Assembly (NCBI GenBank): GCA_024401275.1
Contig: JAKSLJ010000011.1
Span: forward strand, 19,619 to 83,618
DNA: 64,000 bases
DNA from: Bacteroidaceae bacterium
GTDB taxonomy: Bacteria > Bacteroidota > Bacteroidia > Bacteroidales > Bacteroidaceae
Reading direction: 5' to 3'
The notes below the pieces were generated by a model. That model was not told where the DNA came from, made no database searches, and worked only from the letters and a program-made list of their open reading frames with translations. The translations under genes and the position numbers were made by a program. Below, piece after piece: positions 1 through 64,000 of the stretch. Position 1 is the stretch's first letter. Each line of letters begins with the position of its first letter.

Positions 1-239
1 AGCCGCTGCCATCACTTATCGACGGTATTGCTAACGGTCTTGGCTACGCGTACATTCTTATTATAGTAGGTGGTGTTCGTGAACTTCTCGGCCGCGGTAC
101 TCTTCTCGGTTTCCGTATCATCCCAGAAGGAGCTTACGACTTCGGTTATGTTAACAACGGTATGATGACTATGTCTGTGATGTCACTCATCCTCCTCGGC
201 ATCGTTATCTGGGTACACCGTGCAATTACTAACAAATAA
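1..239 (+). CDS. nqrD: Na+-translocating NADH:quinone reductase subunit D, C-terminal part
   Basis: The window opens inside this gene; the frame starts at base 3 and ends at TAA 237-239. The visible residues form the end of an integral membrane protein of the NqrD/RnfE family. They read PLPSLIDGIANGLGYAYILI, then a GGVRELLGRGTLLG segment typical of the family, then a last hydrophobic helix ending in WVHRAITNK. NqrD is one of the membrane subunits of the complex that oxidises NADH, reduces quinone and pumps sodium. nqrE begins 13 bases downstream and nqrF follows, so this is the usual nqrABCDEF order and the rest of the operon lies upstream of the window. Confidence 0.93.
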   Translation, partial: PLPSLIDGIANGLGYAYILIIVGGVRELLGRGTLLGFRIIPEGAYDFGYVNNGMMTMSVMSLILLGIVIWVHRAITNK

Positions 240-252
240 TTGATTCTACAAA

Positions 253-876
253 ATGGAACATCAAATAGCATTATTCGTTAAGTCCATCTTTGTGGACAAT
301 ATGATCTTCGCTTACTTCCTTGGTATGTGCTCTTTCTTGGCCGTATCAAAGAATGTGAAGACATCTTTCGGACTCGGACTTGCCGTTACCTTCGTGCTCC
401 TCATTACCGTGCCTGTTGACTATCTTCTTCAGACAAAGGTATTGGACGCTAACGGAATCTTTGGACAGGATCTTACTTACCTTTCATTCATCCTCTTCAT
501 CGCCGTTATCGCAGGTATGGTACAGCTCGTCGAAATGATTGTAGAGCGTTTCTCTCCATCTCTCTACGCTGCACTTGGTATTTTCCTCCCTCTCATCGCT
601 GTAAACTGTGCTATCATGGGTGCTTCACTCTTCATGCAGCAGCGCATCAACCTCGATCCTTCTAACACTCAGTACATCGGCGGCGTTGGCGACGCTATCG
701 TTTACGCTCTCGGTTCTGGTATCGGTTGGACTCTCGCTATTTGCGCTATGGGTGCTATCCGTGAAAAGATGCAATACTCTGACGTGCCAAAGCCTCTCCA
801 GGGTCTTGGTATCACTTTCATCACTGTAGGTCTCATGGGTATGGCAATGATGTGTTTCTCAGGTCTTAAAATCTAA
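253..876 (+). CDS. nqrE: Na+-translocating NADH:quinone reductase subunit E
   Basis: A 207-residue membrane protein, the usual length for NqrE. The start [20 protein letters not shown] and the segment [20 protein letters not shown] are characteristic of the NqrE/RnfA family. About six hydrophobic helices can be drawn across the chain, and the conserved pair of cysteines expected to bind an intramembrane iron centre is present (Cys26 in LGMCS and Cys118 in [11 protein letters not shown]). It sits between nqrD (13-base gap) and nqrF (16-base gap), so the three are surely co-transcribed. The RnfA alternative is rejected because the next gene is a clear nqrF. Confidence 0.96.
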
Positions 877-892
877 TTAGAGGAAATATATT

Positions 893-2170
893 ATGAACTT
901 TATTATATCAAGTATTGTCGTATTCCTCGTTGTTATCATTCTGCTCGTGGTGATTCTTCTTACAGCTAAGAAGTTCCTCTCACCAAGCGGAAATGTAAAC
1001 ATCGAGATCAACGGCGAACAAACTTTAAACGTGCCACAGGGTGCTTCACTCATGGCTACGTTGAACGAGAATGGCATCTTCCTTCCATCTGCTTGTGGTG
1101 GTAAGGCAAGCTGCGGACAATGTAAGGTACAGGTACTCGAAGGCGGCGGCGAAATCCTCGATTCAGAAAAGCCTCACTTCTCTCGCAAGGAGCAGAAGGC
1201 TGGCTGGCGTCTTGGTTGCCAATGCAAGGTTAAGAGCGACATGAAGATTCACGTTGACGAGTCTATCATGGGCGTTAAGGAATGGGAATGTACAGTTATC
1301 GGCAACCGCAACGTTGCTACATTCATCAAGGAGTACAAGGTGGCTCTTCCTCCAGGCGAGCACATGAACTTCGAGCCAGGTTCTTATGCACAGATTCGTA
1401 TCCCAGCATTCGAGCTTGACTATAAGGACTTCGACCGCGAGCTTATCGGCGAGACTTATATTCCTGCTTGGGAGAAGTTCGGTCTCTTCGACCTCCATTG
1501 CTCTAACCCAACTCCAACAATCCGTGCTTACTCTATGGCTAACTACCCTGACGAGGGCGACATCATCACTCTTAATGTGCGTATCGCTACTCCTCCTTTC
1601 AAGCCAAAGGATCAGGGGCCAGGCTTCATGGATGTAAACCCAGGTATTGCATCTTCTTACATCTTCAACCTCAAGCCAGGTGATAAGGTTATCATGTCTG
1701 GTCCGTTCGGAGAGTTCCGTCCTCAGTACGGTTCTGGTCGTGAGATGATTTGGGTTGGTGGTGGTGCCGGTATGGCTCCTCTCCGCGCTCAGATCATGCA
1801 CATGCTCAAGGGTAACGGTATCAACCCAGAAGATCGCCAGCGCCCTATGCACTATTTCTATGGTGCACGCGCTCTTGAGGAAATCCCATTCCTCGACGAC
1901 TTCCTCCAGCTTGAAAAGGATTTCCCTAACTTCCACTTCCATCTTGCCCTCGACCGCCCAGATCCAAAGGCAGATGCAGCTGGAATCAAGTACACTCCTG
2001 GTTTCGTAGCTCCTGTTATGGGCGACACTTACCTCAAGCAGCACGAAGCTCCAGAAGATTGTGAGTACTACCTCTGTGGACCTCCTATGATGGCTAAGAC
2101 TGTTCTCGACCTCCTCCACTCTCTTGGTGTAGAAGACGAGATGATCCGCTTCGATAACTTCGGTGGATAA
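893..2170 (+). CDS. nqrF: Na+-translocating NADH:quinone reductase subunit F (NADH-oxidising flavoprotein)
   Basis: A 425-residue protein, somewhat longer than the 405-410 common in Proteobacteria. It has one N-terminal membrane helix (about residues 5-25), then a plant-type 2Fe-2S domain with Cys68, Cys74 and Cys77 (CGGKASCGQC) and the fourth ligand near Cys109 (RLGCQC). A ferredoxin-reductase-like part follows, with the FAD motif RAYSMANYP and the nucleotide motif GGGAGMAPLRAQ, and the chain ends DEMIRFDNFGG. It is the electron entry point: NADH gives a hydride to FAD, and electrons pass to the iron-sulfur cluster and on to the membrane subunits. It is the last gene of the operon visible here. 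Confidence 0.96.
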   Translation: MNFIISSIVVFLVVIILLVVILLTAKKFLSPSGNVNIEINGEQTLNVPQGASLMATLNENGIFLPSACGGKASCGQCKVQVLEGGGEILDSEKPHFSRKEQKAGWRLGCQCKVKSDMKIHVDESIMGVKEWECTVIGNRNVATFIKEYKVALPPGEHMNFEPGSYAQIRIPAFELDYKDFDRELIGETYIPAWEKFGLFDLHCSNPTPTIRAYSMANYPDEGDIITLNVRIATPPFKPKDQGPGFMDVNPGIASSYIFNLKPGDKVIMSGPFGEFRPQYGSGREMIWVGGGAGMAPLRAQIMHMLKGNGINPEDRQRPMHYFYGARALEEIPFLDDFLQLEKDFPNFHFHLALDRPDPKADAAGIKYTPGFVAPVMGDTYLKQHEAPEDCEYYLCGPPMMAKTVLDLLHSLGVEDEMIRFDNFGG

Positions 2171-2202
2171 TATTTGACAACCAAAACGTGTTGTCCCCAA
2201 GA

Positions 2203-2265
2203 TGTAGGGCGAAGTTTACTGAGCCGTCTTCATTTGCGAAACGGCTCGGAAATCCTCGCCCTACA
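2203..2265. repeat. Palindromic repeat family A, copy 1
   Basis: A long imperfect hairpin just after nqrF. The left arm is TAGGGCGAAGTTTACTGAGC plus CG; the right arm is CGGCTCGGAAATCCTCGCCC plus TA. The loop is about 14 bases. The two arms pair at their ends (TGTAGGGCGA with TCGCCCTACA, and GAGCCGT with ACGGCTC) but differ in the middle. The same two unlike arms recur, inverted, at 6839-6896, so this is a dispersed element and not a chance terminator. It may still end nqr transcription. Confidence 0.85.
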
Positions 2266-2280
2266 ATTTGTTTTTATATA

Positions 2281-2307
2281 ATTCTGAATTTCTGCATTCT
2301 GCATTCC
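2281..2307. repeat. Heptamer repeat family B (ATTCTGC), copy 1
   Basis: Tandem units ATTCTGA, ATTTCTGC, ATTCTGC and ATTCC, about 3.5 copies of a 7-base word. They lie directly after family A copy 1 and end 9 bases before the ATG of the DUF4924 gene. The complementary word GAATGCA recurs in phase at 27050-27084 and inside the pseudouridine synthase gene at 26103-26179. Confidence 0.75.
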
Positions 2308-2316
2308 ATTAAGACT

Positions 2317-2868
2317 ATGCTAATATCCCAACAACTACGCCGCACAAGCATCGCAGAGTATCTGCTCTACATGTGGCAGATAGAAGACATCATACGCGCC
2401 TACGGCTGCTCTCTCACAGAGATTCGCAAGCGCTATATCTCTCAGTTCAACAACATTACGGACGAACAGAAGGAAGAGATGACCGACTGGTATGGCGATC
2501 TCATTAACATGATGACTCAGGAAGGTTGCCGTGAGAAAGGACATTTGCAGATAAACAAGGTTGTGATGATTCAGCTCGTAGAACTCCACAACCAGCTTCT
2601 TGATTCCTCAAAGTTTCCTTTCTATCGCTCTGAATACTACCGAGTTCTACCTTTTATCGTTGAACTCCGCAAGCGTGGCATGAACAACGAGGAGAACGAA
2701 GTGGAGACCTGCTTCAACGCCCTCTATGGTAAGATGATGCTTCGCCTTCAGAAGAAAGAGATTTCTAAAGAGACAGAAAACGCAATAAAGGAAATATCAA
2801 CCTTCATCGGTATGCTTGCCGACTATTATCACAAAGACAAACAGAAGCCACTCTTCGACGAGGAATAA
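2317..2868 (+). CDS. DUF4924 family protein
   Basis: A 183-residue soluble protein without a signal peptide, similar in my recall to the DUF4924 family of Bacteroidetes. The start at 2317 (MLISQQLRRTSIAEYLLYMW) was chosen over the open frame beginning at 2188 because the extra 43 residues are translated repeat sequence (families A and B) and match nothing expected. The protein looks mainly helical and rich in charged residues, with runs such as LQKKEISKETENAIKEIS near the end. Function unknown. The heptamer repeat sits in its presumed leader, so the leader may have been altered by repeat insertion. Confidence 0.8.
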   Translation: MLISQQLRRTSIAEYLLYMWQIEDIIRAYGCSLTEIRKRYISQFNNITDEQKEEMTDWYGDLINMMTQEGCREKGHLQINKVVMIQLVELHNQLLDSSKFPFYRSEYYRVLPFIVELRKRGMNNEENEVETCFNALYGKMMLRLQKKEISKETENAIKEISTFIGMLADYYHKDKQKPLFDEE

Positions 2869-2929
2869 TACTGTTAGTGTTTATTAGCTCTATTATTCTA
2901 TGAATGTGCCACATATAGTTGACACTAAC

Positions 2930-3862
2930 CTAAATATGCTTCTTTAGAATATTAGCAGCAATAGCACCAGAGAAATTGTGCCATACGCTAAAGAGAGCAC
3001 CTGGAATTGTCGCTAACGGATACATTGAAAAATGTGTAGAAGCAAGGCTTGTGGCAAGACCGGAATTCTGCATTCCTACTTCAATGGCGATAGCGTTTCG
3101 TTTAGCGGCATCAAGTTTAAGCACTTTTCCAATGGTAAAACCGAGTGTTAAGCCGAGAGTGTTATGAAGTATGACAACGGCAATTATATACAATCCAGAA
3201 GATAGTACTCGATCAGCATTCACTCCCATGATAAGCCCCACGATGAGAGCTATGGCAAGTGTGGAGAACATCGGCAGAATACCAACAACCTTTTCTGTAT
3301 ATTTCCCCCAATAATGATTTGCCACAAAACCTAAAACTATTGGAAGAATTACGACTTGAATGACACTCATGAGCATCGCCACAACATCGACATTCACATC
3401 CTTTCCGGCAAGGATAAAAGTAAGAACAGGTGTCATGATAGGAGCCAATAAGGTAGATATGCCAGTCATTCCGACAGACAAAGCAATATCACCACCAGCA
3501 AGGTAAGTGATGACATTCGATGCCGTGCCTCCTGGACAACAACCTACAAGAATTACGCCAATAGCAATCTCCGTAGGTAACCCAAAAAGATTGCATAAAG
3601 TCCACGCAATAAGTGGCATAATGGTAAACTGTGCAGCACAACCTATAAGCACGGCTTTTGGCTTGGTGAACACCACCTTGAAGTCTTGCGGTTTAAGCGT
3701 CAATCCCATTCCAAACATCACAATGCCTAGAAGCCAGTTGATTGAAGAAGTAGGAATCCACGTGAATGTTTCTGGCAGTAACAACCCAATTGCTGCTACT
3801 GCCAGTACAATAATCGCTATCTGATTAGATATTATTCTGGAAATTCTGTAGAGAGTTTTCAT
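2930..3862 (-). CDS. Bile acid:sodium symporter (BASS) family transporter
   Basis: A 310-residue integral membrane protein with about nine or ten hydrophobic helices. The stretch GVILVGCCPGGTASNVITYL (about residues 102-121) is the sodium-site signature of the BASS family; the repeat half around AIEVGMQNSGLATSLA is the second hallmark. Bacterial members transport bile acids, pantoate or other organic anions with Na+; the substrate here is not known. The ATG overlaps the stop of the upstream oxidoreductase gene by 4 bases (ATGA), so the two are translationally coupled and may act on related compounds. Confidence 0.88.
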   Translation of the reverse strand: MKTLYRISRIISNQIAIIVLAVAAIGLLLPETFTWIPTSSINWLLGIVMFGMGLTLKPQDFKVVFTKPKAVLIGCAAQFTIMPLIAWTLCNLFGLPTEIAIGVILVGCCPGGTASNVITYLAGGDIALSVGMTGISTLLAPIMTPVLTFILAGKDVNVDVVAMLMSVIQVVILPIVLGFVANHYWGKYTEKVVGILPMFSTLAIALIVGLIMGVNADRVLSSGLYIIAVVILHNTLGLTLGFTIGKVLKLDAAKRNAIAIEVGMQNSGLATSLASTHFSMYPLATIPGALFSVWHNFSGAIAANILKKHI

Positions 3863-4845
3863 TCTTTATCCCATGGATAACGCACATTCCATTCCTTGCG
3901 TAATTCGTCCATTTGGCGCATGATACGGATAGTTTCTTCATGTGGCATGTCGTTACATTCAATCTTACCCTCACGAATAGCCTCCATTGAAGCATATACC
4001 TGATATTCGTAACCAGTAATCTGCTTTGGACATTTTACGGTTTTGATAACTTGATAATCGTTATCAACAATAGTCATGCTCTGAGGATTATTAATGTTCT
4101 CTACAATGATATGACCTTTATCTCCTGAAATTATACCCTGACGATCACTCTTAACATAGTTTGAAGAAGTCAGCACAGCCATTCTTTCACCAGAATAATG
4201 AAGAATGATAGAGTTCTGACTGTCAACACCAGTATCTGTTAGCATACAAGAAGAAACAGTCTTCTCAATATCCGTTCCGAAAATCATGGCAGCGAAGTTC
4301 AGAGTATAAACACCAAGATCAAGTAGTGCACCTCCAGCGAGCTCTGGAAGATACATTCTCGGACGTTCTATATTAGGATAGCAGAGATTGGCAGTTATTA
4401 CCTTAGGCATGCCGATAATACCACTTTCAATAGTCTCGTTAATAGTCTTTGAGAGTGGCATATAGCGTGTCCAGATTGCTTCAGTTATAAAAACATTTTC
4501 CTTGTGAGCACGTTCTATAATCTCTTCCGCCTGCCATGCAGTAGCTGTAAATGCCTTTTCACAGAGAATAGGTTTCTTATAGTCAAGACAAAGCATTACA
4601 TTCTCGTAATGATGAGAATGAGGAGTTGCAATATAGACCAACTCTACAGCTTCATCTTTTACAAGATCTTCGTAAGAGCCATATGCCTTTGTTACACCAT
4701 GAGATTCTTGAAACTTACGAGCTGTTTCAATGTTTCTTGAAGCGACAGCATATAGCTCCACTTCATTCATACCGTTTACTGTTTTAGCCATTTGGTCGGC
4801 TATCCAACCAGTACCAATAATACCGAGTTTAAATTTTTCCATCAT
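3859..4845 (-). CDS. Gfo/Idh/MocA family NAD(P)-dependent oxidoreductase
   Basis: A 328-residue cytoplasmic enzyme. The N-terminal Rossmann fold starts with KLGIIGTGWIADQMAKTVNG (GxGxxA-type nucleotide motif) and contains the family motif LCEKAFTAT, the equivalent of the usual EKP with Ala in place of Pro. The C-terminal alpha/beta domain carries GGALLDLGVYTLNFA, which includes the family's GGG(A)xxDxGxH-like active-site stretch with Tyr in place of His. Members oxidise or reduce sugars and related polyols; the substrate cannot be read from sequence. It is the first gene of a two-gene unit with the BASS transporter and has its own two-box promoter. Confidence 0.88.
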   Translation of the reverse strand: MMEKFKLGIIGTGWIADQMAKTVNGMNEVELYAVASRNIETARKFQESHGVTKAYGSYEDLVKDEAVELVYIATPHSHHYENVMLCLDYKKPILCEKAFTATAWQAEEIIERAHKENVFITEAIWTRYMPLSKTINETIESGIIGMPKVITANLCYPNIERPRMYLPELAGGALLDLGVYTLNFAAMIFGTDIEKTVSSCMLTDTGVDSQNSIILHYSGERMAVLTSSNYVKSDRQGIISGDKGHIIVENINNPQSMTIVDNDYQVIKTVKCPKQITGYEYQVYASMEAIREGKIECNDMPHEETIRIMRQMDELRKEWNVRYPWDKE

Positions 4846-4860
4846 TTAGATTATTTGCTG

Positions 4861-4891
4861 CAAAATTATAAATATTTATAATACTAACAAA
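4861..4891 (-). promoter_or_regulatory. Bacteroidetes-type promoter for the oxidoreductase/BASS pair
   Basis: Read on the minus strand, a -33 box TTTG (4891-4888) is followed after 19 bases by a -7 box TAATTTTG (4868-4861). This matches the TTTG/TAnnTTTG consensus of the primary sigma factor of Bacteroidetes. The -7 box lies 15 bases before the ATG at 4845, giving a very short leader. Confidence 0.7.
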
Positions 4892-5016
4892 GGAAATATC
4901 AGCTTTTTTTTATGCAACTATAGCATATTTGTATATTGGATGTTGCAAAAAGTTGGCAAATGCTTGAATATTTCAAATTATTTGACCCATTTTTCTTATT
5001 TAGGAAAAAAAAAATG

Positions 5017-5024
5017 TAACTTTG
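5017..5024 (+). promoter_or_regulatory. -7 promoter box upstream of PPi-phosphofructokinase
   Basis: TAACTTTG matches TAnnTTTG, 43 bases before the ATG. A TTTG at the usual spacing is missing (TTCT stands there), so only the -7 box is claimed. An A-run of 10 lies directly upstream. Confidence 0.5.
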
Positions 5025-5067
5025 CGGCTGAAAGTTTCAAATAAAACTAATTTAAGATAATAAAAAA

Positions 5068-6717
5068 ATGGTAAAAAGTGCACTTCAGCAGGCCCGTGCG
5101 GCTTATGCTCCAAAATTGCCAACTGCTCTCCAGGGTCCTGTTAAGGCTGTTGAGGGTGAGGCAACTCAGTCAGTAGGTAACCAGGAAGAAATCAAGGCTC
5201 TCTTCCCTAACACTTACGGCATGCCAGTTATCACTTTCGAGGCTGGCGAGAAGGATGAACTTCCAGCTTTCAATGTAGGTATTATTCTTTCTGGTGGTCA
5301 GGCTCCTGGCGGTCACAACGTTATCTCTGGTCTCTTTGATGGCGTGAAGTCTCTCAACCCAGAGAACAAGCTTTACGGTTTTATCCTCGGCCCTGGCGGT
5401 CTTGTTGACCACAACTATATGGAAATCACTCCTAAACTTATGGACGAATACCGCAATACTGGTGGTTTTGACATCATTGGTTCTGGTCGTACTAAGCTTG
5501 AGAAGGAAGAGCAGTTTGAGAAGGGGATCGAGATTCTTCGCGAACTCGGCATCAAGGCTCTCGTAATCATTGGTGGTGACGACTCTAACACTAACGCTTG
5601 CGTTCTCGCTGAGTACTATGCAGCAAAGAAGTACGGCGTTCAGGTTATCGGTTGTCCTAAGACTATCGACGGCGACCTCAAGAACGAGCAGATTGAGACT
5701 TCATTCGGTTTCGACACAGCTTGTAAGACATACTCTGAGCTTATCGGTAATATCCAGCGTGACTGTAACTCAGCTCGCAAGTACTGGCACTTCATCAAAC
5801 TCATGGGTCGTTCAGCTTCTCATATCGCTCTTGAGTGTGCTCTCCAGTGCCAGCCAAACATCTGCCTCGTTTCAGAGGAAGTTGAGACTAAGGCAATGTC
5901 TCTCGACGACGTTGTAACTTATATCGCAGAGGCTGTTGCAGCTCGTGCTGCTGAAGGCAACAACTTCGGTACAGTCCTCATCCCAGAGGGTATCATCGAG
6001 TTCATCCCTGCTATCAAGAAGCTCATCGCAGAGCTCAACGAAGTTCTCGTTGACCCAGCAACTGGCGAAATGCGCGAATTCCCTTCTAAGGACGAGCAGG
6101 TTAAGTTCGTAAAGAGCCACATTGCTGCTGAGAACCTTGCTGTTCTTGAGTCTCTTCCAAAGGATGTTGAGCGTCAGCTCTGCCTCGACCGTGACCCACA
6201 CGGAAACGTTCAGGTTTCTCTCATCGAGACAGAAAAGCTCCTCTCTGCAATGGTAGCTACTAAGCTTGAGGCCTGGAAGGCAGAAGGCAAGTACGTAGGC
6301 AAGTTCGGTACACAGCACCACTTCTTCGGTTATGAAGGTCGTTGCGCAGCTCCTTCTAACTACGATGCAGACTACTGCTACTCACTTGGTTACAACGCTT
6401 CTCGCCTCATCGCTAACGGCAAGACTGGCTACATGTCTGTAATCAAGAACACTACAGCTCCTGCTGCTGAGTGGATTGCTGGTGGTGTGCCTATCACAAT
6501 GATGATGAACATCGAGCGTCGTAACGGTCAGAACAAGCCTGTTATCCGCAAGGCTCTCGTTGAGCTCGACGGTGCTCCATTCAAGTTCTTCGCTGCTCAC
6601 CGTGAAGAATGGGCTAAGCAGACTGCTTACGTTTACCCAGGTCCTATCCAGTACTGGGGACCAACAGAGGTTTGCGACCAGTGTACTAAGACTCTTGCTC
6701 TCGAGCAGGCTAAGTAA
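5068..6717 (+). CDS. pfp: Diphosphate--fructose-6-phosphate 1-phosphotransferase (PPi-dependent phosphofructokinase)
   Basis: A 549-residue enzyme of the long PFP type that reversibly phosphorylates fructose 6-phosphate with pyrophosphate instead of ATP. Visible motifs: GIILSGGQAPGGHNVISG (phosphate-binding loop, about residues 71-88); GGDDSN at about 169, where the second Asp is the residue that blocks ATP and marks PPi specificity; PKTIDGDLKN at about 197 with the catalytic Asp; and MGRSASHIALECAL. A monocistronic gene with its own -7 box; a repeat cluster lies downstream. The reaction saves ATP in glycolysis and is common in Bacteroidales. A second, ATP-type enzyme is encoded at 44167-45141. 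Confidence 0.95.
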   Translation: MVKSALQQARAAYAPKLPTALQGPVKAVEGEATQSVGNQEEIKALFPNTYGMPVITFEAGEKDELPAFNVGIILSGGQAPGGHNVISGLFDGVKSLNPENKLYGFILGPGGLVDHNYMEITPKLMDEYRNTGGFDIIGSGRTKLEKEEQFEKGIEILRELGIKALVIIGGDDSNTNACVLAEYYAAKKYGVQVIGCPKTIDGDLKNEQIETSFGFDTACKTYSELIGNIQRDCNSARKYWHFIKLMGRSASHIALECALQCQPNICLVSEEVETKAMSLDDVVTYIAEAVAARAAEGNNFGTVLIPEGIIEFIPAIKKLIAELNEVLVDPATGEMREFPSKDEQVKFVKSHIAAENLAVLESLPKDVERQLCLDRDPHGNVQVSLIETEKLLSAMVATKLEAWKAEGKYVGKFGTQHHFFGYEGRCAAPSNYDADYCYSLGYNASRLIANGKTGYMSVIKNTTAPAAEWIAGGVPITMMMNIERRNGQNKPVIRKALVELDGAPFKFFAAHREEWAKQTAYVYPGPIQYWGPTEVCDQCTKTLALEQAK

Positions 6718-6733
6718 TGTCTAAAAGATTATT

Positions 6734-6824
6734 AGGTTTATCGTAGGTGTTAATGGCAAATAGGCTTATGGTAAAGAAATAAATATTATCATAACCATAA
6801 ACCATAAATAAAAACTATAAACCT
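6734..6824. repeat. Inverted repeat with ACCATAA-like units downstream of pfp
   Basis: AGGTTTAT (6734-6741) is the reverse complement of ATAAACCT (6817-6824). Between them lie CTTATGGT and, 25 bases on, two direct units ACCATAA, then a related ACTATAA. The area is AT-rich with no open frame. It is similar in design to the other short-unit repeats of this window but no second copy was seen. Confidence 0.45.
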
Positions 6825-6838
6825 CAAAACATAAAAAA

Positions 6839-6896
6839 GTAGGGCGAGGATTTCCGAGCCGCCCATAAAACTACGGCTCAGTAAACTTCGCCCTAT
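6839..6896. repeat. Palindromic repeat family A, copy 2 (inverted)
   Basis: The left arm TAGGGCGAGGATTTCCGAGC plus CG and the right arm CGGCTCAGTAAACTTCGCCC plus TA equal the two arms of the copy at 2203-2265 read on the other strand, base for base except at the tips. The loop (CCCATAAAACTA) is unrelated. Arm conservation with loop divergence indicates a mobile or templated element. It lies between pfp and the GH25 gene, 28 bases before the ATG. Confidence 0.85.
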
Positions 6897-6924
6897 ATTT
6901 TCACTTTCCCGATATAACTCTTTT

Positions 6925-7719
6925 ATGACCAAAAAGAAGAAGCATAAACAAATCAAGAAAAACCATTCATGGCTTGGACTTAAGGGCGGACTTATAGTCG
7001 CTCTTATAGCAGGTCTTTATGTATGGGGATTTTATGCCTTCTTTGTAAGTCCTACAGGATTTCGCTGGCGTGCCTTATTTGGTGACCCAAAATATCCGAA
7101 TGGATATGAGATTCGCGGCATTGACATTAGCCATTATCAAGAGAAAATTGATTGGAGAAAACTTCAGTTTGCAAGAATCGATAATTGCCCTCTTCGCTTT
7201 GTTCTTATCAAAGCAACAGAAGGCTCATCTCGTATTGACCCTTATTTCAAGAACAACTTCTATAACGCAAGAGAGTATGGTTTCAAACGAGGAGCATATC
7301 ATTTTTGGTCAAATATCTCTTCTGCAAAATCACAGGCAAATTTCTTTATAAAGAACACAAATCTCACAAAAGGTGATTTGCCACCTGTTCTTGATGTTGA
7401 GACTTTCCCAAAAAACAAGGACATAGAGGATTTTCAGCGCGATTTATTAACTTGGCTTCATGCTGTTGAAGACAGATATCATTGCAAACCAATCATTTAC
7501 ACCAATTACAAGTTCAAACAACAATATTTGAACACACCTGTATTTAATCAATACCCACTTTGGATTGCGCATTATTACACGGAAGAAATGCAGTATGATG
7601 GCGAATGGAAATTCTGGCAACATACTGATATCGGTCGTCTTCCGGGCATAAAGGGTTATGTTGATTTCAATGTCTATAATGGAAGTTTCTATGATTTAGA
7701 GCGTCTGTGTATCAAGTAG
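6925..7719 (+). CDS. Membrane-anchored GH25 lysozyme (muramidase)
   Basis: A 264-residue protein. The basic N-terminus (MTKKKKHKQIKKNH) and one hydrophobic helix (about residues 20-42) place it as an inner-membrane protein with the enzyme outside. The GH25 domain follows: GIDISHYQ with Asp67, KATEGSS, RGAYHFW, and PPVLDVETF with Asp157 and Glu159, the acidic residues expected for catalysis; near the end WIAHYY and FWQHTDIGRLPGIKGYVDFN close the barrel. GH25 enzymes cleave the MurNAc-GlcNAc bond of peptidoglycan. The last 8 bases overlap the 3' end of the convergent gene. Confidence 0.93.
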   Translation: MTKKKKHKQIKKNHSWLGLKGGLIVALIAGLYVWGFYAFFVSPTGFRWRALFGDPKYPNGYEIRGIDISHYQEKIDWRKLQFARIDNCPLRFVLIKATEGSSRIDPYFKNNFYNAREYGFKRGAYHFWSNISSAKSQANFFIKNTNLTKGDLPPVLDVETFPKNKDIEDFQRDLLTWLHAVEDRYHCKPIIYTNYKFKQQYLNTPVFNQYPLWIAHYYTEEMQYDGEWKFWQHTDIGRLPGIKGYVDFNVYNGSFYDLERLCIK

Positions 7720-9574
7720 TTATTGTTTGTGATACACCAGCTTGTAGTTCTACTTTCTTAATAAACTTTCCATGTATATAGATGTCCAATGTGATATCTG
7801 TTTTTGATTCTATCGTTGCATTTATGTTTTCTGCGGAAGTCCATACCAGTTCTTTGATCGTAATACCTCCGCGTACAGGAGCACCTTTAAGTTCACCTTC
7901 TGTCCATTTTGTTGGAGCTGCCGGTAAAATGTTGAGATAACAGCGATTTGATTCTGGCGAGTAATAAGATTGCAGAAGCATCTTTGTCAATATTGGCACA
8001 ATCTCGCGATTACTCAAATCCGTCCAGTAAGGCTTAGAATCTGTTATAAGACGATAGGCAGTATCGCCGTCGCCAAGAGCAGCAGAAGAAAGGGCTAGCT
8101 GTACGAAACCAGCATCCAATCCTTTTATATTCTGTTTGTTACGATATTCTATACAAGTCTTAATCGTAGTGCGACAAGCTTCGCGAATGTCATAGTTGCG
8201 ATAGATAATAGGATCGTTTCTATAGAAAAGGCCAAGCAGTTGCGGAACATCTGGCAATTCTTGGTTGTTCAACGTTTCTCCAAGAAGATTGCGACGCATT
8301 TCTTCATTACGGTCAATCTGATATGGAGGGAGAAGTGAAAGCACTTGTTCGCATTTCGGAATCAGTTCCTGATAGTACGACATGTTCTCGTCCATATCGT
8401 TTGAGAGTATGTTGCAAGTTGAAATCAGGTCACGATAAAAGAAGATATGTGCAGTAACCTCCATAGTTGGATCGTTCTTGGAAATCAGATAAAAGCCAAA
8501 GCTATCCTTGCTTTTTAGCGTTTTCTCTATTTCCTCGCGTACATTTCTCATATAAGGGAAAACCTTGTCTTTAAGGAAATCCTTATCAAGAGTATAGAGA
8601 TAATAGTCATAGAGAAAAGAAGCTTGAATTTCTTGTTTTACCAGAGAACTGAGTTTTGGCAGAGCAGAGAAATTATCTGTTTCTATAACTTGTAAATCGC
8701 CGTAACAAAGTCCTTTGTAAAACATCTTGTTGTACATTTCCGAGATGGCGTTATCCGTCTCGTCTGCATTACGAAGCGTAAACGAGATAGTTTTACTTTC
8801 AACCTTATGCAATGGCAAATGACGGTTAAATAACATTTCATAAATTTGTTCAGGAAGACGCTTGTTTTTCTTCTCGGAGAAGTTTATTTGATTCTCTACC
8901 AGTAAGTTGTCAATCTTGCGATTCAGTTCTGTAGGATTTGATTCAAGACTAGAAATAAGAGTTTTTGAGGCTACGATAATAATTGCTTCTGTAGCATCCT
9001 TCAGTTTGATTTCCTCGTTTCCAATTGTTGTCTTTGTGTTGTTTGCAAAAACGCGTATAACTGCCTCATTTCCAGAAAGCAAAGTGTCTCCATTGTTTAC
9101 TTGCTTTGAGAATGAACTTAACACATGGATATAATTATCCATTGCCTTGATGGTAGTCTTTGCTCCTGTAGTATTCTTCTTGCTTTTTGAATTCGGAGGC
9201 AAAATCTTAATGATTTGATTGAGCGAACCTTTGTCTGCATGAAGGAAAATAACTGCAAAATCATCTTTTCTTGAAACAAATGTTTTTTGAGTAAATTCAC
9301 CTGATTCCGTAATGTATCTCTCTATAATATCACCATCTTTGATGTTTTCATAACGGCTCTGCATAACAGTATTAGCTATGTTGAGGTTCAGGACATTATA
9401 AAATTTCTTATACGAAAGGGAAAGGCTGTTCTTTTGAGAATTTGCAGACATCTCAATTGTGTTTATGCCGTTTCCGCATACGATGAACGATTCTTCGTTG
9501 GAGTTAGCAAAAGCATTTGTATGTGCTATTGCTATACTAAGGAGAAAAGTGATTGTATATAATAGTTTCTTCAT
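7712..9574 (-). CDS. Secreted six-hairpin-glycosidase-like protein (GH95-like)
   Basis: A 620-residue protein with a signal peptide (MKKLLYTITFLLSIAIAHTNAFA). The middle has the pattern of an alpha/alpha toroid enzyme (FLYDYYLYTLDKDFLKDKVF, about residues 320-340), and the C-terminal part NILPAAPTKWTEGELKGAPV, then RGGITI, recalls the end of GH95 alpha-L-fucosidases and relatives. It is shorter than usual GH95 enzymes (750-800), and I cannot identify the catalytic carboxylates with certainty, so activity is not claimed. Its 3' end overlaps the GH25 gene by 8 bases, tail to tail. Confidence 0.6.
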   Translation of the reverse strand: MKKLLYTITFLLSIAIAHTNAFANSNEESFIVCGNGINTIEMSANSQKNSLSLSYKKFYNVLNLNIANTVMQSRYENIKDGDIIERYITESGEFTQKTFVSRKDDFAVIFLHADKGSLNQIIKILPPNSKSKKNTTGAKTTIKAMDNYIHVLSSFSKQVNNGDTLLSGNEAVIRVFANNTKTTIGNEEIKLKDATEAIIIVASKTLISSLESNPTELNRKIDNLLVENQINFSEKKNKRLPEQIYEMLFNRHLPLHKVESKTISFTLRNADETDNAISEMYNKMFYKGLCYGDLQVIETDNFSALPKLSSLVKQEIQASFLYDYYLYTLDKDFLKDKVFPYMRNVREEIEKTLKSKDSFGFYLISKNDPTMEVTAHIFFYRDLISTCNILSNDMDENMSYYQELIPKCEQVLSLLPPYQIDRNEEMRRNLLGETLNNQELPDVPQLLGLFYRNDPIIYRNYDIREACRTTIKTCIEYRNKQNIKGLDAGFVQLALSSAALGDGDTAYRLITDSKPYWTDLSNREIVPILTKMLLQSYYSPESNRCYLNILPAAPTKWTEGELKGAPVRGGITIKELVWTSAENINATIESKTDITLDIYIHGKFIKKVELQAGVSQTITT

Positions 9575-9644
9575 ATTCTTTTATTAATGAGAAAACAAGA
9601 ATTAATGATATTAATTATGAGGAGAAAAGATAAAGCTTAACGAA

Positions 9645-10910
9645 CTATTCTTTAGTGAATTCCATCCATTTTGCAGCAAGATTTCTCTCAAATGCTGATG
9701 ATGTTTGAGGAACATAGAACTGCGCATTAACAATTTCATCTGGCAGATACTGTTGTGAAGTATAGTTTCCCGGATAGTCATGCGGATATTTATAGCCATC
9801 GTTATAGCCAAGCTCTTTCATGAGATTTGTAGGAGCATTGCGAATGTGCATTGGAACAGGCAGATTTCCTGTCTGCTTGACAACTTCAAGAGCAGTATTA
9901 ATACCCATGTAAGCAGAATTGCTCTTTGGAGACATTGCTAGATAAACTACAGCTTCTGCAAGTGGAATTCTACCTTCCGGCCAACCAATCTTAGCAACTG
10001 CATCAAACGCAGCATTGGCAATTAGCAAAGCATTCGGATTGGCCAAGCCAATGTCTTCCGTTGCACTTATCACAACACGACGAGCAATAAATGTAGGATC
10101 TTCGCCACCTTCAATCATGCGAGCAAGATAATAGAGTGCAGCTTGCGGGTCACTACCACGAATGCTCTTAATGAAAGCAGAGATTATGTCGTAGTGCATG
10201 TCCCCAAGTTTATCATAAGCAAGTGGTGTAGCCTCAAGCTGTTTTTCAACAAGAGCGTCGGTAATAACTAGTTTTCCATCGACAGCTGCCTCTTGAAGAA
10301 GTTCCAATATTCCAAGCAAACGACGAGCATCACCACCAGAGAATCGCAGTAAAGCGCCTGTTTCCTTCACATCTATTTGTAGTTTCTTCAGTTCTACATC
10401 TGTTGTAATGGCACGATTCAAGAGTTGCTGCAAATCGTCTTTCTCAAATGCTTTCAGAACATAAACCTGACAGCGTGAGAGCAAAGGACGGATAACCTCA
10501 AAAGAAGGATTCTCTGTAGTAGCACCAATCAAGGTGAAAGTACCGCGTTCAACAGCACCCAAAAGTGAATCTTGCTGAGATTTCGAGAAGCGATGTATTT
10601 CGTCTATGAAGAGAATCGGACGACTTCCCTGATTGAAAAGCGTTGCTTGTTTAGCGCGATCAATAACCTCTCGCACATCTTTCACACCGCTTGTAACAGC
10701 AGACAATGTGTAAAACGGCACTTTAGCAGAGTTTGCGATAATCTCTGCAAGCGTGGTTTTACCGACACCGGGAGGTCCCCAGAGTATCATTGAAGGTATA
10801 TGCTGCTGCTCAATCATATTTCGCAACATACATCCAGGACCTATCAGGTGCTGTTGTCCTATATAATCGGCAAGCGTTCTTGGACGAAGTCTTTCTGCAA
10901 GTGGTAGCAT
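9645..10910 (-). CDS. rarA: Replication-associated recombination protein A (MgsA/RarA AAA+ ATPase)
   Basis: A 421-residue AAA+ ATPase, full length for the family. The N-terminus MLPLAERLRPRTLADYIGQQ is typical. Walker A is GPPGVGKTT (45-53), Walker B is LFIDEIHRF (about 100-108), sensor 1 is IGATTENPSFE, and arginine-rich GGDARRLLGILE marks sensor 2. The C-terminal part includes RGSDPQAALYYLARMIEGGE and the tetramerisation region. RarA acts at stalled replication forks and binds single-strand-binding protein. It lies 90 bases downstream of the DUF4421 gene on the same strand. Confidence 0.95.
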   Translation of the reverse strand: MLPLAERLRPRTLADYIGQQHLIGPGCMLRNMIEQQHIPSMILWGPPGVGKTTLAEIIANSAKVPFYTLSAVTSGVKDVREVIDRAKQATLFNQGSRPILFIDEIHRFSKSQQDSLLGAVERGTFTLIGATTENPSFEVIRPLLSRCQVYVLKAFEKDDLQQLLNRAITTDVELKKLQIDVKETGALLRFSGGDARRLLGILELLQEAAVDGKLVITDALVEKQLEATPLAYDKLGDMHYDIISAFIKSIRGSDPQAALYYLARMIEGGEDPTFIARRVVISATEDIGLANPNALLIANAAFDAVAKIGWPEGRIPLAEAVVYLAMSPKSNSAYMGINTALEVVKQTGNLPVPMHIRNAPTNLMKELGYNDGYKYPHDYPGNYTSQQYLPDEIVNAQFYVPQTSSAFERNLAAKWMEFTKE

Positions 10911-11000
10911 ATTTTATTATCTTTTATCAAAGAATGAACTTTGAAGAATGTTCTTTATTATTTGTTTTTTGTGATTTGTTTAACAGAAGTTCAAGGTCTT

Positions 11001-12149
11001 TTACCATATGGATTTTGACTTGCTTCTGAACTCCTTTCGCCTATGGAAATTTAATCCGGCATAAAGGCTTATAGAGCCTAGTGCATTTGACGTATGGAAT
11101 TGATCTCTTGTGTAAGAATAGTAATGCCAGATCGTGCTGCATCCGGCAAACCATCTCATATTATTATATACAATTGCAAAGCGTCCGCAGCCATCGAAGT
11201 TCACATTATTTATCTTGAAATCACGATAAGAAAATGATTCACTTTCTATATCGCTGAATGCTTTCTTAAAGGATATTCCTGCCGTTACAGAACCTGAGAG
11301 AAGCAGATTCTTCATTGGAACATAGTTGTAGGCATAACCTCCGGAAACAGTAAGTGCTCCGAGATCAAGTTTATTGAAGCGTATTGTAGTGTCAAGCTCT
11401 ATGTAATCTTTTATCAAAGGCAGTTTCTTCACAACGGCATCCACTAAAGTCGTACTCAGTTCGTTATGGTCAATTTTCAGGCGATGATACACATAACCAA
11501 GCCCCAATATTGGAGAACCAGCGCTTTTCTTCTGACAACTGCTTTGGGCAAATGCTGCCGGATAAGAGAACTTCCGGTGATTAAACACATATTGCACATC
11601 AACACCGCGAACAGCAGTTTCCATTCCCTTTAGCGAAAGGTTTTCAAAAGTCAGAGCATCAACATCTTTCAGTAGAGAAACCTTTCGGATTTTATAGTTG
11701 TCGCTCGATTTTCGCCAAATCAAATCAATGGAGCAAATAGGCGTATAGAAACAGAAACTCCAATCCTTTGCACTTGGTGAGCTAAAGTTCTTTATGTCAA
11801 AAGTATATCCCAAGAAAGCCCAACGCCATCCTGCATAAGGACCAATCTTTGTTCTATTTTCTGGGGAAAAAACTATTTCCTGTCCGGATTCAGATTTCAA
11901 CTTGTACGACTCGATGTAAGAATTCACTTCTGCCATCGCTGCCCAATTGTACTCTTGCGGCCGAATGTAAGTTGTATCTACATCGTTAATATAATCAAAA
12001 ACACCACTTACCACATTCCCAAGTTTCTGCAAAATATTCGTCTTCTTAGCAAGTTCCTCTTCTTGAGAAACAACACAAACTGAATCCGCTTGCTCAGCCA
12101 TAACAGGCAAAGCAAGGAAAGCTAGCAATATGATTACGAGTTTCTTCAA
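11001..12149 (-). CDS. DUF4421 family outer-membrane protein (TTG start)
   Basis: A 382-residue protein with a signal peptide MKKLVIILLAFLALPVMA and a body of alternating hydrophobic/polar strands ending in aromatic-rich segments, consistent with an outer-membrane beta barrel. It resembles DUF4421 proteins of Bacteroidetes. The start codon is TTG: the codon directly upstream is TAA and the next Met (residue 17) would remove the signal peptide. Function unknown. It follows the oxidoreductase gene by 29 bases and may be in the recN-ttcA-oxidoreductase-rarA run. Confidence 0.75.
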   Translation of the reverse strand: MKKLVIILLAFLALPVMAEQADSVCVVSQEEELAKKTNILQKLGNVVSGVFDYINDVDTTYIRPQEYNWAAMAEVNSYIESYKLKSESGQEIVFSPENRTKIGPYAGWRWAFLGYTFDIKNFSSPSAKDWSFCFYTPICSIDLIWRKSSDNYKIRKVSLLKDVDALTFENLSLKGMETAVRGVDVQYVFNHRKFSYPAAFAQSSCQKKSAGSPILGLGYVYHRLKIDHNELSTTLVDAVVKKLPLIKDYIELDTTIRFNKLDLGALTVSGGYAYNYVPMKNLLLSGSVTAGISFKKAFSDIESESFSYRDFKINNVNFDGCGRFAIVYNNMRWFAGCSTIWHYYSYTRDQFHTSNALGSISLYAGLNFHRRKEFRSKSKSIW

Positions 12150-12178
12150 TTATCTATTGTCGTAGATTTCTTTTTACA

Positions 12179-13162
12179 TCAGAATTTCTCAAGCATTCTG
12201 TCCATCACCCAGTTCGTCGGTGTGGCTGAAATGCTCGTGCAGTCGCAGGTGTCACGACCTAGAAGCGTGTTTACAACCTTTGTAATCAAAGGCAACTGAA
12301 CTACTGGAGGAGGTGCTATTTCTATGTCATTCTTGCCTTCCGTAGTAAGAAGAGTTATCGGTTCATAAGTGAATGTAGAGAACTTCAAGGTTCCTTTGTC
12401 GCCTATAACATAGATGCGGTCTTCCTTTGCAGAAGGATGGCTGACGAATGTCCAAGAGCCAGAAGCTGGAAGTCCGTTCTCAAACCTGAAGCAAGCACTT
12501 ACCGAATCTTCTGCCTCGTATATACCGCCGCGGTTTGCATGCATGCCTTTTGCTTCCGTAATAACGCCGAAAAGCTGCTGAAGAAAATCAAGCTGATGCG
12601 CAGCAAGATCATAGAAATAACCACCTCCGGCTATGTCCGGTTGAAGTCGCCAAGGCAGTTTGCTTGGAGCATTATAGTCAACTTCATTCGGCGGACAAGC
12701 GAAGCGAATCTGCACATTAAGCACATTTCCGATTGCGCCATTCTGTATAAGTTCCTTGACGCGGTTGAAATAAGGAAGTTCACGACGATAATAAGCAACG
12801 AAGCAAGGTACTCCAGTACGCTCACTCACGCGGTTTATTCGCACACATTCGTCGTAGTTTGCAGCCAGTGGTTTCTCGATGTAGCAAGGTTTTCCAGCCT
12901 GCATCGCCATAACAGCAAATGTGGCATGAGAAGACGGAGGCGTGGCAATGTAGATTGCGTTCACATCAACATCGTCTATCAGCTCTTGCGCATCTGTGTA
13001 CCAATGCGGAATATTATGTCGGTGGGCATAGCTTTTTGCCTTTTCTGGAGTACGGCTCATAACAGCCACAACCTCGGAATTCGGAATCATGGAGAAGGCA
13101 GGACCTGATTTCGTCTCTGTCACATCACCACAACCAATAAAGCCCCATTTCAGTTTTTTCAT
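12179..13162 (-). CDS. Gfo/Idh/MocA family oxidoreductase
   Basis: A 327-residue cytoplasmic enzyme, distinct from the one at 3859-4845. The Rossmann motif is WGFIGCGDVTETKSGPAFSM; the conserved EKP motif is intact (YIEKPLAANYDE), and the second domain carries GGGYFYDLAAHQLDFL with the family's Asp and His. This fits a working sugar or polyol dehydrogenase; the substrate is unknown. The ATG overlaps the TGA of the ttcA-like gene by 4 bases, so it is translationally coupled to a tRNA modification gene, a pairing without obvious functional sense. Confidence 0.88.
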   Translation of the reverse strand: MKKLKWGFIGCGDVTETKSGPAFSMIPNSEVVAVMSRTPEKAKSYAHRHNIPHWYTDAQELIDDVDVNAIYIATPPSSHATFAVMAMQAGKPCYIEKPLAANYDECVRINRVSERTGVPCFVAYYRRELPYFNRVKELIQNGAIGNVLNVQIRFACPPNEVDYNAPSKLPWRLQPDIAGGGYFYDLAAHQLDFLQQLFGVITEAKGMHANRGGIYEAEDSVSACFRFENGLPASGSWTFVSHPSAKEDRIYVIGDKGTLKFSTFTYEPITLLTTEGKNDIEIAPPPVVQLPLITKVVNTLLGRDTCDCTSISATPTNWVMDRMLEKF

Positions 13163-13917
13163 AATTCTATAAGTTTGTTTTCTGTTTCAAGCGCATGCAT
13201 TACGCAATAGCGAGCTTCGGGATAGATGTTTTCTATCTGCTTGAAAATCTCGGCCATTGTCGTGCGATTGCTTTCGTGCTCATGCGGACAAAGTTTTACT
13301 TGCTTTTGGAAATCGTTTATTCCAGCATATTCCTCCAAGTCAGTTTCATCAATCATGCATAACGGTCGAATGATGGTTATTGGCATCTTCTTCATTTTCA
13401 GCATGGCTGGCATCGTTGAAAACTGTCCCTGAAAGAAGAGATTAAGCATCGTAGTATGTATAATGTCGTCACGATGATGACCAAGTGCTATCTTGTTGCA
13501 GCCAAGTCGCTGCGCAGTTTCAAAGAGAGTCTTGCGTCGGTTCCATGAGCAAAGGAAACAAGGTGTCTTGGTCTTTCTGTTGGAACCTTCCTTGCTATTT
13601 TCCTCGAAATCGTATCCGATGCTTGTTTCTTCGCAGACAAACTCCACCCCATTTTCCTTGCAGAAATTCTCCAGATAGTCGGTACTGCTTTCGTACGAGA
13701 TCTCTTTTATTCGAACATGAAGAGCGATAACAGTAAAATCCGGACGAGAAACTCTTGCTCTTTGTCCAAGCAGTTTCACTAGCGCGAGAGAGTCTTTTCC
13801 ACCCGAAAGTCCGATGAGAACTTTGTCCCCATCTTCTATCAGGTGGTATTCGCGCATCGCTTTGTTCAAGTGTGAATAGAGCTTGCGTTCAAGTTTCTTT
13901 TCTGGTGTTAATTTCAT
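13159..13917 (-). CDS. ttcA: TtcA-like tRNA 2-thiolation enzyme (PP-loop ATPase)
   Basis: A 252-residue protein of the TtcA/TilS ATP-pyrophosphatase group. The PP-loop is GLSGGKDSLALV (SGGKDS at 38-43). A CxxC pair (PCFLCSW, Cys120 and Cys123) and a later Cys in KLCPHEH fit the three cysteines that hold the iron-sulfur cluster in TtcA, which makes 2-thiocytidine at tRNA position 32. GHHRDDIIHTTMLNLFFQG is the second conserved block. Exact tRNA target is inferred from family. The gene is 74 bases downstream of recN and overlaps the next gene by 4 bases. Confidence 0.85.
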   Translation of the reverse strand: MKLTPEKKLERKLYSHLNKAMREYHLIEDGDKVLIGLSGGKDSLALVKLLGQRARVSRPDFTVIALHVRIKEISYESSTDYLENFCKENGVEFVCEETSIGYDFEENSKEGSNRKTKTPCFLCSWNRRKTLFETAQRLGCNKIALGHHRDDIIHTTMLNLFFQGQFSTMPAMLKMKKMPITIIRPLCMIDETDLEEYAGINDFQKQVKLCPHEHESNRTTMAEIFKQIENIYPEARYCVMHALETENKLIEL

Positions 13918-13942
13918 TATTTTTTATAATGCACTGGGAAGT

Positions 13943-13986
13943 GACTCAAAATCCTTAGGAAAACGAGTCAAAATCCTTAGGGAAAT
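13943..13986. repeat. 22-bp direct repeat, two copies
   Basis: GACTCAAAATCCTTAGGAAA and GAGTCAAAATCCTTAGGGAA stand 22 bases apart between recN and the ttcA-like gene. A related pair (TAATCCTTAGG and TAATCCTTGGAG, also 22 bases apart) lies at 20066-20100. The unit has a core CCTTAGG. Confidence 0.65.
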
Positions 13987-13991
13987 ATTTA

Positions 13992-15671
13992 TCATCCAAG
14001 AAGGTTCTTCGCGTTGAGAATTGCAGCGTCAGTAATACTGCTGCCCGAAAGCATTTGGGCAATCTCGTTGACACGCTCTTCCGGAGTAAGGCAAAACATT
14101 CTTGATGTAGTGCCTTGTTCGGTTTCCTCCTTTTGAACTTTATAGTGATTATGTCCCTTGGCAGCAATCTGTGGCAAGTGGGTTATGCTGATAACCTGTC
14201 GTTCTTGTTTGCCCATGTCTGCCATGATGAGCGCCATTTTCTCAGCTACCTTTCCGCTTACGCCGGTGTCTATCTCATCAAAGATTATGGTTGGAAGACT
14301 TACCGCACTACTAATCATAGCTTTTAGCGAAAGCATTACACGAGCAATCTCACCACCGGAAGCAACTTGAGATACTGGTGCAAGAGCCGTTGAAGTATTT
14401 GCAGAGAAAAGGAATTGTACGCAATCAGAGCCTGTTTTGGCGAGTTCTTCACTTGGAGTTATTTCCACTTCAAATCTAACCTTTGGAATGCCAAGCGGTA
14501 CAAGGAGCTCGAGCATTTTCTCCTGAACCTTGCAAGCTGCTTTTTTGCGAGAGTTTGTCAGAATGTCCGCCTTTGCCTTTGCCTTTGCGAGAGCCTTCTC
14601 CATAGCCTCCTTCAGTTCAGCAAGTTCCTCATCGAAATTGTCTATATGCGAGAGTTTCTCATCAATTTCCTCCTTATATATAATAAGGTCTTCTACCGTC
14701 AGCTTATTGTATTTCTTGAGTAGAGAGTAAATGAGGTCAAGTTTATCGTTTATTTTCTCCAGCTGTTGAGGGTCATCGTCTATGCTTTCTGCTGCATCAG
14801 AAACCTCGTCAGAAAGGTCTTTCAACTCTTCGTAAGCATCGTTCATGCGATTGTAAACATCCTCTATCGAAGGGTAAACATCAAGCAGACCTTCAAGTTT
14901 GCGAACCACTTCCCTCAATCCGTCTATCGTATTGTAACCACGAGAATCGCCGGAGAGAATGTTATCCGCCTCATATAGAGAACTCTTTATGTCCTCAGCA
15001 TGAGCAAGAAGTTCCTGTTCCTGCTCTAGTTCTTCCTGCATGCCAGGCTTCAGTTCAATCTCCGAAAGCTTCTCTTGCTGAAAACGAAGATAGTCTTCAT
15101 CCTTCTTTGCCTCCTCTATGCTGCGTTCAAGAGCTTTCAGTTGTTGCTTTGCCGTTTGATATTGCGCGAATTCCTTCTGGTAGTCAGCAAGGAGCTTTGC
15201 GTTGTCTGCGATTATATCAACCACATTAAGCTGGAAGTTCTCGTCGTTTATAAGCAGGTTCTTGTGTTGAGAATGAATGTCAATAAGGTAAGTGCCAATT
15301 GCCTTCATCGTTGTCAGAGGCACGGGAGTGTCGTTTATGAAAGAACGGCTCTTGCCTGTTGCGGTTATTTCGCGACGGAGAATAAGTTCTTGCCCATCAA
15401 GGTCAAGGTCGGAAACAATGGTTTCAAGCCCTTCCCCACTCCCTTTTTCCAGAACCTTAGGCGTTGTGAAGTTTGCTTCAATGATGCATTTCTGCTGTCC
15501 AAGTTTTATCTGTTTTGAGTCAGCTCGTTGTCCGAGAAGCAGGTTTATTGCACCGAGAATGATACTCTTTCCGGCTCCCGTTTCACCGGTTATAACAGAG
15601 AATCCTTCATGGAAATCTATGTCAAGAGTATCTATCAAAGTGAAGTTTTTTATGTACAAATGTGTAAGCAC
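13992..15671 (-). CDS. recN: DNA repair protein RecN (GTG start)
   Basis: A 559-residue SMC-like ATPase, the normal length. Walker A is GETGAGKS (29-36); long coiled coils (about 150-370, with runs such as LKALERSIEEAKKDEDYLRF) join the two ATPase halves; the signature is VASGGEIARVMLSLKAM, Walker B is TIIFDEIDTGVSG, followed by SITHLPQIAAKGHNHY. RecN helps join broken DNA ends in recombination repair. The start is GTG at 15671; the sequence LTHLYIKNFTLID after it matches the family's N-terminus. A -7 box TAATTTTG on the minus strand (15707-15700) precedes it, and the divergent mutA promoter is 64 bases away. Confidence 0.95.
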   Translation of the reverse strand: MLTHLYIKNFTLIDTLDIDFHEGFSVITGETGAGKSIILGAINLLLGQRADSKQIKLGQQKCIIEANFTTPKVLEKGSGEGLETIVSDLDLDGQELILRREITATGKSRSFINDTPVPLTTMKAIGTYLIDIHSQHKNLLINDENFQLNVVDIIADNAKLLADYQKEFAQYQTAKQQLKALERSIEEAKKDEDYLRFQQEKLSEIELKPGMQEELEQEQELLAHAEDIKSSLYEADNILSGDSRGYNTIDGLREVVRKLEGLLDVYPSIEDVYNRMNDAYEELKDLSDEVSDAAESIDDDPQQLEKINDKLDLIYSLLKKYNKLTVEDLIIYKEEIDEKLSHIDNFDEELAELKEAMEKALAKAKAKADILTNSRKKAACKVQEKMLELLVPLGIPKVRFEVEITPSEELAKTGSDCVQFLFSANTSTALAPVSQVASGGEIARVMLSLKAMISSAVSLPTIIFDEIDTGVSGKVAEKMALIMADMGKQERQVISITHLPQIAAKGHNHYKVQKEETEQGTTSRMFCLTPEERVNEIAQMLSGSSITDAAILNAKNLLG

Positions 15672-15747
15672 GACTTTTCAATTTTGTAATTATTCGCGAC
15701 AAAATTAGTATTTTTTATCGAATTTAAGCTATAATATTAAGAAAAAT

Positions 15748-15778
15748 TTTGTGAAGTTATAAATTCTTTATAATTTTG
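15748..15778 (+). promoter_or_regulatory. Promoter of mutAB
   Basis: TTTG (15748-15751), 19-base spacer, TAATTTTG (15771-15778), then the mutA ATG 46 bases later. Both boxes match the Bacteroidetes consensus. The transcribed leader is at most about 40 bases, too short for a cobalamin riboswitch, so mutAB is not controlled by one here. Confidence 0.78.
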
Positions 15779-15824
15779 TCCGCGTAATTAATAATAACAA
15801 CAGCTTTTTATATTAAAGAAAACT

Positions 15825-17672
15825 ATGTCTAATGTTAATGAAAAACTCTTTACCGAGTTTGTTGCGCCTACCACTCAGGAATGGATGGACAAAATCCAGG
15901 TTGACCTGAAGGGCGCTGATTTCAACAAACGAATGGTATGGAGAACAAATGAAGGCTTCAATGTAATGCCTTTCTATCGCAGCGAGGACATCAAGGATCT
16001 CGCCGCTGTGAAGTCTATGCCAGGCGAATTCCCATTCGTTCGTGGTAACAAAGTTGACAACAACCTTTGGTTCGTTCGTCAGAACATCACTGTTGAGTGT
16101 CCGAAAGCAGCTAATGAGAAAGCTCTCGACGTTCTCAACAAGGGTGTTGACTCTATCGGTTTCGTCATCAAGGCTGATGATGTAAGCAAGGAGTTCGTTG
16201 CTACTCTTCTTAACGGAATTCTCCCACAGTATGTAGAACTCAACTTCATGACTTGCCAGTGCAAGTCGGTTGAACTTGCTCAGATTCTCGTTGAGTACTA
16301 CAAGGAGAACAACTATCCTCTCGCAGAACTCAAGGGTTCTATCGACTTCGACCCAATCGCAAAGATTCTTCAGAAGGGCAAGGATCGCTCTGACGTTATC
16401 GCTCAGGCTAAGCCTCTCATCGAAGCTCTCGCAGAACTTCCAGAATACAAGTGCGTGAATGTAAACTCAGTAGCTCTCAACAACGCTGGTGCTTACATCT
16501 TCCAGGAGCTCGGTTACGCTCTCGCTTGGGGTGCTGAATACATGCAGCAGCTCACAGAGATGGGTATCGACGCTACAGAAGCTGGCAAGCGCATCAAGTT
16601 CAACATGGGTGTTTCTGACAACTACTTCATGGAGATCGCCAAGTTCCGCGCTGCTCGTATGCTTTGGGCACAGATTGTTAAGCAGTTCGAGCCTTCTTGC
16701 GACTGCGCTTGCAAGATGCATGTTTGTGCTTACACATCTGAATTCAACCAGACAGTATTCGACTCTTACGTGAACCTTCTCCGTTCACAAACAGAGGCAA
16801 TGTCTGCTGCTATCGCAAATGTTGACTCTATCGTAGTCGTTCCTTTCGATACTCCTTACGAGGTTCCAACAGAGTTCGCTGAGCGTATCGCTCGCAACCA
16901 GCAGCTCCTTCTCAAGGAAGAGGCTCACTTCGACAAGCTCGTTGACGTTGCTGGTGGTTCTTACACTATCGAGCATCTCACAGACGCTATCGCACAGGAA
17001 GCTTGGAAGCTCTTCCTCGAGGTTGAGAACGCTGGCGGTTTCCTCGCTGAATCTCTCAATGGTAATATCCAGAACGCCGTTAACGCTTCTAACGACAAGC
17101 GTCATGCTGATGCTGCAAAGCGTAAGGAATTCATCCTCGGTACAAACCAGTTCCCTAACTTCACTGAGGTTTCTGACGGCAAGAAGCCAGTTGCCAAGTG
17201 CTGCTGTTGCTCAGAGGCAGGTGAGATTCCTGCTCTCAAGACAGCTCGTCTCGCTTCTGACTTTGAGAACCTCCGTCTCGCTACAGAGAACGCAGAGAAG
17301 CAGCCAGTGGCATTCATGCTCACTATCGGTAACCTCGCTATGCGTCAGGCTCGTGCTCAGTTCTCTTGCAACTTCCTCGCAGCTGCCGGCTATAAGGTAA
17401 TTGACAACCTCGGCTTTGAAACTGTAGAGAAGGGTGTTGACGCTGCTCTCGAGGCAGGTGCTGACATCGTTGTTATCTGCTCTTCAGACGATGAGTATGC
17501 TGAATACGCTATCCCTGCATTCCAGTACCTCAACGGTCGCGCAATGTATGTAGTAGCTGGTGCTCCTGCATGCTCAGAAGACCTCAAGGCAGCAGGCATC
17601 GAGAACTTTATCAATGTTAAGTCTAACCAGCTTGAGACCCTCAAGGCTTATAGCGCAAAACTTGGACTCTAA
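15825..17672 (+). CDS. mutA: Methylmalonyl-CoA mutase small (beta) subunit
   Basis: A 615-residue protein with the mutase TIM-barrel (from [20 protein letters not shown]) and a C-terminal flavodoxin-like domain. The C-terminal domain lacks the DxHxxG cobalamin motif, as expected for the non-catalytic subunit of the heterodimer. The enzyme interconverts succinyl-CoA and (R)-methylmalonyl-CoA. An unusual cysteine run KCCCCSE lies at the joint between the domains (about residue 465). The stop is 2 bases before the mutB ATG. Codon use is strongly biased toward C-ending codons, like pfp and nqr, suggesting high expression. Confidence 0.95.
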
Positions 17673-17674
17673 TT

Positions 17675-19825
17675 ATGGCAAGAAAAGATTTTAATTCAAT
17701 AGACATACATGCTGGCATTGCAGCTAAGAATGGTCAGCAGTGGCAAAAGGATAATAACATTTCTGCCAATTGGAGAACTCCAGAGCAGATTGATATCCAG
17801 CCTGTTTACACACAGGAAGACCTTGACGGTATGGAGCACCTTGAGTTTGCAGCAGGTATTCCTCCATTCCTCCGTGGTCCTTATTCAATGATGTACCCAT
17901 TCCGCCCTTGGACTATCCGTCAGTATGCCGGATTCTCTACTGCGGAAGAGTCAAATGCATTCTATCGCCGTAACCTCGCTTCTGGTCAGAAGGGTCTTTC
18001 TGTAGCCTTCGACCTTCCTACTCACCGCGGTTACGACCCAGACAACCAGCGTGTAGTTGGTGATGTTGGTAAGGCTGGTGTGAGCATCTGTTCTATCGAG
18101 AACATGAAGGTTCTCTTCGGTGGTATTCCATTGAACAAGATGTCTGTCTCTATGACAATGAACGGTGCCGTTCTCCCTATCCTCGCTTTCTATATCGTGG
18201 CAGGTCTTGAGCAGGGCGCTAAGCTCGAAGAGATGGCTGGTACTATCCAGAACGATATCCTCAAGGAATTCATGGTGCGTAACACTTACATCTACCCACC
18301 TGCATTCTCAATGAAGATCATCGCTGACATCTTCGAGTTCACTTCACAGAACATGCCTAAGTTCAACTCAATCTCTATCTCTGGTTACCACATGCAGGAA
18401 GCAGGTGCTACAGCAGATATCGAGCTCGCTTACACTCTCGCCGACGGTATGGACTACCTCCGCGCTGGTGTTAACGCAGGTATTGATGTTGACGCATTCG
18501 CTCCACGCCTCTCATTCTTCTGGGCTATTGGTATGAACCACTTCATGGAGATTGCAAAGATGCGTGCCGGTCGTCTTCTCTGGGCTAAGATCGTGAAGAG
18601 CTTCGGTGCGAAGAACCCTAAGTCAATGGCTCTCCGTACTCACTCTCAGACATCTGGTTGGTCGCTCACAGAGCAGGACCCATTCAACAATGTTGGTCGT
18701 ACTTGTATCGAGGCTATGGCTGCCGTTCTTGGTCACACTCAGTCTCTCCATACAAACGCTCTTGACGAGGCTATCGCTCTTCCAACAGACTTCTCTGCTC
18801 GTATCGCTCGTAACACTCAGATCTACATCCAGAACGAGACTAAGGTCTGCAAGCAGATCGACCCATGGGCAGGTTCTTACTACGTAGAGACTCTCACTAA
18901 CGAACTCGTACACAAGGCTTGGGCTCTCATCCAGGAAGTTGAGAAGCTTGGCGGTATGGCTAAGGCTATCGAGACTGGTCTTCCAAAGATGCGTATTGAG
19001 GAAGCAGCTGCTCGTACTCAGGCTCGTATCGACTCAGGCACTCAGACTATCGTTGGTATCAACAAGTATCGTCTCGACCACGAGGATCCTATCGATATCC
19101 TCGCTATCGACAACACAGCCGTTCGTCTCCAGCAGGAAGAGAACCTCAAGGTGCTTCGTGAAGGCCGCGACGAGGAAGTTTGCAAGCGTGAACTCGCTAA
19201 GCTTACAGAAATCGTTCGCACTCAGGAAGGCAACCTCCTTGCACAGGCAGTTGAGTGTGCTAAGGTTCGTTGTACTCTCGGTGAAATCTCTGACGCTTGC
19301 GAAGAGGTTGTAGGACGTTACAAGGCAGTAATCAAAACTATTTCAGGCGTGTATAAATCAGAATCAGGTTCGAACGCAATGTTCGACGAGGCTTGCGCTC
19401 TCACAGAGAAGTTCGCACAGCAGGAAGGTCGTCGCCCACGTATCTTCATCGCCAAGATGGGTCAGGACGGACACGACCGTGGTGCAAAGGTTGTTGCTAC
19501 AGGTTATGCTGACTGCGGTTACGACGTTGATATGGGACCTCTCTTCCAGACACCAGCAGAAGCTGCTCGTGAGGCTGTAGAGAACGACGTTCACATCGTA
19601 GGTGCTTCTTCACTCGCAGCAGGTCACTTGACTCTCATTCCACAGCTCATCGAAGAACTCAAGAAGCTCGGTCGTGAGGACATCATGGTTGTTGCAGGTG
19701 GTGTAATCCCTGCTCAGGACTACGATGCACTCTACAAGGCAGGCGTTGCAGCTATCTTCGGTCCTGGTACTCCTGTTGCTAAGTCAGCTATCGAGATGAT
19801 GAAGCTCATGATGGACGAGGATTAA
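17675..19825 (+). CDS. mutB: Methylmalonyl-CoA mutase large (alpha) subunit, cobalamin-binding
   Basis: A 716-residue catalytic subunit. The barrel includes [20 protein letters not shown] (CoA-binding channel) and [19 protein letters not shown] with the catalytic-site residues. The C-terminal B12 domain has [13 protein letters not shown] (about 594-606), whose His supplies the lower cobalt ligand, and later [18 protein letters not shown]. With mutA it forms the adenosylcobalamin-dependent mutase of the succinate-propionate pathway; epimerase and carboxyltransferase genes lie at 57264-57668 and 55666-57228. A strong terminator follows. Confidence 0.97.
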
Positions 19826-19846
19826 TAAAACTACTATAGTATAATT

Positions 19847-19884
19847 ATTCCCCATGTCAGTGTAATTGGCATGGGGAATTTTTG
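19847..19884 (+). terminator. Rho-independent terminator of mutAB
   Basis: ATTCCCCATG (19847-19856) pairs perfectly with CATGGGGAAT (19870-19879), loop 13 bases, followed by TTTTTG. It is 21 bases after the mutB stop. Confidence 0.85.
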
Positions 19885-19910
19885 TATGGTTTAATCCGTA
19901 AATGCAGCAT

Positions 19911-19936
19911 GTAAGTAAAACGCGCGAAATGCTTAC
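19911..19936. repeat. 26-bp palindromic unit, copy 1
   Basis: Starts GTAAGTA and ends TGCTTAC, which pair except for one base; the centre is AAACGCGCGAAA. It is 21 of 26 or more identical to the unit at 20284-20309, and the bases on both sides (CATG/GATG before, AATATG/AATTTG after) are also alike. Confidence 0.65.
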
Positions 19937-20065
19937 AATATGTCATTTCTGCCATTGTCAGAATTGCGCCTAATCTGTATCGCAAAAAAAGGAAAAACTG
20001 CCGTAAATGAGTTAAAAAATGCCTTATTTTGACTCTAAAATCATATCCCCTAGGGAGGCAAGTCG

Positions 20066-20100
20066 TAATCCTTAGGATTATGATGTGTAATCCTTGGAGA
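20066..20100. repeat. 22-bp repeat pair related to 13943-13986
   Basis: TAATCCTTAGGATTA (itself a perfect palindrome, 20066-20080) and TAATCCTTGGAGAAA start 22 bases apart. The spacing and the core AATCCTTAGG equal those of the pair at 13943-13986. A third, weaker unit with CCCCTAGGGA lies just before. Confidence 0.5.
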
Positions 20101-20283
20101 AACACTCGCTAAGTCACTGCCTTTTTCGGCTTATTTCGGCGTTTTTTGGATGTCTTTCAAGGAAAATCTGCTATAACTCTCTGATTATCAATACTGTAAT
20201 ATCTTCACGAGGCTTCCGTATTTGCGGATAAATGTCAGCAATAACATTTCACGCCATTCTCAGCGACTTGCCAAAATCCGGAT

Positions 20284-20309
20284 GTAAGCAAAATGCCCGA
20301 AATGCTTAC
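20284..20309. repeat. 26-bp palindromic unit, copy 2
   Basis: GTAAGCA at the start and TGCTTAC at the end are perfect reverse complements (7 bp), with AAATGCCCGAAA between. Same orientation as the copy 373 bases upstream. Confidence 0.65.
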
Positions 20310-20415
20310 AATTTGCATATTATGACCGTAATCGAAAGTATGTTTAAGGCGTAACCAAAGCATATCTTAGGTGTAACCAAAAGCGTCACCGACCGTATCC
20401 AAGCGTTACCAAAAG

Positions 20416-20572
20416 GCGTTGCCGTTACCGTTGCCTTAAAATCTGCATTAGGTATAGAAGCCCTCGCGTACATATATTATATATTTTTTAATTAATGAAA
20501 AATCATTAATAATATAAAATGGGCTTAAATTGAATGTGTGTGCATTTTTTACGGCAACGGTAACGGCAACGC
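20416..20572. repeat. Inverted repeat with 20-bp perfect arms
   Basis: GCGTTGCCGTTACCGTTGCC (20416-20435) is the exact reverse complement of 20553-20572. The spacer of 117 bases is AT-rich and includes ATATATTATATATTTTTTAA and a small ATTAATGAAAAATCATTAAT hairpin. Upstream lie extra direct units of GTAACCAAAAGC; downstream the right arm continues as CTTTTGGGTTACACCTTTT, complementary to such units. It may be a small non-autonomous transposable element, but no target duplication was recognised. Confidence 0.6.
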
Positions 20573-20588
20573 TTTTGGGTTACACCTT

Positions 20589-22610
20589 TTACCAAAGCTT
20601 GAGACGCTTCTCAGGTGCGATGTACATACCGTCGCCTTCCTTCACATCGAATGCTTGATAGAAAGCGTCAATGTGGCGAAGTGCGTCATTCACACGGATG
20701 AAACCGATAGAGTGAACATCGTTCTTCTGGAGATACTTCAAGCCCTGCTCTGTCCAGTTTCCTGCCCAAACGCCAGCATAAGCAAGGAAGAAACGCTGCA
20801 TAGGAGTAAAGCCATCAGCATCTGTAAGCGGATTCTCCTTAATCGCAATGTTGAGAGCTTCCATTGCTACCATGAGACCGCCATGGTCAGCGAGGTTCTC
20901 GCCGTTGGTCATCTTACCATTGCTCTTAAGACCAGGAAGAACATCAACTGTGTCAAAGTAGCTTGCATAGAAATCAGCCTTCTTCTGGAATGCCTCGCGG
21001 TCAGACTTCTGCCACCAAGCGCTCATGTTACCGTTCTTGTCGTAGAGTGAACCCTTGTCGTCGAAGCCGTGAGTCATCTCATGACCGATAACCACACCAA
21101 TGGCACCATAGTTTGCTGCGTCGTCAGCCTCTGGGTTGAAGTATGGTGGTTGGAGAATACCAGCAGGGAAGCAGATCTCGTTTGTTGTAGGGTTGTAGTA
21201 TGCATTGACCGTCTGTGGAGTCATGTGCCACTCTGTTGGGTCAACCTTCTTGCCCGCAGTGCGACGCAGATGGTCCTTTGTCTTGTATTCAGAGACTGCC
21301 TGAGCATTCTCGATGAAAGACTTTTTGGGGTCGATAGTGATTTCAGAAATGTCCTCCCACTTGTCAGGATAGCCAATCTTCACACGGAAAGTAGAGAGTT
21401 TCTGGATAGCAGCATACTTGGTAGTCGCTGACATCCAATCCTGTTCGATGATGCGGATGCCGAGTGCCTTCTGGAGATTGGCAACGAGCTGTTCCATACG
21501 CTTCTTGCTGCTCTCAGGGAAATAGCGCTCCACATACATCTTACCTATCTGCTCGCCGAAAGCTCCGTTCACCTGAGCGAGACAGCGCTGCCAGCGTGGC
21601 TTCATCTCAGTCTTGCCTTCCATAACCTTGCCGTAGAAGTCAAAGTTTGCCTCTGTAACCTCATCGCTGAGCATTGACGCTGTAGAAGAAATCAAGTCCC
21701 ATTCCATGTAGGCGCGGAGAAGTTCGAGAGAGATTGTTGGCTCGTAAGTGTTAATCCAATCGAAGTAGCGGAGGTTGCCAACGATGACTTCCTGCATGCA
21801 GTCGTCAGACACGCCGCGACGCTTCATGGAAGCTGTAATATCTACATTAGGCCACTTCTCCTTAAACTCCTTCATTGTCATCTTGTTGTAGAGTTTCTCT
21901 ACATCACGACGCTCTGTCTGAGTCATGGAATGGTCGGCGATGAGCATTTCAAGATCATAAACGAGCTGTGCCTTCTTCTTGCCGTTCTTGATACCATAGA
22001 TGCCGTACATGCGCTCCATGTGCTTCTTGAACTTGGCACGAATGTCCTTAGCCTCCTTTGTCTGTTCTGTGTAATACTCTTTCTGACCGAGCGAGAGACC
22101 AGCGCCACTTGCGTGGAAGATGTTCCACTCAGAGTTCTTTGAGTCAGCGCCGAAACCACCGCCGTAGAGTGTACCATAGCCGAGGAAAGGATGCTTCTCC
22201 CAGAACGCCTTGAGCTCTGCGATGCTCTTTGCTGCTTCAATCTCCTTGATGAGTGGCTGAACAGGCTTTGTGCCTTCAGCATTGCGGCGAACAGAGTCCA
22301 TAGAGAGCTTGTAGTAGTCGGAAATCTTCTGCTCGTTAGTGCCAAAAGCATAGGTCTTAGTGAGAAGTTCGTTCATAAGTTCGGTGTTCTTCTTGTCGTT
22401 GTTGTCGCGAAGAACATCAAACATTGTGTAGCGTGAATAAGCACCAGGACATGGGTTGTTCTTCTTCCAAATGCCGTTGGCAAACTGGTCAAAGTTGTCC
22501 TGTGGGCGTACCGAGCGATCGATGTTCTCGATAGCGAGCCCTGATTTCTGCGCATTTGTAGTTGTCGTCATAGCAAAAAGTGCAAATGCTGCGATAAATA
22601 GTTTTTTCAT
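20589..22610 (-). CDS. pepO: M13 family metallopeptidase (PepO/neprilysin type)
   Basis: A 673-residue zinc endopeptidase with a signal peptide (MKKLFIAAFALFAMTTTTNA), so it works in the periplasm or at the surface. The zinc motif is VIGHEMTHGFDD (HExxH at about 508), the third ligand lies in GENLADHGG (about 571), and the substrate-binding NAYYNPTTNEICFPAGIL is present, as is the C-terminal RLKLW that ends most M13 enzymes (normally CxxW). M13 peptidases cut oligopeptides. It has its own two-box promoter. The stop codon directly abuts the inverted repeat at 20416-20588. Confidence 0.95.
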   Translation of the reverse strand: MKKLFIAAFALFAMTTTTNAQKSGLAIENIDRSVRPQDNFDQFANGIWKKNNPCPGAYSRYTMFDVLRDNNDKKNTELMNELLTKTYAFGTNEQKISDYYKLSMDSVRRNAEGTKPVQPLIKEIEAAKSIAELKAFWEKHPFLGYGTLYGGGFGADSKNSEWNIFHASGAGLSLGQKEYYTEQTKEAKDIRAKFKKHMERMYGIYGIKNGKKKAQLVYDLEMLIADHSMTQTERRDVEKLYNKMTMKEFKEKWPNVDITASMKRRGVSDDCMQEVIVGNLRYFDWINTYEPTISLELLRAYMEWDLISSTASMLSDEVTEANFDFYGKVMEGKTEMKPRWQRCLAQVNGAFGEQIGKMYVERYFPESSKKRMEQLVANLQKALGIRIIEQDWMSATTKYAAIQKLSTFRVKIGYPDKWEDISEITIDPKKSFIENAQAVSEYKTKDHLRRTAGKKVDPTEWHMTPQTVNAYYNPTTNEICFPAGILQPPYFNPEADDAANYGAIGVVIGHEMTHGFDDKGSLYDKNGNMSAWWQKSDREAFQKKADFYASYFDTVDVLPGLKSNGKMTNGENLADHGGLMVAMEALNIAIKENPLTDADGFTPMQRFFLAYAGVWAGNWTEQGLKYLQKNDVHSIGFIRVNDALRHIDAFYQAFDVKEGDGMYIAPEKRLKLW

Positions 22611-22642
22611 ATTATTTTAACAATTTGTTGATTTTCAAGGTG

Positions 22643-22673
22643 CAAAAATAAGTATTTTCTTTCAAACAGCAAA
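22643..22673 (-). promoter_or_regulatory. Promoter of the M13 peptidase gene
   Basis: Minus strand: TTTG (22673-22670), 19-base spacer, TATTTTTG (22650-22643), 33 bases before the ATG at 22610. Fits the Bacteroidetes consensus. Confidence 0.72.
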
Positions 22674-22748
22674 ATAAATTAGCTTCCACTTTTCATTTTT
22701 ACTGAATCTTTGTGATTTAGATAAAAGCGGATTTTTGCCAATAGGCCA

Positions 22749-23687
22749 TCAAAAGAAAAGCGACACTCCCACAACACTTATGACGGCTCCTAACATTTCA
22801 AGCGTCGTAATCTTTTGCTTGAATATAAGGAATGCTGGAAGCAGGATAAGCACAGGGGTTATGGACATGATGGTCTGCGCAATGCCGGTAGATGTGTAGC
22901 TTACGGCAAGCAGCGAAAGGCTAACGCCGATAAACGGTCCGAAGACAGTAGCAAGCAAAGCGAAAGTCATGGCGTAGCGGTCGTGGATTCCCTTTCTGAG
23001 TGCTGAAACATTGCCCGATGACACAAGCAGTACAGCAAAGCCGACAAAGCCGATAATGCCTCTTATGAGTGTTCCAGAGAATGGCATCATCATGCTGATG
23101 TCCTCCACATTGTCCAGGCCTTCCAGGCATTCGCTGTAAGCTACCATTCCCATTTTGCTGAGAACGAGTCCGACGCCTTGTCCCATTGCCGCGCCTACTC
23201 CATACAACACTCCTTGCGGAGATAATTTCAGATGAAGTTTGCTGTCGTTGTCTCCCTTGCTAAGCACGGAGATGCTGATGCCGGTTATTGTTACGAGCAT
23301 GCCGAGAGAAGCTTTCAGGGAGATGCTTTCCGAAAGCATGAGATATCCGGTAACGGCAGCAAAGAGCGATGACAATGTCATAAAGAGCTGTCCAAAACGC
23401 GAGCCGATAAGCGTGTAGCTCTTAAAGAGGCAGAAGTCGCCGAAGACATAGCCTACCAATCCTGACAATCCCAGCCACAGCCAGACGCTGCTATCGGTAT
23501 GTTGCGGTATAGGAGAGCCAGTAACACAAAAAAGAAGTGCGGCAAGCAGGATTATTGACATGCTCATTCTGACAACATTCATCACCAATGTTCCGAGTCG
23601 CTTAGTTGATATCTCTGCGAAGATGGCTGTTGCCGTCCATGAAACTGCTACGATAAGGGCTATTATTTCTCCTTTTAGTTCAAGCAT
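22749..23687 (-). CDS. DMT superfamily (EamA) transporter
   Basis: A 312-residue protein with ten hydrophobic helices in two EamA repeats. Typical features are the first helix with IALIVAVSWTATAIFAEIST, the GYVFGDFCLFKSYTLIGSRF segment in the first repeat and the terminal LEMLGAVISVVGVSLFF. Family members export or import amino acids, nucleotides or other metabolites; no substrate is suggested by the neighbours. It is separated from the M13 gene by 138 bases, which contain that gene's promoter. Confidence 0.88.
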   Translation of the reverse strand: MLELKGEIIALIVAVSWTATAIFAEISTKRLGTLVMNVVRMSMSIILLAALLFCVTGSPIPQHTDSSVWLWLGLSGLVGYVFGDFCLFKSYTLIGSRFGQLFMTLSSLFAAVTGYLMLSESISLKASLGMLVTITGISISVLSKGDNDSKLHLKLSPQGVLYGVGAAMGQGVGLVLSKMGMVAYSECLEGLDNVEDISMMMPFSGTLIRGIIGFVGFAVLLVSSGNVSALRKGIHDRYAMTFALLATVFGPFIGVSLSLLAVSYTSTGIAQTIMSITPVLILLPAFLIFKQKITTLEMLGAVISVVGVSLFF

Positions 23688-23763
23688 TTTTTCGTTAAGG
23701 GTATCTGAAGTATGATTTTCGTTTAGTTTTTACAAGATAAATAACGCAAGTTGCTCAATTTTA

Positions 23764-23795
23764 TTTGTTTTTCTCTCACTTTATTCGTAATTTTG
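23764..23795 (+). promoter_or_regulatory. Promoter of the C69 dipeptidase gene
   Basis: TTTG (23764-23767), 20-base spacer, TAATTTTG (23788-23795), 34 bases before the ATG at 23830. A strong match to the Bacteroidetes promoter. Confidence 0.78.
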
Positions 23796-23829
23796 CGGCG
23801 CAAAACATAAATTTTATCAATTATAGATT

Positions 23830-25482
23830 ATGAAGAAAATACTGACCTTTATTCTCGCTTCGCTTTTCGCTACTGGCTCCGCTCTTGCCTGTACAAACCT
23901 CATCGTGGGTAAGAAAGCAAGCACAACGGGAGCGGTAATGTGTACATACAGCGCTGACAGCTATGGACACTTCGCGCAGTTACATTTCATTCCTGCTGCA
24001 AAGCATGCTCCTGGCGACATGTACGAAATCTACGACTACGACTCCAACGAGCATCTCGGTAGCATACCGGAAGTGGCTGAAACATACAATGTTGTTGGTC
24101 ATATAAACGACTATAAGGTTTCGATTATGGAGACTACCTTCGGCGGTCGCCATGAGATAGAGCTTGACTCTTGCGGTATGATTGACTATGGCTCACTGAT
24201 GTACCTCGGACTGATGCGCGCCAAGACTGCACGCGAAGCCATCAAAGTTATGACATCACTCGCAGAACAATACGGCTACGCTTCTGAGGGTGAGTCTTTC
24301 TCCGTATGCGACGCTGAGGAAGCCTGGATTCTGGAAATGATAAGCCAGGGCCATGGCAGCAAGAAGGTTGTTTGGGTAGCACAGCGCATTCCAGACGATG
24401 CCATCTCTGGTCACGCTAACCAGGCTCGCATACGCAAGGTAAACCTGAAGGACAAGGAGAATGTGATGATGTCGAAAGACTGCATAAAGTTTGCACGCAA
24501 AATGGGTTGGTTCACTGGCAAGGACGCTGACTTCAGCTTTGCTGACACTTATGCTCCGGCCGATTTCTCTGGTCGTCGCATTTGCGATGCTCGTGTATGG
24601 TCTTTCTTCAACCATCATGTTGACGGAATGGACAAGTGGCTTCCATGGGCAGAAGGCAAGCAAAAGGACGCTGAGCCAATGCCTCTTTGGTTTGTTCCTA
24701 AGCACAAGGTTTCTCGTATGCAACTGATGAACGATATGCGCGACCACTTCGAGAATACTCCTTTTGCCATTGATGTTGAGAACGGCGACCCTGGCAAGGG
24801 ACTCTACGACATGCCATACCGCCCTACTCCACTCTACTTTGAACACAACGGGCAAAAGCTCTTCAACGAGCGTCCTATCTCTACACAGCAGGCTTCTTTC
24901 TCCATTCTCTCTGAGCTCCGCTCTGACCTGCCACGAGAGGTTGGAAGTCTTCTATGGTGGGGAAACGACGACGGCAACATGGTGGCTTATACTCCACTCT
25001 ACGGCTGTATAACAAAGGCTCCGTTGCCTTACAACACTCCTGACGCTGACGATGCCACATTCTCTATGGACAACGCTTTCTGGGTGTGCAACTGGGTGAG
25101 CAACATGGTTTATCCGCGTTACTCTATGCTCTTCCCTGAGCTGAAGTCTGTTCGTGATTCAATAGACAACTCTCTCGCACAGAATCAGCCAATATTTGAG
25201 GCTAACGCTATCGAGCAATTGGCGAACAATCGCGACAAGGGTGTGGAACTCATTACCGACTACTCGGCAAAGAAAGCTGACGAGATGATGACTGCATGGA
25301 AGAATCTTGCCACTAAGATTATCGTGAAATACAATGACATGGCTGTCAAGAAGGAAAAGAATGGCAAGTATGAGCGTACAAAGTTCGGTTGGATTGTCCC
25401 TGTTGAGCGTCCTGGATATTCCAAGGAAATGAAAAAGGCCATCGCTGAATACGGCGACAGATACAAGGTGCCGGAGGAGTGA
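23830..25482 (+). CDS. pepD: C69 family dipeptidase
   Basis: A 550-residue N-terminal-nucleophile hydrolase. The signal peptide MKKILTFILASLFATGSALA ends right before Cys21 (CTNLIVGKKAS), which after cleavage becomes the catalytic N-terminal Cys of family C69. Other family blocks are METTFGGRHEIELDSCGMIDYG and GESFSVCDAEEAWILEM. Such exported dipeptidases let asaccharolytic and saccharolytic Bacteroidales use peptides. Single-gene transcript with a clear promoter and terminator. Confidence 0.93.
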   Translation: MKKILTFILASLFATGSALACTNLIVGKKASTTGAVMCTYSADSYGHFAQLHFIPAAKHAPGDMYEIYDYDSNEHLGSIPEVAETYNVVGHINDYKVSIMETTFGGRHEIELDSCGMIDYGSLMYLGLMRAKTAREAIKVMTSLAEQYGYASEGESFSVCDAEEAWILEMISQGHGSKKVVWVAQRIPDDAISGHANQARIRKVNLKDKENVMMSKDCIKFARKMGWFTGKDADFSFADTYAPADFSGRRICDARVWSFFNHHVDGMDKWLPWAEGKQKDAEPMPLWFVPKHKVSRMQLMNDMRDHFENTPFAIDVENGDPGKGLYDMPYRPTPLYFEHNGQKLFNERPISTQQASFSILSELRSDLPREVGSLLWWGNDDGNMVAYTPLYGCITKAPLPYNTPDADDATFSMDNAFWVCNWVSNMVYPRYSMLFPELKSVRDSIDNSLAQNQPIFEANAIEQLANNRDKGVELITDYSAKKADEMMTAWKNLATKIIVKYNDMAVKKEKNGKYERTKFGWIVPVERPGYSKEMKKAIAEYGDRYKVPEE

Positions 25483-25516
25483 TAATCAGATAAGTTCTCT
25501 CTCAACTAAAACACAA

Positions 25517-25559
25517 AACAGGACACTCTCCATCACGCGGAGAATGTCCTGTTTTTTTA
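25517..25559 (+). terminator. Rho-independent terminator after the C69 gene
   Basis: ACAGGACA (25518-25525) pairs with TGTCCTGT, with a second inner stem TCTCC/GGAGA, then a run of seven T. It stands between convergent genes, and the A-run on the left could also serve the minus-strand pseudouridine synthase gene. Confidence 0.85.
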
Positions 25560-25570
25560 TGTCCGATGAT

Positions 25571-27043
25571 TTAGAAAGGCACAGGCGCGAAAAGCTTCAC
25601 TTCGGTCTTCAAGACTGGATGACGGAACTCCATTCGCTGGCAATGGAGATAGAGTCGGTCGGAAGGCGTGCCGTAAAGTTCGTCGCCAAGGATTGGAGAA
25701 TCCAGACCTTCCTTATGTGCACAATGTACACGCAACTGATGAGTGCGACCGGTAACAGGTTTCAGAAGAACAAGTGGAGTATCGGAAGCGATTGGGTTAT
25801 CAGAACCAAGCGCAATATCAGATGCGGAGAATGATTGCAGAAGAGAGAACTCGGTCAGAGTCTCTTTTCCTTTTTCGAAGTCAACCTTCTGATAAGGTCT
25901 GTTCATGAAATCAGGAGAGAGCGGAAGGGAGATTGTTCCCTCGACGGCAGAAGGCTTTGAGCTCAGCTTTGCCACATATTCCTTATGTACATCACGCCTT
26001 GCAAACATACTCTGCATGGTCTTGAAGACTGCCTCGTCCTTTGCGAGAAGGAGCAGACCGCTCGTAGCCATATCCAGGCGATGGATAGGCTGTAGGAATG
26101 TAGAATTCTGAATGCAGAATGCAGAATGATTCCCACGCGTAGCCAAATTCTGCATTCTGCATTTTGCATTCTGCATTCTCAAACTACTTACCACATCAGG
26201 CAAATCGAGCTTTCCGGGAACGGAAGGCATTCCGGCTGGTTTGTTTACTGCTACGAGATAATCATCTTCATAGACTATCTCCAGTTTGCCTTGAATAGCT
26301 TTTTCCTGTGGGTTAGGTTCTACATTCAAGCCTCGGAGCATGTAACTGAGCAGAGGTTTACATTTGCCAGAGCAAGCAGGATAATACTGCAAGTGGTGGC
26401 GAATTTCACCCTTTGGCGAATCTCCGTACCAGAACTCCGCCATGCAGACAGGCTTCAAGCCTTGAAGGAAGGCATGCTGAAGGAGTTTCGGAGCGCAACA
26501 GTCGCCTGTACCTGAAGGTGGTATGCCGTTAGCTTTCTTCTCGTAAGCCTTGGAGTCGGCATAATATTCGCGGAAGATGTCGAGAATGTTCTTCTGCTCC
26601 CCTACTCCATTCATCATGTCGTACTGAAGGAAGAGCCAACGTTGGAGGTTTATGGAATATTGGCGCGTAGGTCTGCCAGCACGACTGAGAGCAGAAATGC
26701 GACGCTCGTCTGTCTTGAAATGACCGTCGGGAGACTGCGAATCAAAGACTGGCGGAACGAAGAAATTGTGCTCGTTCCTTCCGTCGAGCAAACCGCTATA
26801 GGCCGCAAGGAAGTAAAGTGGCTGTGAGGATTCAGAAGAACAATATTCTGCCGAAGCTTCTTTTCTTACCACGAGAACGCCAAACATCTTGCCTTTCTGC
26901 AACTCTTCCTTCCACTCGGTCTTTTCCGCAAGATAATCCTGCACAATCTCTGCCGCCATCACAGCTGACGGATGTGGCTGATAGCAGTAAGGATAAGTGA
27001 ACTTATCGGGAAGTGAACCGGAATATGGAAGAATATGGAGCAT
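25571..27043 (-). CDS. RluA-family pseudouridine synthase with N-terminal extension and a repeat-encoded insert
   Basis: A 490-residue protein. Residues 1-about 240 form an N-terminal domain found in the long RluA homologues of Bacteroidetes (with a CAPKLLQHAF and CSGKCKPLLSYML cysteine region). The catalytic domain follows: LEIVYEDDYLVAVNKPAGMP, then HRLDMATSGLLLLAKD (about 319) with the catalytic Asp, and near the end GRTHQLRVH. Family members isomerise uridines of rRNA or tRNA. Between VVSSLR and LQPIHRLDM lie some 26 residues (about 288-314, rich in MQN and CRMQN) encoded by a hairpin of 7-base repeats; relatives have only a few residues there. The protein is still open to the end, so it may be functional. 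Confidence 0.85.
   Translation of the reverse strand: MLHILPYSGSLPDKFTYPYCYQPHPSAVMAAEIVQDYLAEKTEWKEELQKGKMFGVLVVRKEASAEYCSSESSQPLYFLAAYSGLLDGRNEHNFFVPPVFDSQSPDGHFKTDERRISALSRAGRPTRQYSINLQRWLFLQYDMMNGVGEQKNILDIFREYYADSKAYEKKANGIPPSGTGDCCAPKLLQHAFLQGLKPVCMAEFWYGDSPKGEIRHHLQYYPACSGKCKPLLSYMLRGLNVEPNPQEKAIQGKLEIVYEDDYLVAVNKPAGMPSVPGKLDLPDVVSSLRMQNAKCRMQNLATRGNHSAFCIQNSTFLQPIHRLDMATSGLLLLAKDEAVFKTMQSMFARRDVHKEYVAKLSSKPSAVEGTISLPLSPDFMNRPYQKVDFEKGKETLTEFSLLQSFSASDIALGSDNPIASDTPLVLLKPVTGRTHQLRVHCAHKEGLDSPILGDELYGTPSDRLYLHCQRMEFRHPVLKTEVKLFAPVPF
26103..26179. repeat. Heptamer hairpin (family B) inside the pseudouridine synthase gene
   Basis: Left arm: GAATTCT then GAATGCA twice then GAAT (26103-26127). 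Right arm: ATTCTGC, ATTCTGC, ATTTTGC, ATTCTGC, ATTCT (26147-26179), the reverse complement. The 19-base loop is GATTCCCACGCGTAGCCAA. All units keep an exact 7-base phase. Gain or loss of one unit would shift the frame ahead of the catalytic motif. Confidence 0.88.
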
Positions 27044-27049
27044 TTGATG

Positions 27050-27084
27050 GAATGCAGAATTATGAATGCAGAATGCAGAATTGT
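27050..27084. repeat. Heptamer repeat (family B), five units in phase
   Basis: GAATGCA, GAATTAT, GAATGCA, GAATGCA, GAATTGT. It fills the whole 44-base gap between the start of the pseudouridine synthase gene and the stop of the TPR gene upstream of it, so it lies in the leader of the former. Confidence 0.85.
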
Positions 27085-27087
27085 GGT

Positions 27088-27330
27088 TTACGCGAAGTTT
27101 CCAGAGATGTTTCCTATAATAAACTCTGGGTTTATCTCTGCCGCCTTCTTTATATCGAAGAGAGCCGCTTTCTGGTTTCCAAGTACGTTGTATATTCTGC
27201 CGCGCTCAAGGTAAAGTTCTGCGCTATTCGGATATTGCTTGAGAGCCGAAGTCAGAATAGTAAGAGCGTCCTGAATGTTTCCTGCTTCTGCCTGAGCTTT
27301 TGCCATTCCGATGAAAAGTTGTTCGTTCAT
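27088..27330 (-). CDS. Small TPR-repeat protein
   Basis: An 80-residue protein made of two tetratricopeptide repeats: GMAKAQAEAGNIQDALTILT and AELYLERGRIYNVLGNQKAA, each with the TPR pattern of small and large residues. No signal peptide, so it should be cytoplasmic. TPR units mediate protein contacts; the partner is unknown. It precedes the pseudouridine synthase gene on the same strand with only the heptamer repeat between them. The last residues (GNISGNFA) may have been changed by the repeat next to the stop codon. Confidence 0.75.
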   Translation of the reverse strand: MNEQLFIGMAKAQAEAGNIQDALTILTSALKQYPNSAELYLERGRIYNVLGNQKAALFDIKKAAEINPEFIIGNISGNFA

Positions 27331-27453
27331 TTATATAAAATCTTCAGATATATTCCACACATTAATTTATATTATATAAACGTCAGGCTCGACATTTTAT
27401 TGCAATCTCACCTGGCATAATTGCAAAAAGAATAGAGTAAAAACTGTACGAAA

Positions 27454-27478
27454 AACCCAGAGCAAAACACTCTGGGTT
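27454..27478 (-). terminator. Terminator of the GH51 gene
   Basis: AACCCAGAG (27454-27462) pairs with CTCTGGGTT (27470-27478); on the minus strand the stem is followed by TTTTTC. It is 28 bases beyond the stop of the GH51 gene. Confidence 0.78.
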
Positions 27479-27506
27479 AGTTTATCACTAGAATAATTGC
27501 GTATAA

Positions 27507-29042
27507 TTACTTCAATGTAAGTGCCACGATAGAATGTGCAGGAAGCTTCACGCTGAGCTTGCCATTCTTGATTTTCGCATCCTTGTAAGCCGCAGGAGCA
27601 ACGAGAGTAGCCTTGCCGAAATCATTGTAATCATTAATATTCTTTGCGTTAAGGATTGTGCCTTCCACAACCTTTGAAGCCGCAGCCCCGAGATCAACCT
27701 CCACGGTCTGAACCTTGTCAGCAGAAATGTTTGTGAGGCAAACAGTCACCTGACCGTCCTTCCTTGAAGCTGTTAGCGAAACAGAAGGAATCTTCTTGTC
27801 GGCTGTTGCCTGGATTTCTTCACACTTGATTGTAGCAGGAATGAATGTTGCGTCCATGTGTGGCTTGTACATCTTGAATACGTAGTAAGTTGGAGTAAGC
27901 ACCATTTCCTTGCCGCGAGTGAGGATCATAGCCTGAAGCACGTTTACGACCTGAGCGATGTTTGCCATTTTTACGCGTGCTGTATGCTTGTGGAAGATGT
28001 CAAGAGTAGTTGATGCCACGATAGCGTCGCGCATAGTCTGCTGCTGGAAGAGATGACCGCGAGTTGTACCAGGCTCTTCGTCCCACCATGTTCCCCACTC
28101 ATCTACGAGGAGATCTATCTTGCGATCTGGGTCATACTTATCCATAACAGCCTCATGCTTTGAGATAAGGTCTTCCATATAGAGTGCTCGTTCCATGTTG
28201 TCGTAGTAAGTGTTAGTATCAAACTTCGTTGCCGAACCATGTTTTTCCCAATTTCTTACTGCATAGTAGTGAACAGAGATTCCTGGCATAAGGTTGCCAA
28301 TTCGTTCCATGCAGACTTTCGTCCAGTTTGCGTCGTCACCATTTGCGCCAGAAGCTACCTTGTAGAGTTTGTTGTCATCATAGTTGCGAGCATAGATGGA
28401 ATAACGGCGATAAAGGTCTGCGTAATACTCAGGACGCATCTGACCACCACAGCCCCAAGACTCATTTCCTATGCCGAGATACTTTACCTTCCAAGCTTTG
28501 TCGCGACCGTTCTTGCGACGAAGTTCAGCCATGGTAGAGTTACTGTTTGACGTCATGTACTCTACCCACTTTGCCATTTCCTCTACGGTACCGCCACCAA
28601 CATTAGCGCTTACATAAGGTTCACAGCCAAGCATTTCGCAGAGATTGAGGAACTCATGAGTTCCGAAAGAGTTGTCTTCAACAGTTCCACCCCAGTTGTT
28701 GTTAACGAGGCGTGGGCGCTTCTCTTGAGGACCAACGCCGTCCATCCAATGGTATTCATCAGCAAAGCAGCCACCAGGCCAACGAAGAACAGGAATCTGA
28801 AGTTCTTTCAAAGCTTCAAACACATCCTTGCGATATCCATCGATGTTAGGAATGTCAGAATCCTTGCCTACCCAGAGACCTTGATAAATGCAAGAACCGA
28901 GGTGCTCGGCAAATTGTCCATAGATTTCCTTTGGGATAACCGTGTTTGCGTCTTGAGGCTTCAGAATTGCTGTTGCATCCTGCGCAAATGTAGAAGTAGC
29001 TGCAGCTAGGGTCAAGGCAGCAGAGAGAAAAAAGTTTTTCAT
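27507..29042 (-). CDS. Secreted GH51 alpha-L-arabinofuranosidase
   Basis: A 511-residue enzyme with a signal peptide (MKNFFLSAALTLAAATSTFA). The GH51 barrel carries LGIGNESWGCGG with the acid/base Glu (about 195) and LLVDEWGTWWDEEPG with the nucleophile Glu (about 315). The N-terminal block IYGQFAEHLGSCIYQGLWVG and the WPGGCFADEYHWMDGVGP motif are diagnostic. The enzyme removes arabinofuranosyl side chains from arabinoxylan, arabinan or related plant polysaccharides. The start at 29042 was chosen because the open frame upstream begins with TTG and would mask the signal peptide. Single gene, no SusC/SusD neighbours. Confidence 0.93.
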   Translation of the reverse strand: MKNFFLSAALTLAAATSTFAQDATAILKPQDANTVIPKEIYGQFAEHLGSCIYQGLWVGKDSDIPNIDGYRKDVFEALKELQIPVLRWPGGCFADEYHWMDGVGPQEKRPRLVNNNWGGTVEDNSFGTHEFLNLCEMLGCEPYVSANVGGGTVEEMAKWVEYMTSNSNSTMAELRRKNGRDKAWKVKYLGIGNESWGCGGQMRPEYYADLYRRYSIYARNYDDNKLYKVASGANGDDANWTKVCMERIGNLMPGISVHYYAVRNWEKHGSATKFDTNTYYDNMERALYMEDLISKHEAVMDKYDPDRKIDLLVDEWGTWWDEEPGTTRGHLFQQQTMRDAIVASTTLDIFHKHTARVKMANIAQVVNVLQAMILTRGKEMVLTPTYYVFKMYKPHMDATFIPATIKCEEIQATADKKIPSVSLTASRKDGQVTVCLTNISADKVQTVEVDLGAAASKVVEGTILNAKNINDYNDFGKATLVAPAAYKDAKIKNGKLSVKLPAHSIVALTLK

Positions 29043-29112
29043 GTGGGATATTTTATAATATATTAATGTGCAAATTTGGTATATTGTCGCAAATTGCGTC
29101 AAAATTTTGCAG

Positions 29113-29143
29113 CAAAGTTAACATTTTTATTTAAACAGACAAA
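29113..29143 (-). promoter_or_regulatory. Promoter of the GH51 gene
   Basis: Minus strand: TTTG (29143-29140), 19-base spacer, TAACTTTG (29120-29113). Full match to both boxes. The start codon is 70 bases downstream. A -7-like TAAATTTG on the plus strand (29194-29201) may serve the divergent lipoprotein gene. Confidence 0.78.
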
Positions 29144-29283
29144 GTTTTTTCGTAAAAATAGGGATTTCCCTACCGCAGATTAGGATTATTTCGTAAATTT
29201 GCACCGTCAAATCATTTACCTTTGCAGCAGAAAAATCAAATTCTATCACTTAATTAGCGAACAAACATAAAAAATATACAACT

Positions 29284-29769
29284 ATGAAGAAGACTATTTT
29301 GTTAATGTTGATAGCTGTTTTCAGCTTTAGCAGTTGCACTACTTACACAGGTGTTGGTGCTTATACAGGTGCTTCTCTTGGCGGCCTTCTCGGTTCTGCA
29401 ATTGGTGGAGTTACAGGAGGTTGGCGTGGTTCAGACCTTGGTCGTATTGTTGGTATGGCGGGTGGAGCTGCCATTGGTGCTGCAGCAGGAGCTGCTGCTG
29501 ACAAAGCTCATCAGGATCGCCGCGAAGAGGCTGCTTACGAACAGGGCAGGCGCGACGAACGTCGTTACCAGAACAGAGGCGGTTCAAACCGTCAGTATAT
29601 TCAGCGTAACAGCCAATATATCCGCAACAGAAACTACGGAAACAGCAACACAAACTACAGTAACGACAACAACGGCGCCACTTATTCTAGCCGCTCTGCT
29701 GCCGATGTTAACAACGACGGTGGTTTTGACAATACAAACTCAGGCGACGACCGTATTGAGATGAAATAA
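29284..29769 (+). CDS. Glycine-zipper lipoprotein
   Basis: A 161-residue protein. A lipoprotein signal (LMLIAVFSFSSC, lipidated Cys at about 19) is followed by a glycine-zipper region (about 25-75) with repeated GxxxG spacing (GASLGGLLGSAIGGVTGG and GMAGGAAIGAAAGAAAD). The rest is polar: an acidic/basic stretch and an Asn/Tyr/Ser-rich tail. Proteins of this shape sit in the outer membrane and affect envelope stability; the exact role is unknown. The start fits a -7 box TAAATTTG 83 bases upstream. Confidence 0.8.
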   Translation: MKKTILLMLIAVFSFSSCTTYTGVGAYTGASLGGLLGSAIGGVTGGWRGSDLGRIVGMAGGAAIGAAAGAAADKAHQDRREEAAYEQGRRDERRYQNRGGSNRQYIQRNSQYIRNRNYGNSNTNYSNDNNGATYSSRSAADVNNDGGFDNTNSGDDRIEMK

Positions 29770-29797
29770 GAACTACAATTTTGACTATACAACACTA

Positions 29798-29827
29798 AAG
29801 ATGCGGGCTCTTTGTTCGCATCTTTTT
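29798..29827 (+). terminator. Terminator after the glycine-zipper lipoprotein gene
   Basis: AAAGATGCG pairs with CGCATCTTT around GGCTCTTTGTT, followed by a T-rich run. Confidence 0.82.
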
Positions 29828-29922
29828 TGCTTGTTTTGCAAACTTTTTTGTCTTTTTCTTTCGTATTATTTCATTTTTACTTAAATTTGCAGCCTAAAAC
29901 TTATAGTACAGAAGAATTTTCA

Positions 29923-30522
29923 ATGAAAAAAATCCTATTTCTTATCCTTCCTTCCTTGCTGTTACTCTCTTGTAAGGAGGAGGACAATACAGTTGAGGAA
30001 TTTGCCAATTGGCAGTCTGTTAACGAGACAGCTTTTAAGGCGGCTTACTCAAAAGCTGTGGCTAACACTACTGACAATATAGACACCATCCGTTGTTACT
30101 CTCTCGTTGGCAAGATAAAGACTTCTCCAGAAGATTTCATCGTCGTAGAGAAGCTCAATCCAATTCAAGATATTCTCAATCGCCCTGGAGTAAAGCCAGG
30201 TTCGCCACTCTTCACAGACTCTGTTGCAGTAAGCTATCGCGGACGTCTTCAGCCGTCAGTTTCATTCAGTAAAGGTTATGTCTTCGACCAGTCATTTACA
30301 TCGGATACATATAATCCTCAGATTGCAAAGCCTGTAAAGTTCCGTGTATCCTCACTTGTACCAGGCTTCACTACAGCTTTGCAAAATATGAATGTCGGCG
30401 ATCATTGGCTTGTTCACATGCCGCAACAACTCGGCTATGGAACAACCCAGTCGTCATCTTCATCCATACCCCCCTACTCCATGCTGACCTTTGAGATTAT
30501 CTTGGAGAAGTCATGGCGATAG
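29923..30522 (+). CDS. FKBP-type peptidyl-prolyl isomerase lipoprotein
   Basis: A 199-residue protein. The start at 29923 gives a proper lipoprotein signal (MKKILFLILPSLLLLSC, Cys17); the longer frame from 29812 adds an unlikely hydrophobic stretch and overlaps the upstream terminator. The C-terminal half has the FKBP fold: a PLFTDSVAVSYRGRL strand pair, FDQSFTS, VPGFTTALQNMNVGDHWLVH and MPQQLGYGTTQ, ending in MLTFEIILEKS. FKBP proteins help fold exported proteins. Some active-site aromatic residues are altered, so catalytic strength is uncertain. A -7 box TAAATTTG (29882-29889) lies 33 bases upstream. Confidence 0.85.
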   Translation: MKKILFLILPSLLLLSCKEEDNTVEEFANWQSVNETAFKAAYSKAVANTTDNIDTIRCYSLVGKIKTSPEDFIVVEKLNPIQDILNRPGVKPGSPLFTDSVAVSYRGRLQPSVSFSKGYVFDQSFTSDTYNPQIAKPVKFRVSSLVPGFTTALQNMNVGDHWLVHMPQQLGYGTTQSSSSSIPPYSMLTFEIILEKSWR

Positions 30523-30569
30523 TATAATCATTCCCGGTATTTCCCAACCGGACAAAAATATTCCAGTAA

Positions 30570-31799
30570 ATGTCAAAAGTATTACAGATAGGATGCGGCG
30601 GAGTTGGTACTGTCGTCGCTCACAAGTTGGCACAGAATGCCGACGTTTTCACAGAAATCATATTGGCTAGCCGCACAAAGTCTAAATGTGATGCAGTTGC
30701 CAAGGTTATCAAGGACAAGTATGGCGTAGAAATCAAAACAGCTGCCGTTGATGCTGATAATGTGGCTGAAATCGTAGCGCTCTTCAAGGAGTATCAGCCA
30801 GAACTTTGCATCAACGTTGCACTGCCTTACCAGGACCTCAACATCATGGACGCTTGTCTTGAAGCTGGTGTGAACTATATGGATACCGCCAACTACGAGC
30901 CGAAGGACAAAGCGCATTTCGAGTATTCATGGCAATGGGCTTATCGCGAGCGCTTTGAGAAGGCCGGTCTTACAGCTATTCTCGGTTGCGGCTTCGACCC
31001 TGGTGTAACTTCCATCTATACTGCCTACGCAGCAAAGCACCACTTCGACGAGATTCACTATCTTGACATCGTTGACTGCAACGCCGGCGACCACCACAAG
31101 GCTTTTGCCACAAACTTCAATCCGGAGATTAACATTCGCGAAATCACTCAGAAAGGTCTCTATTGGGAAGACGGCAAGTGGGTTGAGACAGAGCCGCTTG
31201 AGTTTCATCAGCCACTTACCTACCCTGAGATTGGTCCGAAGGAGTCTTATCTTCTCCACCACGAGGAGATTGAGTCACTCGTCATCAACTACCCAACCAT
31301 CAAGCGCGCACGCTTTTGGATGACATTCGGCGAGCAGTATCTCAAGCACCTTGATGTAATTCAAAACATTGGCATGTCCCGCATAGACGAGATTGAATAT
31401 GATGCAACAGGCATGGACGGAAAGCCTGTAAAGGTAAAGATTGTGCCACTACAGTTCCTAAAGGCTGTGCTTCCTAACCCACAGGATCTCGGTGAGAACT
31501 ACGAAGGTCAGACATCTATCGGTTGCCGCATCAAGGGCATCAAGAACGGCGAGGAGCATACTTACTACGTTTACAACAACTGCTCACACCGCGCAGCCTA
31601 CGAAGAGACAGGCATGCAAGGTGTAAGTTACACAACTGGTGTACCAGCCATGATTGGTGCCATGATGTTCTGCAAGGGCATTTGGAAGAAGCCAGGTGTC
31701 TATAATGTAGAGGAGTTCGATCCAGACCCATTCATGGAGCAGCTCAACAAGCAGGGACTCCCTTGGCACGAAATCCATGACGGCGACCTTGAGCTTTAA
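30570..31799 (+). CDS. Carboxynorspermidine synthase (saccharopine dehydrogenase family)
   Basis: A 409-residue enzyme. The Rossmann motif is VLQIGCGGVGTVVAHKLAQN; further family blocks are MDTANYEP, GLTAILGCGFDPGVTSIYTA and CSHRAAYEETGMQGVSYTTG. It condenses aspartate semialdehyde with a diamine (diaminopropane or putrescine) and NADPH to carboxy(nor)spermidine, the route to spermidine used by many Bacteroidetes and gut bacteria. The matching decarboxylase gene is not in the window. Alternative name by family: saccharopine dehydrogenase-like; the length and motifs favour the polyamine enzyme. Confidence 0.87.
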   Translation: MSKVLQIGCGGVGTVVAHKLAQNADVFTEIILASRTKSKCDAVAKVIKDKYGVEIKTAAVDADNVAEIVALFKEYQPELCINVALPYQDLNIMDACLEAGVNYMDTANYEPKDKAHFEYSWQWAYRERFEKAGLTAILGCGFDPGVTSIYTAYAAKHHFDEIHYLDIVDCNAGDHHKAFATNFNPEINIREITQKGLYWEDGKWVETEPLEFHQPLTYPEIGPKESYLLHHEEIESLVINYPTIKRARFWMTFGEQYLKHLDVIQNIGMSRIDEIEYDATGMDGKPVKVKIVPLQFLKAVLPNPQDLGENYEGQTSIGCRIKGIKNGEEHTYYVYNNCSHRAAYEETGMQGVSYTTGVPAMIGAMMFCKGIWKKPGVYNVEEFDPDPFMEQLNKQGLPWHEIHDGDLEL

Positions 31800-31831
31800 T
31801 CCTTCAAGACAGAAAAAAATTAATAAAATCA

Positions 31832-31870
31832 AGTAGGAGGAAAACGAAGTAGAGTTTTCTTCCTACTTTC
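31832..31870 (+). terminator. Terminator between convergent genes
   Basis: AGTAGGAGGAAAAC pairs with GTTTTCTTCCTACT (one mismatch) around GAAGTAGA, then TTTCGTTTT. It serves the carboxynorspermidine synthase gene. Confidence 0.78.
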
Positions 31871-31899
31871 GTTTTCCGTACTCTCACACCAACCACTAC

Positions 31900-33048
31900 T
31901 TACAGTTTCTTGGCGAAACAGCGTCTGCGCTTAGGGAAGACAGGATCAAGTGGCCCCCACTGAGAAATGGCGTGTGCATTGTCTTCAAGCTGCACCTGTG
32001 TCTCAGCCCATTCGCAGCCATATTTTATATAGCGCGGAATAAGGTCGGTAAAGAGCAGTGAATTTGCACCCTTGGCACGATACTCTGGGAGAACTCCGAT
32101 GAGGAGAAGGTCAATGATTGGCGAAGTCTTGCTGATATAGAGCGTCTTGACGATATGCCACCAACCGAACGGAAGGAGTCTGCCGCGCTTTGTCTTCTGC
32201 AATGCTCGTGAGAGTGACGGAATGGAAAGTCCGAAACCGACGAGCTTCTTGTCCGGCGTGTTATGGTCGCGGATAAGGCAGAGGAACTCTGGGTTGACGA
32301 AAGGAATGTATTGGGCTATGTACTGCTTTATCTGCTTAGGGCTAAGCTCGTTGTAACCGTAGATATCCTTGTACGACTCGTTGCAGAGTTCAAACACTTT
32401 CTGTCCGAGACCACCGAAGAGGAGTTCCCAGCGTGTTGGTTTATAGACATGGAGGTTGTAACGCTTTGTGATGAGCTCTCCCACCTTGAGGTACTTTGCC
32501 GGTACTTCTTTCGGGCAGTACATCTTTGTCTCAAGATACTTGACGGCAATCTCGTAGCCAGGCATGTCTGCCATGTGCTCCTTGTAGTAAGGTGCACCAT
32601 AGGATGTCATCATTGTTCCAAGTTGGTCGAAGCCTTCGGTAAGCATGCCTTCCTTGTCAAGGTCGGTAAAGCCGAATGGTCCGCAGATTTCGTTCATGCC
32701 CTTGCTCTTTCCGTACTCTTCAACAGCCTGAAGGAGCTTTGCGGAAACCTCGCGGTCGTCAACGAAGTCGAACCAACCGAAGCGAACGCGCTTTCTGTCC
32801 CAGCGTTTGTTGGCCTTGTGGTTTACTATTCCGGCGATACGTCCGAGTACTTTGTCGTTCTCGTCAACAGCGAGGAAATATTCTGCCTCGCAGAACTCGA
32901 ATGCTGCGTTCTTGTTTTTGTCAAGACAATTGTACTCGTCGCTGAAGAGTGGTGGAACGAAGTAAGGATTTCCATCGAAAAGGTCGTAAAGGAAATCGAC
33001 AAAGCGTGTAAGATCTTTCTTTGATTCTACTTTCTTTATTGTTACCAT
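31900..33048 (-). CDS. GNAT-superfamily acetyltransferase-like protein
   Basis: A 382-residue cytoplasmic protein. Two GNAT-like modules can be seen: the first near AVDENDKVLGRIAGIVNHKA, the second near LLLIGVLPEYRAKGANSLLF, the latter with the QxxGxG/A-like acetyl-CoA pocket (YRAKGA). The family is common and uncharacterised in Bacteroidetes. Substrate unknown. Its ATG at 33048 is preceded within 6 bases by four AATTTAC heptamers. It may be the last gene of the 35.6-31.9 kb minus-strand run. Confidence 0.78.
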   Translation of the reverse strand: MVTIKKVESKKDLTRFVDFLYDLFDGNPYFVPPLFSDEYNCLDKNKNAAFEFCEAEYFLAVDENDKVLGRIAGIVNHKANKRWDRKRVRFGWFDFVDDREVSAKLLQAVEEYGKSKGMNEICGPFGFTDLDKEGMLTEGFDQLGTMMTSYGAPYYKEHMADMPGYEIAVKYLETKMYCPKEVPAKYLKVGELITKRYNLHVYKPTRWELLFGGLGQKVFELCNESYKDIYGYNELSPKQIKQYIAQYIPFVNPEFLCLIRDHNTPDKKLVGFGLSIPSLSRALQKTKRGRLLPFGWWHIVKTLYISKTSPIIDLLLIGVLPEYRAKGANSLLFTDLIPRYIKYGCEWAETQVQLEDNAHAISQWGPLDPVFPKRRRCFAKKL

Positions 33049-33053
33049 AATAA

Positions 33054-33087
33054 AATTTACAATTTACTAATTTACAATTGACAATTG
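33054..33087. repeat. Heptamer repeat family C (AATTTAC), copy 1
   Basis: AATTTAC, AATTTAC, TAATTTAC, AATTGAC, AATTG. Directly upstream of the acetyltransferase start codon; on the mRNA it reads GTAAATT repeats. Confidence 0.8.
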
Positions 33088-33094
33088 GGCAGCA

Positions 33095-33664
33095 CTACTC
33101 ATAGCTTTCCTCTTCGTCATCATATTCTGAAATCTCCAATCGCTCAAGAGTAACTTGACCGGTTTTGCTGAGTTTCATGAGAATGTTGACAAAGTTGTCT
33201 GAAACGTCGGTGTCAGGCTCGCCTACTGCCACAACGAATTGCAGCTTGTCGTTCTCAGGCTCTCCCATCATAGAAACAGTGAGAAGCGTATAGGCATCAT
33301 ACTGTCCCTTTGGGATGTATTCCTTGAAATCGTCCTTCGTGTATCGCTTGGAAATAGCCTCAGAGCCGTCGCTGCGAACAACGCGCAAGGTTACGGCATT
33401 ACCATAATACTTGTCGTCGGCAGCTTCATCCACAACGATTGGAAGGCTCTTGTCTGCCTTACGGGTTGTGATAACAGTATATTCAGAATCGCCCCATTTC
33501 ACTTCATCCTTGACACAAACAGAGTCCTGGGCAATGGTGTGCTTCTTCTTCGGCTTCTCGATTTTCTTGTCTATGACGATGTATTCAGACTTCTTCTCCT
33601 CTTTGCAAGAGGAAACAAATCCGATGGAGAGTGTGCAGAGAAGAGCAAATAAGATTTTATTCAT
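33095..33664 (-). CDS. DUF4738-like lipoprotein
   Basis: A 189-residue protein with a lipoprotein signal MNKILFALLCTLSIGFVSSC (Cys20), a Lys-rich spacer (KKIEKPKKKHTIAQ), and a compact domain rich in beta strands. The sequence resembles DUF4738 proteins of Bacteroidales. The C-terminus is acidic (EYDDEEESYE). Function unknown. It is spaced 36 bases from the barrel gene upstream and 46 bases from the acetyltransferase downstream, so likely co-transcribed with at least one of them. Confidence 0.7.
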   Translation of the reverse strand: MNKILFALLCTLSIGFVSSCKEEKKSEYIVIDKKIEKPKKKHTIAQDSVCVKDEVKWGDSEYTVITTRKADKSLPIVVDEAADDKYYGNAVTLRVVRSDGSEAISKRYTKDDFKEYIPKGQYDAYTLLTVSMMGEPENDKLQFVVAVGEPDTDVSDNFVNILMKLSKTGQVTLERLEISEYDDEEESYE

Positions 33665-33700
33665 TAAACAGTTTGTATTTATATTCTATTTTCCTAAAAA

Positions 33701-34450
33701 TCACTTGGTTATATCAAACAAGTAAGTTGCCTTTATTACGATGTTTCCAAAATTTGAACGGCCGAAATAGTCGCGTTTTGTATCGCCAAAGATGTTTCCC
33801 AGTCCGTAATAATAACGTCCTTCAAGGATAAAATGACCAATCTTCGGATGTGAGAGTTCTATGCCGGCTCCAGCTGCAATTCCATAGTCAAACTTGTTTT
33901 CGACCTTCATTGTGTCTTGCGCAATTGTAACAGAAGCACGATCGAAACGCTGGTATGCCTCGATGTCATAAATGTCAAAGTTGGCATCGGTTGACTCGCT
34001 AAGACAAACACCGAACTGCGGACCGAGGTTTATGAAGCCGTTTGCACCCTTACGTTCCCTACCCCATGCCAGATGAGCCATTATAGGCACCTGAACATAG
34101 TTGATGGTTCGCTGGTAAGCCATTTTCACATCATCGGTACCTTGTATAATAACCGGCGAGTCATCAGAAGTAAGAATCTTTTCTTTCCAGCCGATCTGAG
34201 AGTAGTTCACCTCAGCCGCAACGGAGCATATGGTATTGAAGTATTTCTCGCAAGTATATCTGAGTGAAAGACCACCTGTATATCCACCATGGTAGCCTTG
34301 TGTCACTTTCGGAACAAAAGACACATTACTCATAATATAACCTGCATTTCCACCGATGGAAAATACACTACGAGGTTCTCCTACCTGAGCTTTTGCTCCT
34401 GTCAGGCAGAAGAGAATTTGAGATATTATGATGAAAAATGTCTTTTTCAT
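33701..34450 (-). CDS. PorT-like outer-membrane beta-barrel protein
   Basis: A 249-residue protein with a signal peptide (MKKTFFIIISQILFCLTGAKA) and an eight-stranded barrel pattern: amphipathic strands such as GYTGGLSLRYTCEKYF, INYVQVPIMAHLAWG, INLGPQFGVCLS and FILEGRYYYGLGNIF, ending in NIVIKATYLFDITK. It belongs to the PorT-type barrel family; the founding PorT is part of the type IX secretion system. Because family members are numerous, the T9SS role is not proven, but a T9SS cargo gene lies 1.4 kb away. Confidence 0.75.
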   Translation of the reverse strand: MKKTFFIIISQILFCLTGAKAQVGEPRSVFSIGGNAGYIMSNVSFVPKVTQGYHGGYTGGLSLRYTCEKYFNTICSVAAEVNYSQIGWKEKILTSDDSPVIIQGTDDVKMAYQRTINYVQVPIMAHLAWGRERKGANGFINLGPQFGVCLSESTDANFDIYDIEAYQRFDRASVTIAQDTMKVENKFDYGIAAGAGIELSHPKIGHFILEGRYYYGLGNIFGDTKRDYFGRSNFGNIVIKATYLFDITK

Positions 34451-34481
34451 TATTCAGCTTTATGAAGTTAAAGAGACTGAT

Positions 34482-35615
34482 TTAGAACGACAGAGCAGAT
34501 GTTGTATTGTCTTTCTTGAAATGAATGAACTTGAAACCGATGTTCTGCATGCCGCCAGTCTGACCAACCTTTGCAAAGTGGATGCGTGACTGAAGAGCGT
34601 CATTGTTAGCCCATACGCCAGGGAACGTTTTCCCGATCTTTGAGAAACCACGGAAGAAGAAACGGCCATGGTCATAGCCGAGAAGGGCAAAACGAGGATT
34701 GTACTGGCTCAACATCTCGCAGTTGTATGTCTTCTTGTACTTTGCTTCAAAGGCGCGAGTGGCAGGATCAGCCGGATTGTAGAAAGAATGTGTTGGGATA
34801 TAGACATCATACTTATGATAGAAAGGCTCATAATCGTTGACGAAAGTAAGCCATTCCGTATATCCGAACATTGAGACCTTGAGTTCAGGATGTGTCTGAA
34901 TGAGAGTGTCAAGCTTCTTGAATGCAGCCTTGAGCGAAGCGTTGCTTGAGGAATTGAGAACAACGACATTTTGCTTTGTCGGGTTGAATGCCTTCACGAA
35001 AAGATCGTCTGTTGTAGTAAGGTTCGTGATGGTATAAGCCATGTTCTTTGCATTCAGGTAACCGCGAAGTTCTGCCGTAAAGTCGCCTTTCGTAGTATTT
35101 GCGTCATTACAGCCAACAACAACAAACTGATTGTCCTTGAACACTTCGTACATCTTATTGATATACTGGGTGCGGGCAAACTGTGGCTCCTGATATACCT
35201 GGAACACATTAGAGTAGTTGCTTGAAGGGTCGTTGCTTATGGAAAAAGGAATAATGACCTTTGCATCGTTCTTTGCGGCAAACGCTTGAACTGTAGCAAG
35301 TTGCTTTGTGTACATCGGACCGAAGAAGATGTCGCACTTTGCTGCGTTAGGCTCATTTAGGACAGAAGAAATATTGACATCCTGATGGCAGTTCCAAGCG
35401 AAGAAATTCACTTCGACGCCCTCTGCCTTAAGTTCATCGGCCGCCATAATAAGTCCACGGTAGTATTCAACGGCTCTTTTTCCGTCACCATCGTTGTTGT
35501 GAAGTGGAAGAACTATACCTACATTGATAGGCATAGCAGCAAGCATCTTTGTTGTGCAAAGAATCATGAGAGCCATACAGAATAAGGCTGTTCTCTTGAA
35601 ATTAATCTTTCTCAT
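34482..35615 (-). CDS. Type-1 periplasmic-binding-fold protein
   Basis: A 377-residue exported protein (hydrophobic N-terminus about residues 10-27). The body has the Leu/Ile/Val-binding-protein fold seen in amino-acid ABC receptors: MPINVGIVLPLHNNDGDGKR at the first strand, CDIFFGPMYTKQLATVQAFA, FVVVGCNDANTTKGDFTAEL, and YDHGRFFFRGFSKIG. No ABC permease or ATPase gene is near, so it may be a sensor or envelope protein. In many relatives a LysM domain precedes this fold; none is seen here. It starts the minus-strand run ending at 31900. Confidence 0.72.
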   Translation of the reverse strand: MRKINFKRTALFCMALMILCTTKMLAAMPINVGIVLPLHNNDGDGKRAVEYYRGLIMAADELKAEGVEVNFFAWNCHQDVNISSVLNEPNAAKCDIFFGPMYTKQLATVQAFAAKNDAKVIIPFSISNDPSSNYSNVFQVYQEPQFARTQYINKMYEVFKDNQFVVVGCNDANTTKGDFTAELRGYLNAKNMAYTITNLTTTDDLFVKAFNPTKQNVVVLNSSSNASLKAAFKKLDTLIQTHPELKVSMFGYTEWLTFVNDYEPFYHKYDVYIPTHSFYNPADPATRAFEAKYKKTYNCEMLSQYNPRFALLGYDHGRFFFRGFSKIGKTFPGVWANNDALQSRIHFAKVGQTGGMQNIGFKFIHFKKDNTTSALSF

Positions 35616-35805
35616 CTTTTAGATTCCTGTAATAAGCGCCGGCCGTTTTCTCTGGACCAGCATTGATTAATTAATACAATTGTGCAATTCGTTTTTTACG
35701 GTAAAAGTTGTTTGCAATCGGAGCTTTATATCACTCTTACTGTTAAATTGCTGCAAAATTAGAAAATTATTTTGGAAAATAGAGACAATTATCAACAATA
35801 ATTTG

Positions 35806-35813
35806 TAATTTTG
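35806..35813 (+). promoter_or_regulatory. -7 box upstream of the T9SS cargo gene
   Basis: TAATTTTG, 40 bases before the ATG at 35854. No TTTG at the right distance. A minus-strand TAATTTTG (35761-35754) could serve the divergent binding-protein gene. Confidence 0.45.
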
Positions 35814-35853
35814 CACAAAATAATTATTCAAAACAGCAAAAACAAGCGAAAAA

Positions 35854-36555
35854 ATGCCACATTATATAAAATATTTACCCTTGACGCTCGCCTTTTTTCT
35901 CTCCGTATTAGCCGCAGAAAAAATAAATGCGCAGAGCGTTAGTCCCGTTTTCTATGTAGAGACTGAAGATGGCGAAGAGGAACAGACATCATACGCTGGC
36001 TCTGCTCCGTTGAAGGTTCGCTTCGAGGCAAAAACGGAAGATTTGGACGAATATAGTGTAAACTACGAATGGAATTTCTATTCTGAGGGCGACACGACTG
36101 CCTACATGACACGCTACGGTGAGACTACGGAATATACCTTCAACTCTGCTGGACAACACAAGATTATTCTCCATGCTCGCTATAACGACGGAATATCTGA
36201 TGTGGACGTAAACAATGAGGAAGATCCACTCATCATAACAATCTCGGAAAGTCAGATTGACTTTCCAAATGCGTTCTCGCCAAACGGCGACGGCATAAAC
36301 GACACATTCAAAGCGAAAGCCGGAGCGAAAAGTATAGTCGAACTTAATGCCGCAATCTATAACCGCTGGGGACAGATGGTGTTCAAGTTTCGCGACATAA
36401 ACGACGAATGGGACGGAACTTATAAGGGACATCCGGTAAAAGACGGAGTTTATTTCCTGAATTGCGACGCAAAAGGTGCTGACGGCCGTCATTTCCGCAT
36501 ACGCAAAGACGTAAACATTCTGCGCGGATATACGGAATCGCAAATTAACAATTAA
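35854..36555 (+). CDS. Secreted protein with PKD-like domain and type-B T9SS sorting domain
   Basis: A 233-residue protein. After a signal peptide (to about residue 26, AEKINA) there is an immunoglobulin/PKD-like part (YVETEDGEEEQTSYAGSAPL onward, with YEWNFYSEG). The last 90 residues are the gliding-motility-type C-terminal domain: DFPNAFSPNGDGINDTF, AIYNRWGQMVFKF, EWDGTYKGHPVKDGVYFLN. Such a domain directs export by the type IX secretion system and attachment or release at the cell surface. The protein is very short for a T9SS cargo. uvrA starts 25 bases downstream. Confidence 0.88.
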   Translation: MPHYIKYLPLTLAFFLSVLAAEKINAQSVSPVFYVETEDGEEEQTSYAGSAPLKVRFEAKTEDLDEYSVNYEWNFYSEGDTTAYMTRYGETTEYTFNSAGQHKIILHARYNDGISDVDVNNEEDPLIITISESQIDFPNAFSPNGDGINDTFKAKAGAKSIVELNAAIYNRWGQMVFKFRDINDEWDGTYKGHPVKDGVYFLNCDAKGADGRHFRIRKDVNILRGYTESQINN

Positions 36556-36580
36556 TCACGAATTATCACACATTCAAAAG

Positions 36581-39526
36581 ATGATAAATGTTTACGGTGC
36601 TAAAGAGCACAATCTGAAGAACATAGATGTCCAAATACCTCGTAACAAGCTTACTGTCATAACTGGACTTTCTGGCAGCGGGAAATCTTCGCTTGCCTTT
36701 GACACCATCTTTGCAGAAGGACAGCGACGTTACATTGAGACTTTCTCTGCCTACGCAAGAAATTTCCTTGGCAACGGCTCGCGCCCGAATGTTGATAAGA
36801 TAACCGGTCTTTCGCCTGTTATTTCCATCGAACAGAAAACCACAAACAAGAATCCACGCTCAACGGTTGGCACTACTACGGAGGTCTATGATTTTCTCCG
36901 TCTGCTTTATGCTCGCGCTGGTCAAGCTTACAGCTATGCTACTGGCGAGAAGATGGTAAAATATACGCAAGAGGCCATCATCAATATGATTGTCAGCGAC
37001 TATGCTGGCAAGCCGATTTACTTGCTCGCTCCACTTATCCGAAACCGAAAAGGACATTACCAAGAGCTTTTTGAAAGCATGCGCCGAAAAGGCTATCTCT
37101 ACATCCGTATAGACGGCGAGGTCGTGGACATGAAGGCTGGCATGAGAGTTGACCGCTACAAGAACCACAACATTGAAGTGGTAATCGACCGCTTCAAAGT
37201 GCCGGAAACTGCTGACGAAAACGACCTTTTGCGTTTGTCAAAATCTGTAGCTACCGCCATGAAGCAGGGCGACGGAATGGTTGCCATATTGGAAAAAGGC
37301 AAGGAAGAAAGCGAACTGAAGTACTATTCTTCTCGCTTGATGTGTCCTACTACCGGTCTCTCCTACTCGGATCCTGCTCCGAACAAATTCTCTTTCAACT
37401 CTCCAGAAGGCGCCTGTCCTCATTGCAAAGGTCTTGGCAAAGTGTCTGCAATAGACTTGGAGAAAATTATTCCCGACGACAAAATCAGCATAAAGAACGG
37501 AGCAATAGTACCGCTTGGCAAGTATAAAAAGCAGTTGATCTTCTATCAAGTTGAAGCTATACTGGAGAGCTACGAATTGACAATTGATACTCCAGTAAAT
37601 CAGATTCCTGAAGACTGCATGCAGGAATTGCTTTATGGCTCACTTAAAGATGTTAGAATTTCGAAAGAACTAGTCCACACTTCTTCTGATTATTTCGTTC
37701 GTTTTGAGGGTATTGTGCGTTATCTTCAGCAGACAATCGAAGCTAATGATGACGATCCGAAAGCGAAAAAATGGGCTGAACAATTTCTTTCTGATCAGAC
37801 TTGTCCTGTCTGCAACGGACAGCGTCTGAACAAAGAGGCTCTTTCATATAAATTCTGGAACAAGAACATCGCGGAAGCTTCCGACTTAGACCTCGAAGAA
37901 CTTCGCGAATGGCTGGTTGAAGCGTCAAAGCATGTCGAGCCAAAACAGCAGGCTGTAGCAAAGGAAATACTCAAGGAGATTCTCACCAGACTTGACTTTA
38001 TGCTTGAGGTTGGCCTTGACTATTTGGCTCTCTCTCGACAGTCTTCATCACTTTCAGGCGGAGAATCTCAGCGCATCCGTCTTGCCACGCAGATTGGCTC
38101 TGGACTTGTCAATGTTCTATACATTCTTGACGAGCCTTCCATCGGTCTCCATCAGCGTGATAATGAGCGTCTTATTGCTTCGCTGAAGAAACTGCGAGAC
38201 ATGGGAAATACGGTCATTGTGGTTGAACATGATGAGGACATGATGCGCGCTGCTGATTACATCATTGACATTGGTCCTAAGGCGGGAAATGCAGGTGGAC
38301 AAGTTGTTTTCCAGGGCACCCCGGAAGAGATGCTAAAGAGCAAAACTCTTACGGCAAAATATCTTAACGGCGAACTTTCTGCCTGGAAACCAGATTGTCA
38401 GTCAGAGATTTCAGAATCGAACAATTGTATGGCAAAGATTTCTGAGCTGGGAAATTGTAGGGCGAAGATTTCTGAGCCGGAGCCGGAACCAGAGCAAAAG
38501 CCAAAGAAATCAAGGAAAAAGTCCAACTCTAACATACAGAACAGAGACTTATCTATAAAATTGAAAGGTTGTCGCGGCAACAATCTTAAGGGAATCGACA
38601 TTGATTTTCCACTCGGAAAGTTCATCGTCGTTACTGGTGTATCTGGTTCTGGTAAATCGTCTATTGTAAACGAAACTCTCCAACCAATCCTTTCTCACCA
38701 TTTCTATCGTGCTCTTAAAGAACCGTTAAAATACGATTCCATTGAAGGCATTGAGAATGTTGATAAGGTTGTAAGCGTTGACCAGTCGCCTATCGGTCGC
38801 ACACCACGTTCAAATCCAGCGACCTATACTGGCGTGTTCGCTGACATACGCTCTCTCTTTGTGAATCTTCCAGAAGCTCAGATTCGCGGCTACAAGCCTG
38901 GACGCTTCTCGTTCAATGTGAAAGGCGGACGCTGCGAAACTTGTTGTGGTAATGGCTATCGCACTATAGAAATGACCTTCCTTCCAGATGTCTATACGCT
39001 TTGCGAGACATGCCATGGCAAACGCTACAACCGTGAGACACTTGAAGTTCGTTACAAAGGCAAAAGTATTGCGGATGTTCTTGACATGACCATAAACGAG
39101 GCTGTTGAATTCTTTGAGCATCAACCTTCTATCCTTCAAAAAATCAAGACGCTGAAGGATGTTGGTCTTGGTTACATCACTCTCGGACAGTCATCAACAA
39201 CGCTTTCTGGAGGTGAGTCGCAGCGAGTAAAACTTGCAACAGAACTATCAAAACGCGATACAGGAAAAACTGTATTCATTCTTGACGAGCCAACAACTGG
39301 ACTTCATTTTGAAGATATTCGCATACTTTCCGAAGTGCTTCGAAAACTCGTTGACAAGGGAAATACCGTCATAATCATTGAGCATAATCTTGACATTATC
39401 CGTCAGGCAGACCACATCATCGACATCGGACCAGAAGGCGGACGCGGTGGAGGTCAATTAGTTGCAGCAGGAACTCCTGACGAAGTTAAGAAGAACAAAA
39501 ACAGCATTACCGGTAGATTCATCTAG
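36581..39526 (+). CDS. uvrA: UvrABC system protein A with repeat-expanded linker
   Basis: A 981-residue nucleotide-excision-repair ATPase, about 40 longer than E. coli UvrA. First ATPase: GLSGSGKSS (29-37) and SGGESQR (about 492); second: GVSGSGKSS (about 685) and [16 protein letters not shown] (about 876). Zinc modules: TCPVCNG and [10 protein letters not shown]...LCETCHG are complete; the first has CPTTG then ACPHCKG, so one Cys of the first pair is replaced by Thr. The linker between the two halves holds three 10-residue units (605-634: [30 protein letters not shown]) followed by [15 protein letters not shown]. UvrA with UvrB finds DNA damage. Confidence 0.95.
38393..38482 (+). repeat. 30-bp tandem repeat, three units, in frame in uvrA
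   Basis: Units start at 38393, 38423 and 38453, each 30 bases, in frame with uvrA. The core is ATTGTAGGGCGAAGATTTCT followed by GAGCCGG in the third unit; the first two have drifted. The third unit equals one arm of palindromic family A (TGTAGGGCGAAG..TT.CTGAGCCG at 2203-2227) at most positions, so the coding repeat appears derived from, or the source of, that dispersed element. Confidence 0.85.
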
Positions 39527-39657
39527 GCATTTTTCATCTAGGCATTTTCAGCTCATACCGCCACAATCCTCCCCTCAAAAAACTATCCCTCTCCCAAAAA
39601 ACTACCTCTAAAACACAAAACAATCATTTGCCGAGTTCTACAAATGAAACAAATAAG

Positions 39658-39686
39658 AAAGCCGTAACTTTTCAGCTACGGCTTTT
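39658..39686. terminator. Bidirectional terminator between uvrA and ddh
   Basis: AAAGCCGTA pairs with TACGGCTTT around ACTTTTCAGC; A-rich before and T-rich after, so it can work for both convergent genes. Confidence 0.8.
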
Positions 39687-39712
39687 ATTTCATATATTTG
39701 TAATCCTTATTC

Positions 39713-40612
39713 TTATACAAGATGTGCGATGAGATCCTCGCGATCACCTGGAAGATAGTCTATAACAGGGATTTCAATCATTGTGTAGCAACCTGGCTGC
39801 TGCTTCATAGAAGCGCGTGCTACATTTACGAGAACCTGTGCTGTAAGAGCTGGATTGTTAATCTTCATGTTGAACTCAATCATCTGATTGTGAGTCTTAC
39901 CAGAAACTCCCTTACGAACGAGGTTCACACCGTGACCAACATCGTTAAGTGCGTCAACTGACTCTACAGCAAATACGTGAGTCTCGTCGCTTGCGAAGTA
40001 TGGGTCTGCCTTAATAACCTTTGTTACTTCCTCAAGGCTTGCGCCTTCCTCGAGCTCTACGTAAACCATACGGCGGTGGATGCCTTCACCTACAGGAATT
40101 GTCATAGAAAGAGCGTCCTTAACACCTTCCTTTGAACGAACGCAAACAGAGTGACCCATAGAACGGCCAGGGCCGAAGTTTGTATAAGAAAGACCCTTTG
40201 GAGCAAGGCTCTGCATGAGTGTACGAACAACTGAGTCTGAACCTGGATCCCAGCCAGCTGCAATAACAGATACTGTGCCAGTCTTCTTATTGATTTCCAT
40301 AAGGTTCTTGCGATACTCAACGATATTTGTGTGGATGTCGAAGCTATCAACTGTATTGATGCCAAGAGGAAGAATCTGCTTTGCAAAGTCCTCGCAAGAG
40401 CGTGTAGGAGTAGCGAGAATGGCTACATCAACGTCTTTGAGTTCCTTGATATCCTTTACAACATCATACTGAGCGAGCTCTGCTGGCTTGTTTTCTGCAC
40501 CATTACGACGAACTATACCTGCAATCTCGAAGTCATCAGAAGCCTCGAGTGCTTCAATGGTAAACTTACCAATGTTGCCGTAACCAACTACGGCTGCACG
40601 AATCTTTTTCAT
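39713..40612 (-). CDS. ddh: meso-Diaminopimelate D-dehydrogenase
   Basis: A 299-residue NADPH enzyme. The nucleotide motif is VVGYGNIGKFTIEALEAS (GYGNIG at 10-15). Other blocks match the Ddh family: VAILATPTRSCEDFAKQILP, SVIAAGWDPGSDSVVRTLMQ and GPGRSMGHSVCVRSKEGVKD. It converts tetrahydrodipicolinate directly to meso-diaminopimelate by reductive amination, a one-step route to lysine and peptidoglycan precursors that avoids acylated intermediates. Single gene. Confidence 0.94.
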   Translation of the reverse strand: MKKIRAAVVGYGNIGKFTIEALEASDDFEIAGIVRRNGAENKPAELAQYDVVKDIKELKDVDVAILATPTRSCEDFAKQILPLGINTVDSFDIHTNIVEYRKNLMEINKKTGTVSVIAAGWDPGSDSVVRTLMQSLAPKGLSYTNFGPGRSMGHSVCVRSKEGVKDALSMTIPVGEGIHRRMVYVELEEGASLEEVTKVIKADPYFASDETHVFAVESVDALNDVGHGVNLVRKGVSGKTHNQMIEFNMKINNPALTAQVLVNVARASMKQQPGCYTMIEIPVIDYLPGDREDLIAHLV

Positions 40613-40754
40613 TTGCTTGGTTATTTAGTTTTTGGTTTCAATTTCCTTAAATATAATGTTTCAGTATGTATATATATAAATAATGTGTCATAATTTTTTA
40701 CTACATTTCGGGCACAAAGTTAGGAAAAGTTTTTTTTATACGATAATTTATTCG

Positions 40755-40762
40755 TAATTTTG
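40755..40762 (+). promoter_or_regulatory. -7 box upstream of the gamma-carbonic-anhydrase gene
   Basis: TAATTTTG, 42 bases before the ATG at 40805; TTTT stands at the -33 position. On the minus strand TAACTTTG (40722-40715) may serve ddh. Confidence 0.45.
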
Positions 40763-40804
40763 TCACGAAAAATTAGCATAAACTTACAAATTGTAATCAT
40801 TTTT

Positions 40805-41311
40805 ATGGCAATTATTAAAGAATACAAGGGTTTGAGACCAAAATATGGAGCAGAATGTTACTTCTCTGAAAATGCAGCAATAGTAGGTGAAGTAACTATG
40901 GGCGATGAATGTTCTATATGGTTTGGAGCTACCGTAAGAGGAGATGTTGCTCCGGTAACTATGGGTAATCGTGTGAATGTGCAGGACGGCGCTGTAGTAC
41001 ATGTAACAAATACTACAGGTCCTACTATCATAGAGGACGATGTGTCAATCGGTCATAATGCTACCGTTCACGCTTGCACACTAAAGAAGGGCTGCCTTAT
41101 CGGTATGGGGGCAACGGTTTTGGATAAAGTCGTGGTAGGCGAAGGAGCTATTGTTGCTGCAGGTGCTTTGGTACTTGGCGGCACACAGATAGGCGACCAT
41201 GAGATTTGGGGTGGAGTACCAGCAAAGTTCCTCAAGAAGACTGCTCCTAACCAGGCAGAAAGCTTTGCAGCTCACTATGTAGAGTACTCAAAAGAGTATC
41301 TTAAACAATAG
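40805..41311 (+). CDS. Gamma-carbonic anhydrase family protein (left-handed beta helix)
   Basis: A 168-residue protein. The start at 40805 (MAIIKEYKGLRPKYGAECYF) was chosen over 40760, which begins before the -7 box ends. Hexapeptide repeats run through the middle (VTMGDECSIWFGATVRGDVA, VNVQDGAVVHV, IGHNATVHACTL), with three His residues (in VVHV, IGHN and TVHA) placed like the zinc ligands of gamma-carbonic anhydrases. The C-terminus is a helix. Many such proteins have weak or no carbonic anhydrase activity, so function stays open. Confidence 0.87.
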   Translation: MAIIKEYKGLRPKYGAECYFSENAAIVGEVTMGDECSIWFGATVRGDVAPVTMGNRVNVQDGAVVHVTNTTGPTIIEDDVSIGHNATVHACTLKKGCLIGMGATVLDKVVVGEGAIVAAGALVLGGTQIGDHEIWGGVPAKFLKKTAPNQAESFAAHYVEYSKEYLKQ

Positions 41312-41390
41312 TATTTGAAACTATTTTTTTGCCGCTTTTCCACATATTTGGATATAATAGCAGTAAAAAGAGTAAAAAATAGGCTGAAAA

Positions 41391-41422
41391 TTTGTTTATA
41401 TCAAACAAAAGCCTTAACTTTG
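41391..41422 (+). promoter_or_regulatory. Promoter of greA-HIT operon
   Basis: TTTG (41391-41394), 20-base spacer, TAACTTTG (41415-41422). The ATG is 125 bases downstream, leaving a leader of about 115 bases that contains GGATCG...CGATTCC (41450-41478), a possible hairpin. Confidence 0.75.
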
Positions 41423-41547
41423 CACCCGATAAACACAAAATAATTAATAGGGATCGAAACTCAAAAGGTTACGATTCCTAAATTTTTTACTCTCCAACGA
41501 AATCGTTTTGGAACAGTAAATTAAAAGATTTTTAAATAAAAAGAAAT

Positions 41548-42015
41548 ATGGCTTACATGTCACAAGAAGGCTACGATAAGCTCGTAGCAGAACTCGCTCG
41601 CCTGGAAGGTACTGAGCGAAAGAAGGCTTCAGCTGCTATTGCTGAGGCAAGAGATAAGGGCGACCTTAGTGAGAACAGCGAATATGAGGCAGCCAAAGAG
41701 GCACAGGCTCACCTCGAAGATAAGATTAACCAGATAAAGATGACTCTTGCAGATGCAAAGATTGTTGACATGAGCCGTCTTTCCGCTGACTCTGTGCAGA
41801 TCATGACTACCGTTGGTCTTACCAATATCGCCAATAATGCAAAGATGAAGTACACTATTGTAAGTGAGAGCGAAGCTAATCTTCGTGAAGGTAAGATTTC
41901 CATCCAAACTCCTATCGCTCAAGGCTTGCTCAACAAAAAAGTGGGTGAAGAGGTAGAAATAACAATCCCACGCGGCACAATAAAACTTCGTATTGACTCA
42001 ATCTCTCTTGACTAA
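41548..42015 (+). CDS. greA: Transcription elongation factor GreA
   Basis: A 155-residue protein of normal length. The N-terminal coiled coil includes YDKLVAELARLEGTERKKAS and the acidic tip GDLSENSEYEAAKEAQAHLE, whose DLSENSEY carries the acidic residues that enter the RNA polymerase channel. The C-terminal FKBP-like domain ends in VEITIPRGTIKLRIDSISLD. GreA restarts stalled RNA polymerase by stimulating cleavage of backtracked RNA. It is followed after 11 bases by the HIT gene. Confidence 0.96.
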   Translation: MAYMSQEGYDKLVAELARLEGTERKKASAAIAEARDKGDLSENSEYEAAKEAQAHLEDKINQIKMTLADAKIVDMSRLSADSVQIMTTVGLTNIANNAKMKYTIVSESEANLREGKISIQTPIAQGLLNKKVGEEVEITIPRGTIKLRIDSISLD

Positions 42016-42026
42016 AACTACAGAAT

Positions 42027-42416
42027 ATGGGCATTTTTGCAAAAATCGCTGCTGGCGAGATTCCAAGCTACAAGGTAGCCGAGAACGATAAATATTACGC
42101 ATTCCTTGACATCAACCCTCTAAAAGAAGGACATACTCTCATTATACCACGTCGCGAAGAAGATTACTTCTTTGACCTTGACGACATAGAACTGGCAGAA
42201 ATCATGGTTTTCGCAAAGCGTGTTGCAGATGCAATAAAGAAGGCTTTCCCTTGCAAGAAGGTTGGTATGGCTGTTTTAGGACTTGAGGTTCCACATGCAC
42301 ACATCCACTTAGTACCTATGCAGAACGAAGGCGATATGAATTTTGCTAACGAGAAACTTAAGCTTTCTGAAGAACAGTTCAAGGAGATTGCTGAGAAAAT
42401 CCAGAACAATCTTTAA
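42027..42416 (+). CDS. HIT family nucleotide-binding hydrolase
   Basis: A 129-residue protein of the histidine-triad family. The triad is HAHIHLVPM with His90, His92 and His94. The N-terminus MGIFAKIAAGEIPSYKVAEN is typical of the HinT/protein-kinase-C-inhibitor-like group, but the usual zinc Cys are not seen. Members hydrolyse nucleoside phosphoramidates or dinucleotides. It is the second gene of the greA operon, an arrangement that is common in Bacteroidales. Confidence 0.93.
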   Translation: MGIFAKIAAGEIPSYKVAENDKYYAFLDINPLKEGHTLIIPRREEDYFFDLDDIELAEIMVFAKRVADAIKKAFPCKKVGMAVLGLEVPHAHIHLVPMQNEGDMNFANEKLKLSEEQFKEIAEKIQNNL

Positions 42417-42507
42417 TTTTAAAGAAAACTGACAATTTCTTACATGTAAGAAATTCTTGCACAATAAATATCCCCCCCAAAAAAAAGGGATTGGGCAATC
42501 AACAATA

Positions 42508-42545
42508 AAACAGGAAGGAAAATCAAATTTCCTTCCTGTTTTATT
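42508..42545. terminator. Bidirectional terminator between HIT and barrel genes
   Basis: AAACAGGAAGGAAA and TTTCCTTCCTGTTT form a near-perfect stem around ATCAAA, with A's on the left and T's on the right. Confidence 0.85.
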
Positions 42546-42594
42546 TATAACGTTTTTATTAGCTAAAAAAGCTAAAACAACACTTGAGTTTTTC

Positions 42595-43146
42595 TTAGAA
42601 ATGGAAAGTAAGACCGGCCTTAGCACCAACAGAGTGCATAGTCTGACCACACTTATCACCCATCTTGAACATGCCAGCGTAAACAGCCTTAACATTTACA
42701 TCTATAGTCTTAGAGAGACGATAAGAAACACCTGGCATTACTTGTACCATAGCATAGTCAGCAAGATCCTTTCCTTCATAAGCCTTATTCTTCATTGTAG
42801 AAGTTACTGCAATATAACCTGCACGAACATCTACGAGTGGAGTAAACTTGCTCTGACCAGGGAAGTTGAGCACTACATTGGCCATCATAGGAATAGCGTT
42901 AACACCAGACATCTCGATTGGACCATAGTAACCACTTGCCAAACCTACAGCAACCTTATCACTAACGCTATAAGTAATAGCAACATCACCACCAATTACT
43001 TCGTCATGGTCACCTGGATCATCAAGTTTGTTAATAGAAGTTGTACCATAACCTTCAAGAGTAATGTTCCAAGAACCCTTAGAGCTCTGTGCCATTGCTG
43101 AAACAGAAGCAACAATCATGCACAAAGAGAATAAAATTTTCTTCAT
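42595..43146 (-). CDS. Small outer-membrane beta-barrel protein
   Basis: A 183-residue protein with a signal peptide (MKKILFSLCMIVASVSAMAQ) and alternating strands ending in MHSVGAKAGLTFHF, a C-terminal Phe typical of barrels. It resembles the OmpA/OprF-like small barrels (opacity-protein type). Segments such as VALGLASGYYG-like VAVGLASGYYGPIEM and VRAGYIAV are strand-like. Function unknown. A -7 box TAACTTTG on the minus strand (43243-43236) lies 90 bases upstream. The 231 bases between it and the next gene are AT-rich and otherwise show nothing. Confidence 0.75.
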   Translation of the reverse strand: MKKILFSLCMIVASVSAMAQSSKGSWNITLEGYGTTSINKLDDPGDHDEVIGGDVAITYSVSDKVAVGLASGYYGPIEMSGVNAIPMMANVVLNFPGQSKFTPLVDVRAGYIAVTSTMKNKAYEGKDLADYAMVQVMPGVSYRLSKTIDVNVKAVYAGMFKMGDKCGQTMHSVGAKAGLTFHF

Positions 43147-43377
43147 TTTTTTATAATTTTAATGTATAGTTTACTTTTATATGTTGTAGCTAAAAAACTT
43201 AAATAAAAGGATTGTATTATCCATAAATTACAGTGCAAAGTTACAAAAATATAATCTTATGAGTGATATAACCTTTTAATTTCATTTTAACAAAATGAGA
43301 GAAATCAAGATATTCTATTGTTTCAAACATGAAAAACAAACATATCTTATTATGAAATGCGCATTTTTACTTTTTTT

Positions 43378-44127
43378 CTATACTATTTGAGAAAGATATT
43401 TTTCCGCTTTTTCCATGTCAGACAAATGGTCAATGTCAAAGACATGCGTAAAGACATAGGGACGAAGATATAAACCATTCAAGATAAGCGCACGCTGGAA
43501 ATTTCGCATTCTAAATTGACCACTCACCACACAATTGTCAAGAACGGAGAAAGCTTTACGAGAAAGTCCATATATACCTGCAGAAATGTGATAACAACCT
43601 GATTGCGTATCAAAATATCCAGTTATACGAGCTGCACTTTCATCTGTACTATCAAGTGAATTTCCATCTGAAGAAGACAAAGCCACATAAAGAGGTTTCT
43701 CGTCATCAACATAAGTGGTCAATCCCATTATGCCATCTGCTGCCGTTTCATTCTCAAGAAGAGTCACATAATCAGAGAATTCTTTCTCTCTAAAGATAGT
43801 ATCTACGGTTGTAAGAACGAACTTGTCCATCCCAGTTTCCTTCCGCATAAGCAGGCTTAGTTCATGGAGACTATGCATGGACGAAGGAGTTGATTTCACA
43901 AGCAGATGAATGGGATATTCATTTTGTTTACTACGAATAAATTCCGCGACATCTGTCATTTCTTCGTTACAAATTACGAAAATATTTTCCGCATCATTCT
44001 GCAAAAAGATACGGAACAATCGTTCTATAAGGCACTCGCCCTGCACACGGACAAGAGGTTTCGGCAGAGAAACTCCTTCCTGTGCAAGGCGAGAACCGTT
44101 GCCTGCAGCTATAATAGCGTAGTTCAC
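43378..44127 (-). CDS. Nucleotidyltransferase (sugar-phosphate type), GTG start
   Basis: A 249-residue protein with the GT-A nucleotidyltransferase signature IIAAGNGSRLAQEGVSLPKP (residues 5-24; GxGxR and the PKP lysine), then VRVQGECLIERLFRIF, and an LTTVDTIF metal-binding Asp. It should join a nucleotide to a phosphorylated sugar or choline-like compound; the substrate is not evident. The start codon is GTG at 44127, preceded by four TATTTAC-type heptamers. It follows pfkA by 39 bases and may be read from the same transcript. Confidence 0.8.
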   Translation of the reverse strand: MNYAIIAAGNGSRLAQEGVSLPKPLVRVQGECLIERLFRIFLQNDAENIFVICNEEMTDVAEFIRSKQNEYPIHLLVKSTPSSMHSLHELSLLMRKETGMDKFVLTTVDTIFREKEFSDYVTLLENETAADGIMGLTTYVDDEKPLYVALSSSDGNSLDSTDESAARITGYFDTQSGCYHISAGIYGLSRKAFSVLDNCVVSGQFRMRNFQRALILNGLYLRPYVFTHVFDIDHLSDMEKAEKYLSQIV

Positions 44128-44132
44128 CTGTT

Positions 44133-44161
44133 TATTTACTATTTACAGATTTACAATTTAC
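44133..44161. repeat. Heptamer repeat family C, copy 2
   Basis: TATTTAC, TATTTAC, AGATTTAC, AATTTAC. Fills the gap between the pfkA stop (44167) and the GTG start at 44127. Confidence 0.8.
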
Positions 44162-44166
44162 ATTTT

Positions 44167-45141
44167 TTAGATGCTCAGATTATCAAGAACCTTTATAAGC
44201 TTCTTATTGAACGGCTTGTCGCTACGGATAGCCTCTGAGAATGGCACATAGACAACTTCATTGTAGCGAATGCCAATCATGACATTGCGCTGTCCTTGCA
44301 TAATTGCCTCAATAGCGCCAACGCCTGTGCGTGAAGCGAGGATACGGTCGTGAGCTGTAGGGCGACCACCACGCTGCAAGTGACCAAGAATTGACACGCG
44401 AACGTCAAACTCAGGGAACTCCTTCTTTACACGTTCTGCGTAGTACATGGCACCACACTTAGGACTCTCAGACACGATTACGATACAAGACTTCTTTGAC
44501 TTACGGATACCGCGTTCCATGAACTGTGCCAACTGGTCAACATCTGTTGACTCTTCCGGAATGATGGCTGCCTCTGCACCACAGGCGATGGCTGAGTTCT
44601 GAGCAAGGAAGCCTGCGTCGCGACCCATAACCTCAACGAAGAAGATGCGAGAGTGAGAGCTGGCGGTATCGCGAATACGGTCAACACATTCCATGATTGT
44701 GTTCATAGTGGTGTCGTAACCGATAGTTGAGTCTGTACCATAGAGGTCGTTGTCTATAGTTCCTGGAAGACCGATACAGCAGACATCAAACTCCTGGGCG
44801 AAGATCTTTGCACCCGTAAGAGAACCGTTACCGCCGATGACTACGAGAGCGTCTATTCCGGCCGCAACCATGTTGTCGTATGCCTTCTGACGACCTTCTG
44901 GTGTCATGAATTCCTTTGAGCGGGCAGTCTTGAGGATTGTACCACCAGTATTGATGATACCAGAAACGTTCTCTGTTGTGAAATCCTTGATTTCATTGTT
45001 GATAAGTCCTTCCCAACCACGGTAAATACCCTTCATCTTGAAGCCGTTGTAGATACCTGCGCGTGTGACGGCGCGAATGGCTGCGTTCATTCCAGGGGCA
45101 TCGCCTCCTGAAGTGAGAATACCAATAGTCTTGATTTTCAT
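44167..45141 (-). CDS. pfkA: 6-phosphofructokinase, ATP-type
   Basis: A 324-residue enzyme of the short bacterial PfkA type. The start at 45141 ([20 protein letters not shown]) was chosen because the open frame to 45285 overlaps nhaD and adds nonsense. Motifs: GGNGS at 103-107, where Gly after GGN marks ATP use (PPi enzymes have GGDD); PGTIDND at 126-132 with the catalytic Asp; MGRDAGFLA; and GHLQRGG. The usual GGDGS has Asn for Asp at 105, a metal-site change that I recall as common in Bacteroidetes. With the PPi enzyme at 5068 the cell has two ways to make fructose 1,6-bisphosphate. Confidence 0.93.
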
Positions 45142-45233
45142 AGAGTCTAACCAAGCCTTCCCAAAAGGAAGGTTTTTATTGTTTTTAAGTTTATGTTTGT
45201 TTTTTCTATAATGAAAGCCCTTAAAAGGCCTTA

Positions 45234-46601
45234 TTAGATATACAGAATGAATGCTATTCCGGCAACCATGGCAATGGCTACCCAAGGCATCACGTTCTTA
45301 GCATACCAACCGATAGGCAGTCGCTCTGTGCGGACGAGGGTCAAGCCTGCCCATGAGCCTACGAGAAGAAGGTTTCCTGCCATTTGTGCGGTAAATGCCG
45401 AAACTATCCAATAGGTGGAATTTACGGAGCCTTGTCCGAGTTCGTTTACTACCGGATGAAGAGCTGCACACCATTCGGAGATTGCGAAAGTGTCGGTAAC
45501 AGAGGCTATGACGGAAGCCGCGAGTGCTACCACCCAAACATTATCGCTATTGCTTTCTATCCATCCTGGAATAGTATTGAACACACCTGTCTCCTTTACT
45601 ACGGCGACCAGTAGAATGATGCCTGAGATATAGAACATCATCTGCACAGCGGAGTATTGCATAGCCTGCGGCATACGTTGGTTGGAAGTATTCTTTCCTT
45701 GAACGATGAGTTTGCGATTGACAATCTCATCAACAATCCAAAGCACGGAAAGTACGAGAAGAGCTGCCACGAATGGGCTAAGCTTTGTGTAGTTTCGGAA
45801 ACTTGGAATCAACCAAAGTCCACCAATTCCAACAATCAGCATAAGCGTCTTTTGCCATCCACGAAGCATAGTATCTTTACCGCGATAAGGGAAAAGATGG
45901 CCTATAGGACGACGGATAATGCCAGGAAGACGACGGGAAATCACATATGAAGGCAAAAGCCACACAAACATTACAGGCAACAGCATCGTAAGCGAATAAG
46001 TTGTAGCAGATACATACTCGCGATTCCAGAAGGTCAGTCCGACAGGATCACCGATAACAGTCAAGGCTCCGCCACAATTAGCAGCTATAACGACCATGCA
46101 ACCGAAAAGAAAACGATTCCTTTGGTCGCTTATCATGGAACGCATTAAGACAAGCATGAGAATAGCCGTTGTCAGGTTGTTGATGTTCATGGAGAGCAGG
46201 AAAGTAACAACAGCCATTTTCCAGAACATCTTCCTTGAAGAGGAATCCTGCATCCATCGCGCCAAACCATCAAAGCACCCATTTGCCTGAAGTATCTGGA
46301 CAATAGTAACCGTAGCAAGCAGATAAAGCACGAGTTCCGCAGCAATACCAACATAATGGATGAAGATATTGCCTGCTATGAACGACTTCACACTCGAAGA
46401 GCTTGCCGGCGAACCATTGAGGAAGTCCAGATATTGCGCAGAATGCTCCGCCATGACGAAGTCGGAACCGTAGCTGATATAAGCCACCCACCCCATTGCT
46501 GCACAAAAGACAGCTACCGCAGCTCTGTTTATTCCAGAGATGTGCTCTGTGGAAATAAGCAGAAGGGCGATAGCAAATACTATGATGATAATGTAGAGCA
46601 T
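45234..46601 (-). CDS. nhaD: Na+/H+ antiporter NhaD
   Basis: A 455-residue membrane protein with about twelve hydrophobic helices, of the ArsB/NhaD (ion transporter) superfamily. Typical NhaD features are [20 protein letters not shown] (substrate loop, about residues 170-190) and [20 protein letters not shown] in the second half. It exchanges internal Na+ for protons, in line with the sodium economy set by Na+-NQR. The ATG at 46601 is preceded by TTG, which gives a one-residue longer frame; ATG is preferred. Heptamer repeats begin 2 bases upstream. Confidence 0.88.
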
Positions 46602-46602
46602 C

Positions 46603-46640
46603 AATTTACGTACAATTTTACTATTTACAATTTACCATTT
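46603..46640. repeat. Heptamer repeat family C, copy 3
   Basis: AATTTAC at 46603, then a spacer unit, TATTTAC at 46622 and AATTTAC at 46629. It abuts the nhaD start codon, as the other two copies abut theirs. Confidence 0.75.
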
Positions 46641-46880
46641 TGGAATGGTCTATATTTCGGCGACAAAGTTACAAAGATTTTTCCTTATTACGCCTCAGAA
46701 CATAAAAAAATGCTTTTTTAGCTCAAAAATTTCACATTTGTCCTCAATTCCGCACAAATTCTTATAGTTATATATTACTGTTCGCTAGACATTTTAGAGT
46801 ATAAATAAAATTAGGGCAGGATATATCTTGCAGGATTCAGTCCTTTTCGTTACATTTGCTTTTGCTATAAAACTTCAATA

Positions 46881-47505
46881 ATGATGCACAAATGTACACA
46901 TTTTTCCGTACAGTCTAATAAAATCACTAAATCGAAAAAATATGTTGAAATAAGCAAAAAGCATGGTGGCGGAAGGTATGTAAAGAGCATTGATGGCTAT
47001 ACTCATCTGCTCTCTATGCACTATGCAGTGATATCGCGATTCGACTCCTTGCATCTGCCCTATAAGGGCAGAGGAAGTACCGTGACCAGGTTGTAGCGTT
47101 CAGAAATGACATAGCACGCATGGACATGAAAAAAGGCAAGCGGCCGAAGCTGATTTCTCTTCTGACTAACGATTTCTGCGTGCCTTTGCAGACAATAGTG
47201 GACATTTACCGCTGACTGGCTGATAGAGTTGCTTTTCAAACAGATAAAGCAGAACTTTCCCTTTAGGTATTTATATGGAGAAAGCGCCAATGCCACAAAT
47301 ATCCAGATTTGGGTTACTCTTATCGCCAATCTGCTACTCTCCGTACAGCTAAGCAATCTGAAGGGACATTGGAGATTCTCCGGATTGGCAACGATTGTGC
47401 GCATTTTGCTTATGTACTATATCAATATGGAAGGATTCCTCAACCAGAAGCCGATATACCAAAATGCTAAAGTAAATGGCAGAATCACCACCTTAAAACG
47501 GTGAA
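46881..47505 (+). pseudogene. IS4-family transposase remnant with internal deletion
   Basis: The N-terminal part (46881 on; GGRYVKSIDGYTHLLSMHYA) and the C-terminal part (47229-47504; LLFKQIKQNFPFRYLYGESA, then NATNIQIWVTLIANLLL) match the two ends of the transposase at 48684-49958. The catalytic middle is missing, and stops and frameshifts lie between (about 47095-47228). Original length would be over 400 residues. It marks an old insertion that has decayed. Confidence 0.85.
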
Positions 47506-47591
47506 GAATAACTAAAAGTAGGCTTACCATATTGATAAATATAGCCCAACTCCTTACATTCAAGGGGGTGGGTAAGTGAGTTCTGATTTAG

Positions 47592-48480
47592 CGGACAGTA
47601 ATAATCGTCAATGTTTTTTGCAAAGTTTTTGATGCGCAGATGGCAAAATGTACATTTAAGACGGACAAAAAGCACAAATATCACTGTGAAAGTATGATGT
47701 CAAAGGCAGAAATCATGATGTTAATGATACTTTTCCATTTGTCAGGATACCGTTATCTCAAACATTTCTACATAGAGAAGGTATGCAAGCACATGTGCAA
47801 CCCGTTTCCTAATGTGGTCTCATACTACTGATTTGTGGAATTGGAACTAGAAGAGGCTCTTCAGCTTGTCATATTCATAAAGAAGATATTGCTCGGCAAA
47901 TGCATAGGCATAAGTTTCGTTGACAGCACCATGTTACGAGAAATTCGTAACAAAAAATCCATATACACACGACATTCAAGAGTATTGCACAGAGAGTTAA
48001 ATGCTCTATGGGATGGTTCTATGGATTCAAACTGCACCTGATCTGCAACGAGAAGCGCGAACTCCTGAATTTCATGATTACACTAGGCTATGTTAACGAC
48101 TGTAAACCTCTTGAATACAAGGCATTTGTGGAGTTTATATATGGTAAACTTGTTGGAGACAGAGGATACCTTGGCAAGTGACTTTTTGAGAGACTCTTTG
48201 TTGATGGCATTAAACTTATTGCGAAACTCAAAAGTAATATGAAGGGTGCAATGATGTTAGTATCTGATAAACTGCTGCTTAGGAAAAGAGCAATCATAGA
48301 GAGCGAAATGATGAACTCAAAAACATCGCTCAAGTAGAGCACTCAAGACAAAGTTTTTTTACAACCTTAAGGTTCATTTGTTCGGTGCTCTTGCAGCATA
48401 TTACTTTTTTCCTAATAAGCCAACCATAAGAGTCCAAATGGAAAGCTGTGCAGAAAACAGACTACTTTCTTTATTCTAAA
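47592..48480 (+). pseudogene. IS982-family transposase remnant
   Basis: Translated in shifting frames, the stretch reads as an IS982-type transposase: MSKAEIMMLMILFHLSGYRY, KHFYIEKVCKHMCNPFPNVV, IFIKKILLGKCIGISFVDST with the first catalytic Asp, CSMGWFYGFKLHLICNEK, and KLLLRKRAIIE near the last acidic residue. An in-frame TGA at 47829 (in YY*FVELE), a frameshift near 47990 and further stops near 48178 and 48334 kill it. Tail residues read through about 48480. Confidence 0.82.
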
Positions 48481-48683
48481 GATATTCGACGACATTACGT
48501 TAAGTATAATATTTAATAGATGGCTAAGCCCCAAAATGTACGTATAACTTTATATTTATTGATTATATTGTTGGGGGAGGCAAAAATAAATATTGCTGTC
48601 CGATAAAAATCGGAATTAGTTAATTTATTATTGAAACCGCCTGTAAATAGGCATATTTGATTGAAAAATCAAAAAGTAACCCT

Positions 48684-49958
48684 CTATGATGAAAATTGGA
48701 GTTCTAATTGTTGATATTTCTGCTGCTCCTCCATAGACCGCCGCAGTCGTTGAAGTTCTCTCCATGCCCGTTTCGGATCATTTAGCAGTAAAACGATGTC
48801 AATGTATGTACTGATGGTTAGCCGTGTCAAAGTGACAAGGTTAGAGAAAGCAAGTTTGCTCTTGGATTTGTACTGAATAACCCTAAGAAGCAAATACGCA
48901 ATCATTGTACCCCATATCTGTATCTCTATGGCATTGACGCTGTCTCCCAGGAAGTATCTCAGAGGAAAGTTCTGCTTCAGACGCTTAAACAAACTTTCAA
49001 TAGTCCAGCGCCTACGATAGATCTCGCAGATTTGCTCTGCCGACATTTCCTCTTTGTCCATTACATTCGTGACAAACTCTACAGTATCCTTACCGTCATC
49101 GGTGCGTCACAAGATTCTGCGGCATCTGAATGTTCCCTTCTTGTACTCACGCACCATGACCACTCCTGATTTGGGACGTCTGCCACGTCTGTGGCTCAGT
49201 TCCTCCTTTGTCATAGGACGTTCCACGAGTTTGTTGTACGATAATTCAATTATCTGGTCTGCAAGGATGTCCTTTTCAGGACAGTTGCGCATCTCTATGA
49301 TTTTGAACCGAGCATTGTCCTTTAGGCGCGTGACAAACTTATATCCTACCTCTGTAAGTTCCTGCCAGACAAGGTAATCGAAACACCCCATGTCAAAAGC
49401 GAGGAACGAACCTTTGGGAAGGTCGAACAAGCGATGCATGAGCTCATGGTCATTCTTGGCAGCTGCAGAAAAGTCAATGAAAATAGGTGGGTCGATGTCT
49501 TCCTGTATGATGGTATGAGCCTTGATGCCTCCTTTTTTCTTGCCATTTTCCGCATTTCGTCCAGCACCCTTAAGTATCAGAGAGAAAAGGGTTATCGTTG
49601 TTGAGTCCATGACGTAAAGCTTCGTAGAAAGCTCTCTTTTGGACTGGCTGTCCGATAAAAGTGGGGCATATTGCTTATAAAGCATGGCATAGATGGAACC
49701 AAAGAAGGAAGACTTCCTGCGTTTGTTGGCATCAGCGAGAGTACTTCGACAAATCATATGGTCAAGTCCGAGGTGCTTCATGCGTGTGGCATTGGCTTCA
49801 AATCCAATCTCCACCTCGCGCAAAGACCGCAGCTTACACAGGACAGCATAAAGCATTACAATAAGATGGGAATAGCCATCAAGGTGCTTCGTATAGCGAT
49901 TTGCACCGCTTTTTGCTGCCAAAGTGTTAATTTTTGACCTGTTCATTAAATTTATCAT
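48684..49958 (-). pseudogene. IS4-family transposase interrupted by one in-frame TGA
   Basis: Two open pieces (49958-49107 and 49061-48684) lie in the same frame, separated by TGA at 49109-49107 and 15 codons (RTDDGKDTVEFVTNV). The joined protein would be about 424 residues. DDE residues: YVMDSTTITLF (Asp), FLAFDMGCFDYLVW (Asp) and YRRRWTIESLFKRLK, a perfect Y-x2-R-x3-E-x6-K signature of IS4 transposases. A single base change (CGA to TGA fits) explains the loss, so it died recently compared with its neighbours. Confidence 0.88.
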
Positions 49959-50087
49959 CTGACTTAGAACCGGCTGTCCGGAAAAATTTGTAACTTTGCC
50001 AATGGATTTAGTAGTTTTGGATGTGGTAATGCAAAATTACTAATCTTTGGGGACAATCTGCAAAGGTTGTTCCCTTTTTCTATGAGC

Positions 50088-50094
50088 TAGATGA
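50088..50094. repeat. Target-site duplication, left copy
   Basis: TAGATGA, identical to 51419-51425, directly outside the left inverted repeat of the intact IS. Confidence 0.75.
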
Positions 50095-51418
50095 TCACTA
50101 GTGTTTCTTAAAAAATATTAATTGAATTTAAAGTCAAAATAAAGCTGCCTGTCATTAATCTCTTTTGGCTGAGTCTTGAGGGGATTAAGCAATTCGCTGA
50201 TGTCTCCAGTTGTGAGTGCCGACTTACCCAAGATTCGCATGATTTCGACAATAGGTCTTCTAATTTTGAGATCATGTTCGATAATGCCAATGAGGCAGTA
50301 TGTGATGATTGCCACATGGATTTGTATCCTGACGGCATTCTCGGATTCACCCCAGAATCTCTTGACCCGAAGATGCTGCTTGATCCACTTGAAGAATAGC
50401 TCAACCTGACACCGATATCGATAAAGCAAGGCAATGTCCGTGGCCGTAAGGTAGAAGTTATTCGTGTAGTATGTAAAACTCCTGTGAAGGTCTGGAGCAT
50501 AGTAGACAATGCGTCTGATAACGCCTGGATACTTCTCCTTGTTTTCCTTCTTCGTGAAACGAATACTTTGATCCTTAAGAACATTATCTTCTCCATCAAG
50601 AATGTCTTCACCGTCAACAATCTCATATGCAGGATGTCCCTTTTCCCTAATGATAAAGAATGCTCCGAAGGCATTGATTCGATAAAGACGGGCAAGGTCA
50701 AAGTACCCTCTATCAAAGACATAGCACGCATTAGGCTCATATGTAAACCAATCCATGGAATTGACGTCATGCACCTTTGCATTTGTGATTCTATAGAACA
50801 CAGGTATCTCCGTAGAGATGTCAATCTGTGTGTGGATTCTGATACCCGATTTTGTACTACGGAACTCTGCCCATCTGAAAACAGACATGCAAAGGTCAAT
50901 GGTCGTAGAGTCAATGGCATAAAACCTGTCATGCAGTTCAAACTCCTTGGTAATACGTTTCGACTGAGCGACAGACACCATGTAGAATGCGAACTCCTCA
51001 AAGATACGATGGTCTCTGAGATTGTTCGCTTTGGAAAGCATCTGACGGTTGACAGGCGTCTTGCCAAATCCGAGAAAGAAGGACTTCTTACCATGTGCTA
51101 TTGTTATATCAGTAAGTTCTCTGAGACTGTCACAGCCGATGAGTTGACCGAACATGAGGACCAGCATGTGATTCCAATGAGACATACTCCACTTCTTGGT
51201 TCTGTCATCATATCTGTCAACAATTCTCCTGAATTGTCTTTGGTGAAGGATCGCTGTTATTTGCGAAAAAACGTATCTGCCTATATGCATATTTACTCCG
51301 ATTTTGAATCGGATGCAAAGTTAGTCATTTCAAAGCTCGGACAGCATATCCGAAGCCTAAAGTGTTGTGCATAAGGACGATATAATTAATTTTAAGTGTT
51401 TTTAAGAGACACTAGTGA
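50095..51418 (-). mobile_element. Intact IS4-family insertion sequence, 1324 bp
   Basis: Bounded by inverted repeats: left TCACTAGTGTTTCTTAAAAA and right (read inward) TCACTAGTGTCTCTTAAAAA, one mismatch in 20. Flanked by a 7-bp direct repeat TAGATGA. Because CACTAGTG is itself a palindrome the exact edge could move by one base. Contains one complete transposase gene. The fresh duplication and open frame suggest recent arrival. Confidence 0.85.
50118..51290 (-). CDS. IS4-family transposase (complete)
   Basis: A 390-residue DDE transposase. The N-terminal DNA-binding region (about 1-80) resembles the DUF4372 type (HWNHMLVLMFGQLIGCDSLR). Catalytic residues: AIDSTTIDLC (Asp), CYVFDRGYFDLARLY (Asp) and YRYRCQVELFFKWIK, a perfect Y-x2-R-x3-E-x6-K signature with Glu. 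The frame has no break, so the element can probably move. It is related to, but clearly different from, the transposase at 48684-49958. Confidence 0.93.
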   Translation of the reverse strand: MHIGRYVFSQITAILHQRQFRRIVDRYDDRTKKWSMSHWNHMLVLMFGQLIGCDSLRELTDITIAHGKKSFFLGFGKTPVNRQMLSKANNLRDHRIFEEFAFYMVSVAQSKRITKEFELHDRFYAIDSTTIDLCMSVFRWAEFRSTKSGIRIHTQIDISTEIPVFYRITNAKVHDVNSMDWFTYEPNACYVFDRGYFDLARLYRINAFGAFFIIREKGHPAYEIVDGEDILDGEDNVLKDQSIRFTKKENKEKYPGVIRRIVYYAPDLHRSFTYYTNNFYLTATDIALLYRYRCQVELFFKWIKQHLRVKRFWGESENAVRIQIHVAIITYCLIGIIEHDLKIRRPIVEIMRILGKSALTTGDISELLNPLKTQPKEINDRQLYFDFKFN

Positions 51419-51425
51419 TAGATGA
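51419..51425. repeat. Target-site duplication, right copy
   Basis: TAGATGA directly outside the right inverted repeat of the intact IS. Confidence 0.75.
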
Positions 51426-51512
51426 TTTTTTTTTCGGACACCAATAAAAAATAAATAAACGTAATATGTTGTTGCGTCTAAGGTATACTTGCGAAAAATA
51501 AACATGGATAGA

Positions 51513-51549
51513 AAAGACCGCTACCTCATTGTTGAAGTAGCGGTCTTCT
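51513..51549 (-). terminator. Terminator of ilvC
   Basis: AAGACCGCTAC (51514-51524) pairs with GTAGCGGTCTT (51537-51547); on the minus strand it ends in TCTTTTC. It is 35 bases beyond the ilvC stop. Confidence 0.82.
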
Positions 51550-51583
51550 TATTATTGTATAATTTGAATTGGTTATTCTCAAA

Positions 51584-52627
51584 TTAGTTATTCTCTGGAC
51601 GGAGCTGACGAACAGTAGCACCTGCGCGCCACATCTCTGACTCACGAAGAGCTTCGAGTTCCTTCTCGAGACCTACGCGGTAGTCTGGCTTAGAGTTGGC
51701 ATCGATAGAGATCTGAGCCTCGTTACCAGTTACAACAGAGTGGTAGAGCTTTTCAACAACAGGCTTGATAGCATCGTGGAAAGGACCCATCCAATCGAGG
51801 GCACCACGCTGTGCTGTTGTAGAGCAGTTTGCATACATCCAGTCCATACCCTTAGCACCGAAGAGTGGCATGAGTGACTGAGTGAGCTCCTCAACTGTCT
51901 CGTTGAATGCCTCAGAAGGAGTATGACCGTTCTCACGGAGAACTTCGTACTGAGCGAGGAGAAGACCCTGGATAGCACCCATGAGTGAACCGCGCTCACC
52001 TGTAAGGTCAGAAGTAGCCTCACGCTTGAAAGTAGTCTCGAACATGTAACCAGAACCGATACCAATACCGAATGCGAGAACCTTGTCAAGAGCCTTGCCT
52101 GTTGCATCCTGGTAAACAGCGTAAGAAGAGTTCAAGCCGCGACCTTCAAGGAACATAGTACGAAGTGAAGTACCAGAACCCTTAGGAGCAACCATGATAA
52201 CATCGATATCTGATGGAGGAACAACACCTGTGCGGTCGCTCCAGTTGATTGCGAAACCGTGTGAGAAGTAGAGAGCCTTGCCTGCTGTGAGGTATGGCTT
52301 GATAGTTGGCCAAAGCTGCATCTGAGCAGCGTCTGAGAGAAGCATACATACGATAGTACCCTTTTCTGCAGCCTCTTCGAGAGAGAAGAGAGTTTCGCCT
52401 GGCTTCCAGCCGTCAGCAACAGCCTTGTCATAAGTCTTGCCCTGACGCTGACCAACGATTACGTTGAAACCGTTGTCGCGGAGGTTGCAAGCCTGACCTG
52501 GGCCCTGAACGCCATAACCGAGCACTGCGATAGTCTCGTTCTTGAGTACTTCACGTGCCTTTTCGAGTGAGAATTCTTTGCTGGTGATAACTGTTTCAAT
52601 AGTACCACCGAAATCAAGTTGTGCCAT
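51584..52627 (-). CDS. ilvC: Ketol-acid reductoisomerase
   Basis: A 347-residue class I enzyme of branched-chain amino-acid synthesis; it isomerises and reduces acetolactate or acetohydroxybutyrate with NADPH and Mg2+. The nucleotide motif is VLGYGVQGPGQACNLRDNG; other blocks are VIMVAPKGSGTSLRTMFLEG, FKREATSDLTGERGSLMGAI and CSTTAQRGALDW. It has its own -7 box. In many Bacteroidales ilvD, ilvB, ilvN, an acyl-ACP thioesterase and ilvC form one cluster; here only the thioesterase remains next to ilvC. Confidence 0.96.
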   Translation of the reverse strand: MAQLDFGGTIETVITSKEFSLEKAREVLKNETIAVLGYGVQGPGQACNLRDNGFNVIVGQRQGKTYDKAVADGWKPGETLFSLEEAAEKGTIVCMLLSDAAQMQLWPTIKPYLTAGKALYFSHGFAINWSDRTGVVPPSDIDVIMVAPKGSGTSLRTMFLEGRGLNSSYAVYQDATGKALDKVLAFGIGIGSGYMFETTFKREATSDLTGERGSLMGAIQGLLLAQYEVLRENGHTPSEAFNETVEELTQSLMPLFGAKGMDWMYANCSTTAQRGALDWMGPFHDAIKPVVEKLYHSVVTGNEAQISIDANSKPDYRVGLEKELEALRESEMWRAGATVRQLRPENN

Positions 52628-52671
52628 TTATTTTGGTTTTTAAGTTGGTTTATCTAGTGTCAAATCGTTTG

Positions 52672-52679
52672 CAAAGTTA
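52672..52679 (-). promoter_or_regulatory. -7 box of ilvC
   Basis: TAACTTTG on the minus strand, 44 bases before the ATG. A weak -33 match (TTTC) lies 20 bases upstream. Confidence 0.5.
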
Positions 52680-52770
52680 GCAAATTGTTAGCAATTCATG
52701 AAATCTTACGACAAATATTAAGCGTAAAATGAGTTATTTTGATATAATTCAAACCTCACAATGACATTTG

Positions 52771-53559
52771 CTAACAAAATGATAGTTTACAGCGTACAAC
52801 TTCCACTTCTTCAAGCTGTTCGCTCTTCTTTCTTGCACTTATCATGATGCCGCCATCAGCATTGTCTTCACGATAGAAACTGAGTACATCTCCACAATAA
52901 GTTTCTGCTACATAAGCTATGTCTAGTCGCTTTAATTTATGTGTTTTGTGAAACTCGATCGGGAAAATGTCCATGATGTGGTCGATGTACTTTATACTGT
53001 TTACATGACCGTTGTAGTCAGTATCGGTATAAGTAGTCTTCACTTCATGGCATTTCACAGCCTCTTTGCTCATCTTTACTCGTGAAAGCTTGTCTAGTTT
53101 ACTAGGAGTAGGCTCTATGTAGTTCGCTATTTCTCCGTCACGAATAGAGAGGATGTCTTGTGGTTGGCGTGTCTCTGTGTCAATAAGAGCCCAGATACTT
53201 TTACCGTATGCAAGAACGCGCTTTTCGCTTCCGTCTTCGTTTTCTAAAGATGGTAAAGCATGAACTTCAAAGTTACGATTTGTGAAATAGCGCATAGCGC
53301 TCTCTACCCAAGTACTGACTGTAAAACGATCATATGCTTCCGGCATTTCAACAACTTCTATAGCAAGACGAGAGAGAACCCAGGTCTTGTTCAAAGGAGC
53401 CAGATAATGCATTCCGAAATCACGAGTATTAGAATGGTAATCGGCTGAGTTAAGCATGTGATTGCCAAGAAAACCGATAAAGAGTTTCTTGGTAAAGTCG
53501 CAATGGAATGGCTCACAAAGAAACTCGTATGTTCCGATTTTTGGAAGTGGAGTCTGCAT
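52771..53559 (-). CDS. Acyl-ACP thioesterase
   Basis: A 262-residue double hot-dog-fold protein of the bacterial FatA/FatB type. The N-terminal half contains HMLNSADYHSNTRDFGMHYL and VLSRLAIEVVEMPEAYDRFT; the second half has YTDTDYNGHVNSIKYIDHIM, whose Asn-His pair with a later Cys/Glu forms the catalytic set of plant-type thioesterases. It releases fatty acids from acyl carrier protein. The ATG directly follows the TAA of the DUF1846 gene, so translation is coupled. Confidence 0.9.
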   Translation of the reverse strand: MQTPLPKIGTYEFLCEPFHCDFTKKLFIGFLGNHMLNSADYHSNTRDFGMHYLAPLNKTWVLSRLAIEVVEMPEAYDRFTVSTWVESAMRYFTNRNFEVHALPSLENEDGSEKRVLAYGKSIWALIDTETRQPQDILSIRDGEIANYIEPTPSKLDKLSRVKMSKEAVKCHEVKTTYTDTDYNGHVNSIKYIDHIMDIFPIEFHKTHKLKRLDIAYVAETYCGDVLSFYREDNADGGIMISARKKSEQLEEVEVVRCKLSFC

Positions 53560-55044
53560 TTAACCGTGATAGAGTTTTGTTGTTTGGTATGTTGGCTCGC
53601 ATGTAAGGTTCACGCCAAGACGACGGAAGATTGTCTCATCTTTTGGTGAGAGAATAACCGTTGAGTGTACTTCACAACCACGAAGTTCAGAGAGTTTTTC
53701 CATAGCATTGCGAGCGTTGATGTCTGTAAGCGCGCAGATAGAGAGTGCTACGAGAACTTCTTCTGTGTGGAGGCGTGGGTTTGTATGACCAAGTTGCTTT
53801 GTCTCGAGTTCACAAACAGGTTCGATGACCATTGGCGAAATGAGATCAACAGCACTAGGAATACCTGCGAGATACTTGAGAGCGCTGAGAAGCATAGCAG
53901 AAGAAGGACCAAGGAGGTCTGATGTCTTACCGCAAACGATATGACCATCAGCGAGTTGGATAGCAGCTGCTGGAAGACCTTCTGTCTCTTCAGAGCGCTT
54001 GCAAGCAGCTGTAACAACAGGACGATCTTCAGGAGAAACGCCTGCCTGGTTCATGAGGATCTCTATCTTGTCAACCTGCTCGTGACCAGCGTTGCCCTTG
54101 CGTTCCTCTACGAGAGTCTTGTAGTAACGACGAACGATTTCGTCCTTACCTGCCTGACAAGTTACGAGGTCGTCAACAATGCAATTGCCTGCCATGTTCA
54201 CACCCATGTCAGTTGGTGACTTATAAGGGCTCTTGCCGAGAATCTGCTCCATCATTGCATTGAGGACTGGGAAGATTTCCACATCGCGATTGTAGTTGAT
54301 GGTAGTCTTTCCATAAGCCTCAAGATGGAATGGGTCGATCATGTTCATATCGTTGAGATCGGCTGTGGCTGCTTCATAAGCAAGGTTTACTGGGTGCTTG
54401 AGAGGAATATTCCAGATTGGGAATGTCTCAAACTTGGCATAGCCTGCCTTCACACCGCGCTTGTTCTCGTGGTAAAGTTGAGAAAGGCAAGTAGCCATCT
54501 TACCGCTACCAGGACCTGGAGCTGTGACAACAACAAGCTGGCGAGTGGTTTCGACAAACTCGTTCTTGCCGTAACCTTCTTCGCTAACTATCTTTGTTAT
54601 GTTATGAGGATAACCTTCTATCGGATAGTGGCGATAAACTTTCAAGCCAAGGCTTTCAAGTTTCTGCTGATAAGTGATGGCGTTTGGCTGACCAGTGAAA
54701 CGAGTAAGCACAACACTACTTACATAAAGTCCGTATCCGCGAAAAGCATCGATGAGACGGAGAACATCCATATCGTAAGTAATACCAAGGTCGCCGCGCA
54801 CTTTGTTCTTTTCGATGTCAGCAGCATTAATAGCGATGATAACCTCCGCATCGTCCTTCATCTGAGTGAGCATACGGATTTTTGAATCCGGTTCAAAACC
54901 AGGAAGAACGCGTGAAGCGTGGAAATCATCAAAGAGTTTGCCGCCAAACTCCAAGTAAAGCTTACCGCCGAACTGAGCAATACGCTCCTTGATGTGTTGC
55001 GATTGCGTGCGGATGTAAGCGTCGTTATCAAAACCCTTAATCAT
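53560..55044 (-). CDS. DUF1846 family protein
   Basis: A 494-residue cytoplasmic protein, full length for DUF1846. Characteristic blocks: the start [60 protein letters not shown] (a P-loop-like GPGSGK at about 176-181), and [18 protein letters not shown]. The biochemical role is not established; the fold suggests nucleotide binding. It is the gene after the biotin carrier in the run and stops where the thioesterase starts. A 9-bp tandem repeat fills the gap upstream. Confidence 0.88.
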
Positions 55045-55087
55045 TTGAAATGTCTGATTTATGATTAAAATACTTTGCCTAAAAATA

Positions 55088-55123
55088 TTAAGAGCCTTAA
55101 GATTTTTAAGATTCTTAAGACCC
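55088..55123. repeat. 9-bp tandem repeat, four units
   Basis: TTAAGAGCC, TTAAGATTT, TTAAGATTC, TTAAGACCC in exact phase, followed by TTAATAC. It lies between the biotin carrier stop and the DUF1846 start. Confidence 0.82.
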
Positions 55124-55131
55124 TTAATACA

Positions 55132-55482
55132 TTATTCTACAACGACAAGTACTGTGTTTTCTTTAACAGCGTCGCCAGAGTTGACTTCGATAGCAGTAAC
55201 CTTTCCGTCGCAAACGGCTTCAAGGTTATTGTTCATCTTCATTGCTTCAAGTACAACTACTGTCTGTCCTTCCTTTACTTCGTCGCCAATCTTTACCTTA
55301 ACTTCGATAACTGTTCCTGGCAGTGGAGCCTTTACTACGCCGCCACCAGCAGCGAGTTGGATTTTAGGAGCTTCTACCTTCACGGCAGCCTTCATCTCCT
55401 TTTTTGTGATAGTTGACTCCTCTGTGTAAGGATTGCACTGACGAGTCCAACTTGTTTGCTTTGGATTAATTGTAATAGACAT
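55132..55482 (-). CDS. Biotin carboxyl carrier protein of acyl-CoA (de)carboxylase
   Basis: A 116-residue protein with a C-terminal biotinyl domain: APLPGTVIEVKVKIGDEVKE, then VVVLEAMKMNNNLEAV with the biotin Lys82 in AMKM. The N-terminal half (SITINPKQTSWTRQCNPYTE) is short and does not resemble the longer leader region I recall in homologues of Bacteroides; it may have been replaced. It would shuttle CO2 on biotin between the carboxyltransferase (55666-57228) and a partner not present here. Confidence 0.85.
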   Translation of the reverse strand: MSITINPKQTSWTRQCNPYTEESTITKKEMKAAVKVEAPKIQLAAGGGVVKAPLPGTVIEVKVKIGDEVKEGQTVVVLEAMKMNNNLEAVCDGKVTAIEVNSGDAVKENTVLVVVE

Positions 55483-55616
55483 TTTTGTTTTGTTTTTGCG
55501 TTATTATCCTATTTGAAGATTATTCTTCCAAGTATCGGTTGCCTAAGCAAATGTTTTGGAATATCCAAGCATAGCTTGCATATTCCACCTATTTTCCGTC
55601 TCTATAAACATATTAC

Positions 55617-55644
55617 TCCCCCTCCCCATAGTCGGGGAGGGGGT
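55617..55644. other. GC-rich hairpin / G-tract cluster between carboxyltransferase and biotin carrier genes
   Basis: CCCCCTCCCC (55618-55627) pairs perfectly with GGGGAGGGGG (55634-55643), 6-base loop ATAGTC. A further six-G tract follows at 55646-55652, so the plus strand also holds three long G-tracts. It is extreme for this AT-moderate genome and lies in the untranslated gap of 183 bases of a minus-strand operon. Confidence 0.7.
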
Positions 55645-55665
55645 ATGGGGGGAGAGGCTTGCTTT

Positions 55666-57228
55666 TTACATAGGAATGTTTCCGTGCTTCTTCTCTGGGA
55701 GAGCATCACGCTTAGTTGCGAGCTGAGCGAGAGCCTTGCAGATACGGAAACGAGTGTTGCGAGGTTCGATTACGTCGTCGATGTAACCGTACTTAGCTGC
55801 CTGGTATGGATTTGCGAAGAGGTCTGAGTATTCCTTCTCCTTTTCTGCGAGGAATGCCTTTACATCTTCACCAGCCTCCTTCTTAGCCTTAGCTTCACGA
55901 GCAGAAAGAACAGCAACAGCACCTGCTGCACCCATAACTGCGATTTCAGCTGATGGCCAAGCGTAGTTGAGGTCTGTGCGGAGCTGCTTACAGCCCATCA
56001 CGATGTGAGAACCACCGTATGACTTGCGGAGAGTAACTGTAACCTTTGGCACTGTAGCCTCACCATAAGCGTAGAGAAGCTTAGCACCATGCTGGATAAC
56101 AGCGTTGTACTCCTGACCTGTACCTGGGAGGAAGCCTGGTACGTCAACGAGAGATACGATTGGAATATTGAATGCGTCGCAGAAACGAACGAAACGAGCA
56201 CCCTTACGAGAAGCGTTTACGTCGAGAACACCTGCGTAAGCTGATGGCTGGTTAGCTACGATACCAACTGACTGACCGTTGAAGCGAGCGAAACCAACAA
56301 TGATGTTCTTAGCGAACTTAGGCTGAACCTCAAAGAACTCGCCGTTATCAACAACTTCGCCGATAACCTTGTACATATCGTAAGCTGCGTTAGGATTCTC
56401 TGGCATGATCTCGTTGAGAACATCAGAAACGCGGTCAACAGGGTCGTTGCAAGCTACGCGTGGAGCTTCTTCCATGTTGTTAGATGGAATGTAGCTAACG
56501 AGTGTGCGGATCATCTGGAGACCTTCTTCCTCAGTCTTTGCTGTGAAGTGAGTAACACCAGACTTAGAAGCGTGAACAGAAGCACCACCGAGGCTTTCCT
56601 GGTCAACAACCTCACCAGTTACAGTCTTAACAACGGCAGGACCTGTAAGGAACATGTAAGAAGTTCCCTCCATCATGAGAGTGAAGTCCTGGAGAGCTGG
56701 AGAATAAACAGCACCACCTGCGCAAGGACCGTAGATAGCTGCAATCTGAGGAACAACACCAGAAGCGAGGATGTTGCGCTCGAAGATCTCTGCGTAACCA
56801 GCGAGAGCGTTGATACCTTCCTGGATACGAGCACCACCTGAGTCGTTGATACCGATACAAGGAGCACCCATCTTCATTGCCATATCCATAACCTTGCAGA
56901 TCTTCTGAGCCATAGTCTCAGAGAGAGAACCGCCGTTTACAGTGAAGTCCTGGGCGTAAACATAAACGAGACGGCCGTCGATAGTACCGCTACCAACAAC
57001 AACACCGTCACCGAGAGTCTGCTTCTTCTCCATACCGAAGTTTGTACAACGGTGGAGCTTGAACATATCAAACTCTTCAAAACTGCCCTCGTCGAGGAGC
57101 ATATCGATACGCTCGCGAGCTGTATATTTGCCGCGTGCGTGCTGCTTTTCAATAGCCTTTTCGCCACCACCAAGTTCGGCAACAGCGCGCTTTTCAATCA
57201 AAGCTTTGATTTTATCTAATTGTGACAT
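55666..57228 (-). CDS. mmdA: Acyl-CoA carboxyltransferase subunit (methylmalonyl-CoA decarboxylase alpha / propionyl-CoA carboxylase beta)
   Basis: A 520-residue protein of the carboxyltransferase family. Blocks: KYTARERIDMLLDEGSFEEF, CIGINDSGGARIQEGINALA with the first oxyanion hole, YGPCAGGAVYSPALQDF, SLGGASVHASKSGVTHF, and the second oxyanion region FLPGTGQEYNAVIQHGAKLL. Family enzymes move CO2 between methylmalonyl-CoA (or propionyl-CoA) and biotin. With epimerase upstream and biotin carrier downstream it fits methylmalonyl-CoA decarboxylase; whether it runs as decarboxylase or carboxylase is not fixed by sequence. Confidence 0.92.
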   Translation of the reverse strand: MSQLDKIKALIEKRAVAELGGGEKAIEKQHARGKYTARERIDMLLDEGSFEEFDMFKLHRCTNFGMEKKQTLGDGVVVGSGTIDGRLVYVYAQDFTVNGGSLSETMAQKICKVMDMAMKMGAPCIGINDSGGARIQEGINALAGYAEIFERNILASGVVPQIAAIYGPCAGGAVYSPALQDFTLMMEGTSYMFLTGPAVVKTVTGEVVDQESLGGASVHASKSGVTHFTAKTEEEGLQMIRTLVSYIPSNNMEEAPRVACNDPVDRVSDVLNEIMPENPNAAYDMYKVIGEVVDNGEFFEVQPKFAKNIIVGFARFNGQSVGIVANQPSAYAGVLDVNASRKGARFVRFCDAFNIPIVSLVDVPGFLPGTGQEYNAVIQHGAKLLYAYGEATVPKVTVTLRKSYGGSHIVMGCKQLRTDLNYAWPSAEIAVMGAAGAVAVLSAREAKAKKEAGEDVKAFLAEKEKEYSDLFANPYQAAKYGYIDDVIEPRNTRFRICKALAQLATKRDALPEKKHGNIPM

Positions 57229-57263
57229 ATTATCAAATATAAATTATTAATTACCGATTAAAA

Positions 57264-57668
57264 TTAGTGTTCGCAGAGCTCCGTGAGGATACCGCAAGTT
57301 GACTTTGGATGAAGGAATGCGATGTTGAGGTTTTCTGCACCCTTACGTGGAGCCTTGTCGATGAGGCGGATTTCCTTGCCTTCGCACTCTGCAAGAGCAT
57401 TAGCAACGCCATCTTCTACGCAGAATGCAACGTGGTGAACACCCTTGTTGCCCTTGTCAAGCCACTTCTGGATTGTTGAATCTGGAGATGTTGGCTCGAG
57501 GAGTTCAAGCTTTACTTCGCCGCACTTAAGGAAGGCAGTCTTTACCTTCTGGTCAGCAACTTCTTCTACTGCGTAGCACTCAAGACCGAGTACTTCCTTG
57601 AAATAAGGGAGAGCTTCCTCAATGCTCTGAACAGCAATACCGAGGTGCTCGATGTGTGAAATTTTCAT
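57264..57668 (-). CDS. mce: Methylmalonyl-CoA epimerase
   Basis: A 134-residue protein of the vicinal-oxygen-chelate fold. The start at 57668 (MKISHIEHLGIAVQSIEEAL) was chosen over 57746, which adds Lys-rich nonsense. Metal ligands: His in HIEHLGIAV, His in GVHHVAFCVEDG, and Glu near the end (ILTELCEH). It interconverts the (R) and (S) forms of methylmalonyl-CoA, linking the mutase (mutAB, 15.8-19.8 kb) to the carboxyltransferase, which is 35 bases downstream. Confidence 0.93.
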   Translation of the reverse strand: MKISHIEHLGIAVQSIEEALPYFKEVLGLECYAVEEVADQKVKTAFLKCGEVKLELLEPTSPDSTIQKWLDKGNKGVHHVAFCVEDGVANALAECEGKEIRLIDKAPRKGAENLNIAFLHPKSTCGILTELCEH

Positions 57669-57742
57669 TTTGGTTATTTTGAGTTTTAAAGTTTTACTTT
57701 TTATATCTTTAGTTTTCAGTTTTAAGCTGTAGCGATGAAACA

Positions 57743-58234
57743 TCAATCTTCTCCTTTGATGGCTTTCAATATAACACTTGTGGCACCCATGGTAAAAAGG
57801 GTGCCATCGTCGATGATTCTCTTTTCTCTGTCGCCGAGAATCACGTCTCCGACGAATGTTCCAGTATAGCTAGGTCCGTCGGAAAGTATATATTTAAGGT
57901 TGCCGTTTTTGTCGCGAGAGATGTCAATATTGCAATGGCAATGGTCAATGCTTGGGTCGGAAGTCTCAATAGGCACAGTAGTCTTAGCGCCTTTGCAGTA
58001 CTTTCCTATTATATTATTGCCCATGCGAAGCGGGAGAAGCTGCTTGAAATGGAATTGGTTTTCTATGACAAGCAAATGAGCTACTGCCTCTTCCTTCTGC
58101 TTCATCACGCCAATGCGAATTCCAAACTGATGGTTGCATTGCGGACATTGGAAGACAAGTTTCTGCCCTTCAGCGTATTTTGTTTCGTCGAAGGTAATCT
58201 TGTTGTCACATTTCGGGCAGCGCACTCTTTTCAT
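57743..58234 (-). CDS. Zinc-ribbon and FHA domain protein
   Basis: A 163-residue protein. Two CxxC pairs (VRCPKCDNKI and FQCPQCNHQF) form an N-terminal zinc ribbon; the rest fits a forkhead-associated domain: MGNNIIGKYCKGAKTTVPIE, DPSIDHCHCNIDI (the usual SxxH core, here SIDHCH), and GPSYTGTFVGDVILGDREKR. FHA domains bind phosphothreonine. The ATG at 58234 overlaps the TAA of the HU/SPOR gene (TAATG), which decides this start over the one at 58252. Function unknown. Confidence 0.82.
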   Translation of the reverse strand: MKRVRCPKCDNKITFDETKYAEGQKLVFQCPQCNHQFGIRIGVMKQKEEAVAHLLVIENQFHFKQLLPLRMGNNIIGKYCKGAKTTVPIETSDPSIDHCHCNIDISRDKNGNLKYILSDGPSYTGTFVGDVILGDREKRIIDDGTLFTMGATSVILKAIKGED

Positions 58235-59235
58235 TATATCTTCTTTATCCAAGCAATCTTGAACTTTTCATTGTCCAAATGCTTTGCGATTTCAACTTTA
58301 GCGTCTTCAATATTTGCGTAAGTTCCGAATACAACCATTGGAGATTTCTCTCCGTCAATTGTAGCAGCTACGCCTTCTTTTACAAGCTCTTCAGCATAGT
58401 ACTTGGCACCATCCATGCTGATACCCGCAGCAAGTACGATTGTATAATTAGCTTCTTTTGCTTCAGGAGCTTTAGGAGTTTCCGGTTTCTTTGCAACAAC
58501 CTTCTTCGCAACGACTTTCTTTGCTGGAGCTTTCTTTTCAACAACAGTAGTTTCTGATTTCCAATTGAAAACAGAAGCAAGCTGAACATCCTGCATGGCA
58601 GTTGCTGCATACTTCATTGGAATAACTGAAAGCACAGAGATGGCAACCACAGCGGCTGCTGTAGCACACTTGCGAATTGTTGAACGCTTGATAGTGATAA
58701 CAATTGGTTCGTCGTCTTCCTTTGCAAAGATACTCTTCTTCTTTTCTTCTGAAGGAACGAAAGAAGGCTTGAGAATGGCATTTACCTTTGTCTCGTCGCT
58801 CTTTTCGGCAGCAACAAGTGCCTCAAGCGTATTAATCTCAAGAGCATCCATTCCATAGATGGATGGAGTAAGGAGACCAGAAGCATGAGGAGTAAAGTCG
58901 TATTCGCCATTGCTGTATGAAAGTATGCCAACACCCTTGAAATCAAAAGATCCGTTATTATAGAGAGCGTTCTTTATGTCCTCCACTTCTCTCATTATCT
59001 CTTTCTCTGCGTCAGGATAAGACATCTGGTAAGTGTCTATATACGACTGAACGAGGAGAGAATCGTTGATATTCACTCTAGGATTAAAGCCGAGAGTGCG
59101 AGAAGGTGGAAGGAAAACATTCTCAACATCATCGAATCTTGCAGTCAAAGGATTGGCCATGAAGCATCCGAATCCCGGAACGATTACGGAATTTTCATTC
59201 AGCAAGAGACTTTCAATATGTTTTACTATCTTCAT
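58234..59235 (-). CDS. HU-like domain and SPOR domain membrane protein
   Basis: A 333-residue protein. Residues 1-130 fit the HU/CCDC81-like domain found in Bacteroidetes envelope proteins (IVPGFGCFMANPLTARFDDV, GFDFKGVGILSYSNGEYDF-like SFDFKGVGILSYSNGEYDF). A membrane helix follows (about 193-212, CATAAAVVAISVLSVIPM), then a Lys/Pro/Ala-rich spacer and a C-terminal SPOR domain (YTIVLAAGISMDGAKYYAEE to the end), which binds denuded peptidoglycan, typically at the division site. First gene of the operon that continues into FHA, epimerase and carboxyltransferase genes. Confidence 0.82.
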   Translation of the reverse strand: MKIVKHIESLLLNENSVIVPGFGCFMANPLTARFDDVENVFLPPSRTLGFNPRVNINDSLLVQSYIDTYQMSYPDAEKEIMREVEDIKNALYNNGSFDFKGVGILSYSNGEYDFTPHASGLLTPSIYGMDALEINTLEALVAAEKSDETKVNAILKPSFVPSEEKKKSIFAKEDDEPIVITIKRSTIRKCATAAAVVAISVLSVIPMKYAATAMQDVQLASVFNWKSETTVVEKKAPAKKVVAKKVVAKKPETPKAPEAKEANYTIVLAAGISMDGAKYYAEELVKEGVAATIDGEKSPMVVFGTYANIEDAKVEIAKHLDNEKFKIAWIKKI

Positions 59236-59308
59236 ATAGAATCAGTTACGGTGTTTAGTAATTAATATTACTATGCTTTCAAAATGTATATCATTATACA
59301 AATCGGTG

Positions 59309-59338
59309 CAAAGTTATAAAAAAAGATAGAAAAACAAA
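59309..59338 (-). promoter_or_regulatory. Promoter of the HU/SPOR-FHA-mce-mmdA run
   Basis: Minus strand: TTTG (59338-59335), 18-base spacer, TAACTTTG (59316-59309), 73 bases before the ATG at 59235. Confidence 0.62.
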
Positions 59339-59419
59339 CAAAAAGGAAGAAATATTTACTTTTTTCTTAATATATGCAGAATAATCAAGAGCGGATATGC
59401 GTTTTTAGGCAACTAATTC

Positions 59420-59737
59420 CTATTCATCAACTTCTTGAAAGTCCACATATTCGCCTTCGTTGTCCTTGAATATTTGCTTATGAGAAGATGAACCTCTTCC
59501 CTGATAATTACCATTTCCATGACAATCACCATTTGCGTGAGAATTGCCGCTTCTTTGCGAATTAGTGTTTCCTTGCGAGAAAGCACTTGAGTTCTGTTCG
59601 GTGTTATTGTAACCACCGTACCATTTTCCCTTTTTATTGCCATTGACCACATTCCATGTCTTCAGCAGTATTCCGCCAATGAGGAGTACTGGAAGAAGTA
59701 TGACAAGCATAATAAGGCAACCTAAGAATTGAAACAT
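59420..59737 (-). CDS. DUF4834-like small membrane protein
   Basis: A 105-residue protein. One hydrophobic helix at the N-terminus (MFQFLGCLIMLVILLPVLLI) is followed by a long polar Asn/Gly/Ser-rich stretch (NSQRSGNSHANGDCHGNGNY) and a short acidic end (DNEGEYVDFQEVDE) typical of DUF4834 proteins. Function unknown. It starts 15 bases after the ClC gene ends, so it is the last gene of the Sua5-ClC-DUF4834 run. Confidence 0.68.
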   Translation of the reverse strand: MFQFLGCLIMLVILLPVLLIGGILLKTWNVVNGNKKGKWYGGYNNTEQNSSAFSQGNTNSQRSGNSHANGDCHGNGNYQGRGSSSHKQIFKDNEGEYVDFQEVDE

Positions 59738-59752
59738 AGCTTAAATAATTTT

Positions 59753-61516
59753 TTATTCTTGCGAGAGATCATATACCATTTGTCTGTAAACACGATAGAC
59801 GTGATACCTAGATATATATCCAATTAGCGTGCCATCCGTTTCACAAACCGGAAGTTGATGCGCATGTGTCTCGTCGAGAAGCTTCATTACGGACTCCATC
59901 GGGTCGTTGATTCCGATTATGGCAGCAGGTTGCGACATGAGCTGACGAACCGTGAAATGATGGTAAAGTTCTGTCCGGAACACAATATGGCGCAGCTTCA
60001 TCATGTCTATTTCACCGAGCAGATGTCCCGCATCATCAAGTACCGGAAGAACATTTCTCTTAGAACGACTAAGATATTTTACCAATTGTCCCAGTTCTAC
60101 ATCCGGTTTAACGGAATCATTGTTCTTGTCTATCACATTCTGAATATTCATCAGAGTGAGCACGGCTTGGTCAGTATGATGAGTCAGGAGCTTGCCTTCA
60201 CGAGCAAGACGACCTGCATATATGGAATGTGGTTCGAAAATGTTTATCGTCAGATAAGAGCTGATGGCAACAATCATGAGCGGAATGAACATGTTGTAGC
60301 CCCCTGTGATTTCTGCGATAAGGAATATTCCCGTAAGTGGAGCGTGCATGACACCAGCCATTACAGCAGCCATTCCGAGAAGCGCAAAGTTCTTCTCCGG
60401 CAGTTCAACGCCTATGTCATAGATATTCCATATTCTTGCAAAAAGGAAACCAGCAAAAGCGCCAATGAAAAGGGATGGAGCAAAAGTACCACCACAACCT
60501 CCACCGCCGTTTGTGGCAGAAGTGGCGAACACCTTTGTCAGCACGACCATTGCAACATAAAGAACCAGAAGATTTGACTTACCGGCAAACACAGAAGTGT
60601 CAAGAATCTTGTCCCAATCTGCCTGGCTTGTTCCGTTAAGAAGAATGTTTATGCTATTGTAACCTTCGCCGTAAAGTGAAGGGAAAAGGATGATGAGAGT
60701 AGAGAGGATAAGAGCACCAACAATCCATTTCAAGTAAAAATGCTCTTTGAGTTTGGAGAAAATCCCTTCGGTAAACGCCATTGTACGCATGAAGTAAAGG
60801 CTAACAATACCGCAAAAAGCTCCAAGCAAAAGTGTTGCAGGAACTCGTCTTACTGTCCAGTCGGCATCAAGCGTAAAGTGGAACAACGAGTCGCTACCCA
60901 TAAAAATATAGGTGAAGCAAGTAGCAGTAACAGAAGCGATAAGGATAGGTAGCAGAGATGCCATCGTAAGGTCTATCATCAACACCTCAAGCGTGAAGAC
61001 AAGACCTGCCATCGGCGCCTTGAACACACCGGCTATGGCAGCAGAAGCTCCACAACCTACGAGAACCATCAGCGTTTTGTTGTCAAGCCCAAACATTCTG
61101 CCGAGGTTACTTCCGATAGCAGAACCGGTAAGCACAATAGGAGCCTCAGCTCCCACAGAACCACCACAACCGATTGTAATGGCCGACGCAACAACTGACG
61201 ACCAACAGTTATGTGCTTTCAGTCGGCTCTTGCTTCGGCTTATGGCATAGAGTATTCGAGTAATACCGTGAGAAATATTGTCTCTGACCACATAGCGCAC
61301 AAATAAGGCTGTAACGAGGATACCGATTGCCGGATATATCATGTACAACCAGTTGAATGTATTAGGATCAAAGTTCTGAGTAAGAAGCAGTTGCACTCGA
61401 TGGATAATCCAGTGCAACACATAACCAGCCACGGCAGCAAAGAAGCCAACAAAGAGGCTCAGCACCATGACAAGCCGTTTTTCGGATATTTTTTCTTTTA
61501 TTGTTGTTACGTTCAT
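59753..61516 (-). CDS. ClC-family chloride channel/antiporter with CBS domains
   Basis: A 587-residue protein. The ClC core has about a dozen helices; GCGGSVGAEAPIVLTGSAIG holds the gating Glu of the second selectivity motif, and GGGGCGGTFAPSLFIGAFAG is the GxFxP motif. Two C-terminal CBS domains (about 450-587; VLPVLDDAGHLLGEIDMMKL and LPVCETDGTLIGYISRYHVY) may bind adenine nucleotides. The ATG overlaps the Sua5 stop (TAATG), so translation is coupled. Transport mode, channel or Cl-/H+ exchange, is undecided; the gating Glu allows either. Confidence 0.92.
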   Translation of the reverse strand: MNVTTIKEKISEKRLVMVLSLFVGFFAAVAGYVLHWIIHRVQLLLTQNFDPNTFNWLYMIYPAIGILVTALFVRYVVRDNISHGITRILYAISRSKSRLKAHNCWSSVVASAITIGCGGSVGAEAPIVLTGSAIGSNLGRMFGLDNKTLMVLVGCGASAAIAGVFKAPMAGLVFTLEVLMIDLTMASLLPILIASVTATCFTYIFMGSDSLFHFTLDADWTVRRVPATLLLGAFCGIVSLYFMRTMAFTEGIFSKLKEHFYLKWIVGALILSTLIILFPSLYGEGYNSINILLNGTSQADWDKILDTSVFAGKSNLLVLYVAMVVLTKVFATSATNGGGGCGGTFAPSLFIGAFAGFLFARIWNIYDIGVELPEKNFALLGMAAVMAGVMHAPLTGIFLIAEITGGYNMFIPLMIVAISSYLTINIFEPHSIYAGRLAREGKLLTHHTDQAVLTLMNIQNVIDKNNDSVKPDVELGQLVKYLSRSKRNVLPVLDDAGHLLGEIDMMKLRHIVFRTELYHHFTVRQLMSQPAAIIGINDPMESVMKLLDETHAHQLPVCETDGTLIGYISRYHVYRVYRQMVYDLSQE

Positions 61517-62085
61517 TAATGTCTAATTATCTCCACCTCTCCGTTTTTCCTAAGTTTTATGATGCTTGAAGGTTGCGTCTTCGTCTTGTCGCCACGACGG
61601 AATGAGCATACATAGTCAACAGAATCGATAATCTCCTGCGAGATTTCCTTGAAAGTTCGTGCAGAAGGTTCGCCGCTGATGTTTGCGCTTGTTGATACTA
61701 TAGGCTTCTGGAAACGATAGCAAAGCTGCTTTGAGAATTCCTCTCGTGTGATGCGAATGCCTACGCTACCGTCTTCTGCGTAGAGATTAGGCGCAAGTCC
61801 TGTTGCGCCATCAAGAATGACTGTGGTTGGCTTTGTGGCAAGTTCCATGATGTCCCAAGCCACATCCGGCACATCACGAACATAACGCTGTATGCGCGAG
61901 TCGCTGTCAACGAGGCAGATAAGTGCCTTGGAGTCTTCGCGTTGCTTTATCTTATATACTTTCTCAACCGCCTGCGGATTAGTTGCATCACAGCCGATTC
62001 CCCAGATTGTGTCTGTAGGATAAAGGATTATACCTCCCTGTCGCAACACCTTTACGGCGTTTTCAATGTCGATAGTACAATTCAT
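61516..62085 (-). CDS. L-threonylcarbamoyladenylate synthase (Sua5/YrdC/YwlC)
   Basis: A 189-residue enzyme that makes the threonylcarbamoyl-AMP used for t6A modification of tRNAs reading ANN codons. Blocks: GGIILYPTDTIWGIGCDATN, YKIKQREDSKAL (the KxR motif), TVILDGATGLAPNL and PIVSTSANISGEPSARTF (SxN motif). It lacks the extra Sua5 C-terminal domain, so it is the short YrdC type. Coupled to the ClC gene by TAATG overlap, an arrangement without obvious functional link. Confidence 0.94.
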   Translation of the reverse strand: MNCTIDIENAVKVLRQGGIILYPTDTIWGIGCDATNPQAVEKVYKIKQREDSKALICLVDSDSRIQRYVRDVPDVAWDIMELATKPTTVILDGATGLAPNLYAEDGSVGIRITREEFSKQLCYRFQKPIVSTSANISGEPSARTFKEISQEIIDSVDYVCSFRRGDKTKTQPSSIIKLRKNGEVEIIRH

Positions 62086-62159
62086 TGTCGTTTTTAAGCA
62101 GAAAAACGCAAGAGTTTCTTTCCCTTGCGTTCTTCGTGGTATATTTTTATAATGTTGTT

Positions 62160-62663
62160 TTATTCTTCAGTTTCCTTGGTGCCTTCGCTATTTGAATCGT
62201 CTATAAGCTGATTCTTCTTTGAGTAATAGCGATTGTAACTGCTATCATAGCTGTTGTTGGAAAGTCTTACAAGATGGATATAACCCATTTTCCAACCGGT
62301 TCTTCCGTTCTGGAGATAACCAGAGAGCTGACCGTTTCTGAGTGTATAATTAGCAATAACCACATGTGAACCATCGTCGTAGTTCATGTAGATACAGCCA
62401 TCGTCAACTGACCAGTTGAAGTTTGCGTATGACTCGCCATATCCATAAACAGCCTCGTCATATTCATAGCCAGTACCGTGTTTTGAGAAACCTGATTGAT
62501 GGAATCGGATATCAACATAGAAAGGACCTTTGTTTGATTCAACTTGTCCACGCCAAGTACCGTCAAGCTCAAATGCTATTTCGTGATCTTCGTCGCACGA
62601 AGTAAGCGAAAAAGTCATCAAAGATAAAAAGGCGATTGTTAGAAGTGTTGTTAATTTCTTCAT
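62160..62663 (-). CDS. Lipoprotein of unknown function
   Basis: A 167-residue protein. The start at 62663 (MKKLTTLLTIAFLSLMTFSL) gives a lipoprotein signal ending in TSC (Cys23); the longer frame from 62747 runs through the promoter. The mature part is beta-rich with many aromatic residues (IAFELDGTWRGQVESNKGPF and NFNWSVDDGCIYMNYDDG), recalling small lipocalin-like folds, then a polar tail SYNRYYSKKN. Function unknown. Own two-box promoter. Confidence 0.75.
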   Translation of the reverse strand: MKKLTTLLTIAFLSLMTFSLTSCDEDHEIAFELDGTWRGQVESNKGPFYVDIRFHQSGFSKHGTGYEYDEAVYGYGESYANFNWSVDDGCIYMNYDDGSHVVIANYTLRNGQLSGYLQNGRTGWKMGYIHLVRLSNNSYDSSYNRYYSKKNQLIDDSNSEGTKETEE

Positions 62664-62705
62664 GATTGTAGTTAAATAGATTAATGATTTAGCGGTTTTC
62701 GGGGG

Positions 62706-62737
62706 CAAAAGTAATACTTTTTTATACTTTTTACAAA
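62706..62737 (-). promoter_or_regulatory. Promoter of the 62160-62663 lipoprotein gene
   Basis: Minus strand: TTTG (62737-62734), 20-base spacer, TACTTTTG (62713-62706), 42 bases before the ATG. It overlaps the region upstream of the divergent trxB box, so the two promoters could interfere. Confidence 0.7.
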
Positions 62738-62755
62738 TTTTTGTCAACTTTTTTT

Positions 62756-62763
62756 TAACTTTG
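62756..62763 (+). promoter_or_regulatory. -7 box of trxB
   Basis: TAACTTTG, 59 bases before the trxB ATG. A TTTG upstream (62740-62743) is only 12 bases away, so no proper -33 box is claimed. Confidence 0.5.
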
Positions 62764-62822
62764 CACCAAAATATAACCTTATTACCAAAATAAAACTCCT
62801 ATACATTAATAATATATATAAT

Positions 62823-63761
62823 ATGGAACACACAAAATGCCTCATCATAGGAAGCGGCCCTGCTGGTTACACAGCTGCGATTTATGCTTCTAGAGCAAAC
62901 TTGAAACCAATAGAATATTGCGGACTTCAGATGGGAGGTCAGCTTACACAAACTACTACTGTCGAGAACTTTCCTGGTTATCCTGATGGCGTAGATGCCA
63001 ACATGATGATGATGGACATTCGCCAACAGGCAGAGAACTTCGGCGCTGACATTCGCGATGGTATCGTTACAAAGGTTGATTTCTCAAAGCGTCCTTACAT
63101 CGTAACAGTTGATGATACAACGGAAATTGAGGCGGAAACAGTCATTATTGCTACAGGTGCTTCGGCTAAATACCTTGGTCTTCCTGATGAAGAGCGTTTC
63201 AAGGGCATGGGCGTTAGCGCTTGTGCCACTTGCGACGGCTTCTTCTATCGTAAGAAGACAGTGGCTGTCGTAGGCGGTGGCGACACAGCTTGCGAGGACG
63301 CTCTCTATCTCTCTGGCCTTGCCAAGAAGGTTTATCTCGTTGTACGCAAGCCTTTCCTTCGTGCATCAAAGGTTATGCAGGAGCGTGTGATGAATACTGA
63401 GAATATTGAAGTTCTCTTTGAGCATAACACTCTCGGCCTTAATGGCGACGGCAAGGTTGGCGTTCAGGGCGCTCGTCTTGTGAAGCGCAAGGGTGAAGCT
63501 GATGAAGAGGAAGTAAACATCGACATAGACGGATTCTTCCTTGCCATCGGTCACAATCCAAATACAGAGATTTTCCGCGAGTGGCTTGATGTTGACAATA
63601 TGGGCTATTTCAAGACCATCGACGGAACTCCAAAGACAAAGATTCCAGGAGTATATGTTGCTGGCGACTGTGCTGATCCAGTTTATCGCCAAGCTATCGT
63701 AGCTGCCGGTTCTGGCTGTAAAGCTGCTCTTGAGGCAGAAAGATTCTTACTTGAAAATTAA
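62823..63761 (+). CDS. trxB: Thioredoxin-disulfide reductase
   Basis: A 312-residue flavoenzyme of normal length. FAD motif CLIIGSGPAGYTAAIYASRA (6-25), redox pair CATC (Cys134 and Cys137), NADPH motif VAVVGGGDTACEDALYL, and the C-terminal FAD site VAGDCADPVYRQAIVAAGSG. It keeps thioredoxin reduced with NADPH, the main thiol system in anaerobes without glutathione. An MFS gene follows after 25 bases. Confidence 0.96.
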   Translation: MEHTKCLIIGSGPAGYTAAIYASRANLKPIEYCGLQMGGQLTQTTTVENFPGYPDGVDANMMMMDIRQQAENFGADIRDGIVTKVDFSKRPYIVTVDDTTEIEAETVIIATGASAKYLGLPDEERFKGMGVSACATCDGFFYRKKTVAVVGGGDTACEDALYLSGLAKKVYLVVRKPFLRASKVMQERVMNTENIEVLFEHNTLGLNGDGKVGVQGARLVKRKGEADEEEVNIDIDGFFLAIGHNPNTEIFREWLDVDNMGYFKTIDGTPKTKIPGVYVAGDCADPVYRQAIVAAGSGCKAALEAERFLLEN

Positions 63762-63786
63762 TAACTCTTTTAATAACTAACAAATT

Positions 63787-64000
63787 ATGTCACCTGTACA
63801 AACATCAAAAATGACAAACTGGCGTTGGTGGATCTGTGGTCTTCTCTTCGTGGCTACTACAGTTAACTATCTCGATCGTCAGGTACTTTCGCTCACAGCG
63901 AAGGAATTTATCTATCCAGATTTCCACTGGACAGACGAAGACTATGGTAACATTACCGCTTACTTCTCTATTTTCTATGCAATCTGTATGCTCTTCGCAG
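63787..64000 (+). CDS. MFS transporter, N-terminal part
   Basis: Begins at ATG 63787 and runs off the window after 71 codons. The start TNWRWWICGLLFVATTVNYL, then DRQVLSL, is typical of the anion:cation symporter (hexuronate/phthalate) branch of the major facilitator superfamily, with the DR motif after the first helix. Members carry hexuronates or other organic acids with protons. The rest of the gene is needed to be surer. Confidence 0.78.
   Translation, partial: MSPVQTSKMTNWRWWICGLLFVATTVNYLDRQVLSLTAKEFIYPDFHWTDEDYGNITAYFSIFYAICMLFA

Follow-up and report, generated by a model that had tools for sequence, protein, structure and literature searches.

From its sequence, the UvrA of this gut bacterium carries a stretch made from formerly non-coding DNA, consisting of three in-frame 30-bp units between its two ATPase halves. 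We consider it quite likely that these units descend from a GTAG-type REP spread in this genome, by insertion and repetition. Events of this kind are already known, since intragenic GTAG REPs, with uvrA included, have been reported in other phyla in the cited parts of Di Nocera et al. 2013 (PMC3733652), and the present case is an additional one. The fresh points are a Prevotella-like host, a bias towards solo arms in genes, and hints that the UvrA linker has taken up repeats more than once.

The uvrA gene and its in-frame units

The window, by which we mean the whole analysed stretch of 64,000 nucleotides, contains uvrA at 36581..39526 on the plus strand as an intact open reading frame of 981 amino acids. 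It has the two ABC ATPase halves of the family and matches the NCBIfam UvrA model (NF001503) with 1315.5 bits, at a cut-off of 1147. The alignment to the closest UvrA in the PDB covers residues 3-599 and 659-981 and passes over the insert in between. The three units follow each other on the plus strand at 38393..38422, 38423..38452 and 38453..38482, so that the coordinates, the frame and the location between the ATPase halves agree with the earlier note on this DNA. The core of unit 3 (38456-38478) is an exact REP arm, that of unit 2 (38426-38448) is slightly eroded with 20 of 23 bases matching, and that of unit 1 (38396-38418) is eroded with 15 of 23, which gives 8, 3 and 0 changes per 23 bases for units 1, 2 and 3. 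Over the full 30 bp, units 2 and 3 are identical at 25 positions, units 1 and 3 at 19 and units 1 and 2 at 18, and the best other in-frame 30-mer of uvrA, with the units excluded, reaches at most 15/30 against unit 3. Tandem Repeats Finder also detected the 30-bp period, as well as a GAGCCG 6-bp tandem repeat of 3.7 copies (38474..38495, plus strand), which encodes Glu-Pro repeats and extends from the 3' end of the REP.

The insert lacks inverted repeats of at least 8 nt, so it consists of solo arms and not of a full palindrome. Chance similarity of the units was rejected based on these in-frame 30-mer identities and on the copy counts of a reversed pattern given below. A structured RNA was rejected as well, as no Rfam match was found at 36000-40000. 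The same genome has a second UvrA-like gene on contig C71, and its linker is ordinary.

The dispersed element

The core of unit 3, the 23-mer TGTAGGGCGAAGATTTCTGAGCC, was searched against the 3.2-Mb genome, which contains it at 18 places exactly and at 215 when up to three mismatches are allowed; the reversed pattern, used as a control, has 0 places in the same genome. This bears out the proposal of the earlier note that unit 3 is related to a dispersed palindromic element, for which it had suggested such a genome search. The 23-bp consensus of the REP arm is TGTAGGGCGA-NN-WTTW-NN-GAGCC, with the layout GTAG-GGC-GA-NN-WTTW-NN-GA-GCC. An unpaired GTAG is located at one end, and the first base of the consensus TGTAGGGCGA is T or A. 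Among 136 arms with fixed outer bases, 135 are paired at the first inner position (81 with G-C and 52 with A-T) and all 136 at the second (117 with G-C and 15 with C-G), and the GA mismatch is retained in 134 of 136. The inner bases change on both sides together, indicating a short stem-loop with complementary variants, as in GTAG REPs. The DNA folding energy of single arms is no better than that of shuffled sequences, so the hairpin rests on covariation.

Two inverted pairs of REP arms are found in the window. The first, at 2203..2265, is composed of 2203-2225 on the plus and 2243-2265 on the minus strand with a 17-nt spacer; the second, at 6838..6897, of 6838-6860 on the plus and 6875-6897 on the minus strand, with one mismatch each and a 14-nt spacer. 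Both had been described before as hairpins matching unit 3, and this match holds; the span given for the first stands, and the second had been placed at 6839-6896 and is corrected here.

The arrangement of the arms was studied in 1.04 Mb of sampled sequence, made up of the window, 40 long stretches (852 kb together with the window) from contigs matched by the REP search, the RAYT contig among them, and 35 short stretches chosen for containing listed REP copies. The long stretches are REP-rich, with about 100 arms per Mb compared to about 67 per Mb in the whole genome (215 in 3.2 Mb). With up to five mismatches allowed, 160 arms fall into 89 clusters, namely 58 inverted pairs, 26 solo arms, three triples, one array of seven and the pair in uvrA. 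Hits with five mismatches were then dropped (4 of the 160 arms), including one in aroC that reads as ordinary coding sequence, which leaves inverted pairs as 56 of 87 clusters in the sequence sampled. Here 143 out of 156 arms lie outside gene interiors. In the 852 kb, gene interiors account for 74% of the sequence and hold only 9 of 85 arms, so REP arms avoid genes overall. The seven-arm array, located at C2:18622-18968, has all arms in a single orientation at a spacing of about 54 bp.

Taken by its sequence features, the dispersed element is thus a repeat with the form of a GTAG-type REP: high-copy, dispersed, mostly intergenic and often present as inverted dimers. It shares with the GTAG REPs, as portrayed in the cited parts of PMC3733652, the GTAG end, the short hairpin with alternative complementary inner bases, the inverted dimers, the association with a RAYT gene and the in-frame copies in genes including uvrA. 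The phyla listed there are Proteobacteria, Cyanobacteria, Chloroflexi and the PVC group; Bacteroidetes, to which the present host belongs, is not among them.

A candidate RAYT transposase

A profile search of the genome with PF01797 gave four places, two of them above the cut-off. The candidate RAYT gene at C45:13941-14459 has REP arms near both ends (L010 1309-1418 and 1992-2055), so that this candidate is flanked by the same repeats, as expected for a GTAG REP. Its product scores 27.4 bits against PF01797 (cut-off 23) and 78.1 bits (E 5.9e-22) against the NCBIfam model for REP-associated tyrosine transposases, NF047646, just below the cut-off of 80. By eye, the motifs NHFH, WQ and YIVKNP were identified. 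TnpAREP genes with REPs are known in Bacteroidetes, and in the parts of PMC6006769 used here subclasses 2.4 and 2.6 of RAYT/TnpAREP resemble the candidate in the HuH motif NHFH, the WQ, a YIxxNP-type tyrosine motif, the REP arms beside the gene and the occurrence in Bacteroidetes. The tyrosine motif itself is YIVKNP here, compared to YIxNNP (2.4) and YIH[QN]NP (2.6) in the same source.

RAYT relatives at E <=1e-10 are present in 21 of 200 genus genomes, this genome included, and the others are 30-42% identical. Repeated 16-mers starting with GTAGGG occur in the flanks of at least 14 of 20 RAYT loci, a count that includes our own locus and was made without a control. In the loci L099-L117, the RAYT genes of other genus genomes are flanked by GTAGGG-starting repeats of their own, for example GTAGGGGCAGGCCCTG in L105.

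Solo arms in other genes

Besides uvrA, at least nine genes contain a REP arm in frame. Solo arms, in frame and away from the gene ends, are present in the genes for a KdtA-like Kdo transferase, an M16 peptidase, a GH97 protein, a UDP-galactopyranose mutase, a GH2 protein, a DNA methylase, a TIR-domain protein and a weakly Spy-like protein. The gene of a DUF6371 protein has three REP arms in frame. Two of these are 36 bp apart with matching flanks, indicating that tandem copying of an intragenic REP together with its flank occurs in this genome. The intragenic count excludes arms near gene starts (C2:84850, C3:21806, C4:28300 and a RuvB-like gene in L189) and in a short ORF on C23. Five of the six reading frames of the arm are without a stop, and four of these five are used by the 13 internal arms, of which uvrA has two; since open frames were used, the sixth is avoided by construction.

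In the sequence sampled, 8 of 26 solo clusters are intragenic compared to 0 of 56 inverted pairs (Fisher 4e-5), and the 852 kb alone give 4 of 11 compared to 0 of 28 (p 0.004). Two of the remaining five clusters are intragenic, those of uvrA and of the DUF6371 gene. That solo arms are sometimes in genes and inverted pairs, in the sequence sampled, are not, predicts which form of the REP inserts into genes or survives there. The GTAG REPs differ in this respect, as more than half of their intragenic inserts are dimers or grouped in the part of PMC3733652 that treats them, whereas none of the 56 inverted pairs is intragenic here.

Relation to repeats described elsewhere

Rickettsia palindromic elements are in-frame repeats in many protein genes and are tolerated in several reading frames. 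They had been named before as the precedent for the uvrA units, with which they share these features. The nearer precedent is given by the GTAG REPs named in uvrA of Opitutus terrae and Thioalkalivibrio in the cited parts of PMC3733652. The same parts file RPE-4 and RPE-6 under the CGTC REPs, for which they state that no transposase is known; the element here ends in GTAG instead of CGTC and belongs to another repeat family. They also describe REPs at about the same recB site in two Xanthomonas species. A literature search on REP and RAYT in Bacteroidetes or Prevotella and on repeats in uvrA showed, among the papers listed, no report of this case by title or start of the abstract.

UvrA linkers in related genomes

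We compared the best 80 of 558 confirmed UvrA relatives. The host is probably Prevotella-like, to judge from the named proteins among its UvrA relatives. The linker, taken as the distance between EHD and the second Walker A, was measurable in 76 relatives and has 93 residues in 65 of them, 92-95 in 71 and 101-102 in three, with 118 in L022 and 124 in L029. The UvrA of the window has a linker of 137 residues, 44 above the usual 93, and not about 30 as estimated in the earlier note. Neither the peptide motif nor the REP occurs in any of these 80 related UvrA loci (best 80 of 558), and an origin of the units from ancestral UvrA sequence was therefore rejected; the presence of the same residues in the UvrA of distant Bacteroidetes without the repeats was the finding on which the earlier reading would have fallen.

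Two of the 200 genus genomes have the REP pattern: the genome studied here, at 218 places, and G096, at 30. The closest UvrA relative, L018, comes from a genome (record JAKSLI, Horse_feces95 MAG) whose REP places are identical to those of G096, and the two were taken as one. This sister genome, 86% complete, has 26 REP arms by a stricter pattern. No RAYT relative was found in it at E <=1e-10; there are two other Y1 matches. The sister UvrA has the usual linker length and is without the REP, but it contains another dispersed repeat, the palindrome CCCTCCCTCACAGGGAGGG, within the linker. This sequence has seven exact copies in G096, of which the copy at C66:9620-9638 coincides in contig position with the one in uvrA, and 0 exact copies in the genome studied here. 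The presence of different repeats in the UvrA linker of two sister species speaks for tolerance of the site and not for selection of one sequence.

Two further linkers, those of L022 and L029, contain inverted arms of 33 and 34 nt, which are 88% and 94% complementary. In the surroundings of these loci, weak partial copies of the linker arms are found near uvrA of L029 and none near uvrA of L022. Perfect inverted arms of at least 15 nt occur in 2 of 76 linkers compared to 5 of 678 control windows, and arms of at least 8 nt in 4 of 76 compared to 43 of 678, where the linkers of L022 and L029 are longer than the 90-nt control windows. By length alone, the inverted arms in UvrA linkers are not compelling. 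We tentatively suggest, and regard as rather doubtful, that the UvrA linker is a recurrent landing site of dispersed palindromic repeats in Prevotella-like bacteria, which unrelated repeats (the REP, CCCTCCCTCACAGGGAGGG and the inverted repeats of L022 and L029) entered independently, and that solo arms, not inverted pairs, write new protein segments.

Six of the nine tagged genes were compared with their best matches in G096, with orthology assumed. The methylase match has an arm at the same site and the other five have none. The methylase arm (L163 2391-2413 and L199) is thus shared by both species, by descent or transfer; the match in the sister contains one TAA stop. At the KdtA site of G096 (L201), another repetitive insert of TTTCAGAAG-like tandem repeats is located where this genome has the REP, so that the kdtA-like linker also takes different repeats in the two species. 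No insertion rule was readable from the REP flanks or from the sister's sites, as the net length differences vary between the compared sites.

This genome is metagenome-assembled and consists of 71 contigs at 91.45% completeness, and assemblies do fail at repeats. An artefact of the assembly is nevertheless extremely unlikely, as the frame is intact across 981 amino acids, units 1 and 2 are unique sequence and the methylase arm recurs at the same site in the sister species.

Origin of the insert

In the scenario we favour, a solo REP arm would have entered the linker between the UvrA ATPase halves, probably in single-stranded form with the RAYT acting on it, and would have been retained because the frame was preserved, five of the six arm frames being free of stops. 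The arm and seven flanking bases would then have been repeated at the 30-bp period, the GAGCCG end may have been lengthened by slippage, and units 1 and 2 would have eroded, with unit 3 either preserved or restored from copies elsewhere. The insertion of the uvrA arm was presumably RAYT-driven.

This explanation is weakened by several observations, namely the unequal drift of the units, the 78.1 bits of the candidate RAYT under a cut-off of 80, the sister with 26 arms and no RAYT relative at E <=1e-10, the arm folding energies that are no better than shuffles and the varying net length differences at the compared sites. Some of these would fit better with template switching or with patching by recombination, through which other copies would have supplied the REP in uvrA, and not with RAYT insertion. 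The compared sites differ in net insert length and have had flanking bases replaced; REPs are numerous in the sister, where no close RAYT was found; and unrelated repeats without a known RAYT are present in the same UvrA linker of relatives. The RAYT gene here is flanked by REP arms, however, and GTAGGG repeats are a frequent feature beside RAYT loci in the genus; we regard patching as a rather unlikely alternative to RAYT insertion.

The earlier note had a repeat land in a tolerated linker, multiply and drift. The core of this reading is retained; a single insertion followed by even drift fits poorly with 8, 3 and 0 changes (about 0.01 to 0.03). Under that model the probability of an untouched unit 3 is about 0.012, and of any one untouched unit about 0.035, so that a renewal of unit 3 or a newly added copy is a real possibility. 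The units would then not be tandem copies of one insertion; instead, either the addition of new REP copies or the conversion of unit 3 from other REPs would have taken place more than once. Against this, the spacing is exactly 30 bp twice, units 1 and 2 resemble unit 3 beyond the core as well, and the DUF6371 gene offers a local example in which an intragenic REP was copied in tandem, flank included, at 36 bp. We therefore judge repeated input to be somewhat less probable than a coin toss would have it, and keep insertion followed by tandem repetition as the preferred scenario.

As predicted from the sequence, the insert most likely has a neutral effect on UvrA. It might alternatively have been selected for changing UvrA, either through a Cys-bearing linker or through altered repair or mutability, in line with a speculation on repair genes in the cited parts of Di Nocera et al. 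Each unit does encode one Cys, and repair genes are over-represented among the intragenic REPs in these parts of PMC3733652. Yet the other tagged genes here are unrelated (sugar hydrolases, a peptidase, a methylase and others), the ATPase halves of UvrA align normally and units 1 and 2 are eroded, and such selection is very unlikely.

The case provides a series for comparing how non-coding mobile repeats become protein: a single linker has both fresh and eroded copies, at least nine further genes are tagged, the sites in the sister are mostly unfilled, and the same genome encodes a candidate transposase.

Other repeat families

In the 852-kb sample of this genome, AATGCAGAATGCAGAA-type repeats come next to the REP in 16-mer frequency, and palindromes like ATTTTCTTATAAGAAA are frequent too. 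A second Y1 transposase ORF (L009 1050-2070, on C21 of the same genome) is located among GCCCTTTCAGGGCG and GGGCTGAAAGCCC repeats. It was rejected as the driver of the REP because the surrounding repeats are of another family, and it probably forms another transposase-repeat pair with them. At L009 770-825 the palindrome TCCCCACAGGGGAGGG lies in frame within an ORF of 336 amino acids (LLTSPQGRDSEQPE), so a second repeat family may enter genes too.
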